Source: Gracilaria vermiculophylla (taxonomy: Eukaryota > Rhodophyta > Florideophyceae > Gracilariales > Gracilariaceae). From it: 61,558 nt of DNA. The position numbers and the translations under genes were made by a program. The notes below the pieces were generated by a model, which searched no databases, was not told where the DNA came from, and worked only from the letters and a program-made list of their open reading frames with translations. Of this stretch, positions 1 to 61,558 are shown in pieces; within the stretch, counting starts at the first letter, position 1; every line of letters starts with the position of its first letter. The DNA lies in NCBI GenBank assembly GCA_019155205.2, contig JAHNZQ020003150.1, positions 867,854 through 929,411 on the forward strand. The letters run 5' to 3'.

Positions 1-1566
1 CTGTGGCACCAAAGTTCCGTAGAAGTTCAATAGTGTTAATGTAGCTGAAACCTGTGCAATGGGAAAGCAATAGAACAGAGAAAAACCGATAAGTGTCAGA
101 TTTTGTTATCGTGTTTGTTACAGTTTCCTGCATTCGTATGCTCTCGTTCATCCATTCCGTGACCTTTTCAATTAGATCGTGAACTAGTAGAACAATAAAA
201 CCTGCTCTCGTTGGCGCCAGACTTTTAGCCTTAAGTTGCAAATTCATCTGATCCACACCTGCCATGCAGAAATGCCGTGCCAGATCGTCTATCATTGTTC
301 GAAGGAATTGCGTTTCTAGTACCACGGGAGAAGAGTTTGATTTGCCTAACTTCCATCCAACTGTTGGAAGCTCGCTTCTTTGGAACTTCTGTCGACTCGA
401 ATACTCTCGTGATTGCAAACTTCTACGAGCTCTGGCTCGCCCACGGCGTGCTCCTCCGCGGCCTCTCCTAGAGCGTGCATTGTGCTCTCTTGCAGTGTCA
501 AGAGTTTGCGTTTCTGGTCTTACAGGAGAGGAGTGTATTGGATCACTGCGGTTGTTATTGCCGTTATTTTGTTGTATGTTGAGATTTGTAGACAGCGCGG
601 TCGCTGTGACCTCTGTAGCTTCTTCCATAATGCCTTTAGAAGAACGAAGAGCAAGGAAGCCACAGGCGCTGATTCACAGGAGCATCATTGGTGCTAGATG
701 CCAACGGTTTGTCTGCGAAGAACGGCGTAAACTTTTGAGAACACAGATTTGCACTTCCCACGTTCATGACTTGATGGTGATGAACCCCGAATCTCTGTTC
801 TCAATTTTGAACGTGAGGTTAACTCTTTGGTGGGTGAACATTGGCTTACAAATGTCAAATCTTAAGATTCCGAATGATTTTGGACCATTCAGAAGCAACT
901 TCAAGACATCTGTTGAAGCGTTAGTGTCCTCCAGAGAGGTCACCAGAGCAAGAACTGGAAAAATTGTATTTTGCTTTGTGTCCTCTATAGTTATCACTAA
1001 AAACACTAGGGATATAAGTAAAAACCGTTTCATAATCATAACACTACACCATCACCATCCATCGTTATGGATCGACGTTCACCTCTTTCTCGCTCCAAAC
1101 AGCTTGCAATAATACAACTAGAAGCTTATAGAAAATTATATGTCAAAACTAGCCGACTTTTAAAACGTTATCCATTCACAACCCCCCGTATCGTAGAAAA
1201 TTCAGCAACCTGTAGAACAAAAACACTTACAAGACCTTCATACCTTTCCAGTCCTGCAGATAAACGAGTCGGAAAACGGAAACTTTTTCAAAGAATAGTT
1301 TCATGCAAAACAATTGCAAAACCCTTAAACCTCAATGTTTCTAAATCAATAATTTGACAAATGAGCAGTAAAAAAATTGTTCAAGTATAAACAAATGATT
1401 AAAACATTTCATTTATAAGATAGCCATAAGCAAAAAAGCAATATATTTGTATGCAAACATGGCGTACTAGACAAATCAATGGGATACTTTTATTTTTTCT
1501 GATGAATAAATATTCAACTTGAATGTTACAAATTCTTATAAATTTTATTGACATGATCAAAGAAAA
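1..1566. other. No assignable gene
   Basis: I recognise nothing here with confidence. The plus strand has an open frame of 282 codons at 264-1112 and a basic 96-codon frame at 1067-1357. The minus strand has a 91-codon frame at 764-1039 whose first 16 residues are hydrophobic like a signal peptide, followed in another minus frame at about 690-345 by an acidic, Asn/Gln-rich stretch. These overlap each other, show no family motif and have no supporting neighbours. A split minus-strand gene is conceivable but not demonstrated. Confidence 0.4.
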
Positions 1567-2061
1567 AAAAGCTCTAAATTCCGCACCTGAAACTCTAGAG
1601 GCTGTTCTATGATGATCCGGGCAGGCATACCAGAATATGGGAAAGCAGATGTTGCATTTATTCACACACATATAGATTTTGCATGCTATGAAAGAGTTGT
1701 TTGTAACTTTAGACCAGCTTATAGATATTGTGTACACGAAAAAATTTTGGTTTTCCAGCGAGATAATTAACCGGTGTACAAATCTTAAGTAGTGACCGAT
1801 TGGCTACAAGAAGCAAGTATTACGGTAATTGATTCACCAGCACGCTCCCCAGCCGTGAACCCCATTAAAAATGGATGACAGTTCTTCTCAAGAACGGTTT
1901 ATGGCCACGGAAGGCATTTTAGCGCAGTTTTTGATTTGAAAAACTGTTTTAAGAATTGCTTGGACAATACATCTATTTTTACATTTAATGCCTACATCAC
2001 TTTGATGCCCAAACGCTGTATTTTCGTAATTAAGCAAAAAGGTGGAAAAACTAGTTACTGA
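1567..2061 (+). pseudogene. Tc1/mariner transposase, C-terminal relic
   Basis: Read in one plus frame and tolerating four stops, this stretch translates into the C-terminal part of a Tc1/mariner-type DDE transposase. The order of landmarks is right: an SRGCSMMIRAGIPEYGK block (the family's GGGSVMVWGGIS region), then VFQRDN at 1750-1767 (the QxDN block with the second catalytic Asp), then SPARSPAVNPIKN (the family's WPxxSPDLNPIEN block) and a closing MPKRC...GGKTSY. The third catalytic acidic residue has become Lys (NPIKN), so the enzyme would be dead even without the stops. The N-terminal DNA-binding half and the first Asp are not found upstream. It lies just beyond the end of the decayed copia element T, and which came first is unclear. 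Confidence 0.75.
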
Positions 2062-2294
2062 GTCCCCAAAAGAGACTTAAACTTCACAAAGTTGTTATGA
2101 TTTTGAAACGGTTTTTGGACTTGAATTTATTTTTAATCTTGATCTTGTAGTCGTACAGTACCAAATTCACAATTTTTGTACTTGGACACCGACGTGTTAT
2201 GATTTTGAAACAGACTGTAGTTGCGTGGCAAAACCTCATTGCATTTGCTAACACGTAAAAAATGGACCATTTCGTGTGAACCAAAATATCTGAA
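2062..2294. repeat. Short direct repeat next to transposase relic
   Basis: The 17-mer TGTTATGATTTTGAAAC occurs at 2093-2109 and again at 2195-2211. Between them lies an AT-rich stretch. It may be the degraded end of the Tc1/mariner element, but no matching inverted terminus was found on the other side of the relic. Confidence 0.4.
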
Positions 2295-2795
2295 TCATTG
2301 CTTTCCATACCGATCCCTCTCTTTATCTCCGTTATCCTGTAGACTTGTCTGTAGTGCGCTTCCAAAATCCATGAAGACTTTTCTTTCGTATAGCATTAAC
2401 TCCAAACTGAGACTCAAAGAGCTGTCTGTCTTGGTCAATGGGTCTGCGTAGTTCGTAATTCCAGAAATCCAAACCATTTGATTGATATTGCCCATTTCAA
2501 ACTTATATCTGATTACTGAGTTGTACCAACGAATAAACCTATTGGCAGCATTTTTTCATATGGAAAGTGTAGCGAACAGATCCTTTGAGTCCACAATGAT
2601 CCAAATGTCAACATCGACGCCGAGTAGACATGAAAAAGACCTGATCAACATGTTTCCCTCGTCTATGGCTACACCGGCTGCCAACGTTTCGGCGTATCCA
2701 ATTGACTTGATAGGCCTCTTGGACTTATGTGAACTCCAGTTCATGACATGAATAAGGCAATTGTTCTGTAACTCCCCGAAAAGGAGCTCAGCCAC
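2295..2795 (-). pseudogene. Element T RNase H relic
   Basis: The 2795-2556 piece reads ...NWSSHKSKRPIKSIGYAET followed by LLGVDVDIWIIVDSKDLFAT, the substrate-strand and catalytic-Asp blocks of copia RNase H (the SxHKSxRPxxSxxxAE pattern, then VDSxDL). After a frameshift, 2495-2295 gives MVWISGITNYADPLTKTDS, matching the VxTxxNxADxxTK end of the domain. This is the 3' end of the pol gene. Beyond it, toward 2290, no clear LTR is seen. Confidence 0.6.
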
Positions 2796-2911
2796 GAAAG
2801 CAAGGTGTTCATAGTCTCAGGATCGATTTGCATCCGAGAAAGCAACAACTAAGGCTTCGTACTCACAGTTTCCAATACGTCCTGAAAACTTCAGCTATAT
2901 GCCATTCCTCT

Positions 2912-3840
2912 TCAGGTAAAGTATTTGACCATTTTTAGCTGCGATACGAGATCCTGAACAAGTGGCATAGTACATTTCTGCTGCAAATAACTAGCGGTAC
3001 ACGCACGGAAGGGTGACGTTGCTACTTCCGACCACCCATTGCTGCTGTTAGGCGATCTCCAAGATGCCAATTCGATACTGTTCAAGTAAGATTTTTGATA
3101 CTTTCGACGAATTCGAGATATGGTTGGCTTCTGAAACGGTTTCATGTTTCCATCTCCATCGATCGTGACTATCGAGTCCTCAGCTTGCGAACTGATGAGC
3201 GCATAGAAATGAATTCTGCCAGGTCCATACAGAGTCGTTCCAAGCTTGCAGGCCTTGCCAATTTTCTCAATGATGATTTCTGGCTTCTTCCTTTCTTCTC
3301 CATATAGAATATCTTCCACAACTTTGACGGCAGTGACACTAAACTTACCATTGTTTTTCACGGAAAGGAATGCGAAACGTACACAAGCTGCACAAATCCA
3401 AAGCTTCTGAGCACATCATCTTTTATCTCTTGCCATTTTGCTCCGACGTTCGCGAGGCCGAAGGCTGCCGACAATAAAAGTCGTTAGTGCTGGCGTCAGG
3501 TTTTGCATTCTCTCGGCGGGATCACGTAGACATTTCGTTTGGCTTGTGTCTGTAGAAAGGCACTCTTAAATTCTATCTTTCCCAAGGATCAGCGAAAGAT
3601 TGTTGTAAGTGACAATAGAAGCCTTATACCAACAGAAGGACAGGTTGCGGAATCGGTCTTCAGTACATCTTTGTGACGATTCTTGTTACCATGAACTGCA
3701 ATCCTCTCCTTAACAGTCAGGGAATCGTCATCGCACTGCTTGACCTTGTAGAGAACGTGGAATGTGACAATGTTGGCGTCGTGTGGAATGCCAGAAACTG
3801 CTTCGTCGCGCACGGTCTTTTTTAACGACTTCTCTTCTCT
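2912..3840 (-). pseudogene. Element T reverse transcriptase relic
   Basis: Minus-strand pieces at 3813-3589, about 3480-3420 and 3361-2912 fit copia-class RT in order. The first contains IPHDANIVTFHVLYKVK and an LxVKERIAVHGN stretch, matching the family's KxRxVxxG start of RT. Next comes AAFGLANVGAKWQ, matching the LYGLxxAxxxW thumb-side motif, and then a VVEDILYGEE block. A YxDD catalytic pair is not visible: the equivalent position reads VVEDIL with only one Asp. Stops and frameshifts break it throughout. Confidence 0.6.
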
Positions 3841-4056
3841 CTGATAGGGGTTCTCTGCTGTATACTGCGGTACCTCTTGTGCCTGATGTCACAGAAACTC
3901 CCCGGTACCGAATGCCTTGAAGTACACATTGATACGTTTCTTTTCCAAACTTCTGAGTTCATCCCCAGGCACAAACTAAACTTCTGCCACATCCAGTTGA
4001 GAAGCGACGTGTATTTATTTGGTCTTTGTGGTTTCTCCAGAGTCATGAGTGTGGTT

Positions 4057-4206
4057 CCATACTTCGTCCTTGAGATCTAGGACTACTTTATCTCTATCAT
4101 CGTAGAGTACTGAATACTTACCAGACTTTTCGTCGTGCTTCTGTACTGTTCCCTAGTAAAACCGCCTATCAATCGGCCAATACACCTGGATTTTGTCGCC
4201 GACCAT
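4057..4206 (-). other. Tudor-like module in element T pol
   Basis: The segment reads MVGDKIQVYWPIDRRFY, a stop, GTVQKHDEKSGKYSVLYDD, then a stretch ending in LKDEVW. The pattern of a basic-aromatic strand (VYWP...FYxGTV), a turn, YxVxYDDxD and a terminal LxxExW is that of small Tudor/SH3-like barrels. Its position between integrase and RT makes it part of pol. Such a fold could read chromatin or bind protein, but that is inference. One stop interrupts it. Confidence 0.5.
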
Positions 4207-5127
4207 TGAGAAATTGGGGCTAAAGGTTATTGGGTCCTCTTTGGTCTGCATTCTCTTATCCTTGCAGTAAACTTTCTCTTCTTCGGTGTGTTCAGAATTG
4301 TTTACCAGACTTTCTACAACCTCTTCCAAGTTTCTTTTCAATTTATCCACTGCATCTTGCACACCAGCAGCTAGTTCATTGCTGCAAATAGCCGGTCTGA
4401 CGTTCTCATTAGAAGCGAATATTTTTATTTTCTTCGATCCTGTGAATGAAAAAGTCCTATTTGCCCTATCATCCGCCAGCACGGGTTTATGGGTTGACAA
4501 TTTTCCTCTCTTATTGCAGGGGTGTTTTAAAATTAAAAAAACCATGTCACGTACTGCAACAGGAACCTTCTCGATGGCCTTAGAACGAAGGATTAGTGTC
4601 AAATTTCTTTTTGTGGGCACGTTCTGATGTGTATCGATGCGTTCTTGGGATACCAGTCTCGGAATGGTTCCGGATTCGATAGCATTAGCGTCCCTTTTGG
4701 CCAATTCCTGCGCTGAGATTGTGTCGCTTGTAGAGAGTTCATTCGAAACTCGTATTGCTTGCTGAATGTACACAGCGTTTCGCCAGTCCCTTTAAGTCTC
4801 TAGTGGAGCCTCCTTAACTCGTATGAATACATCTCTGATTATTCTGTGCTTTGATTCTATCACGTTCTTGTTATGCTTATGATGTCACAGCGGTCTTGTC
4901 CCTATGTCATAACTTCCAAGTACTTCAGAAAAATAGTATTTTTAAATCCAGAATCGTAAGTAGCCACCTTCGGCTGCCAAAAAGCGAGTTATCCAATGTA
5001 TATTATATACTTGAATCGCTTTCTCCACCGACGTATCTTCAACGGAAGCACCAATAGAAAAACGTGAGGCTGTGTCCATGATGTGCATTACGCAATGTTG
5101 CTCCAATAATATGTAGTCTAAGCACAC
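4153..5127 (-). pseudogene. Element T integrase core and C-terminal region
   Basis: The 5127-4942 piece reads as the start of a retroviral-type integrase core: LDYILLEQHCVMHIMDTASR, where the Asp of HIMD fits the first catalytic position, followed by the usual hydrophobic strand and helix. After broken sequence, 4773-4153 continues with QQAIRVSNELSTSDTISAQE and a long charged C-terminal region that runs into the Tudor-like module. Integrase would join element cDNA to host DNA. The middle of the core, including the second Asp, is not readable because of stops and indels. Confidence 0.6.
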
Positions 5128-5720
5128 TACATCATTTAATAAGCGGGTCGTAATCCTAAGAGATACTTCCCTGGTCTTTTTAGGCTTGGACGTTCTGTTC
5201 CATACGGTGCAATGTTCCGTAACTGCCTATAGGTACTTATCCACGTGTTGGTTCCATAAACTTTTTCGTTCCAGTAGTACCCGAATGTCTCTGTAGCTCG
5301 AAAGCCCGCTGGTGTGCTCATGGACTTTGTCTACGACCTTCTTGACATCCTTTCATGGTCTGTTGTTCACATTTCCTGCAATGTTTGCAGAAGCACAGAA
5401 ACATTTTGTCGGGTTTCTAAAGATTTCGTACCATTCCTAGAGATTAATGCAGAGTGGGGCACGTAGGTTTGCATGTCCGTATCTACTTGGCTGATGCTTC
5501 CTTAATGCTTACTCTTTGAATCCGATGGCAGTACCAATTTGTTCTGGTTAGCGTGCAGAATGTCGCCATAGCTCGTGAAGCTCTGTCAGATGGGCAATTG
5601 AGACAAGCCTTCAACTACGAGATGCATTATTTGCACAGTGTCCCCTTTGTCGGTCTGTGCTTCAAATACTACCAACCATACGACTCTTTTGGCCTCGCTC
5701 TTGTGTTCTCCTCTTGCGTA

Positions 5721-6889
5721 CTACCAGTAAAGACGATGGGCCGTGGAGTCCGGCATCGGGCCTAGCACACCTTTCCATTTTGGATACACGATGTGAGAGA
5801 TTATTTTCAGTTCAACGGAGGCGATTTCACTGTACGGCGCCATATTATATAGTAAGAGGCCTTCGGAACTCTCCGAAGTGTTCAGCTCAGTGCTGTCATC
5901 GCTGAGAGTAGCCATGTTGAACCGTACAACATTCCTTTCAGATTCCTGCCCGGTCGCTGCAGAATTCAGAGATTGGGCTTCAGGCTTGAGCGACCCAACC
6001 TCGAGATGTTCCTTCTTCCCCTGTCCAAACGTCTTACACTTATGATACTTAGTCCCTCTCTTAAGCCTTGCGATCTGCTCTGGGGTTCTACGGAAATTTT
6101 CGCCATTACTGCACCCTTTTTCTCCTGACCCTGTACCACGGTCCACGTAGTGCGCAACATTACTGGAGATCGTTTGCGGCGACTGCTACGACCCTTGATT
6201 ACGCACCTTGTCACACTGCCTCAGTACAGATGCGAAAGCATCGTACGATATCGCTTTGAGATACTTCGTAGTTGTCGACGAAGATATAAAGCTAGAGTAC
6301 TTCGGAGTGGCGTTGGTCAGCACAGAAACTCGTTGGTTGTTTTCCACGTATGCATTAGCCAAAATAGCAAACGCTACTAAGGAATCTGATAGTTTAGCCT
6401 CCGGTCCATTTGCGTTTAATCGAGAAACTTGAGACAATAACCTTGACCAGAAATTCTTGAATCTCTCATTACAGTTCCTTTTGGTGTTCAATAATCCCAT
6501 AAAGCCTTGGAAGACCGCCGAAACGATAGCAAGGGGATCTCTGTTATATATCGCGTTCACAATTGCTTCCGTGCCCTTCTCTGAGCGAATTGTACTGTCC
6601 GGATTAGCTTTGCACAGTTTGCGAGCTCTTCCATACATTTAGGACTGCAACATGATACCGCGGGCCAGCTTTGAAGTTTTGTCTCTGTCAGAGTTGGCGA
6701 GCGTATCTTGAAAAACTTCCCAGAACGAAACGGCTGCCGCATATTAATCCTGATTACCACGACCGTCTGTCCACGAAACGCTTGCGAATTCATGCAAGAA
6801 TCGGGGGCTAGACGGAAGCTGAGTATAGACTTCTGGGCCATATCTATTGAAGTTCGATGGAAATGTAATCTGCGCCTGGCAACTGACAA
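5721..6889 (-). pseudogene. Element T gag relic
   Basis: Three overlapping minus-strand open pieces (6889-6557, 6638-6186, 6146-5721) make up a Gag-like region. The middle piece has the look of a copia capsid segment: FKNFWSRLLSQVSRLNANG, then a Leu/Ala-rich helix and an NNQRVSVL turn. The last piece holds KYHKCKTFGQGKKEH, which resembles a CCHC nucleic-acid-binding knuckle that has lost some of its ligands. Gag would form the particle in which reverse transcription takes place. Frameshifts separate all three pieces and no start codon can be chosen. Confidence 0.5.
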
Positions 6890-7098
6890 AGTGTTTACTC
6901 CTTAGATCTGCTTTCTTCTCCAGTTCTAGCTACCGGCAGTTCGTACTTGCGCTTGTATTCTAATCTCCGCGTGCAACTCTCCACGGCCTGCCTGATTATT
7001 AGCCAGCAGTATTTATTTAGGTATTTTAGGTTACGTTAAAGAGCTCAACTCTACCGTATAGTACTAAGCGGTGCCATCACCACCGCCGGCACCATTAC

Positions 7099-7658
7099 AT
7101 GGCAATATATATCTCCAACTATTCGTTTTGGGACAGTTTAATCTACTGGAGTGCTAAGGGTACTTCAGAACGAGTGGTATTTCCACAAAACGCTGCCTTC
7201 CGAGATGCAATAACGAATAAGTTCCTTCTACAAGGTCATTTTGGTTGGAAGAAGACTTATTTGCTTTGTGCTAGACATTTCTATTGGAAACGGATGTTTG
7301 CTGATATTCAAGAGTTTGTGAGACTCTGTAGCCAATGTCAGTTTAACAAAAAGTCTCGGACATTGAAGAGTAGAAACGTCCAGCCGCACACCGTGTTGGC
7401 GGCTTGCTGGGGTATTATTTCAATGGATTTCGTATCTGAATTTCCGATGACTAGTACAGGAAAAGACTCTGTACTTGTGGTGGTCGAGAAGCTTTCAAAG
7501 AGGGCATTGTTTATTCCAACAAAGAAAACGCTGACGTCAGTAGAAGAGGTGCAGCTACTCTTTGGTCAAGTGTTTTCAAAGCACGGTATACCAAAGACAA
7601 TCATTTTGGACAGAGACAAGCTCTTTACGTCAAACTACTTCAAGGAAATTACAAAGAT
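7099..7658 (+). pseudogene. Element A integrase, 5' half (chromovirus)
   Basis: This opens with an HHCC zinc-binding domain (GHFGWKKTYLLCARHFYWKR, then FVRLCSQCQFNK) and runs into an integrase core: SMDFVSEFPM (first Asp) and ILDRDKLFTSNYF (second Asp). It stops abruptly at the codons for FKEITK where element B1 begins. The remainder of the core resumes at 18183 with MLNVELNIAKKGHPQTDAKS. Upstream of 7099 the RT and gag of this element are absent, so element A was already truncated or rearranged. Confidence 0.85.
7654..7658. repeat. Target site duplication AAGAT, left of B1
   Basis: AAGAT precedes the TG of the 5' LTR and recurs at 18178-18182 directly after the 3' LTR. Confidence 0.9.
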
Positions 7659-8211
7659 TGTAGTACAGTGGCTCCTACGGAAATAAGGTGGTTTGGCCTT
7701 AAGTTATAATATTCCTGAAAAGGGCTCGTATTTCATTAGCTGAGCCACGTGGTGCATATTCTCGCCCGCGTGCGCTACAGTATCTTTGAGGTACGGTAGA
7801 TTTATTATTTATTTTAGATAATTTATGCGGGTAATTAGTACAGTAGCGTGACCTGCTGAGGCGGGCTCCCGGCTTGATACTTAATCTGCAGGTTGAGCTT
7901 TACCTCTGGGGAAGAAAATACAAGCACCCTTGAGTCTTCTTCTACTTTTTCGGTTGGAGTCTCTTGTCGATCTACGCAGGTTTCTAAGCCGCCGATCCCC
8001 AGTTCGCATCATAGCAGCCCCTGTAGGAGCATTGTCCGCCCAGTGAACCTCCCCCTCCGCTTTGTGTTTGCGGATCCATTTTCAGAATTCCCCCGGCTCG
8101 CGACAGCGGATACCAGAGACCACCTTTAGGAATACGCGCCTTTGGAGTCACCAAAAACTCCTAACGGACGTTATGATTTACTACCTCGAGAGGAGGGCTG
8201 ACAGTACCAAA
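7659..8211 (+). repeat. B1 5' LTR (553 bp)
   Basis: It starts TGTAGTACAGTGGC and ends at ...ACAGTACCAAA. The 3' LTR ends in TACCACA, so the last bases have mutated here. It aligns along its whole length with 17625-18177 without net length change. The differences are scattered base changes, so the insertion is not recent. Confidence 0.9.
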
Positions 8212-8388
8212 ACTAGTCTACCGACCTAGAAGGTCACATTTCCTAAAGGATTTGGACAAATCGCAGCAGAATGCTGTTTCTAGTTTGCAACGACCAACCC
8301 TTAACAGTGGAAGTCGTCCGTAAAGTGATCCGGAAGTGGAATCAAATCACCCCCGACTTACTCCTCTATAGACCCCTCAGAACATCGT

Positions 8389-10361
8389 ATGGAAATCGTC
8401 CTACAGGACCCTCAAGCAACCGACTCCGTCAGTGGGCGCAGCACACGCAGCGCTCCCGAGGGGATGGCCGCCACACTGGAGGACCCTGAAAGTCTCCTTC
8501 GGAATCCTGGCTCCTCTGTGGAGCGTTTCAGTAATGGCCTTAGGAAAATGCATGATCGGAGGCAAGCGAAATCCCCCGCGACACCTCCGGAGAACGCCGA
8601 TGTGGAGGTTGAAGAACCTCACACGGAATCGCAGCCGCCACTTCAGGAGCTGCAAGGACGCGAACACCCGGAAGATAACTATCTCTTGGAGTGCCTGGCC
8701 CTGCGCCTTACGGATTGGCTCTCGCAAGAGCTGGTCAAAAGAATACCTGTAGGTGTTGAAGCACATTTCGGAGCGCGCCGCCACACCCTTGTGGAGGAAA
8801 TCGCAACGGAGAGCGCTCCCCGTGCTGTGGATGCTTTGCTGGATTTCGACCCCTTCCCTGAGGTGATTTCAGATGTTATCCGTGCAGAGGTTCGCTCCAA
8901 AACCGCGCAGCTGCTCCCCGCAGCGGCGTTTCAAAGTAATTCTTCCGTACAGGATTGGTTCCCTCTATCAACGCCTGAGGTGACCCCGGGCAGAGAAGAA
9001 AAGCATACTGCCACCCCCTACGCCAGAGGAGGAAAGGATACTGCCTTAGGGAAACGGGACCACCTCAGGAACCCTGCTATGCACCGTCTGGACCTGACAC
9101 CCCGCGGAAGAGGACAGGATACCGGTCGCGAAGAAGTTTACCTAAGGAGAGAAGGACAGGATACTCCTCGGGTGGATCGGGATAACGGGGGTATCGTCAG
9201 CAACCCAGAGCACCTAAAGGAAAGAAGAAGAAAGAAACGGAGGGAGAAAAGAAGAAAGCGAGACAACGATTCGGAGAGAAGTTCAGACTCTGAATCCATA
9301 AACAGCTCCAGCTCAGAGGACAGTATATCTTCCAAGGAGAAGAGCAGAAGGCTCAGGAAGGTCGTCCTGCTTAACGAACTCTTTGGCAAAGTGGTGGATT
9401 ATGACACCTACAGGTTGAATGATCGCTCCACACTTTACGATGCGTCGGTCCCGCCAAACGACTCACGAAGATGCAGTGCCGTATGGATATTCAAATGAAG
9501 AAGCACTCCTTCTCAGGAAAAGACCCTATCTTGGTGTTGAAGTTTCTTACGCGCTTCCGTTCGGCTTGTAACACCAATTGTGTCCTTCAGAGCGCCACCG
9601 TACGTTGCTTTCAGTTCTATCTCACAGGCCAAGCGCAATCGCTGGTGCAGCCACGCCTCACGGGGGAGAGCAATATTGTGGATGATCCTGGAACGGAGAT
9701 CTTGACGACATACCCGGAGGTAGTCAATTTCCCCCTTAAAAGGTACGCCACGTACGAGGTGATAGCCGACGCTGATGCTGAGGTTACTTCCTATAGGCAG
9801 AACACCGGAATGACGGAGACGGAGCTCTCACAGAAGCTGTGGACGAAAGCTCTGCGGTATGGGAATGTGTACTCCGAACTGCGGTTTAAGTCGCTGTTTG
9901 TCGAGGGACTCCTTCCCTCGATTCGCGCGAGGGTGCTAAATCATTTGACCACGCACCCATAGACCTCATATACGGAGTTCGCACGTTTTGCTGAATCCTA
10001 TGGGGATACCCACCGTGCCGCTCGCCGCAGTCATGCTCCACTTTCGGACAAACCGGCCGCCTTAAGGATCCATCGGGCATCCGCCCTGACGTTGGACTCC
10101 AGCACCTCGGAGGAAGTTGACGAGCTCACGCTCGTAGAAGAGCAAGAGGTCCTTGCCCTCGCATACGCCTCCTCTCAGAGAGCACCGTCTAGGACGAGAA
10201 CACCCTCGTCTCCAACTTCGTACGTCTCCGCAGGATCGTACCGGAGCGTCAGATTTGCGAACCCTCGAGGCTACCCACCGCCTTGCAGGATTTGCTTGTC
10301 ACGAGAGCGCATACACTGTACGACTCTCACCCCGGCAATGAGGGCCGCCATCCTGAAGTAA
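8389..10361 (+). pseudogene. B1 gag
   Basis: The first open piece (8389-9498) is an acidic to neutral N-terminal region ending in a strongly basic run (ERRRKKRREKRRKRD) followed by a Ser/Glu-rich stretch, a combination that could act in RNA binding or nuclear transport (inference). A one-base shift leads into 9471-9962 with the capsid segment (FSGKDPILVLKFLTRFRSAC...), matching the start of Ty3 retrotransposon gag domains. An in-frame TAG at 9960 precedes 10092-10361, which ends near CRICLSRERIHC, a degraded CCHC knuckle. The N-terminal half, about 330 residues before the capsid, is unusually long. The start at 8389 is the first Met in frame and may not be the true one. Confidence 0.75.
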
Positions 10362-10756
10362 AGAGAGAAAAACTTCCAGGACCTGGAGGACACAACAACG
10401 GAGAGCGGAAGTTATAGAACAGCGTATCGCGACATCCGCTCCCCTCAAGAAAACTACGGTTACCGTGCTCCACCGGGAGTGCATCCTGTCTCACTGTCAC
10501 TGGCACCCGCAACGCAGATGCCGGTGTCCCAGCCGGATGCACCTGAAGGGAACAATTTGCATCGCGATGCACTACCGCAGAAGCCGTCCCCGCCTGGAAC
10601 CCAGCCCCTTTCCAACCAGGAAACCCCTCAGAGCCGCGCGTAGAGGCTCCGCGTGGCTCTCTAACATCGAGCCTCAGCTTCGCGGAGGTCGCCTTTAAGA
10701 AAGGGAGACAGACCGTCTACTCTGTCCACGCAGAATCGGCGGGCACTACAATTTCG

Positions 10757-13700
10757 TTGGACCCCTTCGACACCTTTGAGGATTCTGTGTGCACGCTCCG
10801 CCGTGGGAATTACAAGGTATTCGCCTCTATAGGATGTTCATCGCTCGCCTCCACCAAGGTGCGCGCTATCCTCGATATCGGAGCTGGCCCCAATCTGGGG
10901 CACGCCGACGTGCTCCCGCGGTCTGCTCTAGGTTCCTTGAGGGCTGATAAACTCCAGACGGTACGCGATGCGTCGCGACGAGCATTGATCATCCTTGGCA
11001 AAATCCCAATGTACCTCCGGCTAGGCTCCTTACAGGTTAGAGTGTGGTTCCTCGTGGCGACCAACTTGGCCGCGCAATGCATATTGGGCACTTCCTTTGT
11101 GGATCGATATGTACGTGCAATCCACCCGTGCCTGCGGAAGGTGACGTTTCATGACGCCGCCCATGTACGTATCGTGTCCGCGTCTCTAGGATCGGACTCC
11201 AACGCGCGTCACGTGGGAAATCTTCCAAAGGAGACGCAGTCGAATAAGCTCCGAGCGGTAAAGAGCATCGAAATACCCGCGAGGAGTCAGACCGAAGTCT
11301 GGATGCAGACCTCTGCACCTGGCCTTTCATTCCTACAGGGGAGTCTACACCTGACGACAAAGCAGCACTCCATGATGGCGAACGGTGTTATGGAAGTAAT
11401 ACCGAATATTCCCTTCAGGGTCGTGCTCGCCAACCTTAATAAGTCACCGTTACGGCTCCAGAAAGGAACTGTCGTCGGACTGGCACTACCCGCCCCTGCA
11501 GGGCTGGCTCACCTTCCTCGATCGGATGACCTTGCGGACCGCAATGCTATCTCCGCCATGGAGGCTGAAGCGACTTCAACGGCTCCAGAGGAAGAGAGTC
11601 CTGCCACCTGGCAGGAGAAGCTCCAAATTGGCGATGATTTCAAAGGTTATCGCCACAGGATAGTAGAGATACTATCCACTTGTGAGAACATGTGGTCTGG
11701 TCGCCTGGATCAGGTCAGCCCGGCCAAGCACAGGATCCAGCTCACGCCGGATGGAAAGCCGGTACATCAACTCCCGAGGAGGGCTGGACCCCACGTGCGC
11801 GACTTTGAACGCGATGGGGTCCACCGGATGCTGGAGAAGGGCATGATAGAGACTTCCGATTCCGAATGAGCCTCCTTGGTGGTGTTCGTCAAAAAGAAAG
11901 ATGGCTCCCTAAGGTTCTGAATTGACTACAGGCGCCTCCACGAGGTGACGGTACGCGATTCCTACCCGATACCCCGTATGGATGAATGTATCGACTCCTT
12001 AGGCGATGCTTCCGGTTTCTCCACGCTGGATGCCAACAGCGGCTACTGGCAGATTGAAATAGAGTACTCCGATAAGGATAAGACAACGTTCACCTCGCAC
12101 TGTGGTATATTCATATTTCTAAGGAGGTCATTTGGATTGAATAATGCACCCGCTACGTTCCAACGAGAGGTGCACATTATCCTGTCAAAGGTGAAATGGC
12201 AGTACGCCTTGACGTATATTAATGAAGTCATCATATACTCCCGCAGCGTGGAGGAGCACTTCATTCATGTGTAGCACGTGCTCCAACTCCTAAAGGATGC
12301 TATACTCACCTTGAAGCTGGAGAAATGTTTCTTTTTCAAGTCGTCGGTGGAATACCTGGGGCACGTTGTGCTTCCGGGCCGCCTACAGGTTTCCAGGAAA
12401 ACGCAGGACGCCATCAAGGAAGCTCGCCCTCCCACGAACCAGACGAAGCTTCGCTCCTTCCTCGGGTTGTGCAACGTCTTTCGGAGATTTGTACCGAATT
12501 TCTCCCGTATAGCGGCACCGTTAAATCGCCTCTTGGAGAATGAAAAGCCGACGCAATTGGCTATCCTGACGGATGAAGATTTTGAAGCCTTCGACACATT
12601 GAAGAGGAGACTGATAGAACCACCAATCTTGGTACTTCCGAAGCGGCACGGCCGAATGGTGCTGGACACTGACGCCTGTAAATACCAGTTCGGATGTGCC
12701 CTCCTATAGGAACAACCTGAAGGTGGACTTCAACCCATCGGGTATTGAAGTCGCAGCCTCACCCCTACGGAACGGAATTATTCCACTTCGGAGCGCGAAT
12801 GTCTCGCCATCGTGTGGGCGGTTTTGCTTTTACGCCCATATCTGGAAGGCGCGCTCTTCACCTTGAGGACGGACCACGCACCACTGAAGTGGAAACTATC
12901 CTTGACGGATGCTTCCGGTCGCCTGGAGAGGTGGAGATTACGCTTCCTGGAGTTCGAGTTTGACATCGTCCACCGCCCTGGCATGAAACACTACGCAGCG
13001 GATACGCTCTCACGGATCTCCACAGAGGGAGAAGATAAAACACCTTTGGAGGACACCGTCCTGTGTCTGGTCATCCAGGACGCTGGCGGGAAAGAAAGAT
13101 CCGACAGAGAATGTTTGGAGGGCTGTGAACCTGTAGGAAAGTACAGTGGACTCCTTGATGTGATGGCTCTTGTTGAGGAGGAGAAAGAAGTCCTCCCCAT
13201 TACTGTAGCGGAGTTCCTGAAGGAGCAGAGTACGGATGCGGACTGCAAGGAGTGCCTCGCTATTGTGGGGAGTTTGAAATCGTCATTCGACGCCGATCGA
13301 GACGGCGTGCTTGTGCGCTGCGCTTCCCTGGATGGAGCCCTCCAAAAGGTGGTCCCGACGAAGCTACGGGCTAGAGTGCTGTATCTCTCGCACTTTTCTC
13401 GCCTCGCCGGGCACCCAGGGAGATCTCGGATGTATTTCACCATGCGGAGGGAGTTCTATTGACCGAACATTGCTAACGACGCCTTCCAAACGGTTGCGGA
13501 TTGCTATTCCTGCGCCGCCGCTAGGGGTAGTGTACGGAAACACCGGACGCCGCTCACGCTGTTTCCACCTTCAGGACCGTTGGAGTTTATGGCCATGGAC
13601 ATCTTGGGTGCTATCCCCAAGACGGAGCGAGGGCACCGATTTATCGTCGTGATCACGGATCGCTTTTCCAAGATCACGTGTGCCATCCCCCTCCGGAGCA

Positions 13701-14782
13701 ATACTGCAGCAGTGATTGCCGACGCCTTCCTGGAGCATTGGACTTACACCTACGGGATACCGTTGGACCTCCTTACGGACAATGGATCCCATTTTGCGGC
13801 GAAACTCTTCAGCGCTGTCTCCGGAATGCTGGAGATGAAACAGTTGTTTACAACTGCCTATCACCCCCAGACAAACTGACAGGCGGAAAGCTTCAACAAG
13901 ACCATCGCCTGGAGGCTGAAGCACTACGTCGCGGACCACCAGAAAGATTGGGACGCATATGTGGGACCCCGCACGTATGCATACAACCTACAGGTTCACT
14001 GCTTCACGGGGACTGCTCCTTTCAATCTGGTGCTCTCGCGCATCCTACCAAGTGCCGTCAGCGCGGCGCACGCAACGGCTCACCCGGCGAATGGGCCACA
14101 GATGCCGACAGCGGCGCAAACCAAACGCCTTATCCTAAGTCAATATGAGAAAGCACTCTCCCTCGCGAAGGAGAGACTCAACACCTCGCAGAGGAGATAT
14201 ATAAAGGACTTCGATCGAAAGGTTATAGAAGCCCCTCACCTGAAAGAAGCCGACGAAGGTTTCCTTGACAAACCCGGGGACAATTCCGATGAACCGCCGG
14301 ACGGCACGCGCAAGTTAGCGCCGACCACCTCAGGGCCCTTCAAAGTCCTTGCCACCTATTGGGAAACTGTCGCCATTGAGGTGAACGGGATCAGAGATAT
14401 CGTCTCCCGTGATAGGGTGACGAAAGTCCCAACGCCCAGACTTGCAGGAATGCCCGCCACCCCACCTCAGGTACAACGCGCGGAAATTTCTCATTCAACC
14501 ACCTCAGGCGCGACGACACCACGGGATACTGGGAACCACATCACCGCTCTCGGTGAACAAATCCTGGAGGCTCCCGAGACCATCCTGACCCGTGAAGGCG
14601 ACATCCTCTACGAGGTGGACCATATCGTTTCCCATCAACAAACCCCTGCAGAAGTACTGTACCGCGTCCGCTGGTATGGATACACCTCGAAGGACGACAC
14701 GGAAGAACCTCCGGAATATATCCCGGAGAACGTCCTTAGGCGACTCCACGCCAGTCTGGTGCGGAAACGCCTCTCCACATAG
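10757..14782 (+). pseudogene. B1 pol (protease, RT, RNase H, integrase, chromodomain)
   Basis: One reading frame runs through the whole gene and is broken only by stops (11867, 11918, 12272, 12707, 12746, 13460, 13877). Protease: VRAILDIGAGPNL, where the family DTG is DIG. RT: the YxDD catalytic motif is YINE (12215-12226), so both Asp are lost. RNase H: LDTDACKYQFG and LRTDHAPLKW. Integrase: HHCC zinc domain around 13388-13520, then MAMDILG and LLTDNGSHF with the Glu block (QAES) after the 13877 stop. A chromodomain-like tail follows at 14610-14775 (YRVRWYGYTSKDDTEEPPEY), which makes this a chromovirus. The frame is open upstream of 10757 too, so the true start is undefined. Copy B2 keeps YVDD. 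Confidence 0.9.
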
Positions 14783-14818
14783 GCGCTTCTGATTAGAAAA
14801 GGGGGAGGGGGCCCCTAC

Positions 14819-14879
14819 CGGAGTTTTTTTTGCCTCCGCAGTCTATCCCTTACCTAGAGGTCTCTTTTTTGCCTCCAGG
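14819..14879. other. Twin hairpins between pol and antisense gene (B1)
   Basis: Hairpin a: CGGAG (14819-14823) pairs with CTCCG (14834-14838) around a T-rich loop. Hairpin b: CCTAGAGG (14853-14860) pairs with CCTCCAGG (14872-14879) with a single mismatch. Both lie in the 240-bp spacer where pol and the antisense frame converge. Matching pairs exist in B2 and B3. Confidence 0.6.
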
Positions 14880-15022
14880 ATGCTGTGTTTGCTTTGTCGC
14901 ATGCTCCTACGGCGGCACCTCGTGTCGCTGAGATTGCGAACATGGACTATGTGTGTTTGAACTACCGTTCGTGGACCTTCTGCTCCATCCGAGGGACCTT
15001 TTATTGGTCAGGGTCTTATCAC

Positions 15023-16906
15023 CTACAGGTCACCGAATCGCGTTGAACACTCCGCTTCGAGGCGCGTTTTTGCTGTGAGCACTTGGCTAACAAAGAACTC
15101 CAACACGCTTTCCTTGAGGGCCGCCATCGAGGCTCGGTATGTCCGGACCTTGTGGAGCTCTAAGACCCAAGCACGCGCCTCACGCAGAGCCTCCACATGA
15201 GTAGCCGGAGCAGGACGGCCTGTCACCAGGCACGCCTGCACCAACTCCTGGAAGGCAGCCTCCAGAGCACAAGAGGAGACTCCTTCCGGCGCTGCACCCG
15301 ATGCATCCACCTCCGTTGCTGGCGCAACAACCGCCACGGAGGGAGCTGCAGACGGCGGATCAGCGGAGACAGGACCTTTACGACGGGATTCCGTGGGTTC
15401 AGCAGTGGAGCACGGCAATGCCAAGGGCGGAGACGGTGACGCCGGAGGTGACGGCGGTGAGAGAACTGGAACGCTCCGCAGGCGAGGCTAAGCAATCGGC
15501 GCAGGGACGCTCCGCAATCGGGGTTGCGCCACTTGGGCAGAAGGCGCCGGGACGGGAGTAATTTCGTCCTCGTCCATTGGGGACACGGTGGCCACCACTG
15601 CGAGACCACTCGGCATTGCGGCGGGCCGCAGAGTTATCACCTCAGGAGGTGCGCCCATACCTTAAGGTGGAGCCGGTAACCGACGGGGCGCATCAAACGC
15701 CTGACTCTCCATAAAGGGGTCGTAGTCGGGTACTCGTAGCCGTGGCACCTGAGGAACCCGAGATGGTGCCAGACGGGAAAACGCGGGGTACGCATGCCCG
15801 TCATCGTCTCCATTTGGACTCCTCACAGTGGGGTGAAACTTGTCCTCGCCGTAGTCGTACCAGAGAAAACCCGGTGTGTCACTCCACGCCACCTGAAGGT
15901 TGTAATCCAACAGTGTCTCCGCTTCGGACTCGCTCCATGCAGTGCCCTTACCCAGGTTCTGGACACCAAAGGAGCGCAGGACCCGTATGATGGACGCCGA
16001 GAAGGGGAGCAAACGCCCGGCCGTCGGCTGATATGACGAGTCCCAGTAGAGACGGCGATAGCGGCATCGGGTATAGGAAGTTACGCTTTCTTCCGCCGCT
16101 TGGAGGTACGCAATCAGGGTGCCGACCGCAAACTCCGTCAAGGCGACCAGCATGACGAACCGCCCTAGGGAGTCATGTGGATCCAAGACCTCAGAGGTAT
16201 GATACGCAAAGGATATGGGTGTCGCCACGCAGAGATGCGGGGATACCCAGTGGTCCCTCCAGGAGTCGTTCACCTTAAGGTAGTACTTCGGACGTTGCCC
16301 AGGGGGCATATCATGGAATTCCGTGTTCTGCCATCCGTTGAAGTACCCGAATGCGGTGCGTACGCAAGTGTCGTCCGCGAGGTGCGTCCTCCATCGATTT
16401 CGATTGAGTCAGTACAGGCGGTCGTATGGGGGATCGAAGGGAAACACCGCAAGGGCGTAGCATCCATCGGCGATGATTCCGGTTCGCCCCGCTCGCTGGT
16501 TCAAGCTCTCCTTGTAAAGCACGACCTGGAGTCGTGCCCGGATCTCTCGTTCTTCCGCGCACCTCAGGTAGGGAGTGTCGCAATGTCCGACCATGGTTAG
16601 AGCATTTTCACCATGTACCGGATTATGAAGCCAATGGGCCCGATATGCGTCGACGCGGTTCCGCTTCTGGTCGTTCCATGCAACATCCGGGACGGGGCGG
16701 AACCGCATCGCTTGCAGGTACGACCCGAAATGGTGAATGTAGTCCTCCACGGGACAGGGGAGTCTCACGCGCCTATCGTGGAACGGGACAAACACCCGCG
16801 TGGCGCAATGATCAAAGTGTTCTCCTGGGCGGAACGGTGCTCTGGTCGAGGTGTGATACACCTCAGGATTGAAAGGGGACGTCAGCGCTGGAGTAGGAGA
16901 GGACAT
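15023..16906 (-). pseudogene. B1 antisense gene, unknown protein (about 627 codons)
   Basis: On the strand opposite to gag-pol, one frame can be read from ATG at 16906 (MSSPTPALTSP, a Met kept in all four B copies) to TAG at 15023 without a frameshift. It is interrupted by TGA at 16409, TAA at 15662 and TAG at 15489. The N-terminal 420 or so residues are rich in Trp, Tyr, His and Arg, with blocks such as LPCPVEDYIHHF and WSESEAETLLDYNLQVAW. A Pro/Ala/Ser linker follows, then a helical C-terminal region (EALREARAWVLELHK). No signal peptide, membrane segment or known domain is seen. The linker carries short RLRSVPxP repeats. Copies B2, B3 and B4 hold the same frame. Function unknown; a protein expressed from an antisense promoter of the element is the simplest reading. 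Confidence 0.8.
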
Positions 16907-17624
16907 TCCGCAGGCGTACAAAGCAGGGTGGATGGCGACCGAACGCGTGGTTGCATCTGAGGAGAGAGACCTGACACCACTCGGGGATCGATTAGAAGGT
17001 ATATGCACCACCGCGGAGGGAGCTACGTTAAGCCACCACCGTGGAATCCGAGGCAAAGCAAGGCGACCGGCAATCAGGCGAGTTACGGAGCACTATCGCG
17101 GGGCGCGCGCTCATATCCAACGGAAAACCACGGAGGTGCGGACGAGAGACTCATGAGTCGGGCACCTTCACGGAGATCGGATGAGCGGAAGCGAAGAAGC
17201 GGGTGTTGCCAAAAGAAGTAGCCTCGAAGACGTCGGAGTGGCTAGCGCCTCCAGGAGGTCGGTACCCTTGCGAGACTGACCCACGCTCCGTCCACGGAAG
17301 TGCGCGCTCGCACGGCGCGCGGTACGCCGGAAGATGCGGATGCTCGCGTTGCCGACTGGCGCAGCAGCACCGACAGCTGACACCAAGAAGGAGCGGATGC
17401 AGCCAGTTGAAGGAAGAGCGAACCCACGAACGCCGCAAGGAGTGAAACGCAAGCCCGCGGCAACACGCCGCGCAGGAGTATGGAGAAGAGAAGGAACGCC
17501 TGAAGTAGAGAACGGGCAAACCGCCGAAGGCCGCACGCGCCTCAACACCGATAGGAGCCACCCCAGGGATCAAGAAAGCGGAAGATCCACCTCGAAGACG
17601 TGGTGCAATTTAGGAAAGGGGGTA
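16907..17624. other. B1 region between antisense gene and 3' LTR
   Basis: This 718-bp stretch would hold the leader and promoter of the antisense gene. The antisense frame stays open upstream of the chosen Met to about 17095, and a recognisable PRIPRW...RSPSG stretch is shared with the other copies, so a longer N-terminus is possible. The polypurine tract AGGAAAGGGGG (17612-17622) precedes the LTR. Confidence 0.5.
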
Positions 17625-18177
17625 AGTATTACAGTTACTCTCACGGAAATAAGGTGGTTTGGCCTTAAGGTATAATATTCCCAAGGACGGCTCGTATTTT
17701 ATTAGCTGAGCCACGTGGTGCCTATTCTCGCCCGCGTGCGCTACAGTATCCTTGAGGTACGATAGAATTATTATTTATTTTAGATAATTGATGCAGGTAA
17801 TGAGCACAGTTGGGAGACCTGCTGAGGCGGGCTCCCGGCTTGATACTTAATCTGCCGGTTGAGCTCCACCTCTGGGGAAGAAAAGACAAGCACCCTTGAG
17901 TCTTCTTCTACTTTTCCGGTTGGAATCTCTTGTCGATCTATGCAGGTTTCTAAGCCGCCGATCCTCAGGTCGCATCATAGCAGCGCCTGTAGGAGCATTG
18001 TCCGCCCAGTGAACCTCCCCTTCCGCTTTGTTTTTGCGGATCCATTTTCAGAATTCCCCCGGCTCGCGACAGCGGATACCGGAGACCACCTTTAGGAATA
18101 CGCGCCTTTGGAGTCACCAAAAACTCCTAACGGACGTTATGCTTTACTATCTCGAGAGGAGGGCCGACAATACCACA
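17625..18177 (+). repeat. B1 3' LTR (553 bp)
   Basis: It follows the polypurine tract AGGAAAGGGGG (17612-17622). The initial TG has changed to AG in this copy (AGTATTACAG against TGTAGTACAG), and it ends TACCACA before the AAGAT duplication. Confidence 0.9.
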
Positions 18178-18182
18178 AAGAT
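18178..18182. repeat. Target site duplication AAGAT, right of B1
   Basis: This is the second copy of the 5-bp duplication; the interrupted integrase gene of element A resumes here. Confidence 0.9.
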
Positions 18183-19016
18183 GTTGAATGTCGAGTTGAA
18201 CATAGCGAAAAAAGGACATCCGCAGACGGATGCTAAGTCAAAGAACCTGATACAAACACTTTCGGCAATGATCAAGAGTACTGTACAGAAGAACCCAACG
18301 GCCTGGGACTGCATGCTGAGCGAATTGGAGTATCATTATAATGCAGCGCCGAATTGGAGTACAAGGGTTGCTCCATTCCAAGGAGATTTAGGCCGCATAC
18401 CTGAGTCACATCTCACTCGAAAGCTTCCCAGGAACGATCCCGTTTGCCCAGCTGCCGCGAATTACTTGGAAAGATGGCTGGCGTTATGCAAAATAGCAAA
18501 GAAAACATGACTAACGCCATCGCATAGCAAACGTTTTAGGCCAAAAAGAAAAGAAAGCATGTAGAATTCAGCGGGGGTGATCTTGTTCTACTGTAGACGC
18601 AAGACATTAGTTCCTCGAAGCAGTCCGGGCTGGCAAAGAAGTGGCAGCCAAAGTTCATGGGACCATTTGTAGTGAAGAACGTGATGGGGCCTGTCACTTA
18701 CAGGATTGAGCTTCCGCCAAGCATGAAGCAAGCACACAACGTTTTCCATGTTTCTCGACTACGGAAATTTAATGGTAGCGATGGTGACGATAAGTCGTTG
18801 TCTATCGTTATTGATGCCGACGGGACGGTGGAACAAGAAGTCATTGCAGTCTTAAACACTCACAGGAAGAATCGCCAAAGACAATATTCGGTGCAGTTTG
18901 AAGGCGGTTCGGTAGAGGAAGCTATCTGGATGAATAAAAATGAGCTTTCAAACTGTAGGGAACTCATCCAAGAGTTTGACAACTTGTCGCGGTCGACAAG
19001 TTCAAAGAGAGGGTGA
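18183..19016 (+). pseudogene. Element A integrase, 3' half and C-terminus
   Basis: This continues the integrase split by B1. GHPQTDAKSKN corresponds to the HPQTDGQSE block that carries the catalytic Glu in Ty3 integrases; here the Glu is replaced (DAKSK). It is followed by TAWDCMLSELEYHYNAAPNW and, at 18657-19016, by a GPFVVKNVMGPVTYRIELPP module and a chromodomain-like tail (EQEVIAVLNTHRKNRQRQYS). The final TGA overlaps the first bases of the putative 3' LTR. One region near 18510-18650 is frameshifted. Confidence 0.8.
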
Positions 19017-19030
19017 ATGTAATAGAAGCA
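19004..19030 (+). other. Polypurine tract and start of element A 3' LTR
   Basis: AAAGAGAGGG at 19004-19013 is followed immediately by TG at 19014, the usual junction of a polypurine tract with a 3' LTR. The far end of this LTR could not be fixed because no 5' partner is present. Confidence 0.5.
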
Positions 19031-19898
19031 TTTCGTCGCACCCATTCGTACCCGTCGTGTAGTAGCGGAGAGGTTGTGGCTGTTTGACTTCGAATCAAAC
19101 AGCCATGAACGGAAGTCTCCTCTAGTATAAGATCCGCATGACGTGGAACCAGTCCAAGGCATTCGAGGAAAGGGAGGCCTCCAGTTTTGTAAAGTCATTT
19201 TTTTTTGCCAAGAGTCTACTCTTACACATACCATGGATGGCATCCAGCGCGCAGCCCGCTATTTCCTGAAGCCACTCCCACTTTGATGGCGATCGACCGG
19301 AAGATCGAATGCCATCGCGGATCCTGATTCTACCTGGATCGAGTCTAGTCGCTAAGGCTGTCCGATCTACCCGCCATGGACCGGAAACCCGTGGCCCTTC
19401 CGCAGCATTGCTGGTCAAACTGACGCCCGGAGCTGCGACTGTTGGAGGTGCCTCCCGCCCTTGCGGTCAATTCCCGAGCACATACTGGTGTGAAGTCCGA
19501 GCAGTCTAAGACCTCGGTAGAGCAGTTCCTCTCGTTTCGGGCTGCTCACAATGCTCTAGTTATGGATTCCAGCACCCTTTGAGAGTGCGTAAAAGAAAGT
19601 CCTACTAGAAACGTTTGAGTACCTGCGCCTAATGCGGGCGGATGTCAACAAGTTGCTGGATTGCTTCGGTGGTGCTGGTTTCCACATGAAAGAGATCTAG
19701 TCCAAGTTTAAACGTGTTTCAGTCCGTCTCAAAACGCTGCAGTGAACCACCGTAATGGATCTGCCTGTCCTACTTTAGCCGGGTGCTGTATTTTAGCTTG
19801 AAGATCGCGAGGAAAAGCGGAACGAACTCTGAAATCGTAGATCAAGAAGGCAGAAGCATTTAGCATGTGGCACACCGACATCGTCTCGCTTTTCAAAA
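19017..19898. other. Element A LTR remainder and unassigned sequence
   Basis: The first part should be the 3' LTR of element A, but its end is not identifiable. A perfect inverted repeat (GGCTGTTTGA/TCAAACAGCC, about 19078-19104) lies within it. The rest shows only short open pieces. Confidence 0.4.
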
Positions 19899-20650
19899 AT
19901 GGTTTCAGATCGTGTCGGAAACTCGAACGCCCACGCTGAAGGTGGAAAGGGGCGCTCATCCCGCTCCAAGCTGTTGTTGGCAACTTCCAGTACCATCTGG
20001 GCACGCTCGAAGGGCAAGCTGCTCTTGGGCTTTAAGGAAATCGCTCAGACGAATCCAATGCATTGGAAGCTGTTTTCATATCTGTTCTACCGGCTTGAGG
20101 ATACCTCGATGGACGAAACGCCCCGGGACACGAGAAGAGTGAGAGATCGTATCAAAACGATACAACTCACAATGTGCAAACAGAACTATACTGGAGACGA
20201 CCGAATACTAGTGCTGGATCTCCTCGCGTGCTTTGTCGCAGAAGCAGATAAACTCGCCATGAAAGAGGAGTAGGTCTTCGTTACTTTGCCATATTTAATA
20301 GGGGAGGTGGCCGAGGACAAATTCAATTCTGTAAGAAGCTCAAGTCGTACCTCTAAAGGAAAACTTTGTTGCTGGCCGAAGGCAGTGCAGTCCTTTCTGT
20401 GCTCTTACGCCACCAATAAGGCCATTGCAGCAGCCATCTCCACGTTGCGAGATACCTGCCAAAAAAAAGGCGAGACGGAAGCCGATTGTTTGAGAAGCCT
20501 TACAAAGGGGTTTCACCGTACTGCGAATGTTTATCCTACGACCGAGGAGTGTGCTATATTCATCAATGGACTGAACCCAGCGACTAGAACACTAGTTTTC
20601 CATCATTGAAAAGATTGGCCGAAGCTGACTTACCTAGAACTCGTGCAGTA
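19899..20650 (+). pseudogene. Orphan retroelement gag relic
   Basis: Two open pieces in the same frame (19899-20273 and 20286-20609) are separated by one TAG. They read as the capsid region of a Ty3-like Gag: YTGDDRILVLDLLACFVAEA, then CSYATNKAIAAAIST, a KKGETEADCLRSLTKGF helix and FINGLNPATRTLV, in the order usual for retrotransposon gag domains. It is unlike the gags of B or E. The zinc knuckle and pol that should follow are not found; 20650-21050 gives only broken frames. Confidence 0.6.
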
Positions 20651-21249
20651 CGGGCTTGTGGTTAAGCACTTCGTGTTCGTCACTTTTAACAGAGGTTGAA
20701 ATCTTCCAAGGCGATTGTGATGGTGAAGGATTCTCCATCTTTTTTCCTCATAGCTGAGAAGCAACCTTCAAGAGGGTAGGACCATGTTCACTTCTTCCAA
20801 AGCGCTGCTCTGTCCGTTCCGACGATCTCGCGTATGTCTACGGCGAGAGGACCTAAAATACTGCACAGAATGGTTCCTTGTGTTACGCTGGGAAAGGGAG
20901 GACCCAAACTCCAATTATCTTGTTTCAAAACGAATATTCCTGCCACTAGCGTCCAAGATGGGCAAACTCCGGCATGCCCGGACGGGTACCCGAACCTCGG
21001 GATGCTATCGCTGGAAGCACCGTTAACCTAATCAGTGACATGTGTTACGCGCACATTCATACGTCTGCGCAGTATATGTTCTTTCGATCACGGAACTCGC
21101 GTCAATGACAAATAACTACGAGGCATTGACCTCATAAGAAAAAGCATCGGCCCCGAGTGCATCAAATCTCAGTGCCATGATTGCCGTCTATGGATTAGTT
21201 ACACACAACCCGCTACTGCGGAATGACCCAGAAAAAATCTGTAATTACA
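20651..21249. other. No gene seen
   Basis: Only short broken frames. This is probably the decayed downstream part of the orphan gag element up to the edge of copia relic D. Confidence 0.4.
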
Positions 21250-22945
21250 AGGGTTAGGGGTTTAGTTGACAGTCTTTGTATACCAGTCGTGCCTTAAATA
21301 TTTTTCCGTGGTTCTTGGTCTTCGGTTTTGTCTTAGAAATCTAATTTTACTTATTGAATGCTTACGCTTTTCTTGGGATGCCAAAAATCTATGAAAGTTC
21401 TATACAAGGAATTACTCTTTCTTGTTTCACCGCTGTATTTTAGTAATTTTTGTGAGTCCCGGGCAAAACTTCGTGTATTTCTTCTGGCTCAAAGTCTTCA
21501 GCAAGCATCATGACCGCACCAGCTAAAGCGTCTTCAGTTACATCAGCGTGTGAATAGGTCAGCCATCTGGGCTGTGTCTGAGCACTATCACTTTTCTTTG
21601 AAATACTTTCTGTTGCATGCTCAACTTTTACAGCTGTGTTGTATGCACCAGAAGTCTTAGAATCCTTTTCGTTGTTGATAGATGTCTAATTATTAGTTTC
21701 TATATCATCTTTGGGTCCAACAGATGTATGATGTTCAGGAGAAACATATTCTGGAGCTTTTAAACATATCCCAAAGATGTGCAAAGTCCTGGTTTTGCGT
21801 TTAACTTTTTCTTTGTTCACAGAGTACATATACGTAAGCCTTGCAACCAAATAATTTGAAAAGAAAAATACTTGGTTTCTTTAAGAACCAACTTACGTGG
21901 ACAGTAGAGTATCCTAGAAGATTTTTGGGACAAGGATCCTAATAGCATTAGTTGTTTGAACTGCTTTGACTCAAAAACATCTCCATATATATATTTAAAG
22001 TAAATAATGTATCTTTCCTTTTCAAATACTTTTCTTTTGATACTCTCAAACACTCTATTTTGCCTAAAAGGATTTGCTCCTTTACATTTATAATTTGAAA
22101 CCACTTTAGTCAAGTATTTTTGAAATGCCTCAGATAAAACCTCCCCGTTTGTTTTATTTCTCCGTCTTGCAACAAGTTTTTGTTCTTGAGCTTTTACTAA
22201 TTAAAAATATCCTAGAATCTGTTCTACAGATTCATTCTCAGATCCTTGAACGAACACAACTTTCTTTCTTATGTAGTCATTTGTAAAAGTCACGAATCAC
22301 AAATTTGTTCCTTTTGATTTTATACACCCAATGTCTTTGGCACCAGTGACCTTAATAGAGGTTGAATAACGTTGTCTGGGGTTAATTTTATGTATTTCAG
22401 ATTTATGCCAAAAGAACAAAAATATTCCCAATTTCTTTTCTATATCAACTCTTTATCATGCATTCTACCACGGCAGCGCCTAACCATGCCCACAACACGC
22501 AACACAATTTGTACCTTTTGAATTGATCGCGGTTCTCGATAACATCCGTAAGTTTATGCCATGAAGACAGATCCTTTGTAAAACTTGATTAGCCCCGTAA
22601 GACGCTTTTTAGTATAGAATTTGAAATATGAAGGCCTACGGATCAAATTTTAATTTCTTTACACTTTATTTGAGATGGTGCGTTGACCTGAGATGAGGTC
22701 AGACGGACCCCACATAATTTCATGGCATCGGTCCGATAGACACGAGGTATTCAAATGTCCGTATGAATAATTTCTAATTTTTCTTTAGCTTGAACTACTT
22801 CTATAAGTGAAAACGGTTTTGGCACCATTTTTCTGATGTGCATAATATGGGTAAATCTGTAAAACATTTGTGTTGACCGAGCAGGAAGTCGGCACAGTGA
22901 CAAGTGATTCTCTCGGCTTTCATAACATTCTAGGCAGCGTCTCAT
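21250..22945 (-). pseudogene. Copia relic D (integrase to start of RT)
   Basis: On the minus strand 22945-22751 ends with KEKLEIIHTDI, the junction of the copia integrase zinc domain with the first catalytic Asp. Broken frames then give FVTFTNDYIRKK (family YFVTFIDDYSRK) and, at 22113-21817, a continuing core. At about 21580-21440 the linker typical of copia pol follows (DALAGAVMMLAEDFEPEEI), and near 21290-21250 IFKARLVYKDC matches the FKARLVxKG start of RT. Heavy decay with many stops; catalytic Asp2 and Glu are not readable. No LTRs found. Confidence 0.6.
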
Positions 22946-24351
22946 ATAAGATTTTGCACGACGTCGGGATACAGAATTCGAGTTTTAAACATATCGTGCC
23001 ATGCTTTCATCCCAGTTATGCAGATATAATGATTGATACTGATGTGGTTTTTAGCTGGCAGCTATCCAGATTCAAGAAGTTTTTCGAACACTTGTTTGAC
23101 ATGATGTGAGTCACTGTCCTTGTAATCCAGTTTTCACTTGAACATCAATAAAATGATCAACGGAGGCCGCTGTTCCACGTTTCTGTGCCATCGTTTAGGA
23201 ACGGCATCATGGGGCGAAAAATGCTTTGATGTAACAAGTTATATAACAATCGTAAATAAGATGACTATAAGTCGTATCTAAACCCATATGTTCTTTACAA
23301 CCAATGTCCATCTACAATGTTCAAAACAATGTTTTCTCCCTTTTATTGTAACGTGCGGCATTCAATGGCTTATAAAACCAACGGGCCGTCTCACAGAGGC
23401 GATTTGTAGCTAGGTATAGCGGCGAGAGCTTAATCAGCTACCTTGTTACCCGGTTGTGGCGGCAGCAACGGCTTGGTAGAACGGCTTTGAGCAGCGGCCG
23501 AGTGCTTAGCGGAGCCGTGTCACGCCACTGACTTACGAAGTGCAGATGGACGTTGACCTTGTTCGACGAGGACTCAACGGAAACCACAAGCACTCCATCA
23601 CGCCACTGACGTCGGGGAGTGCCGAGGTCGTTGGCAACTGGTGTGCTTCGAACGCTTTTCAAAGGTCTAGTGTAATTACTCATGCACAGACGAATTGCAT
23701 TATTGGCAATCTTCTGCTGCACGTGTGGCGCTGCGCACGCTCTGTGCTGGCGTAACGCTAACGTTGGCCAAGGGCGCAACACACAGTAAAACTCTTCCAG
23801 AGTTTTTGTTCCATTTATTTTGGCTAACAATATTTTCATGTTCAGCACTGCTTTTTCTACCGTCGGCAATTTTATATCCCTTTTATCTTGCAGTGCGGGT
23901 ATTCAAAAGAAAAGCCACGGTTGTCTTTCCGTACTTTTCATTCTTAGCAATTTCCTTGTTCTGTTTTCGTTCATTCCATGTTTTCATTCTTTCTTCTCGC
24001 AATATTCTCGCATGATTGTTTCCATGTTTATATTCTCAGTTATACGTTTTCCAACGTGGCAACCGAGGTTTCATATATATTTGGTAAGCATATTAAAATT
24101 CTTGTTATGTATTCTTCTTTAAGCATATTAACACCCAATTGTGGTCGGTTTGTTTCTAAGAGCTTAAACCCTGCGATGTAGTCCTCTTAAAACTTTTCTT
24201 GAGAAAGCAACTTAAATTGATATCGTTATTTTATGTTCTTTTTCTTTTCTATACACTTGCTTTCATAAAGTGTGGATAATATTTGCTAGTCTTTTGATTC
24301 AGATCCTCAGGACTTAATATAATCATATAGACTACCTTAAAATGATAAAAC
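22946..24351. other. No gene seen; AT-rich with a GC-richer island
   Basis: Mostly AT-rich. A GC-richer island at about 23400-23780 follows a TATAAAA-like box near 23374 and contains a short repeat (ATCACGCCACTGAC and close variants). It could be a promoter region or a lost LTR, but it has no terminal repeats or duplication I could find. A 143-codon minus frame (23869-23438) shows no family feature. Confidence 0.4.
24347..24351. repeat. Target site duplication AAAAC, left of E
   Basis: It directly precedes the left LTR and matches AAAAC at 30790-30794. Confidence 0.85.
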
Positions 24352-24718
24352 GGAAACGAAAGACCAGTTGGGGCAAAAAAAGACAGGTGAAATAAACTCG
24401 AATGATGACTTTCCTTGTGGAGTAATCGTTTTTTGGGATTTGGTGCCGCTACTTGGCATCTACGGTTTCTTATATAGGGAGTTATACCCCCCTAAAAGGT
24501 TGCATAATAACAAATATCAAATGTACTATCTAGATGCTACTCTATTTCTCTAAACTCATCTAGAAAACTAATTAGAAATCTCTAGATGCGTTACAGCAAT
24601 GCAACATAGAATTCTACACTCAAAATAAAAACTAACAACATAAATGCTACGTAAATATGCCTTGCTGGCATGCGTCTAGAACAACCTAGAAAAACCGGGA
24701 CTATTCTAGATTGTTACA
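24352..24718 (-). repeat. Element E 3' LTR (367 bp)
   Basis: Read on the minus strand it begins TGTAACAATCTAGAATAG directly after the polypurine tract GAGGAGGGGGGAATAG (24719-24734). A TATATAAG box lies on the minus strand near 24469-24476. It aligns with 30423-30789 at equal length. Confidence 0.9.
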
Positions 24719-24786
24719 CTATTCCCCCCTCCTCTCTAATGACGACCACGTCAATGATACTCAGGTAGTAACCCATTATCAATATT

Positions 24787-24993
24787 TTATTTGTGCCAAA
24801 CATCGGTTACAGTCCGATCACGATCCACGAAATCTCTTGTTGGCTGCCACTCAGCTTCATGAGTTGGCGCCCCCCTCATTAATGTCAGAAATTGATATCC
24901 TCTTCCTCGCTTTCGTTGCTTCAGAATACTTCCAATGACTTGTTCTTCTCCTTCAGGCATCGGTACCGGATCAGGTCTTTCATGAATGGGCAT
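24787..24993 (-). pseudogene. Element E chromodomain-like C-terminus
   Basis: The last piece of pol reads EEQVIGSILKQRKRGRGYQF, then a strand and AEWQP, the shape of a retrotransposon chromodomain. It would steer integration by binding marked histones (family knowledge). It lies just before the polypurine tract. Confidence 0.65.
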
Positions 24994-25015
24994 CCCAATT
25001 CCGGCAGGATGTTAC

Positions 25016-26296
25016 CTATATGGAGTTGTATGGATCACATGAACAACTGTATGGATCTTGAGGTGACTTGGTATATCCAACCATAATGCATTCTTTCCAA
25101 TTGACTCCTTCACCATAAATGGCCCGGAACTTTCTTGCAGTCAGCTTCTGTGTTACCTGAGACCTGGAATATAAATCCGTTAACAAAGATTTGTTCAACC
25201 ACACTTTTGATCCAATTTGATAATTTAGAGCTCGATAAAGTTGAGAGGATATTGCACTTTGTCTAGCCTTGGACACTTTGTACGAGAACTTAGCATCTTC
25301 CAAAGAATTTTTTAAACTTGTCTTGAACTCTTCAATGCTTTCAATCGGCATCTCTGCTCCTGAAATCATATCAAGAGGCGTCTTCGGATAATATCCCAAG
25401 TCCATTTCGAATGGCGACATTCCCAAGTCTTCAGTCACAGAAGACTTATATGCAAACTCTGCTGCAGGTCGCAAGTCATCTCAATCATTCTGATGGTACG
25501 AGCAATAGCACCATAAATAGTTTTCAACCATTCGGCTCATAATCTCCGATGCACCATCTGTCTGCGGATGACGACTTGTGGACATCCTCAACTTTACTTC
25601 ACATAGCTTCATCACATTTTCCCAGAACTTTTAAGTGAACAAAGGATCTCTGTCTGAAACATTGGTATTTGGTAAGCCATGGAGTTTGAATATGTTGTTG
25701 AAGAATGAAATAGCCACATCTACTGCCGTGTCATTCACATTACAAGGAATGAAATAAAATGTTCTTGTAAGACGATCATCCCAAGTTGTGACTGCATCTT
25801 TTCCATTCTTAGTTCTTGAAAGATGTACTATAAACTCAGTAGCTAGAGATCCCTATCTTCTCTTAGCCCTCTCTAATGAATTTGGAACTGTCATTTTCTT
25901 TTGATTCGAATTTTTTGCTTGCTGACATCAAAAGCATCCTTGCACATAATTTCGAACATCACGTTTCTTATGTCTCCAGTGATAGTTCGAAAGTCTAGAT
26001 AAAGTCTTCGCAAAAGAAAAATGTCTTCTTATTTTCGAATCATGCGCTAGCTGCAGAATATCAGAAACACTCTTCCTTGGAACACACAGTTTCTTACCAT
26101 ACACCAGTCGTTTTCCTTCTCTCCTAAACATGTGAATTATCTTTTCAAGCTGTAACTTCTTAATATCATTAGAAGGCCAGTTTCCATCTAAGACTCTAGC
26201 AATAGGTCCAAAGAACTGATCATCACCATAACTGCTAAGAATATCATCAACATCAAAGGATAACACTTCCAAATCATTATCTGAAGGGTTATCCAT
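25016..26296 (-). pseudogene. Element E integrase
   Basis: The minus-strand piece at 26296-25928 is the zinc-binding N-terminus (VSDILQLAHDSKIRRHFSFA, then the final Cys pair around RNYVQGCF/CQQ). Broken frames then carry the core: LSRTKNGKDAV, NTNVSDRDPLFT (second Asp) and SRHPQTDGASEIMSRM (the Glu block). The first Asp position reads TEF instead of MDF. 25474-25016 is the C-terminal half (GMSPFEMDLGYYPKTPLD, QIGSKVWL). Several stops interrupt it. Confidence 0.75.
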
Positions 26297-26811
26297 ATCC
26301 TAAGAGTTGGTTAAATGAGGAGCTCTTGACAAAGCATCACCAAGTACATGAGTCTTTCCTTGCTTCAAGGTAATTGGAAATATGCCAAAATTACCAAGCG
26401 TTTCAATCTACCGTGCCTCTTTTCGACGTAACGTAGGCTTGGTGAATAACTGATTCAGAACTTGATTGTGAGTTATAGTCTCAAATGATGAACCTTCCAA
26501 ATAACATCTAAACCTCTGAAGAGAAGATATCAAACCAAGACGTTTCCTATCATTTGCGAAATAATCTCTCTCAGTAGGAGACAGCTTTTTAGAATAGAAG
26601 GCAATAACACAATCCTTTCCATGCTCATGTAATTGTGTTAAAGTTCCTCCAACCGCATATTGCGAGGCATCACCATGACCTCAAAATCTCTTGTTCCAGT
26701 CTCAGGCAACAAGAATAGGGGCTTCGGTGATGGCTTATTTCAACTTTTGGAATGCTTCATCACAACTCTCATTCCATTTTCCAACATCGATATCTTTCTT
26801 TTTCAGATCCG

Positions 26812-27933
26812 TTAATAGGGCTGCAACTTCCGAGAACTTGTGAATAAACCGCAGAAGAATTGAAGTACTCCAATAAAACTTATAATGTCCGTAACCGTTT
26901 TCGGCTTCGGCCATGTTCTCAAAAACTCGACTTTTTCTGGGTTGACGCGAAGACCATCTTTCCCGACTATGAAGCCCAAAAACTCTCTCTCTGTTTTCAG
27001 AAAATCACATTTCTTCGGAGAAACATAAAGCTCATGTTCTTTCAGGCGCGTTAGTACGATTTCCAGATGCTTGAGATGCCTTTCTTCATCCTTGCTGAAT
27101 ATTAGAAGATCATCAATGTACACAACCATAAATAGATCAATAAAATTATAGAAAATACGGTTCATCAACAACTGGAATGTAACCGGGGCATTACATAAAC
27201 CCATCGGCACAACAAGATACTCAAACTGTCCGTACTTCGAATTGAACGCGGTCTTTTCAAAATCCTCAGGCTTCACCCGTATCTGATGGAAAACAGTTTT
27301 CAAGTCCAGCTTTGAGAAGACTCTTGCATCACCAAGCCTATCAAACATCTCATCTGGTCGACACAATGGCGCATTGTTTCTTTTTGAGATTCGATTAAGA
27401 GCTCGATAATCGACCACTCCTCTCAATTTGTCTTTCTCTTGGACGAAGAACAACAGCAATCCATATGGGGACTTACTAGGCCTAATCTTCTTATTTCTCA
27501 GCAAATATTCTACATACTCTTTTGCAGCTTTCCACTCCGTGGCGGACATCTGAAACAATGGACGATGAGGTGGCTTAAAACCTTTCTCAACCTCAATCTC
27601 ATGATCCATACTTCTCTTTGGTGGTAGTCCAGCAGGTAGTTTCCCTTTGAAAACATCTTTAAATCGAGTCAACAGCTTTTCCAAATGAACATGCTTTTGA
27701 CATTCGACTGCTGAGGGTTTAGTCAATTTAAACTCATTCCCATCAACGAGTTGATATAAATTGAAATCTCTCCCATTATTCTTTCTCCTAATCATGTTCC
27801 GGAACTTCTTAACTCCAATGCCTATGACTCTTACTTCCCCGCTCGAATTATCGTCAGTCATTGGAACCACGTCTCTTCCTACCCTGATAACACGTTCTTG
27901 ATAATCTATATCAGGATTTTTGAAAACATCCAT
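26812..27933 (-). CDS. Element E reverse transcriptase (373-codon intact frame)
   Basis: An uninterrupted frame. From residue about 95 it holds the RT palm and fingers: IRPSKSPYGLLLFFVQEKDK, VVDYRALNRISKRNNAPL, FSKLDLKTVFHQIRVKPEDF and the catalytic VVYIDDLLIFSKDE (YIDD at 27109-27120), then FLKTEREFLGFIVGKDGLRV. The catalytic Asp residues are intact. The RNase H part (about 26800-26310) continues in broken frames with recognisable WNESCDEAFQ. The first 90 residues are protease to RT linker. It would copy element RNA into cDNA. Confidence 0.85.
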   Translation of the reverse strand: MDVFKNPDIDYQERVIRVGRDVVPMTDDNSSGEVRVIGIGVKKFRNMIRRKNNGRDFNLYQLVDGNEFKLTKPSAVECQKHVHLEKLLTRFKDVFKGKLPAGLPPKRSMDHEIEVEKGFKPPHRPLFQMSATEWKAAKEYVEYLLRNKKIRPSKSPYGLLLFFVQEKDKLRGVVDYRALNRISKRNNAPLCRPDEMFDRLGDARVFSKLDLKTVFHQIRVKPEDFEKTAFNSKYGQFEYLVVPMGLCNAPVTFQLLMNRIFYNFIDLFMVVYIDDLLIFSKDEERHLKHLEIVLTRLKEHELYVSPKKCDFLKTEREFLGFIVGKDGLRVNPEKVEFLRTWPKPKTVTDIISFIGVLQFFCGLFTSSRKLQPY

Positions 27934-28440
27934 GGCATTCCAAGAGGCACATCATATTTACAATCTGCGACAATCCAATTGAATTTGTACAGATGGGAAC
28001 CAATCTTCAGTGTTGCTTCTAGGATGACTTCCGACGCTTCTTCCTTTGACTTCTTATTCGAATGATTGACAGTAGCATTGAATCTCTTAAATCAAAACTT
28101 TTCCTTGCTTCGAGCTGCAAAGTCCCTTGACACTACGTCTGTATTACATCCGTCATCTTTGAGGATGGACACTTTTACCTCATTCAATGTCCCATTGAGT
28201 ATGATCAATTTTTCAATTGGAATTGAATCCTCATTGACTTGGGTATTGTCTTCACGACACTAAACGATAGTATTGGACTCCAAACTAGTCTTCGAGACTC
28301 TTATCGCATGATTTCTTTGTCTTTCCTCCACTTCATAGCTATCACCATTGTGAATCTCTTCTTCCAAGACTGGACTCTGTATACTTTGTCGTAGTTGCCT
28401 AACCTCTGCAACAAGATGCTTACAGTCACTCATACTTGGT
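27934..28440 (-). pseudogene. Element E protease region
   Basis: The minus-strand frame upstream of RT reads ...VKVSILKDDGCNTDVVSRDF, at the place where Ty3 elements keep the aspartic protease active site. Instead of D-S/T-G-A the residues are D-D-G-C, followed by NT and a hydrophobic strand. An alternative lineage-specific active site or a mutation are both possible. A few stops separate it from the RT frame. Confidence 0.5.
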
Positions 28441-28474
28441 CCAACCGGAGCGTTCTTTCCTTTCGGCGGACCCC

Positions 28475-28669
28475 TTAGTTTTCCGAGTAACGGTCAATAA
28501 TTTGAGCATTATTAGATGCAATCTTACTCCTACGGTCATCATGTTTCCATTGCCTACAGCCTACTTTATGATATGTGTAGCAGCGGTTCCATTTGTACAA
28601 CTTCTCTTTCTCCACATCAAATCGACTATTCCTACTTCGAATTTGACCATTGTTGTACATTCTTTCCAC
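28475..28669 (-). pseudogene. Element E zinc-knuckle segment of gag
   Basis: A basic minus-strand piece with YKWNRCYTYHKVGCRQWKHD. The spacing suggests a CCHC knuckle in which some ligands have been replaced (CYTY for CYxC, GC for GH). It lies between the capsid and the protease, as expected. Confidence 0.5.
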
Positions 28670-28770
28670 GTAACCTATCTATATTGGAACGGGAGCCTGA
28701 TTTGAAACATAATTCGACTGTTTACCAAACCATGAGAGCATGCCAGATCCCGGTAAGGCGCTGGCAATAT

Positions 28771-29459
28771 TCAAAGCAATTTGGGGTCTTCTTCGACGTT
28801 CGTAAAATTACCTTTAAGAATAATTAGCTTAGCTTGCGGCTTCAATCCAGAGACAAACTTATCTAACATTTCATCCATTGAAATTCCTGGGATGCTTAGA
28901 GCCACATTTCTAACTTCTAAAAGATAAGCTGCATTAGAATACTTTTGATGCAAAGATCTTAACTTGTCTCTTGCACGTCGAACACTATCAGCCGGAATAA
29001 ACTCAGCTCCTACCAGATTCTTGAACTCTTTACCGGAATCCAGGACAGCATTAGCGGCAGCCTTCATGAACCACCAACTTGCAGCTGTGCCCGTAAACAA
29101 GGTTGTAGCATACGTAATCTTAACTCCTTAATTTAACACCAACTCTGTGTTTTGCATTTGAACAAGTGCTAAGTATTGTTTAAGCTGGTACAATCAAGTT
29201 TCCACAATGAGTCTATCCCGGGTGCTCTTGAACTGTTCCGACTTGATCGGCTTTAAAAACGACATCTTAAACCAACTCTTTTTCTTCTCTTGCAACATTC
29301 TCTCTTGAATTTATATTCACTTAATAGTTGTAGAAAGGCGTCCCACGGCAACGGGTCCTCTTCCTGCAAGAGGGTGCTAATAGCGACTCTTCGCAAGCCA
29401 CACTCGAGAGTTACGGCGATCAATATCTGTTCGGGATATCCCCACCAGTCTTTTGTCAC
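28771..29459 (-). pseudogene. Element E gag
   Basis: The capsid frame can be read from ATG at 29265 (MSFLKPIKSEQF...) through EQYLALVQM-like helices to FTGTAASWWFMKAAANAVL and VSGLKPQAKL at 28771, the classic order of Ty3 gag. Two in-frame stops fall between 29265 and 29100. An open piece upstream (29459-29253, containing EEDPLPWDAFLQLLSEYKF) is in another frame and may be the N-terminus. Confidence 0.75.
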
Positions 29460-29522
29460 AGACCTTTCGGTGTCCCTAACCTACACAAAATGATCTCGAG
29501 CCGACCGAAAGATACTTCGCAA

Positions 29523-30085
29523 TATTGGAGGTCAGAGGGGCAAGGGAAAGTTGGAGGAATATTAAGAATATTCGCCAGCTCTGGGTTGGATTTACTTGGA
29601 GGTCCATCGACCACGACTTATATAGTGGTTCAGTCGCACCGACTAGGATGCATCAGAAATTACACTACAATGGCGAGATACTCCATACTACCAATCATAT
29701 TGTAACATGACATAAATGTACTAGCCACAATTCAATAGTGCTTACAACAGCAAGGCACAACAAGGCATGACAGTTCCGTACACTCAGGAGACCATGAAAA
29801 TGCACAAATTCACTCAACCACCTTACACTCTCTGTATTCCGCCACCACTCGTGTCCATACAGCAATGTGTGTGTATAGTTACCATGATGAGGCACATTAC
29901 ACTAAACCATATCCGGTGTACATTAAGCTGAGTTTGCAATGTGTACACCTGGAAACGATATGGTAGTGAACAACGTGCCGAGTAGCACACCTGAACACGT
30001 GTACCAGATAGAGTCAACATTCAACGCAGCCCATGATCCCCAGAACATTTAATTGTCAGTGACAGCACAGGCACTTCATCCAACA
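29523..30085 (-). repeat. Solo copia-type LTR inside element E
   Basis: This 563-bp LTR is flanked by CGCAA on both sides (29518-29522 and 30086-30090). Its ends are TATTGGA and TCCAACA, an inverted pair with one mismatch. It matches the LTR at 47618-48182 along its full length and carries the same minus-strand TATATAAG box (about 29618-29625). No internal region remains, so it arose by recombination between the two LTRs of a former copia insertion. Confidence 0.9.
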
Positions 30086-30282
30086 CGCAATGAATGCACT
30101 ACCTGACTATGGTGCTCCTACCTGATCAAACCTATAGCGCGTTACTTGAACCCTTGTCCCAGTCGGCCGGCCTAGTTAACAGCCAATAGTCGAGAGAGTT
30201 GTTTAAGGATACGCTAGGTGACTCGGCGCAGAACAACCAAAATCAAAGTAGGCAAAAATATTGAAGATACCTTCCTGCATAT

Positions 30283-30379
30283 CTAGTTCTTCCTGCAGAA
30301 CTAGAATACTTTCACACACCTGGCACTCCAGCCCACAGGTGGAGACTTACAAACGACTGGCACTCCAGCCCACAGTCGT
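30283..30379 (-). other. Element E leader hairpins
   Basis: Three hairpins lie just inside the primer site. CTAGTTCT/AGAACTAG (30283-30290 and 30297-30304) has a 6-nt loop. CACCTG/CAGGTG (30317-30322 and 30336-30341) and ACGACTG/CAGTCGT (30353-30359 and 30373-30379) enclose the same 13-nt loop (GCACTCCAGCCCA on the plus strand). Different complementary stems around an identical loop suggest a selected RNA shape, such as a dimerisation or packaging signal (inference). Confidence 0.7.
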
Positions 30380-30405
30380 GGTACAACCTGACTACCTTCG
30401 GCCTA

Positions 30406-30421
30406 CTGTGCGATCCTACCA
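30406..30421 (-). other. Element E primer binding site
   Basis: One base inside the 5' LTR, the minus strand reads TGGTAGGATCGCACAG. The TGG start is complementary to the CCA end of a tRNA, as expected for Ty3 elements. Which tRNA is not known. Confidence 0.6.
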
Positions 30422-30422
30422 G

Positions 30423-30789
30423 TGAAACGAAAGACCAGATGGGGAAAAGGAATACAGGTGAAATAAACTCAAATGATGACTTTCCTTGTTGTATAATCGT
30501 GTTTTGGGAGTTGGTGCTGCTACTTGGCATTTTGGACCTCTTATATAGAGAACTATACACCCCTAAAAGGTGACATAATAAAAAATATCAAATATACTAT
30601 CTAAATGCTTCTCAAGTGCTCTAAACGCATCTACAACATTAATTAGAAACCTCTAGACGCGTTACAGCAATGCAACACAAAATTCTACACGCAAAAGAAA
30701 AACTAAAAAACAAATGCCACGCGAAATATGCCTTGCTGGCATGCGTCCAGAACAGCCTTGAATAACCTGGACTATTCTAGATTGTTACA
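30423..30789 (-). repeat. Element E 5' LTR (367 bp)
   Basis: It begins TGTAACAATCTAGAATAG on the minus strand and ends in TTTCA. It contains a minus-strand TATATAAG promoter box near 30540-30547. Confidence 0.9.
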
Positions 30790-30794
30790 AAAAC
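30790..30794. repeat. Target site duplication AAAAC, right of E
   Basis: Second copy of the 5-bp duplication flanking element E. Confidence 0.85.
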
Positions 30795-32837
30795 AATATC
30801 AGTTAATAAATTTATATTGGAGCAGGATTGTTTTCTTCTCCAATCACTAATTTCTGATATTTCTTTTTCTTCAGATAATTTGACGTGCGTTATTACCAAG
30901 TATAATAATTTTCTTCATTTGCTTTCTCGATTCTTGTGTGAATTTATCGTCTCTGTACATAGTTGCACAAATCCACTTCCACTTTGTGTAAACTGAAATC
31001 AAATAAACTTATTTGCAACCAGTCAAATGTACGAGAGAAAAACTTTTCTTTGAATTTTGGTGGAAAGGATTGTGAAACTTTTTCGTACAGTCAAATTCCA
31101 GCGTTTTGAAATATATCTGTTTTTCTATCGCATGTTTCAAGTTTTAAAACGATAATGAACCATTTTCTTCTGTGCAGTAAAACGTTTTCTTAAGTCTTTT
31201 AAATTGTTCGGATTCTGCACAAATCTTGTTTCGGGTCGATTTCCACTGCCCTGATTTACGAGCTTGCAGTAATTTTCAAAAACTCTGGAATTTTTTTGAT
31301 AGGCCAAAGTGATATATCTTTCTGTATCACCTTGCTGAGCGTCTGCGATGTATTTCAGTTCTATGAAGAATACCGTGTCTTCAAAGCAATTAAACTAACG
31401 CCAATAAAAGACCCACGCGCGAGCAAATCACATAACATTATGTAGTTTGAACAGTTCAATGATTTGATAAACTTCAGTAGGCACAATACTATTTTACAAT
31501 GAACACTAGGCTTAACGTTTATTTTCCGTCAAACACGGTGCTAAAACTGTTGTCTTATACGGTTCTTTATAATTATTACTTCACTTTATAGTTCCATGTG
31601 TTTTCTATCATGAAACATGAAGAATATAAACAATATTGTTCTATAGAATATTTTAGAATTTTGATTGCAGAAGTTGTTTCTAGCTGCTTTTGTAGAAGCT
31701 CTCAGAATTTTTCACAACAGCTATCACAGTCCAGAGAGTTGTAGTGCTTTTGAAGTTCGGTTTTTAAAAAACCACTTCCACGTCTGGTTAAACGCTTTCG
31801 CCCCGGATCTTTCAATTTTTAGAGAGTTGCACATTTGCCTCATATTCGATCGTAAAAGCATTAAAAGCCTTGTTGGTCGTTGCATCCTTGTTACGTTGTG
31901 GGTGATTTTTTTGCAATATGTTAAGGAAGGCAGGGACGATACGCACCTTGAAGCCAACTTAATCAGTTTTGGATTTTATTTTGAACATTCCAATGATTGT
32001 TTTCGGCGACGGAAGGTTTCCCTGCCATTCTTTTTTTGAGATAAAATGTTTGCTTTCTCTTCTAGACCACGTGGTAATGGTATTGACTGGGCCCTTACGA
32101 TATGCGCCTTCCAATGTGGGGCATTTGGCTGTATTGCTCATCAATTACAAAGTCTATAATTGCTGAACCTGTTCACAAGTTCGCATAAGGTAATTTGAAA
32201 GCCAAAATGGGGCAAATGAATACTGTGCTTGGAGGTGCTAAAAGCAGTGTGAATAACATAAACAAACTACTAGGAAGCTTATTGAAGGGCATAATCACTC
32301 TTTCCAAAGATTAGAGTAATACTTTATAAAGAAAGTAGCCCTGGAGAGTGATGCTCATAGGAACCATGATGCTGTCCTTCAAAAAGATACATGGATAATT
32401 ATTTTTTATTCTATGATCCCTTGACAGGCGTGTAGCTTGGCGCATTAGATCGTTCTTCTTTGATCATCTTTAATTGTGCTTTCTTAGAACGGGTAAATTC
32501 AAATAGGTAATTTGGTAGCCGTATTGTTTAAGAGTGCCATATTTCCCTTCAGTGCAGTCTTAGCACTTTAGTGTTGCAGCGCGATAGATGATTCTTCTCT
32601 ATGAGCTCAATTATTTCCATAGCTGAGCATTTCAACCATGGAAAGTGTCCTATGCTTTGCGGGGACATACCAAATTTCTTGCATTCTTCATCCGACTCGC
32701 GTTCTCGCGAAGAAGCATTTCATTTTGTGGATATGGTACCGTTCTAGAAAGCTCTAGCTCAGACATTGGTGGATAGCGGACAAAATACAGTAAAGAAGGT
32801 GTTCTAAAAGCAAGTAGAAGCTTTTTGAACAAAGTAT
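30795..32837. other. No assignable gene; AT-rich
   Basis: AT-rich DNA with small open frames, including a 124-codon plus frame at 31665-32039 with no family feature. The one protein-like stretch is listed separately (31141-31395, minus). Confidence 0.4.
31141..31395 (-). other. Unidentified coding-like segment
   Basis: On the minus strand about 85 codons read without a stop, with a composition unlike random AT-rich DNA: FFIELKYIADAQQGDTERYI, then YCKLVNQGSGNRPETRF and LKDLRKRFTAQKKMVHYRF. There is no start codon at a sensible place, and stops flank both ends. It may be an exon or a fragment of an element I do not recognise. Confidence 0.25.
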
Positions 32838-33079
32838 ACTGCTAGAACGATCTGGACGTTTTTAGGAGATTCTATAGAAGAACACAATCTACATTTTTAT
32901 TGCTTATAATAGGAATTATATGGAACTATACTATATAATAGAAATGATGTGGGACACTATATAAAACTTTCCTAGCACTACTTTTGACGGAAGAAAGCAG
33001 TCAAGCCAAGTGTTCAAGATAGAACGAAGATTGCGTTGATTTAAGTCTATCAGAGAATTGTACTGCACAACCTAAATTA

Positions 33080-33094
33080 GGTTATGGGCCCAGC
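33080..33094 (+). other. Half-tRNA primer binding site of copia C
   Basis: GGTTATGGGCCCAGC is complementary to the anticodon stem and loop of eukaryotic initiator tRNA-Met (GCTGGGCCCATAACC). Drosophila copia is known to prime from a cut half of this tRNA using nearly the same site. Confidence 0.8.
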
Positions 33095-33552
33095 CCACGC
33101 ATGAGCTATGTGTCGTCGCTATTACAACTGTTTGAAAGACAAGCTATCCGGCGAAGCGCAGAAAAACGTCGTGGAAGTTCGGCAAAGTGAAAACATCGAA
33201 AATTTTAGCAACTCGGCCATCAGAAAAATTTAGGAAAATTTGAAAATTATTGCACTGTACTATGCAGAGAAGAAAAAATCGTTGGGGAAACCAGAATTTG
33301 GCAGAATCCGAAGGAATCAGACCTTTTCGAAAACTCTTGTCCTATACATCAGAAAATCGTTCAATATCGTTCAAAACGGAAATTACAGGAAAAAGAAAAC
33401 CAGAACTTTTTTGAAAACTCCTGTATTGGACAGTGAACAAACGTTGAAATTCGTTTCGAACAAAACTCAAAGAAAATTGCTTTTGTCAATAACTGTACAA
33501 GGGACATATAAGTTTAATCATTGAAACAACTTGAAAACTTGTTAGTGCAGCC

Positions 33553-34260
33553 ATGGAAACAGAGGTTAGAAGAACGTTCAACATCGGGAAACGAAATGGA
33601 GAAAATTATTTCTCGTGGAAATTACGCATAATAAACAATCTATAGAAAAAGGACTCTTGGAAAACAGTAAATGGAGTAGAAAATAATGCTGTTCTAAATG
33701 AAAAAGCATAAATTGATTTTTTTCATCAGTTTACGATAATAAAATAGTATATGTTTAATCCTATAAAACTGGATCAAAAGCCAGGAAAATATTATCAAAC
33801 ATTTACGAATATAAAGGTATGGCAAAAAAATGGATGTTGAAGAACAGTAGCAGTCTAAGAAGCTTTCAGAAAGAGAATCTGCAAAAGAATATATTGAAGA
33901 ACGGAAGCGTTTAAATACATAACTTCAACCGTTTTGGAACACAAAAGTCTAACGAAGAATACATAATGAGTCTTTTAGGAAGTTTACCGAAAAGCTATGA
34001 AAGCCTGGTTGTAACCTTGGAAAACATCGCAGAAATTTTAAGTGTTGAAGAACTACACGCTAGGATACTATGTGAAGATTGAAAGAAAAAGAAAAATGAC
34101 TCAAATAAAATTTAGGGCACCCTTTTACAAGGAAAGTCTCCTTACAAACAGAGACAGAGCTTAAATTTCAAATGCCGTTACTGAAAGAAAAAATGTCACA
34201 AAAGTGGCAATTGTTGGAAACGCAAAACCGATCAAAATAAACCTTCCACCCAGAAATTCA
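33553..34260 (+). pseudogene. Copia C gag relic
   Basis: From METEVRRTFNIGKRNGENYF, matching the gag start of copia elements (NGENYxxWKxRI), the frame is broken by several stops and shifts. SLLGSLPKSYESLVVTLEN near 33967 is the conserved end of the capsid domain. A Cys-rich stretch near 34160-34220 is a degraded CCHC knuckle. Confidence 0.65.
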
Positions 34261-34286
34261 CAGATAAAAACAGTGGAACATTTTTA

Positions 34287-35261
34287 ATGACAAATATTGA
34301 TCCGATAAAACTATTAGGAACATGGTACGTAGATTCTGGTGCATCATTTCATATGAGAAATGACTATAACTGGTTCACAGAAAATAGTATTCAAAATACT
34401 GACCCTATTGCAATAAGGCTTGGAGACGGAACAACAGTGTTCTCTACCAAGAAAGAAAATGTTGATATTGAGGTATTAAAAAATGGAAAACTACTACCTA
34501 TACCAGTCCATGATGTACTTTATTTGCCAGAAATTGCAACAAATATATTATCTAATAGATAGATAGATGAAAGAGAACACAATATCTATTTCAAGAATGG
34601 TTTGTGTTTCGTAACATTGAAAGTTTTAAAAGAAACGCTATTTAAAATCAGAAAAGACTATGCAATGTATAGATTTAAAGGCTTCAAGGTCATCACAGAG
34701 TTAAATTCAGCACATGCAGCCACTTTTACAGAAACAAATCTATTGCACGAAAGACTAGAACATCTCGGAAAAACTGTTTTAGAACAAATGAACTCTATCA
34801 AAACGCCACATGGTCTACTCGGAAAGTTTGAAAAGGAAAACATAAGTTCATGCAAAGAATGCGCTCAAGGAAAAATGACTTCAAAATCATTTAAGATCTC
34901 AGGAAAGTTTCGTTCCGTTGAAAAACTGGAACTCATACATACAGATATATGTGGTCCTATGAGAACTACCTCAAAAAGGAAAAAAATTGCATTCCATTAC
35001 TTTTATTCACGACTTCACTAGAAGATCGTTTGTATATTTTCTAAAATCCAAAACAGAAGCTTTGAAGACGACAAAGAATTTTGTCAAGATGATAGAAAAC
35101 CAAGAAGGAGGAACTATAAAAAGAATCAAAAGTGACTGTGTTGGGGAATACATGTCTAAATCATTTCAAGATTTTTTAAGTGAAAAAGAAATACTCTTTA
35201 AACCAACAGGATCCTACCAGCCTTAAGGGAACGGAACTGCAGAAAGATTGAACAGAACTTT
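34287..35261 (+). pseudogene. Copia C protease and integrase (interrupted)
   Basis: 34287-34562 contains the aspartic protease with WYVDSGASFHM, active site DSGA intact. After an in-frame stop, 34602-35021 gives the integrase zinc domain (LLHERLEHLGKTV..., SSCKECAQGKM) and ELIHTDICGPM with the first Asp. A frameshift near 34985 leads to ITFIHDFTRRSFVYFLKSK and SDCVGEYMSKSF, where the family DNGGEY has lost the second Asp context. NGTAERLNRTF with the Glu ends at the B2 insertion. Confidence 0.8.
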
Positions 35262-35815
35262 TGTGGTACTGTCAGTTATCTTTTCGAGGTAGTAGAGCAC
35301 AACGTCCGTTAGGAGTTTTCGTTGACTTCAAAGGTGCGTGTTCCTTAAGGTGGTCTTCAGTACACACTTTCGATATCCGGGGGAATTCTTAAAGGGGATA
35401 CGCAAACACCAAGTAGAGGGGGAGGTTCACTGGGAGGACAATGCTCCTACAGGCGCTGCTATAATGCGACCTGGGGATCGGCAGCTTAGAAACCTGAGGA
35501 TGATCGACGAGAGTCTCCAACCGGAATAGTGGATGGAGACTCAAGAAGGCTTCTCTTTACTTCCCTAGAGGTGGAGCTCAACCGGAAAATTAAGTATTAA
35601 GCCAGGAGCCCGCCTCGGAAGGTCTCACTACTGTTGTAGTTACCTGCATAAATTAACTAAAATAAATATAACTTCTACTGACCCTTAAGGATAATATAGC
35701 GCATGCGGGCTAAACCATGCACCACGTGGCCTTGCTAATAAAATAAGAGCTCTTCTGAGGAATATCACGCCATAAAGCCGCACCACCATATTTCCTTAGG
35801 AGCCACTGTACTACA
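35262..35815 (-). repeat. B2 3' LTR (554 bp)
   Basis: The plus strand reads TGTGGTACTGTCAG at the outer edge and ends ACTGTACTACA, followed by TATCCCCTTTTC, which is the polypurine tract on the minus strand. It is homologous to the B1 LTRs over its full length. Confidence 0.9.
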
Positions 35816-36533
35816 TATCCCTTTTCTTAAACTGCACCACGTATTCGAGGTGCATCTCCCGATTCCGTGATCCCCGTGGGGGAACCTATGGGTGTTAAGA
35901 AAAGCGTGGCCTCCGGCATTTGACACATTCTCTCCTTCGGGCCTTCCTTCATACATCCATACTCCTACGCGGCGTATCACCGCGGGCTCGTGTTTTATCC
36001 CTTGCCGTGTCTACGGGCCCTGGTCTTCTTTAACCCGGCTACGTCTCCTCCTTCTTTGCGTAACCCGTTGGTACTGTCGCGCCAGTCGGTGGCGTGAGCT
36101 TACGGGCCCTCCAGCGTTTCGAGCGTGGTGAAGGCCTGCAACCTCCGTGGCCGGAGCATGGGTCAGTCCAGAGTTGACGATATCTCCCTCAAGGCACTTG
36201 ACGCTCCGATTACCTCGAGGATTCTCCTTCGGGAACACCCGATTCATCGCGTCCGTTCATTCCGTCTCCATGAAGGTGCATCATCTCATTATCTTCACGT
36301 CCGCGCCCTCTTCGGCCTCTACTTGATTTGAACGTACGCCCCACTATGGTGCTCCATACCTCGCCTGCTTCCGGTCGCTCGGTTTCCCCGCAAGTTCTAC
36401 GATGGCGGCTTGACGCGGCTCCCTACCCAGTCGGGTGTATAACTGCGAGCTGCTCCCCAAGTGGCTTCAGACCACTCTCCTCAGGTATTACAACACGTTT
36501 GGCGACATCCATCAAGCTTTCTACACCTGCGGC

Positions 36534-38603
36534 ATGTCTTCTCCATCTCCAACTGTAGCATTTGGGATGCTTTTGGTTCGGAGGGCCGAATAGTGAGCTA
36601 AGTCCGTTGAGATTACTCATAGTCTCTGGCACGGTAATCAGAAGGATACCCGGAATGTATGACGTGACCCTCTTTGGTGGNNNNNNNNNNNNNNNNNNNN
36701 NNNNNNNNNNNNNNNNNNNNNNNNNNNNNNNNNNNNNNNNNNNNNNNNNNNNNNNNNNNNNNNNNNNNNNNNNNNNNNNNGGTGTATCATACCTCGACCG
36801 CTGCACCATTCCATCCACCAGAGCAGTTCGACCTTCGAGCCACGCGTGTCTTCTTCCCATTCCATGATAGGCGCGTACGTCCCCCGTGTCCCGTGGAGGA
36901 TAACATCCACCACTTCCGACCGTACCTCCAGGCGTTGCGATTCCGCGCTGCACCGGAGATTGCGTGCAACGAGCAGAAGCTGAACTGGGTTGACTCCTAT
37001 TGCGCTCACTGGCTCCACACTCTGGTGCACGGTGACAACACTCCGACAACGGTGGGACACTGCGATACCCCATATCTGAGGTGCGCCGAGGAGTGTGAGG
37101 TTCAGGTGCGACTCTACGTTCTACTTCACAAAGAGAGCTCACACCAAAAAAGAGGCGACCGGGAAGCATTGCTCATGGACGCTCGGATCTCGCAGTGTTG
37201 CCCTTCGAACCCCCATACGATCGCTTCTACTGGCTCAACCGAAATCGATGTTGGACGCACCTTGCGGATGAAATCCACGTATGCACCGCCTTCGGGTACT
37301 TCTATGGTTGGCGAAACACAGAATTCCACGACATGCCTTCCAGACAGCGTCCGAAGTACTTCCTCATGATGAAAGACTCTTGGAGAAACCATTGGGTACT
37401 CCCGGAACTCTGCGTGGCGACACCCATCACCTTTGCGAACCACACCTCCGAGGTTCTAGATCCCCACGCCTGCTTACGGAGTTTCGTCATGTTCATCGCC
37501 TCGAGGTAGTTCGTGGTCGGCAGCCTGATGGCGCTTTAAAAAGCATCCAACGAGGGTATCACATTCTATACTCGGTGCCGCGACGGTCGCCTCAACTGGG
37601 ACTCTTCCTATAAGCGGACTGCCGAACGTTTGCTCCCCTTTTTGCCATCTATTATCCGGATCCTGCGCTCTTTCGGCATCCAGAACCATATTAAGGGCAC
37701 GGCATGGAGTGAATCCGAGGCGGAGATACTGCTGGACTACAACCTGCAGATGGCGTGGAACGACACGCCGGGCTTTCTTTGTTACGACTACAGCGAAGAT
37801 ACGTTCCACCTCATCGTGAGGAACCCCAATGGAGACGATGACGGGCGAGCCTATCCAGCCTTTCCCCGTCTGGCGCCTCCTCGAGTTCCATAGGTGCCAC
37901 AGCTCGGCGTACGCGACTATGACCCTTTGATGGACAGCTGGGCGCATCATACGCCCCGTCGGTTACCGTCTCCGTTTCAGGATATGTGGCGCCTCCTAAG
38001 GTGATAACCCCGTGGCCCGCCGCAATGCCGGGGGCTGCTGCAGTGGTAGCCGCCATATCTCTTATGGAAGAGGACGAGAATTTTCCCGTTCCGGCACCTT
38101 CAGCCTCTGTGGTGCAACCCCAACTGCCGAACGTCCCTGCGCTTGTTCTTCAGCATCGCCTGCGGAGCGTTTCAGTTCCCGCACCGCCGTCACCTCCGAT
38201 GTCACCGACTCCCTTCTTGGCTGTGCCGACCTCCACGACGGAACCTGCGGAGTCCCGTCGAGAAGCGTCTATCCCACCTGGTCGCCCGTCCGCGGCTCCT
38301 TCGGTGGCGTTTGATGCACTGTCAACGGAGGTGGCCGCTTCGGGTGCACCGTCGGGCGGATTGTCCTCTGAGACTATGGGTGCCGCCTTCTACAAGTTGG
38401 TGCATGCGTGCCTCGTGACGGGCCATCCTGCTCCGTCTTCTCCTGTAGAGGCTCTGCGCGAGGCGCGTGCCTGGGTCTTAGAACTCCATAAGGCTCGGAC
38501 GGACCGAGCTTCGATGGCGGCCATTATTGAAAGCCTGTCGGAGTTCTTAGAGGTCCTAGCGCTCACAGCAGAAGATTGCCTCAAATCAAAGTATACGACC
38601 TGA
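36534..38603 (+). pseudogene. B2 antisense gene, unknown protein, with assembly gap
   Basis: The same protein as the 15023-16906 frame, here on the plus strand. It starts at ATG 36534 (MSSPSPTVAFG), is interrupted by about 119 bp not present in the other copies and 100 N, and resumes with VYHTSTAAPFHP at 36781. One frameshift near 37195 moves the frame. Later pieces carry WLNRNRCWTHLADEIHV, GTAWSESEAEILLDYNLQ and the Pro-rich linker, and end in EALREARAWVLELHK (37986-38603). Its differences from B1 are largely conservative (for example DVAW to EIAC, AYRAHW to SYCAHW). An upstream ATG at 36346 (MVLHTSPASG) is also in frame. Confidence 0.75.
36681..36780. other. Assembly gap of 100 N
   Basis: A run of exactly 100 N inside the B2 antisense gene, a conventional scaffold gap. 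The 119 bp to its left (36562-36680) does not match the other B copies and may be misjoined sequence or a small insertion. Confidence 0.95.
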
Positions 38604-38788
38604 GTCGCTGACCTGTTGCCGAAAGGACCCTGGCGATGGGAGTTTGTTTTCGGTAGTGGCAGAATAAACGATCCTTCAGTTGGAGCAGAAGCTCCATGAA
38701 CTATAGTTCCAAAATGACTAGGCCGTGCAGGCGTGCTCAGCAACACAAATTTCCGCAGCGGAAGCATGCGATAAGCGAACAACGGCAT

Positions 38789-38849
38789 CCTGGAGGCGAA
38801 AAAGAGAACTCCAGGTAGGGGATAAACTGCGGAGGCGAAAAACACTCCG
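38789..38849. other. Twin hairpins between antisense gene and pol (B2)
   Basis: CCTGGAG (38789-38795) pairs with CTCCAGG (38809-38815), a perfect 7-bp stem; CGGAG (38830-38834) pairs with CTCCG (38845-38849). The loops are A-rich on the antisense-gene strand. Same pair as in B1 and B3. Confidence 0.65.
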
Positions 38850-38879
38850 GTCGGGGGCCCCCTCCCCCTTTCCTAAACG

Positions 38880-41800
38880 AAAGCGCCTATTTGGAGAGGC
38901 GTTTCCGCACCAGATTGGCGTGATATCGCCTAAGAAAGTTCTCCGAGATATGTTCCGGAGGTTCTTACGTGTCGTCCTTCGAGGTGTACCCATACCAGCG
39001 GACGCGGTGCAGTATTTCTGCAGGGGTTTGACGATGGGAGACGATATGGTTCACCGCGTAGAGGATGTTACCTTCAGGGGTCAGGATAGCATCGGGAGCC
39101 TCCAGTGATGGTTCAACGAGAGCGGTAATACGGTTACCAGTATCCCGTGGTGTCGTCGTGCCTGAGGTGGTCGCGTGAGGAATCTCCGCACGTTGTCCTT
39201 GAGGTGCGGTGGTGGGAATTCCTGAGAGGTTGGGCGTTGGGACTTTCGTCACCCTATCACGGGAGACGACGTACCTGAGTCCGTTCACCTCAATGGAGAC
39301 AGTATCCCTATAGGTGGCCAGGACTTTGTAAGGCCCTGAGGTGGTCGGCGCTAACTTGCGCCTGACTTCCGGCGTTTCATCGAAGTTTTACCCGGGTTTG
39401 TCTAGGAAAACTTCGTCGCCTTTCTTCAGGTGAGGGCCTTCCATGACCTTTCGGTCGAAGTCCTTTTTATATCTCCTCTGCGAGGCGTTGAGGCTCTCCT
39501 TCGCGAGCGAGAACGCTTTCTCATATCGCCTTAGGATGGAGCGTTGGGCCTGCGCCGCTGTTGGCGTCTGTGGCCCATCCGCCGGGTGCGCCGCGGCGCG
39601 TGCTGCGATGACGGAACTTGGCGGGATGCGTGAGAGCATCAGATTGAAAGGAGAGGTACCCGTGGAGCGGTGCACCTGTAGGTTGTATGCATACGTGAGG
39701 GGTCCCACATTTGCGTCCCAATCCTTCTGGTGGTCCACGACGTAGCGCTTCAGCCTCGAGGCGATGGTTTTGTTGAACCTTTCCGCCTGTCCATTTTTCT
39801 AGGGGTGATAGGCAGTTATAAACAACTTTTTCATGCCCAGCATTCCGGACACGGCGCTGAAGAGTTTCGCCGCGAACTGGGGGCGATTTTCCGTATGGAA
39901 GTACAACGATATCCCGTAGGGGTAAACCCAATGCTCCAGAAAGGCGTCAGCAATCACTGCCACAGTAGTGCTCCGGAGGGGGATGGCGTGCGTGATCTTG
40001 GAGAAACGATCCATAATCACGAGGATAAATCGATGTTCTCGCTCCGTCTTGGGGAGAAGACCCAAGATGTCTATGGCCACAAACTCCAGCGGTCCTGAAG
40101 GTGGAAACAGCGTGAGCGACGTCCAGTGTTTCCGTATACTCCCCCTAGCGGCGGCGCAGGAATAGAAATCCGCCACCGTTTGGAAGGCGTCACTAGCGAT
40201 ATTCGGCCAATAGAAGTCCTTCCGTATGGTGAAATATATCCGAGATCCACCGGGATGCCCGACGAGGCGAGCATAGTGCGAGAGATACAACACTCTCGCC
40301 GATAGCTTTGTCGGCACCAACTTTTGGAGAGTTCCATCCAGGGGGGGCGCGGCGTAGAAGCAAGCCATCTCGGTCGACGTTAAATGACGATGTCAAACTC
40401 CCCACAGTGGTAAGGATATCCTTGCAGTACGCATCCGTACTCTGTTCCTTCAGGAACTCCACCACAGTGACGGGGAGAACTTATTTCACCACCTCAACAA
40501 GAGGTATCACCTCAGGGAGTCCGCTATACTTTCCTCCAGGTTCACAGCACTCCAAACATTCTCCATCGGATCTTTCTTTCCCGTTGGCGTCCTGTATAAC
40601 CAGACACGGGATGTTGTCCTCCAAAAGTGTTCCATCTTCCCCATCGGTGGAGATTCGCGAGAGCGCGTCCGCTGCCTGGTGTTCAATGTCAGGGCGGTGG
40701 AAGATGTTAAACTCGAACTCCAGGAGGCGTAACCTCCACCTTCCAGGCAACCGGAAGCATCCTTCAAGGACAGTATCTACATCAGTGGTGCGTGGTCCGT
40801 CCTGAAGGCGAAGCGCGCGCCTTCCCGGTAAGCGCGTAAAAGCAAAACCGCCCACACGATGGCGAGACATTCGCCCTCCGAGGTGGAATAATTCCGTTCC
40901 ATGCGGGTGAGGCTGCGACTCCAATACCCGATGGGTTGAAGTTCACCTTCCATTTGCTCCTGTAGGATGGCATATCCGACCTGATATTTACAGGCGTCAG
41001 TGTCCAGCACCATTCGGCCGTGCCGCTTCGGAAGTACCAAGATTGGTGGTTCTATTAGTCTCCTCTTCAATGTGTCGAAGGCTTCGAACTCCTCGTTTGT
41101 CAAGATAGCCAATTGCGTCAGCTTATTATTCTCCAAGAAGAGATTTAACGGCGCCGCTATATGGAAAAAATTCTGTGCAAACCTCCGGAAGACGTTACAC
41201 AACCCAAGGAAGGAGCGGAGTTTCGTCTGGTTTGTGGGAGAGTGAGCTTCCTTGATGGCGTCCTGAGTTTTCCTGGAAACCTGTAGGCGGCCCATAGGCA
41301 CAAAGTGCCCCAGGTAGTCCACCGAAGACTTGAAAAAGAAACATTTCTCCTGCTTCAAGATGAGTCCAGCGTCCTTTAGGAGTTGGAGCACGTGCTTTAA
41401 ATGAATGAAGTTCTCCTCCATGCTTCAGGAGTACATGATGACGTCATCGACATATACCGAGGCGTACAGCCACTTCACTTTTGACAGGATAGTGTCCACA
41501 GCTCGTTGGAACGTAGCGGGTGCATTCTTCAATCCAAATGGCATCATTAGGAATCTGAATATCCCACAGTGCGAGGTGAACGTTGTCTTATCCTTATCGG
41601 AGTCGTCCATCTCTATCTGCCAGTAGCCGCTATTGGCATCCAGCGTGGAGAAAAGGGACGCATCGCCTAAGGAGTCAATACATTCATCCATCCGGGGTAT
41701 CGGATACGAATCGCATGCCGTCACCTCGTTGAGGCGCCTGTAGTCAATACAGAACCTTAAGGAGCCATCTTTATTCTTGACAAACACCACTGAGGAGGCC

Positions 41801-43148
41801 CATTCGGAACTGGAAGGCTCAATTACGCCCTTCTCCAGCATCCCGTGGACTTCATCGCGTTCAAAATCGCGCGCATGGGGTCCAGCCCTCCTCGGGAGTA
41901 GATGTACCGGTTTCGCATCCGGTGTGAGCTGGATCCTGTGCTTGGCCAGGCTGACCTGACCCGGGCGCCCAAACCACATGTCCTCAAAGGCGGATAGCAT
42001 CTCCATTATCCTATGGCGATACCCTTCGAGATCCTCGCCAATTTGGAGCTTCTTCTGCCAGGTGACAGGATTTTCTTCCTCTGGAGCCGAGGAAGTCGCT
42101 TCAGTCTCCATGGTGGCGATAGCATCGCGGTCTGCGAGGTCCACCGATCGAGGAAGGTGAGCCAGTCCTGCAGGGGCGGGTAGTGCCAGTCCGACGACAG
42201 TTCTTTTCTCGAGCCGTAACGGCGACTTCATGAGGTTGGCGAGCACGACCCTGAAGGGAATGTTCGGTACTATTTCCCTAACACCTTTCGCCATCATGGA
42301 GTGCTACTTCGTCGTCAGGTGTGGACTCCCCTGTAGAAATGAAAGGCCAGATGCAGAGGTCTGCACCCAAACTTCGGCCTGACTCTTCGCGGGTATTTCG
42401 ATGGTCTTCACCACTCGGAGCTTATTCGACTGCGTCTCCTTTGAAAGATTACCCGCGTGACGCGCGTTGGCGTCCGGTCCTGGAGATGCGGACACAATAC
42501 CTACAGGGGCAACGTGGTGAAAGGTCACCTTCAGGAGGCGTGGGTAAATTGCACGTACATACCGATTCACAAAGGAAGTGCCCAATATGCATTGTGGGGC
42601 CAGGTTGGTCGCCACGAAGAACCACACTCGCACCTGTAAGGAGCCCAACGGGAGGTACAAGGGGATTGCGCCGAGGATGGTCAATGCTCGACGCGACGCA
42701 TTGCGCACCGTAGGGAGCTTGCCAGTCGTCAAGGAGCCAAGAGCAGACCACGGGAGCACGTCGGCGTGCACCAGATTGGGGTAAGCTCTGGTATCGAGGA
42801 TAGCCCGCACCGTGGTGGGGGCGAGTGTGGAACATCCTATAGAGGCAAATACCTTGTAATTATCACGGCGGAGTGTGCAAACAGAATCCTCAAAAGTGTC
42901 GAATGGGTCTAACAGGATTGGGGGGCACGCCGATTTTGCGTCGCCGGAGCAGACAGGCTCTCCCCCTTTCCTTAAGGCGACCTCCATGGAGCTAAGGCTC
43001 GATGTTGAAGAGCCACGCGAAGCCTGTACTCGTGGCTCTGAGCGTTTTCCTGGTTGGAGAGGGGCTGGTTTCCAGGCGGGGACGGCTTCTGCCGTTGTGC
43101 ATCGCGATGCGACGTGTTCCCTTGAGGTGCAACCGGCTGGGACACCGA
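38880..43148 (-). pseudogene. B2 gag end and pol
   Basis: From 43148 the minus strand gives the end of gag, then protease (43257-42304 frame: AILDTRAYPNLVHADV, the DTG reads DTR), RT (42297-41425) with an intact YVDD (41443-41454), RNase H (41421-40777: LDTDACKYQVG), integrase (40368-39799: zinc domain, VAIDILG, FHTENRPQF where the second Asp is now Glu) and the C-terminal region with chromodomain (39738-38965: RVRWYGYTSKDDT). Most pieces share one frame; a shift and its compensation lie around 40770-40470. The RT frame of 290 codons is the best preserved of the B family. Confidence 0.9.
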
Positions 43149-43164
43149 GGGGGTTCCCATGGCC
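43149..43164. other. Head-to-head junction of B2 and B3
   Basis: Left of about 43149 the sequence matches B1 near 10526 (gag end) in reverse. Right of about 43163 it matches B1 near 13463 (integrase) in forward sense. About 14 bp between are unmatched. Two inward-truncated elements of opposite polarity meet here. Confidence 0.8.
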
Positions 43165-44480
43165 GAATATGACTGATGAAGCCTTCCAAACGGTAGCGGA
43201 TTGATATTCCTGCGCTACCGCTGGTTGGAATACACGTAGACGCCTAACGCCGCTCACTTTCTATCCCCCTTCAGGACATTTGAAGTTCGTTTCTATGGAC
43301 GTTTTGGCCCCTTTTTTTAAGACGGAGAAAGGGTACGGATTGATATTCGAGATCACTGATCGTTTCTCGAAGATCACGTGCGCCATTCCCCTACGTAGCA
43401 GCACTGCAGCAGTATTTGTGGAAACTTTTTTGGAGTACTGGGTTAACCCATATGGAATACCGTTGTATCTCCTCACGGGCAACGGGCCGCAGTTTCCTTC
43501 GAAGCTATCCAGCGCCATCTCCGGAATACTGTAAATGAAAATGTTGTTTTCAACTGCCTATCAGACCCACAACAACGGAAAACTGTAGAGGTTCAACAGG
43601 ATCATCGCCTCGAGGCTGCAGCACTACGTTGCGGACCACCAAAAGGATTGGGACGCATATGTGGGCCCGTTCACGTTTGCAAATAACATGCAGGTGCAGC
43701 GCTCCACGGGGACCGCTACGTTTCATCTGGTGCTCTTGCCCATTCCGCCTAGTGAGGTCATTGTGTCATGCGCCACGGCGCACCCGGTGGATGGGCCACA
43801 TATACCGACAGCGGGGCAAGCAAAACGCTTCATCTTAAAGCGGTATATGGACGCACTCTCCCTCGTGAAGGAGAGACTCACCACCCTGCAGAGGAGATAA
43901 AAACAGGATTTCGACCGGAAGGTGAAAGAAGGCCCTTACCTGAAGGAAAACGACGAAGTTTTCCTCAATAAACCTGGGGAGACATGCGATGAACCTCCGG
44001 ACGTCACGCGCAAGTTAGCGCCAAACACCTCAGGGCCTTATAAAGTCCTAAACACCTATAGAGATACTGTCGCCATTGAGGTAAACGGGCTCCGAGACGT
44101 CCCCACCACATTATAGGAGGACGAAAGTTCCGATGCCTGGCCCTTCAGGAGTTCTCACCACCCTACCTCAGGGAACACATGGGGAGCGTCCTCACCCAAC
44201 CATCTCAGGAGTGATGACACCGTTGGATATTGAAAACCTCATCACAACTTTCGGTGAACAATTGATGGAAACTCCAGACGCCATCATGACCCCGCAAGGT
44301 GACATCCTCTACGCGGAAGACCACAACGTCTCCCACCAACAAACTCCCGCAGGAATACTGTACTGCGTCCACGGGTACAATTAGACCTCAAAGAAAGACA
44401 CGGAAGAACCCCCGAAACACATTCCAAAGAACTTCATCAGATGATACCACGCAAATCTAGTACGGATACTCCACTTCTCA
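43163..44480 (+). pseudogene. B3 integrase and chromodomain relic
   Basis: The core includes FVSMDVLAPFF (first Asp) and YLLTGNGPQFPSK, where the second catalytic Asp has become Gly. TAYQTHNNGKL stands for the HPQTNGQAE block and lacks the Glu. The C-terminal region (KEGPYLKENDEVFLNKPGE) and a chromodomain-like tail (DTEEPPKHIPKN) follow, with stops at 43532, 43587, 43898, 44114 and later. Confidence 0.8.
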
Positions 44481-44520
44481 TAGGCGCTTGCGCTTAGGAA
44501 AAGGGAAGAAGGCCCCAGAC

Positions 44521-44582
44521 CGGAGTTGTTTTTCGTCTCCGCTGTCGGTCCCCCACCTGGAGTTCTCTTTTTCTCCTCCAGG
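44521..44582. other. Twin hairpins between pol and antisense gene (B3)
   Basis: CGGAG (44521-44525) pairs with CTCCG (44537-44541); CCTGGAG (44556-44562) pairs with CTCCAGG (44576-44582). T-rich loops on the pol strand, as in B1. Confidence 0.65.
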
Positions 44583-44755
44583 ACGCCGCTGCTCACTTTT
44601 CGCGCAGTCCCGCGGTGGCACATCGTGTCGTTGAGCGCATGGGCATGGCAAATATGTATTGCCACTACCGTTCAAGGAGCTTTTGCTCCAACTCAAAGAT
44701 ATTTTACTCCACCTCTACCGGGGACGAACTCCCATCGCCAGGGTTCATTCACGTT

Positions 44756-46628
44756 GAGGTCACCAAATTGCGGCGTATACTCTGCGTCAAGGCGAGCTTT
44801 TGCTATGAGTGCTTGGCTCTCGAAGAACGCCACCAGGATTTTCTTGCCGGCCGCCATGGAGGTTGGGAACGCCCGGGCCTTATGGAGTTCCGGGACCCAT
44901 GCACGCGCCTCGCGCAGAGCCTTTACAGTAAAAGCCTGAGCAGGGCGGCCATTTACTAGGTACGCCTATACAAATTCCTGGAAGGTAGCACCTAGAGCCC
45001 CAGAGGGTAAGTTGTCCGATGGTGAACCCGAAACACCGTTCACGGAACAACAACCACCACGGACGGATTCGCGGAAGGCGGACCGGCTGGGACAGGGCCT
45101 TCCAAAGGGACTCTGCAGGAACCGCTGAGGAGGTCGGCAGGGCCCAGGACGGAGTCGGCGACACCGTAGGGGACGGCGGTATGGGAACCGGAACGCTCCA
45201 CAGGCAAGGCTGAACCATAGTCGGAGGAACACTCCGCAGTCGAGATGGCACCACTGAGGCCGAAGCTACCGGGACAGAAGTAGTCTCGTCCTCTTCTAAA
45301 AGAGACACGGTGGCCACCACTGCGGGAGCGTCCGAAATTGCGGCGGGCCGCGTCGTTAAGACTTTAGGAGGCGCACCCATATCCTGGGACGGAGCCGGTA
45401 GCCAACGGGATGTAGGAGTCGCCAAGCTTTCCATCAAGGAGTCATAATCGGGGAATCGGAGCCGTAGCACATGAGGAATACGAAAAGATGCAAGACAGGA
45501 AATGTCCGCGTAGGCTCGCCGGTCATTGTCTCCACTGGGACTCTTCACGATGGGGTGGAACTTATCCTCGCCGTAGCCATACCAAAGAAAGTCCGGCATA
45601 TAGTTCCACGCCACCTGCAGATTATAATACAGCATCGACTCTGCCTCGGACGTGCTCCACGCGGTGCCGTTGATCAGATTCTGAATGGCATAGGAGCACC
45701 GAACCAGGATAATTGACGCCACCAAGGGGACTAAACGTCCGGCTATTGGCTAATACGAGGAATCTCACTAGAGGCGACCATCATAGCACTGAGTATAGCA
45801 GGTGATGCCTTCGTCCGCTGCTTGGAAATATGTCACTAGAGTGCCGATCGCGAACTCCATTGAGGCGATCAACATGACGAAACGCCCCAACGAGTCATGG
45901 GGATCCAGGACCTCCGGGGTGTGGTACACGAAGGAAATGGGTGTTGCCACGCAGAGGTGCGCTGATACCTAGTGGTACCTCCAGGAGTCGTTGAACTTGA
46001 GGTAGTACTTCGGACGTTGCCCGGAAGGCATTTCGTGGAATTCCATGTTATGCCAGCCGTCGAAGTACCCAAAGGCGGTACGTACTCGGATCTCATCCGC
46101 AAGGTGCGTCCCTGAACGAGTCCAGTTGAGCCATTATAAGTAAACTTATGGGGGATCGAAGGGCAACTACACGAGGGCAAAGTGCCTATCAGCGATGCAT
46201 CCGGGCCGCCACGCTCGCTGGTGCAAACTCTCCTGGTGAAGGAGTATCTGAAGTTGCGCCTGGACTTTCCGCTCTTTGGCGCACCTGAGGTAAATAGTAT
46301 CGCAGTGTTCCACCATGTTTGAATCGTTGGAACCGTGCACTGGAGTGTAGAGCCAGAGAGCGCGATAGGCGTCAACCAGGTTCCGCTTCTGGTCGTTCCA
46401 AGCAACATCTAGTACTCGGTAAAATCGCATCACTTGAAGGTACTGTCCAAAATGGTGGATACAAAACTCCACGGGGCATGGGAGACTAATGCGCGTGTCG
46501 TGGAATGGCTCGAAAATCAGCATGTAACGATGTTGGAGGTGCTCTCCTGGGCGAAATGTCGCACCGGTAGAGGTGTGATACACCTCAAGATCGGACGCAG
46601 ACGTAGGCGCCTGGACTGGAGAAGTCAT
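44756..46628 (-). pseudogene. B3 antisense gene, unknown protein
   Basis: It begins at ATG 46628 (MTSPVQAPTSASD), directly preceded in frame by a stop at 46638, which supports this Met as the start in the family. 46628-46167 holds LEVYHTSTGATFRPGEH and VAWNDQKRNLVDAYRALWL. 45950-45768 and 45725-44880 follow with GTAWSTSEAESMLYYNLQ and the Pro/Ser linker. The end near 44756 has lost the stop seen in B1. Several frameshifts occur in the last third. Length from Met to end equals that in B1 within a few codons. Confidence 0.75.
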
Positions 46629-47348
46629 GCCGAAGGTCTACGTACCAGGATGAATGGCAACCAAACGTGTCTTAGTACCTAAGGAGAGGGATTTGAAGCC
46701 AGTTGGGGAGCGGCCCGTGGTTAAATGCCAAACCAAGGCGGGAGCCGCGTCGAGACGCCATCGTGGAATGCGCAAAGAAGACAGACGACCGGAGACAGGC
46801 GTGGTATGGAGCACCATGGCTGGGAGCAAGGTCACATCCAGTGGAGACCGACGAAGGCGCAGAAGAGCAAACAAAGAGATGATACACCTTCACGGAGACG
46901 AAACGAGCACGCGCGATGAGTCAGGCGTCCCCAAAAGAGACTTATCGAAAGAATTGGAGCGTCGAGTGCCTTGAAAGAATCAGCGAACAGTCCGGACTGA
47001 CCCACACTCCGGATGCGAAGGTCAAACGCATACGCCGCACTCGAGACATTTGAGTTGTGTGAGATAACATGCCGTCAACTGGCGTAGCAGCACCGACGGG
47101 ATACGCCAAGAAGGAGAAGACAAGGCCGGGTTGAAGAGAGCCAGGGCCCATAAACGCCGCAAAGGATAAAACAAGAACCCGCGGCGGTACGACACGCAGG
47201 AGTATGGAAGTATGAAGGAACGCCTAAAGGAGAGGATGATTCACATCAACGGAGGCCGCGATGGCATTAACACCGATAGGAGCCATCCAGGGATCGATCT
47301 AGCGGAAGATGCAGCTCGACAACGTGGTTTAATTCAGGAAAGGGGGTA

Positions 47349-47607
47349 TGTAGTACAGTGAGTTCAAAGATAATATGGTGGTGTAGCTTTATGGCGTGAT
47401 ATTCCTGAGGAGGGCTCATATCTTATTAGATGAGCTACGTCATGCATAATTCGGCCCGCGAGCACTACAGTATCCTCAAGAGACGGCAGAAGTTTTATTT
47501 ATTTTAGATAATTTGTGAGGGTAATTACGACAGTAGTGAGACCTGCCGAGGCGGGCTCCCGGCTTGATACTTAATCTGCCGGTCGGGCTCCACCTCTGGG
47601 GAAAAAA
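47349..47607 (+). repeat. B3 3' LTR, truncated
   Basis: It follows AGGAAAGGGGGTA and starts TGTAGTACAGTGAGTTC. It matches the first half of the B1 LTR up to CACCTCTGGGGAA and then ends about ten bases before the LTR of copia F. Confidence 0.85.
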
Positions 47608-47617
47608 CCCTGGTTCC

Positions 47618-48182
47618 AATTGGAGGTCAGAGGGGCAAGGGAAGGTTGGAGGGATATTAAGAATCTTCGCCAGCTCTGGCTTGGATTTACTCGGAGGTGC
47701 CTCGACCACGACTTATATAGTGGTTCAGTCGCACCAACTAGGGTGCATCAGAAATTACACTACAAAGGCGAGACACTCAATACTACCAATCATATTGTAA
47801 CATGGCATAAATGTACTAGCCACGATTCCATAGTGCTTACAACAGCAAGGCACAACAAGGCATGACAGTTCCGTACACTCACGAGACCATGACAGTGCAC
47901 AAATTCACTCAACCACCTTACACTCTCTGTATCCCGCCACCACTCGTGTCCATACAGCAATGTGTGTGTTTAGTTACCATGACGAGGCACATTACACTAA
48001 ACCATATCTGGTGTACATTAAGCTGAGTTTGAAATGTGTACACCTGGAAACGATATGGTATTGAACAGATGTGCCGCGTAGCACTCTTGCACACGTGTAC
48101 CACAAAGACTCAACTTCCAACACATCCCATGGTCCCCTGGAGCATTTGGTTGTCAGTGACAGCACAGGCACTTTATCCAACA
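47618..48182 (-). repeat. Copia F 3' LTR (565 bp)
   Basis: On the minus strand it begins TGTTGGATAAAGTGCC after the polypurine run CAGAGGGGGG and ends GACCTCCAATT. It carries a TATATAAG box near 47711. It is the same family as the solo LTR at 29523-30085. The sequence outside (GTTCC) has no matching duplication on the other side of F. Confidence 0.85.
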
Positions 48183-50356
48183 CCCCCCTCTGTCACTGAG
48201 TTCAAACGTCTATGGGCATCAGGCTTGGAGGAGTTCACACCTTTGATCTGCAGGAAACCTCGAGCAACCACGCGGGTCTTGTAACGAACTGTCGATTCAC
48301 CGTTGGCACCTGCCTCATACTTTTGCACAAGCACCCACCTGCACGATATCACGTTGCTGTCTGCTGGCCTCGGCATAAGCTCCCATGTGTCATGCTGCTT
48401 AAACGACTCATACTCGCTTTGCATTGCCTTCGTCCACGCCTTGCAATCAGGGCGTGAAACTACATCTTGATACGACACAGAAATGTCATCACTGGCTGTG
48501 AGTAGAGCAGTGGCACGCCACCAGGACGAAGTCGGCTTTCACACACGAGTAGACCCACGCAATGGCCCTAGCTCTTGCACATCTGGAGCATCTTTTGGAA
48601 CGTCGGTGAAGTGATCGGGACCGCTTTCTGGGATCTGATCTGGAGGTGTGCCCGTGTCAATATCCTCAGTAATGGGTTTAACTGGTGGTTGAGAAGTAAA
48701 GCTTTGATCAGAATTGGACTTTACCGGGATTTCCATCTCGGCGTAGTCATCTTCACAATGATCAGTACTCTCATCTGAGTCATTGCGTTCATCAAACTTC
48801 ACATCTCTTGACACGACCACCTTTCTCTTTTGCTTATCCCACGGCTTATAGCCATGCGATCCAGCAGTGTACCCAATGAAGATCGCCTGCACGGCACGGT
48901 CCTTCAGCTTCTTCAGCTTGTGATCCACCACATTGTACCAGCACTTGCTCCCGAATACACGCAGATTGCTCACGTTAGATTTTTGTCCATGCCACAACTC
49001 ATATGGGGTCACGGTACTGGGCAATGCCTTACACGTCACTTTGTTGCGCACGTACACCGCAACATTCAGTGCTTCTGCCCAGAAGCTTTTGGGCAGATTC
49101 TTGTGACGAAGCATTGACCTGACCAAATCCATGAGTGTGCGGTTGAATTTTTCGGCGAGCCCGTTTTGGTGCAGATTGAAAGGAACAGAGCGCTGATGTT
49201 CAATACCGTGTGACTCAAGTTCTTTGGCAAATATTTTTGAGATGTACTCACCACCATTGTCCGTTCTTAGCGCACGAAGTACGCACTCACTGGCAGTAAT
49301 GGTTTTGATTTGAGTACCTATTTGGTTTTGAACAAACTTGAGCCATTTCACGAACATCTGGAACGCCTCACTCTTGGTCTTGAGCATGTACAGGAAGCAG
49401 AACCGGCTGTAATCGTCGATGAATGTGACAAAGTAGCGCGAGCCTCCCAAGGAACCCACCTCCACTGGACCACAAATGTCCGAGTGAACAAGTTCCAACA
49501 GCTTGGTTGCGTGCTCCCCCCCTTGCTTGGGAGTCGCCGCGCGGGTAGACTTGCCTACAACACAAGAGTCATATACAACCAGATTCTGTGCCACATCCAC
49601 ATTAAGCTTTGACACAGCGCCATCGCGAGCCATTTGCTTGATGCCACCAACATTCACGTGAGCCATACGATCTTGCCAGAGTGACAGGTCGAATACAAGT
49701 TCGCTGTCCGGATCAGCAAGTTTTGAAACTGCAGTACAGAGGTAGTAAAGGTTTTTGACACGGCGTCCTTGTGCAATCCGAGCAGAGCCCCTGTACACAC
49801 ACACCTTGTGCTTGTCGAACACAACAGTAGCATCCAAGTCACAAATGGCAGATACCGATAGCAGGTGGTAACGCAGACTTGGCACGTGCACTACTTTGCT
49901 CAACTTGCACTTGCGCCTTGAACTGTCAACACCCACATCCAGCTCAACACAGCCTTCGCCAAGCGACTCTAATTTGGAAGCATTGCCGATAATCACACCA
50001 GAAGCTGCCTTGCTCTCGAATGATTGGAACATGGAGTCGTCACAGGTCATGTGTGCGGTAGCACCGGCGTCAAAAATCCAGTCAATGTTAGTGGCCTTAG
50101 CGGCTCCACGAGCAATGAGGCAAACGTATTCAGAATCACTGTCACCCGTACATTGCTCTTCGTATTGAGCATTGTGTACGCTTGCATGAACAGCAGCATC
50201 TTGGTCTTTGTTAGCCTCATCACGTTGCTTTTTGAAACAGTTTCTCTGGATATGACCCTTGATGCCACAGTGGTAGCACACAACGCCCTTCTTTCGCGAC
50301 TGTCGGCCAACCAACGCTGCTTCACTTCCAGATTCCTCCTTGGCTCGATCGTTCAT
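48183..50356 (-). pseudogene. Copia F protease, integrase and partial RT
   Basis: A long frame (50356-48539, 605 codons) and, after one TGA, 48538-48183 in the same frame. It starts in gag with a CCHC knuckle (CYHCGIKGHIQRNC). Protease: WIFDAGATAHMTC, where the usual DSGA reads DAGA. Integrase: a worn zinc domain (LWQDRMAHVN, YDSCVVGK), then HSDICGPVEV, RTDNGGEYIS and NGLAEKFNRTL, so the catalytic D, D and E are present. RT starts WVLVQKYEAG and VVARGFLQIKG, then jumps to a C-terminal NSSKPDAHRRL stretch. The deletion removes the YxDD motif and RNase H. Confidence 0.9.
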
Positions 50357-50364
50357 TCGCTGCT

Positions 50365-50922
50365 CTACCTGCGCAGACGACTCTTCACAAACTCTAAAGT
50401 GAGTTGGTGGTCGCCAATCGTGGTATCAATGGCCACAATGAGGTGCTCAAATCTATCCGGAAGTCCACACAGGATGTTCATAGCGATGTCCTCTTCCTCA
50501 ATAACAACGCCCATATACTTGAGGTCCGATGCCAGATGACGTACACGATTGATGAACTGTAACATTTTCTCATCATCACGCATCTTGGCAGAGTAGAAGG
50601 ACCGGCGGGCGTTGATTTTGTTGAGCAAAGTTTTGCGTTGGAACACATCACAGATGGCTTCCCACATGTCGCCGGCGTTGTCGGTATCCCTTACATGGTC
50701 CAAATGCTCATCACTGAGAGTTAGGCAGATGATTGCTCTGGCTTTGGCATCTTTCTTATTCCAAGTAGACGAATTATTTTTGTCAGTAGGTCGTACAGAG
50801 TTGAGGTGATCATCGAGGTCTTTGAGCGCAAGTAGTAGCTCAATCTTTTGCTTCCATACATGGAAGTTATCCTCCCCCAACTTTTCAATTTTCACCCCAC
50901 TAAACGAGTCCATGTTTTGCAA
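50365..50922 (-). pseudogene. Copia F gag, 5' part
   Basis: A 185-codon frame from MQNMDSFSGVKIEKLGEDNF, the standard copia gag opening (the GxNFxxWK motif continues with HVWKQKIELLL). It includes the capsid core (LDHVRDTDNAGDMWEAICDV, MRDDEKMLQFINRVRHLA, MNILCGLPDRFEHLI) and is thus nearly complete. A one-base shift at about 50365 separates it from the frame holding the zinc knuckle. Confidence 0.9.
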
Positions 50923-52146
50923 AGTCTACCGATGTGCCAAAACAGATGGCTTAAACACAGCAAACAATAATAAACAACAATAAACAACAACAAACAACAA
51001 AGAACAAAGAACAAACAACAAAGAACAAAGAACAAAGAACAAACAACAACAAATAAGATCAAAAGTCGGATGGCACAGGCAGGATCACCAACAGCAATCC
51101 GCGCACCCTAGAGGTCGGAACTCTGACCCCCGGAGCTGTTCCGGGTAGAAAGCGCTTTCTTCTGTCTGCCTCCTCCCACGCTCAAGGAGAAGGTGCGTCG
51201 CTCTTTACGAGATTTTCAGAGGATGGTTAATGATCAAAGACATGTCTTCACCAAGTTAGCCCTCTCTGGTCTCTTGCAAGAACTTGCGCAACCTCAAACT
51301 GAAGCTACTTCGACCCCAAGGTACGCTGCAGACGAGAACCAATAAAGGTAACTCGCGGCTTCACCGGAGGTAAGCCTGTGCCACGTCGCCTCCCCGCAAG
51401 ACCTGGGTCCCCGGATCAAAAGCTCGTTATGGGTATCGTTCGCAACAGTCCAAGCACCTGACCCAAAGTCAGGTTCACACACAGATCAACACCGACCAAG
51501 TGCAGTACGCCACGACACCCCGTCCACAGGTGATCCCGCGGTACTCGCCAGGTCTTCCGACCAACACCGTTATCCGCACTACCGAAGTAGAACCGGTGGA
51601 AAACCCGCTTGACAGAAACACCTGCTTTGGATCAAGTCGCCAGGCTAACATCCCCGCAGTACCAGGAATCACCCAAAGTACCACGGATCAAGCGCTCGTC
51701 GCACTGGTCACCAAGTGATGACACAAAGCACACAAACTGAGAATCACAAATCCCAGAGTTCACACAAACTGCTGAGACACAACACGATAGTGCCCAGACT
51801 TCAACAAAAATACGGTCCTCAACCTCTCGGATCAGAACCCGCAAAAAAGACGCGGGGATTCCAACAACAAGAACAGAGGGAGACCAAACGAAAGGAGTAG
51901 CGATCGACAAACACGAGCGACAACAATAACCCGAACACGATGACACGGCAGAACCAACATCGAACCACTACCAACACAAAGCCCTCTGGGAGGAACGCGA
52001 GACCGAAAGAAAAATAACTACACCGATCAACGATACGGTCAACACACCCGACGCACCGAAAAGACGGAGAGAACGAAGGAGCAACGCGGGTGAACGGCGG
52101 TGAGGGAGAGCGGCGATACACAAGGGATAGCGGTAGAGGTCAGAAA
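50923..52146 (-). other. Copia F leader
   Basis: About 1.2 kb between primer site and gag, long for a copia element and richer in G+C than its surroundings. It contains a microsatellite next to gag and small open frames on both strands (for example 51718-51500 region on plus, 51946-51632 on minus) that I cannot assign. Confidence 0.5.
50960..51056. repeat. CAA/CAAAGAA-type microsatellite
   Basis: A run of CAA, CAAACAA and AAAGAAC units just upstream of copia F gag (reads TTTGTTC and TTG on the gag strand). Confidence 0.9.
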
Positions 52147-52162
52147 GGCTGGGCCCATAAGT
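52147..52162 (-). other. Half-tRNA primer binding site of copia F
   Basis: The minus strand reads ACTTATGGGCCCAGCC; the plus strand GGCTGGGCCCATAA equals the anticodon arm of initiator tRNA-Met. It is the outermost recognisable part of F. The sequence beyond belongs to gypsy relic G. Confidence 0.75.
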
Positions 52163-53400
52163 CAAAAACTATGCAAATCCTGATTTTTTTACTTATTGCA
52201 TTAGCTGCAGCATTCATCGAGCCGGATAGATGTTTCACGAGAGAACTGTGGCTCTGCAGCTAGTCCATCCATCATATCTGCCTTCCCGTCCACTTGGTAT
52301 TTCACAGCCGTTATTTATGTGGCGCAGTATTAGTATTCGAAATAGACTGTTTGACTCGTATGTAAACCACCCACGTTCTCAATGCGATTATGACTTCTAA
52401 GAATTCTTGGTCCCCGTTGTCCCATCATTTTTCATTGTCCATCAATCGGTGGTATAGATATGTAACTGGCTGACCACTTTTCTAAAGACTTGCTTCTTCG
52501 GTAAACTCAGACGCATCTACCGTGAGGAAGACGTGTTCCGCTTAAGATGGATATCTTTTATGTGGCGTATTCGTAAGATTTTGCTACACTTTTTCCACAG
52601 CATTTTCTTCGTTTTCACTGATCAAAAAAGTTATCCGTCGAACTAGGCCATGCAGTGGTAGTACAATGGCTGCAAAGGTTGTTATAGTTCGCCAGTAAAG
52701 GGTTGAAATGCCTGAGAATCTTTGCACTCATTTCTCGTTCTGTAGAGTGGGCTAATATTTGACGATCTTAATCAGGTACTTTTGCGTTCTTCAACTTTAC
52801 AAGATCAAAACGTAGCCCAGACAATTTAACTTCTTTTTGGTCAAGAATAAACGTGCGGAGCCATAGGTTTAGTTTGTACTTGCGCAAGATACTAAATACC
52901 CGTCACAAAACGTCCCTAGTTTCTTCATCTTTCTTACTCTAGACCCGTTTTTTTCAATGCACAGTGCAGTATAATCGCAAAGAAGATCCAAAATCTAAAT
53001 GCGACGAAGGCGCCAGGACGTCGCAGGAGCAATTTTCAATCCAAAACATTAGACGCTTCTCTCAAAAGAACCTAGCCAGGTCTTTATTGTTGTTCTGTAA
53101 CAGTCGTGGGCCTTCCATCTCAACCGGGGATGCCCGCATATACGTTATAGACTGTAAAAAGATGCATGCATCGGATAGTTGGATAATGATTCTATTGGGT
53201 AGCGTTATCGAGCTTTCATCAGGAATCGTGATCTTACTTAAAGCCTTATAACTGTATACCGTACAAAAGAACGCCATGTTTATCAATGGGGAGTACTGGG
53301 GGGCCAAACAATGACGCAGACGGATGCAATAGTTTTTTTCTAAGGTATATCTGCGATTTAAGCCTTAGTTCTATTATCTTTTCTGAGAAGGATCAGTTAA
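52163..53400 (-). pseudogene. Gypsy relic G: RT and RNase H
   Basis: Many stops, but the order of motifs on the minus strand is that of Ty3 pol: HPSASLFGPPVLPIDKHG (family RPSxSPxxxPVLxVxKKDG), YKALSKITIPDESSITLPN (YRALNKITIPD...), DACIF, then at about 52890-52170 FSILRKYKLNL, VQRFSGISTLYWRTI (FLGLxxYYRRFI), PLHGLVRR, VFLTVDASEF (RNase H Asp), QEFLEVIIALRTWVVYI and LSGSMNAAANAISKK (GxxNxxADxLSR). It ends abruptly at the primer site of copia F; its integrase is not present. Confidence 0.65.
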
Positions 53401-53879
53401 CTGATCTCACTGGCGAGGGTTTTTCTGGTTTGATGTTTATCTCGAAATCCATTCGTATTCTAGGAAATTGCTCTTCTGGCATTCCAATTAAAGCAATCTC
53501 TTAATACTCGGAAATCATGTCCTTGAAGTGTTCTATAGAGCGCGCTGTCTCCATATGTGCTGGCACAAGTTCTGTAATTTGAGACATTTGAAACCCATAT
53601 TTAACGTTCTTAAATACTCTTGCGGTTTTTTGAGCGATATCTGTTCCAACATTTGCGTTTGGGAAAAGGTCTTGTTTGTTTCCGACACAATCCTCACTGC
53701 TGACTCATCTGGTATGGTCAAAAAAAATTGATTAATAACTAGATCGATGTTTGGATTCTACTTTCTTAATGTTTATCGTCTAAGTATGAAAACTGGTAAT
53801 ATTTTTCTTTTCATCATGCATATTGGTAAAAAATTCCTTCCATATTCAAAAACACAGTACATTTTCCATTGACATGTTT
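53401..53879. other. Linker of gypsy relic G, no motif seen
   Basis: AT-rich, broken frames between the putative protease and RT of relic G. Confidence 0.35.
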
Positions 53880-55430
53880 TACTGATTCTTAGTGCAGGTG
53901 AACTTCAAAATATATCGTTTTCTGAATATTGTGCCCAAGCCGCATCGCGTTATTTAATGCCACTATTCTGTGGGGAGCTAAGTAATCAAAATCTTTAGAA
54001 CAGAATGTCTGCATATAGCCGCGTTGTACATTCAGTTCTGTTCTTCTGCAGCGTCTATGGTAGAGTGACGTGGCATTTGACATCTGTGGTCGGAGCCCCC
54101 ACTGCTTAACGGGGTCACTAGCTGGTCTGATTCGTATCAGGTTGAGATTTCTTGACAATAAGACGAAAATGACAACCGTCAGTCCAGCCCTTTTTAGCAC
54201 ATTTGAAACATCAAGCGTTCTTTCTGTAACGATCATTCCCTCCGTTTTTATCGTGATCGCACCTGACGCTGTTATCTTCATTTCGGTTACATTTCGTCTC
54301 TTTGTAGTCCTTGCTCAGATTTCTTCTCTTCTGCTTACCAGCATACCCTTTCTTATCGGTGTTGGTGGTTTTTTGAAACTCTTCGCTTACTTTCATAGAG
54401 ATTTCTAGCATTCTGGCGTACTCGTAGAGTACGTGAGTACTCATATGACCTGTATGGACTAAAGGTTCAGAGCTAGGAAAAAGTTCAGAGAACTTTCCAT
54501 TGTAGGATTTCGATAGACTATTGAAGAAATAATACTCACCATCGTTTTTCGGAGTATTTAATAACAAAAAATTTTAAAAGGCTGGATAGTTCTCGCTCAA
54601 ATCACTTGAATCTTCAGTCGTGTAATCCATATGTTGGAAAGAGGCAGTAGCCTTTTTGTTCGTCGGAACGAGCACGCGACTAATTTGATGCCTTAATTCT
54701 TGAACCCTTGTAGCCTTCTGAATTTTCTGGCTCTAGACGGAAAATACAATACGATGCGCGGTCTTGTCTATAACATTCAGAAAAATCAACGATCTCTTCT
54801 CTCAATTAGGAGCGTAGTGTTTCATATTTCTCTAAAGAGTACATAATGGTTTTACCTCGCTTCAAATTCCAAACCAAAACAGAATTCTTGAGTATAAGAA
54901 ACGAAGAATATTTGAATGCTCTTGTACCAACGTTCACGTAAGTACCCGCTTTATTTTTGCTTTTGTGTATTTGTTTCTGGAAACCCTCCATCGCGTTGGC
55001 GTGCTTCTTCACTGTCGATTACAGAGTATCAAACTGTTTTCGAAACTGTAAGGCGTCGAGAAGTTCAACTGTGTTATCTCTGTTGACTTTCCTACGGCTA
55101 AGCGTAGCTTGCGTGAATCTTCTTAAAAGCGTTCCTGAAATAATGTGATTGCCACCAAATGTAAGGAAAAAATGACATCTAAGCTTCGTATTTCCCTTTT
55201 TCCGTGTAACATTGAAGCTTCTAAATTCTTATGGTGGTCATGCAAAATAGCGCAGAGTTTGTATAGGTATTGGTTGTAGCTTAATACTTGATTAGGATTC
55301 AAATATTTGAAATCGTAGCAAACGGTTGCTTCGTAACAACCAGAAATGGATGTCTCGTAATAGCTTAGAACTCTTTCTGCGCAGCATCTGCTATTTTCAG
55401 AAATGTTCGTTATTGGCATGGAAGTCAACC
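53880..55430 (-). pseudogene. Gypsy relic G: gag and protease region
   Basis: Minus-strand open pieces (55428-55123, 55012-54806, 54567-54211, 54281-53889) lie upstream of the RT relic. Near 54190 a CFKCAKKGWTDGC stretch resembles a CCHC knuckle with the His replaced. The following piece (KDFDYLAPHRIVALNNAMRL) fits the protease of Ty3 elements in position, but the DTG or DSG site is not readable. Weak individually; credible as part of one decayed element with the RT. Confidence 0.4.
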
Positions 55431-57038
55431 CCAGGCCTATTTCTCAGCTGCCACCAGCTCTCGATCAAACTCAGCAGATGCCACTACCGCCCCGTCTTAC
55501 GATGGCCGAAGAATCTTCTTCGCACAATTCACCACTTAAGTTGTATACGAGCTGAAGGAAACCAATATTTGGGCCAATGAAGAAGAGTATCTATGGAATG
55601 CGAGAAAACCAACGATGATGTCCTTCGATGACGACGGAGAATACAAGCATTGGCGAATAGTAGCGGGGGAGGGTACTGCAGATGGGACGTAATGGAGCTA
55701 TGGAATACTGGCAAAGGGGGGTACTCGCGTCGGTATGTGTTGCAGCCGGCGTGTATCGGAGCCAGAGAATACTAGTGAAAGCGCATGTCTGCAACCGTGC
55801 GTCACGGAGACGGTCCGTATCGGAAAAGACGCGTAGTGGCAACGGCATTCATTGGGGACAGCTTATTTAGGAACCGGTTCACAGTGAATAAGGTTCCAGT
55901 GACTTGGAATCTTTCCAGCCTTCCCTATTTTTGTGTGAGAAGTATTCACGAGACTTCTGGTTTTTTGTAAGTGTACCTGTTTAAACGATCAAGTGATTAG
56001 TCCTCATCTGCCTACGAAGTTCGACTCAGAATAAAAACGGAGGGCAAGTTGATACAGTCTTCTTTCTTTGTTCATCTCTACAAATCTGGTTCTTTTTTTT
56101 AACTTTATTCCAGTCTCCAATAACCATTTTACAGTTGAGCCGTGAGATGATGCGAAAGGAAGATATTTTGTAGCGATGTTTGAAAGTCGGGTGGGTGGAA
56201 TGGTTTGAGATGCTCAACTTTCAAAGGGCTCATCATTTTTGACAAAAGCTCTAAATCTTCCAAATGGCTGATCATGGCAATGGAGCATTTGGTGCTGCAC
56301 ACAACTTGTAGAAGAAGAATGAAGCGTCTTGGTCAAAGGAAAGAAAAATCTTTCATCGTAAAGAAAAACATCATTTCTTTTATATGAGAAAATTAACAGC
56401 ACCATCAATAACTTGTATACTAGTGCACGATCGCTTGTGCACAGGTTCGACTGCCCATCCCCGTTAGACTCTCTGACCTTACATATCCCGAACTGTTGCA
56501 CGGTCGATACATGCGAGCAAAAAGCCAGAAGGCACGAAAAAGAAGTGGTGAAGCCAACGCCCACCGGCCTGTGTTTGAATTTCAATAGGTACGAACGGCT
56601 GCAAATTGCACAAATACGTTTTAAGCTTTTTGCGGACACAGGAATTTGAGAGCTACGAGAACAGACAAGCTCATGGAGGTTGAAAGAAGATTTCCGCATT
56701 ACCAGTTGACTCGAAAATGAAAACCAGAAACACCTTTGGGTACGCTCCCAGAAGGCGCCAACGAGGGCTGGCGACGCCAGCTTAACGGACCAGTTGGTGA
56801 AAGATACGCTGGAAGGAGAACCTCTGGCAGCGGCCTAAAGAAGGAGATTCCCCGCGCTGTACGATACCACCGCCAAGTAGTGTTCGTTAAGCCTGAGTGC
56901 AAAACGTTCAATAGCAGGGTGGTATATAAAGAACTGAGCTAGCCTTCAAATGATTTCGCATGCGCTTTGGCCATAAAGTTATGAGCCTAGAACTAATTAG
57001 AGGCTCCACAGTGGAAATGGTATATTTTAAGTGATTTC
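55431..57038. other. No assignable gene
   Basis: No family motif on either strand. It includes a GC-richer patch (55590-55860), a TATATAA box near 56923 and a 161-codon minus frame (56699-56214) without recognisable features. It may include the unrecognised 5' end of relic G. Confidence 0.4.
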
Positions 57039-57584
57039 TGTGGTACCTCCAGTTCTTCTTTCGAGTTGGTAGTGCACAACGTCCGTTAGGAGTTTTTAAT
57101 GGCACCGAAGATGCGAGTTCTTAAAGGTGATCTCCGGTAATCTCTTTCACGAGAAGGGGGAATCCTGCAAGGGAATCTGCAAACACCAAGCGGAAACGGG
57201 GGTTCAATGGGTGGACAACGGCCCTGCAGGCGCTTTTACGAGGTGACCTGGTAATTGTCAGCTTGGAATCCGCTGGATATTCGACAAGAGTCTCCAAACG
57301 GAAAAAAAAGGTTCAAGGGTGTTTTTTTACTTTACTAGAGGTGGAGCTCGACCGGCTGATTGAGTACAACCCTGGGAGCTCGCCTCAGCAGGTCTCATTA
57401 CTGTACAAATTACATGCAACAATGAACTAAAGTAAATCTAAAATCTAGCGTTCGTGAAGTGTACTGTAGCACACATGGGCCGAATAGTGCATCACGCGGC
57501 TCGTTTAATAAATTACGAATCCGGTCTAGGAATACACCGTCGTAAATCCACTTTAAAGTACCGCTTAGGATCCACTGCACTACA
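57039..57584 (-). repeat. B4 3' LTR (546 bp)
   Basis: The plus strand starts TGTGGTACCTCC and ends CACTGCACTACA before TACCCTCTTTCC. It is the most diverged LTR of the B family in this window. Confidence 0.85.
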
Positions 57585-58327
57585 TACCCTCTTTCCTGAA
57601 TTTTTCAGCGTTCTTGAGGCGCATGTTTCCTCATATTGATCCTGAAGTGGCTCCTAAGAGCGTGAACGCCCTAACGGTCTCCCCATTATGCGATGCATCC
57701 CGCCTTCCGGAGAGTTTTCCTGAAATCTCCAGCCTAGGCGCAGTGGACCGACCGTGGGTTTCCGTATCTCCTTCGAGGCATTTTCTGTTGCCTAGCGCTT
57801 CCGACTCAGCTTCTTTTTCCCGTTCTCGGTGCCCCTTCGCTGGTGCTACAGCTCTAGTTGGTGCTTATCTCTTCCGCGCTCTCCAGTGTCATCTGCAGGG
57901 CGTCGACGTCCTTTCTTCGCGGTTGGAGCGTGGGCCGGTTTGGTCTGTTCGCTGTTCTCTCCCGTGGTTCGGGGCGGGGGTTCTTCACGGCACCAAACTC
58001 TGCGATTCCCTCGAGGGTCCCTTTCGGGAAGCGCTCAACCCCTCCTGTATGCTCTTGCACACCCAGTAACAGCGCCTCATTCATAATATTTCCTCCTGAG
58101 GTACCGTCCGATCCCGTGGTTTATGAGCAAGATCCTTGTCATGGTGCTCTATACCCCCTTACAGCTCCCTGCCGTACTCTCCGCGCATTCCACGATGGCG
58201 TCCTGACGCGGCTCGCTCCCTTGTCGGGTATGCAACCGTGAGCCGCTGCCTCAGTGGCATTCGGTCTATCTCTATTGGTGCTACGACTCATTCAGTCCTC
58301 ATCGTGCCAACTACGTACAACTTCGAA

Positions 58328-60208
58328 ATGACGTCTCCGGCCCCAGCTCCTACTTCTTCGTTCGATCCTGAGGTATATCACACCTGTAACAGTGCGCCGC
58401 TTCGCCGGGGGAGCACTTTGACCGTCGCGCTACACGGGTCTTTGTGCCCTTCCATGACAGGCAAGTTAGTCTCCCGTGCCCCATGGAGGACGACATCCAC
58501 CATTTCGGAGCGTATCTACAGGAGATAAGGTTCCGCATAGTACCGGAAATGGCTTGGGACGTCCAGAGGCGGAACTGGGTGGACGCTTTTCGCGCTCACT
58601 GGCTCCATACTCCGGGGCACGATGAAAACGCTCCAAACAAGGTGAGGCACGGCGATAATATTTACCTCAGGTGTGCCAAAGAGCGTGAGATCCCGACTCG
58701 ACTCCAATTACTCCTCCACATGGATTGCGCACACCATTGAGCGGGACGGCCCAATAGCATCGCGTATGGACGTTCCGCCCTTACGGTGCTGTCCTCAGAC
58801 CCCCCTTACGATGTCTTTTAATGGTTGTAACGCAACTGATGGCGGCCGCACCTTGCGAATGAGCCTCGAGAGCGGAACGCCTTCGGATACTTTTATGCTT
58901 GGCACAACACGAAGGTCTAGGACATGCCTTCCGGGAAACGTCCAAAGTATTACTGCAAGGAGAACGACTTCTGGAAGGACCATTGGGTCTCTTCGCACGT
59001 CTATGTTGCGACGTCCACCATGCTCGTGTATCATATCTCAGAGGTTCTCGATCCAAATGATTCCTCATCACTGTTCGTCATGTCGATCGTCTCGACGGAA
59101 ATGGCAGTCTGTATTTTGGCGGTTTATCTGCAGGCAGCTAACGAGGGCGTGACTTCCTATACTCGGTGCCGCAACGGTCCCCTCTATTGAGATTCATCAC
59201 ATCACCCAACAACTGGACGTTTGCTACCCTTGACAACGACAACTATCCAGGTCACTTGCTCCTTACGAAGTCATAATCTGGTCAGGAGCACCACGTGGAG
59301 CGAGTCCAGGGCGGAGAAGCTTCTGAAGTACAACCTGCAGGTGGCTTGGAACGATACGCCGGGCTTAAATTGTAATGACAATGGCGAAGAGAAGCTTACC
59401 TCATTTCGAGGAGCCTCAATGGAGACCATGACGAGCGAGCCTACCCGGCTTTTCCGGGTCTTGCCCCTTCTCGGATTTTCACGTGCCACGGCTCCGTGCC
59501 CGCGACTATGATCCCACGGTGGAGAGTCTGGTGATCCATAAGCCTCTTTCGCTACAGGCTGCGTCGCAGAACGTGGGTGGTCCTTCTGAGTTCGGAGCGC
59601 AGCCTCAAGAAACAATGTCGTATCCTTCCGAAGTAGTTGCCGACGTGCCGTCTAGGGATGAGAACGAGACTACTCCTGTACCGGCTGCTTTTGCCCTTAT
59701 AGTGCAATCCAGACTGCGGTGCGTTCCGGTGCCGGTTTTTCAGCCTCGCCTGCGAAGCGTTCCGGTTCCCGTACTGCCGTTTTCTCCGCTGTCGGCTGCT
59801 CCATACTTGGCCCTGTCGACCTCCGCGGCGGTGCCAGCAGAATGCACTTAAGAGCCCACTGTCCCAGCCGGTGTGTCATCTTCGACTCCTTCTCTAGCGG
59901 TTGTTGTTCCGTCGATGGAGGTCGCCGCTTCTGGCGCACCCTCGGGCGGGATATCCTTCGGGGCTCTGGATACTGCCTTCCAGGAATCACGACAGGCGTG
60001 CTTGATGACGGGCTACCTTGATCCGACTTCTCTTGTAGAAGCTATGCGCGAGGCTCGTAACTGAGTCCTAGAGCTCCATATGGCCCGGCCAGACCGAGTC
60101 TTGATATCGGCCATCAAGGAGAGCCTGCTGAAGTTCTTCGAGAGCCGAGTGCGAACGGCGAAAGTTCACCTGGAGGCAGAGTATGAGACGCCACTAGGTG
60201 ACCTGTAG
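58328..60208 (+). pseudogene. B4 antisense gene, unknown protein
   Basis: From ATG 58328 (MTSPAPAPTSSFDPEVYH) to TAG 60206-60208, 1,881 bp against 1,884 in B1. Pieces in shifting frames: 58444-58740 (VSLPCPMEDDIHHFGAYLQ, NWVDAFRAHWLH), 58924-59190 (MPSGKRPKYYCKENDFW), 59221-59511 (TTWSESRAEKLLKYNLQVAW), 59483-59851 (LRSVPVP repeats) and 59873-60064 (LVEAMREARN). It has more frameshifts than B1, consistent with its greater age. The retained start, stop and length support one ancestral gene. Confidence 0.75.
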
Positions 60209-60299
60209 CCGTGACATAACCGGGCGATGGGAGTAAATGCACGGTAGCGATGGAATAAGATATCCTTGAGTTGGAGCAAAAGCTCCCTGAGCGGTAATT

Positions 60300-61313
60300 G
60301 CTATACAGATGGGCCGTGCCCTAGCGCCCAGATACACGAAATGCCGCCGCTGGAGCGTACGAAAAGCATACAATGGCGGTCTGGAGGCAAAAAGAGAACT
60401 CTATGTGAGGCATAGATAGCAAAGAACGAAAAACGAACTCCGGTTCCGGGCCTTTTTTCCGTCCCAAAACTTAAACGCCTATGCGGAGATGTGTTTCCGC
60501 ACTGGATGGGCGGGAAGTCTTCTGATGACGTTCTCTGGGATGTATCTCGGAGGTTATACCGTTTCATTCTTTACGGCGTATCCGTACCGGCGGATGTGAT
60601 ACAGTATCCCTGCTGGGTTTTGTCGGTGAGAGACGAAATGGTCTACTGCATACAGGATATCCCCGTGAGGGGTCCCAATGGCGTCCAGAGCTTTTTTCAA
60701 TGGTTTTGTGAGAGGTATGATGGGATTTCTAGTACCCATCACTGTTGTTGCTTCTGAGGTGGTTTTGGGAGGACGTTCCGAGTATTATTCCTGAGGTGGG
60801 TTGGAGGGAATTTCTGAAGGGCTGGGCATCGGAATTTTCATCACCCGATTACGAGAGACGATGCTTCGGAGCTCGCTTACCTCGATGACGACAGTGTCCC
60901 TGTAGGTGAACAGGAATTTGTAAGGCTCTGAGGTATTTGGCGCTAACTTGCACGTGACGTCTGACGGTTCATCGGATGTCTCCCCACGTTTGTCGAAGAA
61001 GACCTCGTCGACTTCCTTCAAGTGAGGGCCTTCTTTCACGTTCCGGTCGAGATCCTGTTTATACCTCCTCTGAAAGGCGTTGAGTCTTTCCTTTGCGAAG
61101 GAGAGCGCGTCTTAATACCTCTTAAAGATGGAGCGTTTTGCTTAAGCTTCTGTCGATGCTGAAGCCCCATCCGCTGGGTGCGCCGTGGCGCGTGCCGCAA
61201 TAACGGCACGAGGTGAGATACACGAGAGCACCAGATTTAAAGCAGCGATACCCGTAAAGCAGTGCACCTGCAGATTGTATGCATACGTGAACCAGCCCAC
61301 GTATGCGTCCCAC
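60300..61313 (-). pseudogene. B4 pol C-terminus relic
   Basis: 61313-61122 is the integrase region after the catalytic core (GALLYGYRCFKSGALVYL, a frame of the family's TAPFNLVLSR block). 61039-60785 reads KEGPHLKEVDEVFFDKRGE, and 60742-60554 and 60567-60301 hold the chromodomain-like tail (ILYAVDHFVSHRQNPAGILY). Stops and shifts throughout. Confidence 0.75.
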
Positions 61314-61558
61314 GTCGGTGTTCTCGGAATGCTAGATAAGGGTGCTAGATTGCAAGTTTGTTAAGGAATCACTCAAAAAAACTACGAAAACGCTAGATTC
61401 TGCTAGTTCGCGGTGGTTGGCAAGCAAAAATAAATATTTTTTGGAAATCACTCTTTCATATTTTCTATTGCTCTCCGTCCATAGTACCGCAATTCGCTAG
61501 TTTCAAGTTTAGAGCAAGTTCTTTGCTCACTAAACGCTAGTTAGAGGGCTCGAAATGG
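61314..61558. other. AT-rich flank, nothing seen
   Basis: Unrelated to the B family. A short motif (TGCTAGAT, GCTAGATT) recurs a few times, with no further structure noticed. Confidence 0.4.

Follow-up and report, generated by a model that had tools for sequence, protein, structure and literature searches.

A long frame that runs antisense to the gag-pol region of a retrotransposon raises the question of whether it is a gene and, if so, what its protein might do. The frame lies in the window that we analyzed, a stretch of 61,558 nucleotides from the red alga Gracilaria vermiculophylla, in which four copies of the element (B1 to B4) are found. B1 occupies positions 7659..18177 with gag-pol on the plus strand and is flanked by a 5-bp duplication, AAGAT, at 7654-7658 and 18178-18182. 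Its 5' LTR (7659..8211, plus strand) and 3' LTR (17625..18177, plus strand) were delimited by aligning them to each other; both are 553 bp long and align without gaps at 92.6% identity, with outer ends that read TG..CA and inner ends that are altered. Two overlapping ORFs at 8389..9962 (plus strand) form a gag-like region, which is named by position only and had no Pfam match. The pol gene is present as broken pieces at 10757..14782 (plus strand) that matched the Pfam families RVT_1 (E 9.3e-11), RNase H (2.4e-8 and 3.2e-9), the integrase H2C2 zinc domain (Integrase_H2C2, 1.1e-5) and, at the C-terminus, Chromo (6.3e-6). The gag-asp protease match in B1 was weak (E 0.039, under the cut-off), and the integrase core (rve) was matched in B2 only (E 2.1e-6, below the cut-off), the corresponding region of B1 being broken.

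The order of domains is thus reverse transcriptase, RNase H and then integrase, with the chromodomain closing pol. Judged by its sequence, B1 is a Ty3/gypsy LTR element of the chromovirus type, and it receives the chromovirus name because of the chromodomain at the C-terminus of pol. Chromoviruses as such were already known from red algae (PMC3605345, in part). Unlike the oomycete Chronos elements, in which a second RNase H is present (PMC5348765, in part), B1 had no match to a second RNase H in the piece that runs from RT_RNaseH to Integrase_H2C2. The window also contains a Ty1/copia-type ORF of 605 aa (48539-50356, minus strand) with a zinc knuckle, an integrase core and an SH3-like domain.

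The antisense frame is situated between the end of pol (the chromodomain ORF, which ends at 14782) and the start of the 3' LTR at 17625, where a sequence-only reading of the window had placed it. As first reported it comprises 627 codons at 15023..16906 on the minus strand, from an ATG at 16906 to a terminal TAG at 15023. Three internal stops interrupt it in B1, at codons 166 (TGA), 415 (TAA) and 473 (TAG), and a single ungapped protein match covers all 627 codons, so that there is no frameshift inside; both points agree with that reading. Equivalent frames had been reported in the other three copies as well. Homologous sequence is indeed present in each, but none of the three is open: B2 (36534..38603, plus strand) is interrupted by frameshifts, stops and a run of N, B3 (44756..46628, minus strand) contains several stops and has its C-terminus out of frame, and B4 (58328..60208, plus strand) has stops and frameshifts, one of them near codon 30.

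Purifying selection on the antisense frame

Copies for comparison were obtained from 44.8 Mb of the genome in 27 contigs. These contigs gave ten matches to the chlorophyll-binding family, several of which belong to a single gene, and one light-harvesting protein (L078, C14:1978061-1978498) came closest to chains of PDB 7y5e, a structure from Porphyridium, and 9kc5, which points to a red-algal rather than an oomycete or fungal host. Searches for hydrophobin and elicitin, in which no positive control gave a signal, had no matches, and TTTAGGG had no exact four-fold repeat. A 215-residue query returned 519 candidate copies, of which 150 were scored; these were 65-100% identical to the query, and 34 of the 150 were stop-free across the 215-residue stretch. 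Seventy copies were taken with flanks of 1.5 kb, namely the 30 best and a further 40 from the remaining 120 (20 that were stop-free and 20 chosen for diversity). With one (L051) left out, 69 copies remained, B1 among them, and together with B2-B4 they gave 72 aligned rows; a set of 62 copies was formed by excluding seven further copies with more than 300 N each. Because of how the copies were picked, the sample is biased to those that are better kept. In raw sequence, four of the 69 copies (L031, L034, L018 and L010) were stop-free over the 627 codons, although L018 is frameshifted near the end and L010 contains an N run. The terminal stop is kept in at least 43 of the 62 copies. We also looked for copies of pol that have no antisense gene; of several pol matches without a listed ORF partner, the two that were checked (L080 and L081) proved to carry the gene with internal deletions (~47-454 and 403-447, respectively, in P0002 numbering) next to a recognizable integrase-chromodomain region.

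The median dN/dS of the antisense frame was 0.33 (2556 pairs from the 72 rows), and in codons 1-415 it was 0.24 (62 copies). These codons, at 15662..16906 on the minus strand, are the most constrained part of the frame, while constraint is weaker (omega 0.56) in the Pro/Ala/Ser-rich C-terminal part, codons 416-627, at 15023..15661. When pairs were divided into quartiles of dS, omega fell with divergence in both parts, from 0.35 through 0.27 and 0.24 to 0.19 in codons 1-415 and from 0.65 through 0.57 and 0.53 to 0.48 in codons 416-627. Such a fall is expected if the lineages that spread were constrained and dead copies decay. A dN/dS near 1, which the sequence-only reading had named as the result that would count against a gene, is far from what was found, above all in the most diverged quartile. 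Constraint among the element copies spans a range of dS from 0.06 to 1.43. Between the four copies in the window, omega was 0.18-0.42 in codons 1-415 and 0.37-0.72 in the integrase-chromodomain region, and that of RT-RNase H was 0.45 (B1-B2 pair only). In the tail of pol (integrase/chromodomain), the coding frame had an omega of 0.62 and the other two frames 0.90 and 1.03.

Other properties of the frame point in the same direction. Over the first 1,130 nt or so, divergence among the 62 copies was 0.30-0.40 at codon position 3, compared to 0.11-0.19 at positions 1 and 2. This period is weaker in the Pro-rich part and absent past the antisense stop codon, beyond which the wobble of pol on the sense strand shows up. 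Shuffled copies would be expected to have a mean of 19.3 stops per 628 codons, and the real copies had a median of 2.5 (n = 62); as this set is tilted to better kept copies, we used the remaining frames of these copies as the control. Counted in 30 copies, four of them with N runs, stops numbered 0-10 per copy in the ORF frame and 5-26 in the five other frames. The control frames +1, +2, -0 and -2 had dN/dS values of 1.16, 1.43, 1.04 and 1.48 over the whole ORF, and of 0.88-1.74 in its two parts.

Could the frame be open only through coding on the opposite strand? We tested this and rejected it. The mirror frame -1 does have a low dN/dS (0.43 over the whole ORF and 0.35 in codons 1-415), but this is because it shares its wobble column with the ORF frame, and all 30 copies have 14-26 stops in it, with 5-22 in the other two sense-strand frames; frames so full of stops exclude the by-product that the sequence-only reading had itself named as a danger to its claim. 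Overall, our data show that, in the lineages that spread, purifying selection acted on the encoded protein sequence, and on the codon patterns described above the antisense frame is almost certainly a selected protein gene.

The first Met of the gene is less certain than the frame. The ATG that was first reported is kept in 56 of the 62 copies; it is, however, probably internal, since in the set of 62 the codon period starts ~180 nt upstream of it. Of these 62, 55 have an in-frame ATG at codon -69 and 42 an in-frame stop at codon -82, and the omega of the region upstream of the reported Met is 0.46. The frame runs open for 708 codons in two copies, L031 and L034, the first of which has ATA at codon -69 rather than ATG. 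The true start is likely at codon -69, which would give a protein of ~696 aa; in B1 the probable N-terminal extension of 69 codons lies at 16907..17114 on the minus strand (ATG at ~17114) and contains one frameshift.

The predicted protein and its distant relatives

The predicted protein of ~696 aa (77 kDa) consists of a short N-terminus, a conserved domain of ~330 aa that falls within codons 1-415, and a tail rich in Pro, Ala and Ser. No domain had been recognized in it from the sequence, and profile and sequence searches of Pfam, NCBIfam and PDB likewise gave no family that fits. We took as chance the matches to PF06140 (E 1.7), to DUF6714 (E 0.14) and DUF7397 (E 0.26), each in a single member of the antisense protein family, and to antibody chains in PDB (E 0.028 and above). 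A search with the translation of L018 alone against 5.8 billion proteins yielded no match among the 8000 word-sharing candidates that were scored, a list that the Pro/Ala-rich tail may have crowded.

Relatives were found with a profile built from 13 rows over codons 1-415, which led to three proteins from public assemblies (P0004, P0005 and P0006), and a search from P0006 led to three more (P0007, P0008 and P0009). All six have the conserved domain in common with the antisense protein. P0004 is 47% identical over 154 residues and P0005 62% over 69, and P0006-P0009 are 21-26% identical to the L031 protein; for P0006 this amounts to 25% over 321 residues, with an E of 9e-24 that applies to a single comparison only. 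Residues in common cluster in three blocks, GWHNTE..MP, LC..TP..FAY and GR...LS. None of the six has a name or a Pfam match, and searches of IMG/VR and prokaryote genomes found no relatives. That four of the six relatives stand at 21-26% identity argues that the protein family is old.

P0006, P0007 and P0009 have a basic patch, KRRR(T), immediately following the conserved domain; it is missing from two proteins of this genome, P0002 and P0003. In the three distant homologues the patch is possibly a nuclear signal. A simple hydropathy scan gave no consistent transmembrane or hydrophobic segment: a mean of 1.92 over 19 residues in P0002 was followed by 1.68 at a different place in P0003, 0.82 in P0006 and 1.34 in P0007. 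An AlphaFold2 model of P0008 with 13 further rows had a mean pLDDT of 41.3 and was unusable for fold comparison. Two further candidates were dropped. A homology of the C-terminal helix with P0007, plausible by eye, was not supported: in a comparison with 200 shuffles P0007 took rank 83 of the 112 reported, and it scored 15 bits in BLASTP. A further, more divergent family of genes in this genome, suggested by matches to P0007, turned out at the one place of six that was checked (L077) to be the same family, frameshifted.

Possible role of the antisense gene

The arrangement itself has precedents. Antisense extra ORFs have been described in some plant Ty3 elements, as the sequence-only reading noted, and the class of aORFs-3R comprises them and those of fungal Boty (PMC7264820, in part). 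The gene described here has the antisense orientation and the position between pol and 3' LTR of an aORF-3R, and it is present in many copies and conserved as a protein. The plant elements available for comparison are Retand, Grande (gene23), RIRE2 and PvRetro13. Retand belongs to a non-chromovirus lineage (PMC11963269, in part), whereas the present element has a chromodomain at the end of pol and a red alga as its host. The antisense ORFs of Retand mostly carry TRP28 (PF04195), which is said to be confined to flowering plants (PMC11963269, in part). PF04195 is absent from the family matches of the antisense protein, and a search of the genome for it, run without a plant control, gave two matches (E 0.38 and 1.6), both under the cut-off and outside the listed ORFs. 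By these profile matches, the antisense protein is not of the Retand TRP28 type. The gene brtn of Boty-like elements in Botrytis cinerea is an antisense extra gene of fungi that is grouped with the aORFs-3R (PMC7264820, in part); its original description is Zhao et al. 2011, as cited in PMC8365987 (in part), and the likeness is one of description, not of sequence. HBZ of HTLV-1 and other retroviral antisense genes encode antisense retroelement proteins with a role in the nucleus (PMC11963269, in part) and resemble our case in working mode only. In the mainly open-access literature that we searched, no such antisense gene was found for red algae. We conclude that the arrangement is known, and that the protein, as well as its occurrence in a red-algal element with a chromodomain, is new within the literature and databases searched.

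Selection on the amino-acid sequence implies that the protein would be translated at some stage, and, as the gene lies on the antisense strand, its expression would be from an antisense mRNA of integrated copies that may start in or near the 3' LTR. We could identify no antisense promoter in the stretch between the ORF and the LTR, the least diverged part of which is the polypurine/LTR junction. As an accessory factor, the protein might then regulate in trans the transcription of the element, its silencing or nuclear steps. We infer such a role by analogy with the plant aORF-3R proteins, for which regulation has been proposed (PMC7264820, in part), and with HBZ of HTLV, and from the KRRR patch in the three homologues. 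The chances that the whole explanation, an antisense-expressed regulatory accessory gene, is correct are about even, and those of the regulatory mode, which is argued from analogy, a little below that. The sequence-only reading had called the frame a functional accessory gene of the element, and the selection on it favors a gene of use to the element.

The protein might instead assist replication as a structural component or an enzyme, in particle assembly, integration or entry, which we regard as unlikely, though the strongest of the alternatives. That the ~330-aa domain is more constrained than the chromodomain tail and that P0002 has a hydrophobic stretch would suit a helper. The stretch does not recur at that strength in the other proteins scanned, however, no database family fits, and antisense expression would presumably come from DNA copies only and not from the packaged sense RNA. 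An Env-like accessory protein in particular would be expected in sense orientation and with a transmembrane segment, and here the gene is antisense and its protein has no consistent hydrophobic segment.

We consider it improbable that the element picked the gene up from a host or virus and carries it as a passenger, with a constraint that dates from before the capture. In keeping with capture, no relative is found among described retroelement proteins, and P0004-P0009 are known as proteins alone. The constraint described above is nevertheless seen among the element copies themselves, across their whole range of dS, and the gene adjoins pol even in the two checked pol copies that had no listed partner. 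Still less credible is an antisense RNA that is itself the product, through dsRNA or silencing, with the open frame secondary: antisense RNAs with possible regulatory roles have been discussed for LTR elements (PMC7264820, in part), but constraint at the RNA level would not be expected to give a codon period that ends at a stop codon, or protein similarity at 25% identity.

Returning to a regulatory accessory protein, a broader hypothesis is that it belongs to an ancient and new protein family across retroelements of algae and other protists, an antisense nuclear self-regulator that arose, independently of HBZ and TRP28, outside land plants, fungi and animals; we offer this tentatively, as the less probable outcome. 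Most descriptions of antisense accessory ORFs in LTR elements come from flowering plants; the present family adds codon-based evidence that such a gene is under purifying selection, along with a protein that fits no described family and a host outside land plants and fungi. If this holds, an antisense accessory gene would be a recurrent solution for Ty3/gypsy elements, here with a protein that can be tested.

Probable exchange of modules between copies

The antisense gene and pol differ in their divergence between copies. B1 and B2 are separated by a dS of 0.226 across RT-RNase H and of 0.218 across the integrase-chromodomain region, as against 0.919 in the antisense gene, and in an alignment of B1 (14700-16900) with B2 (36781-38900), identity drops from 0.86 to ~0.76 near 14.75 kb. 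Among the 62 copies, pairwise distances in the first part of the ORF correlated at 0.79 with those in the region upstream of it, and distances in the pol tail correlated at a rho of 0.51 with those in the first part of the ORF and 0.69 with those in its last part. The simplest reading of these distances is that recombination has occurred between the end of pol and the antisense gene, with a single fixed junction disfavored because of the rho of 0.69 for the last part of the ORF.
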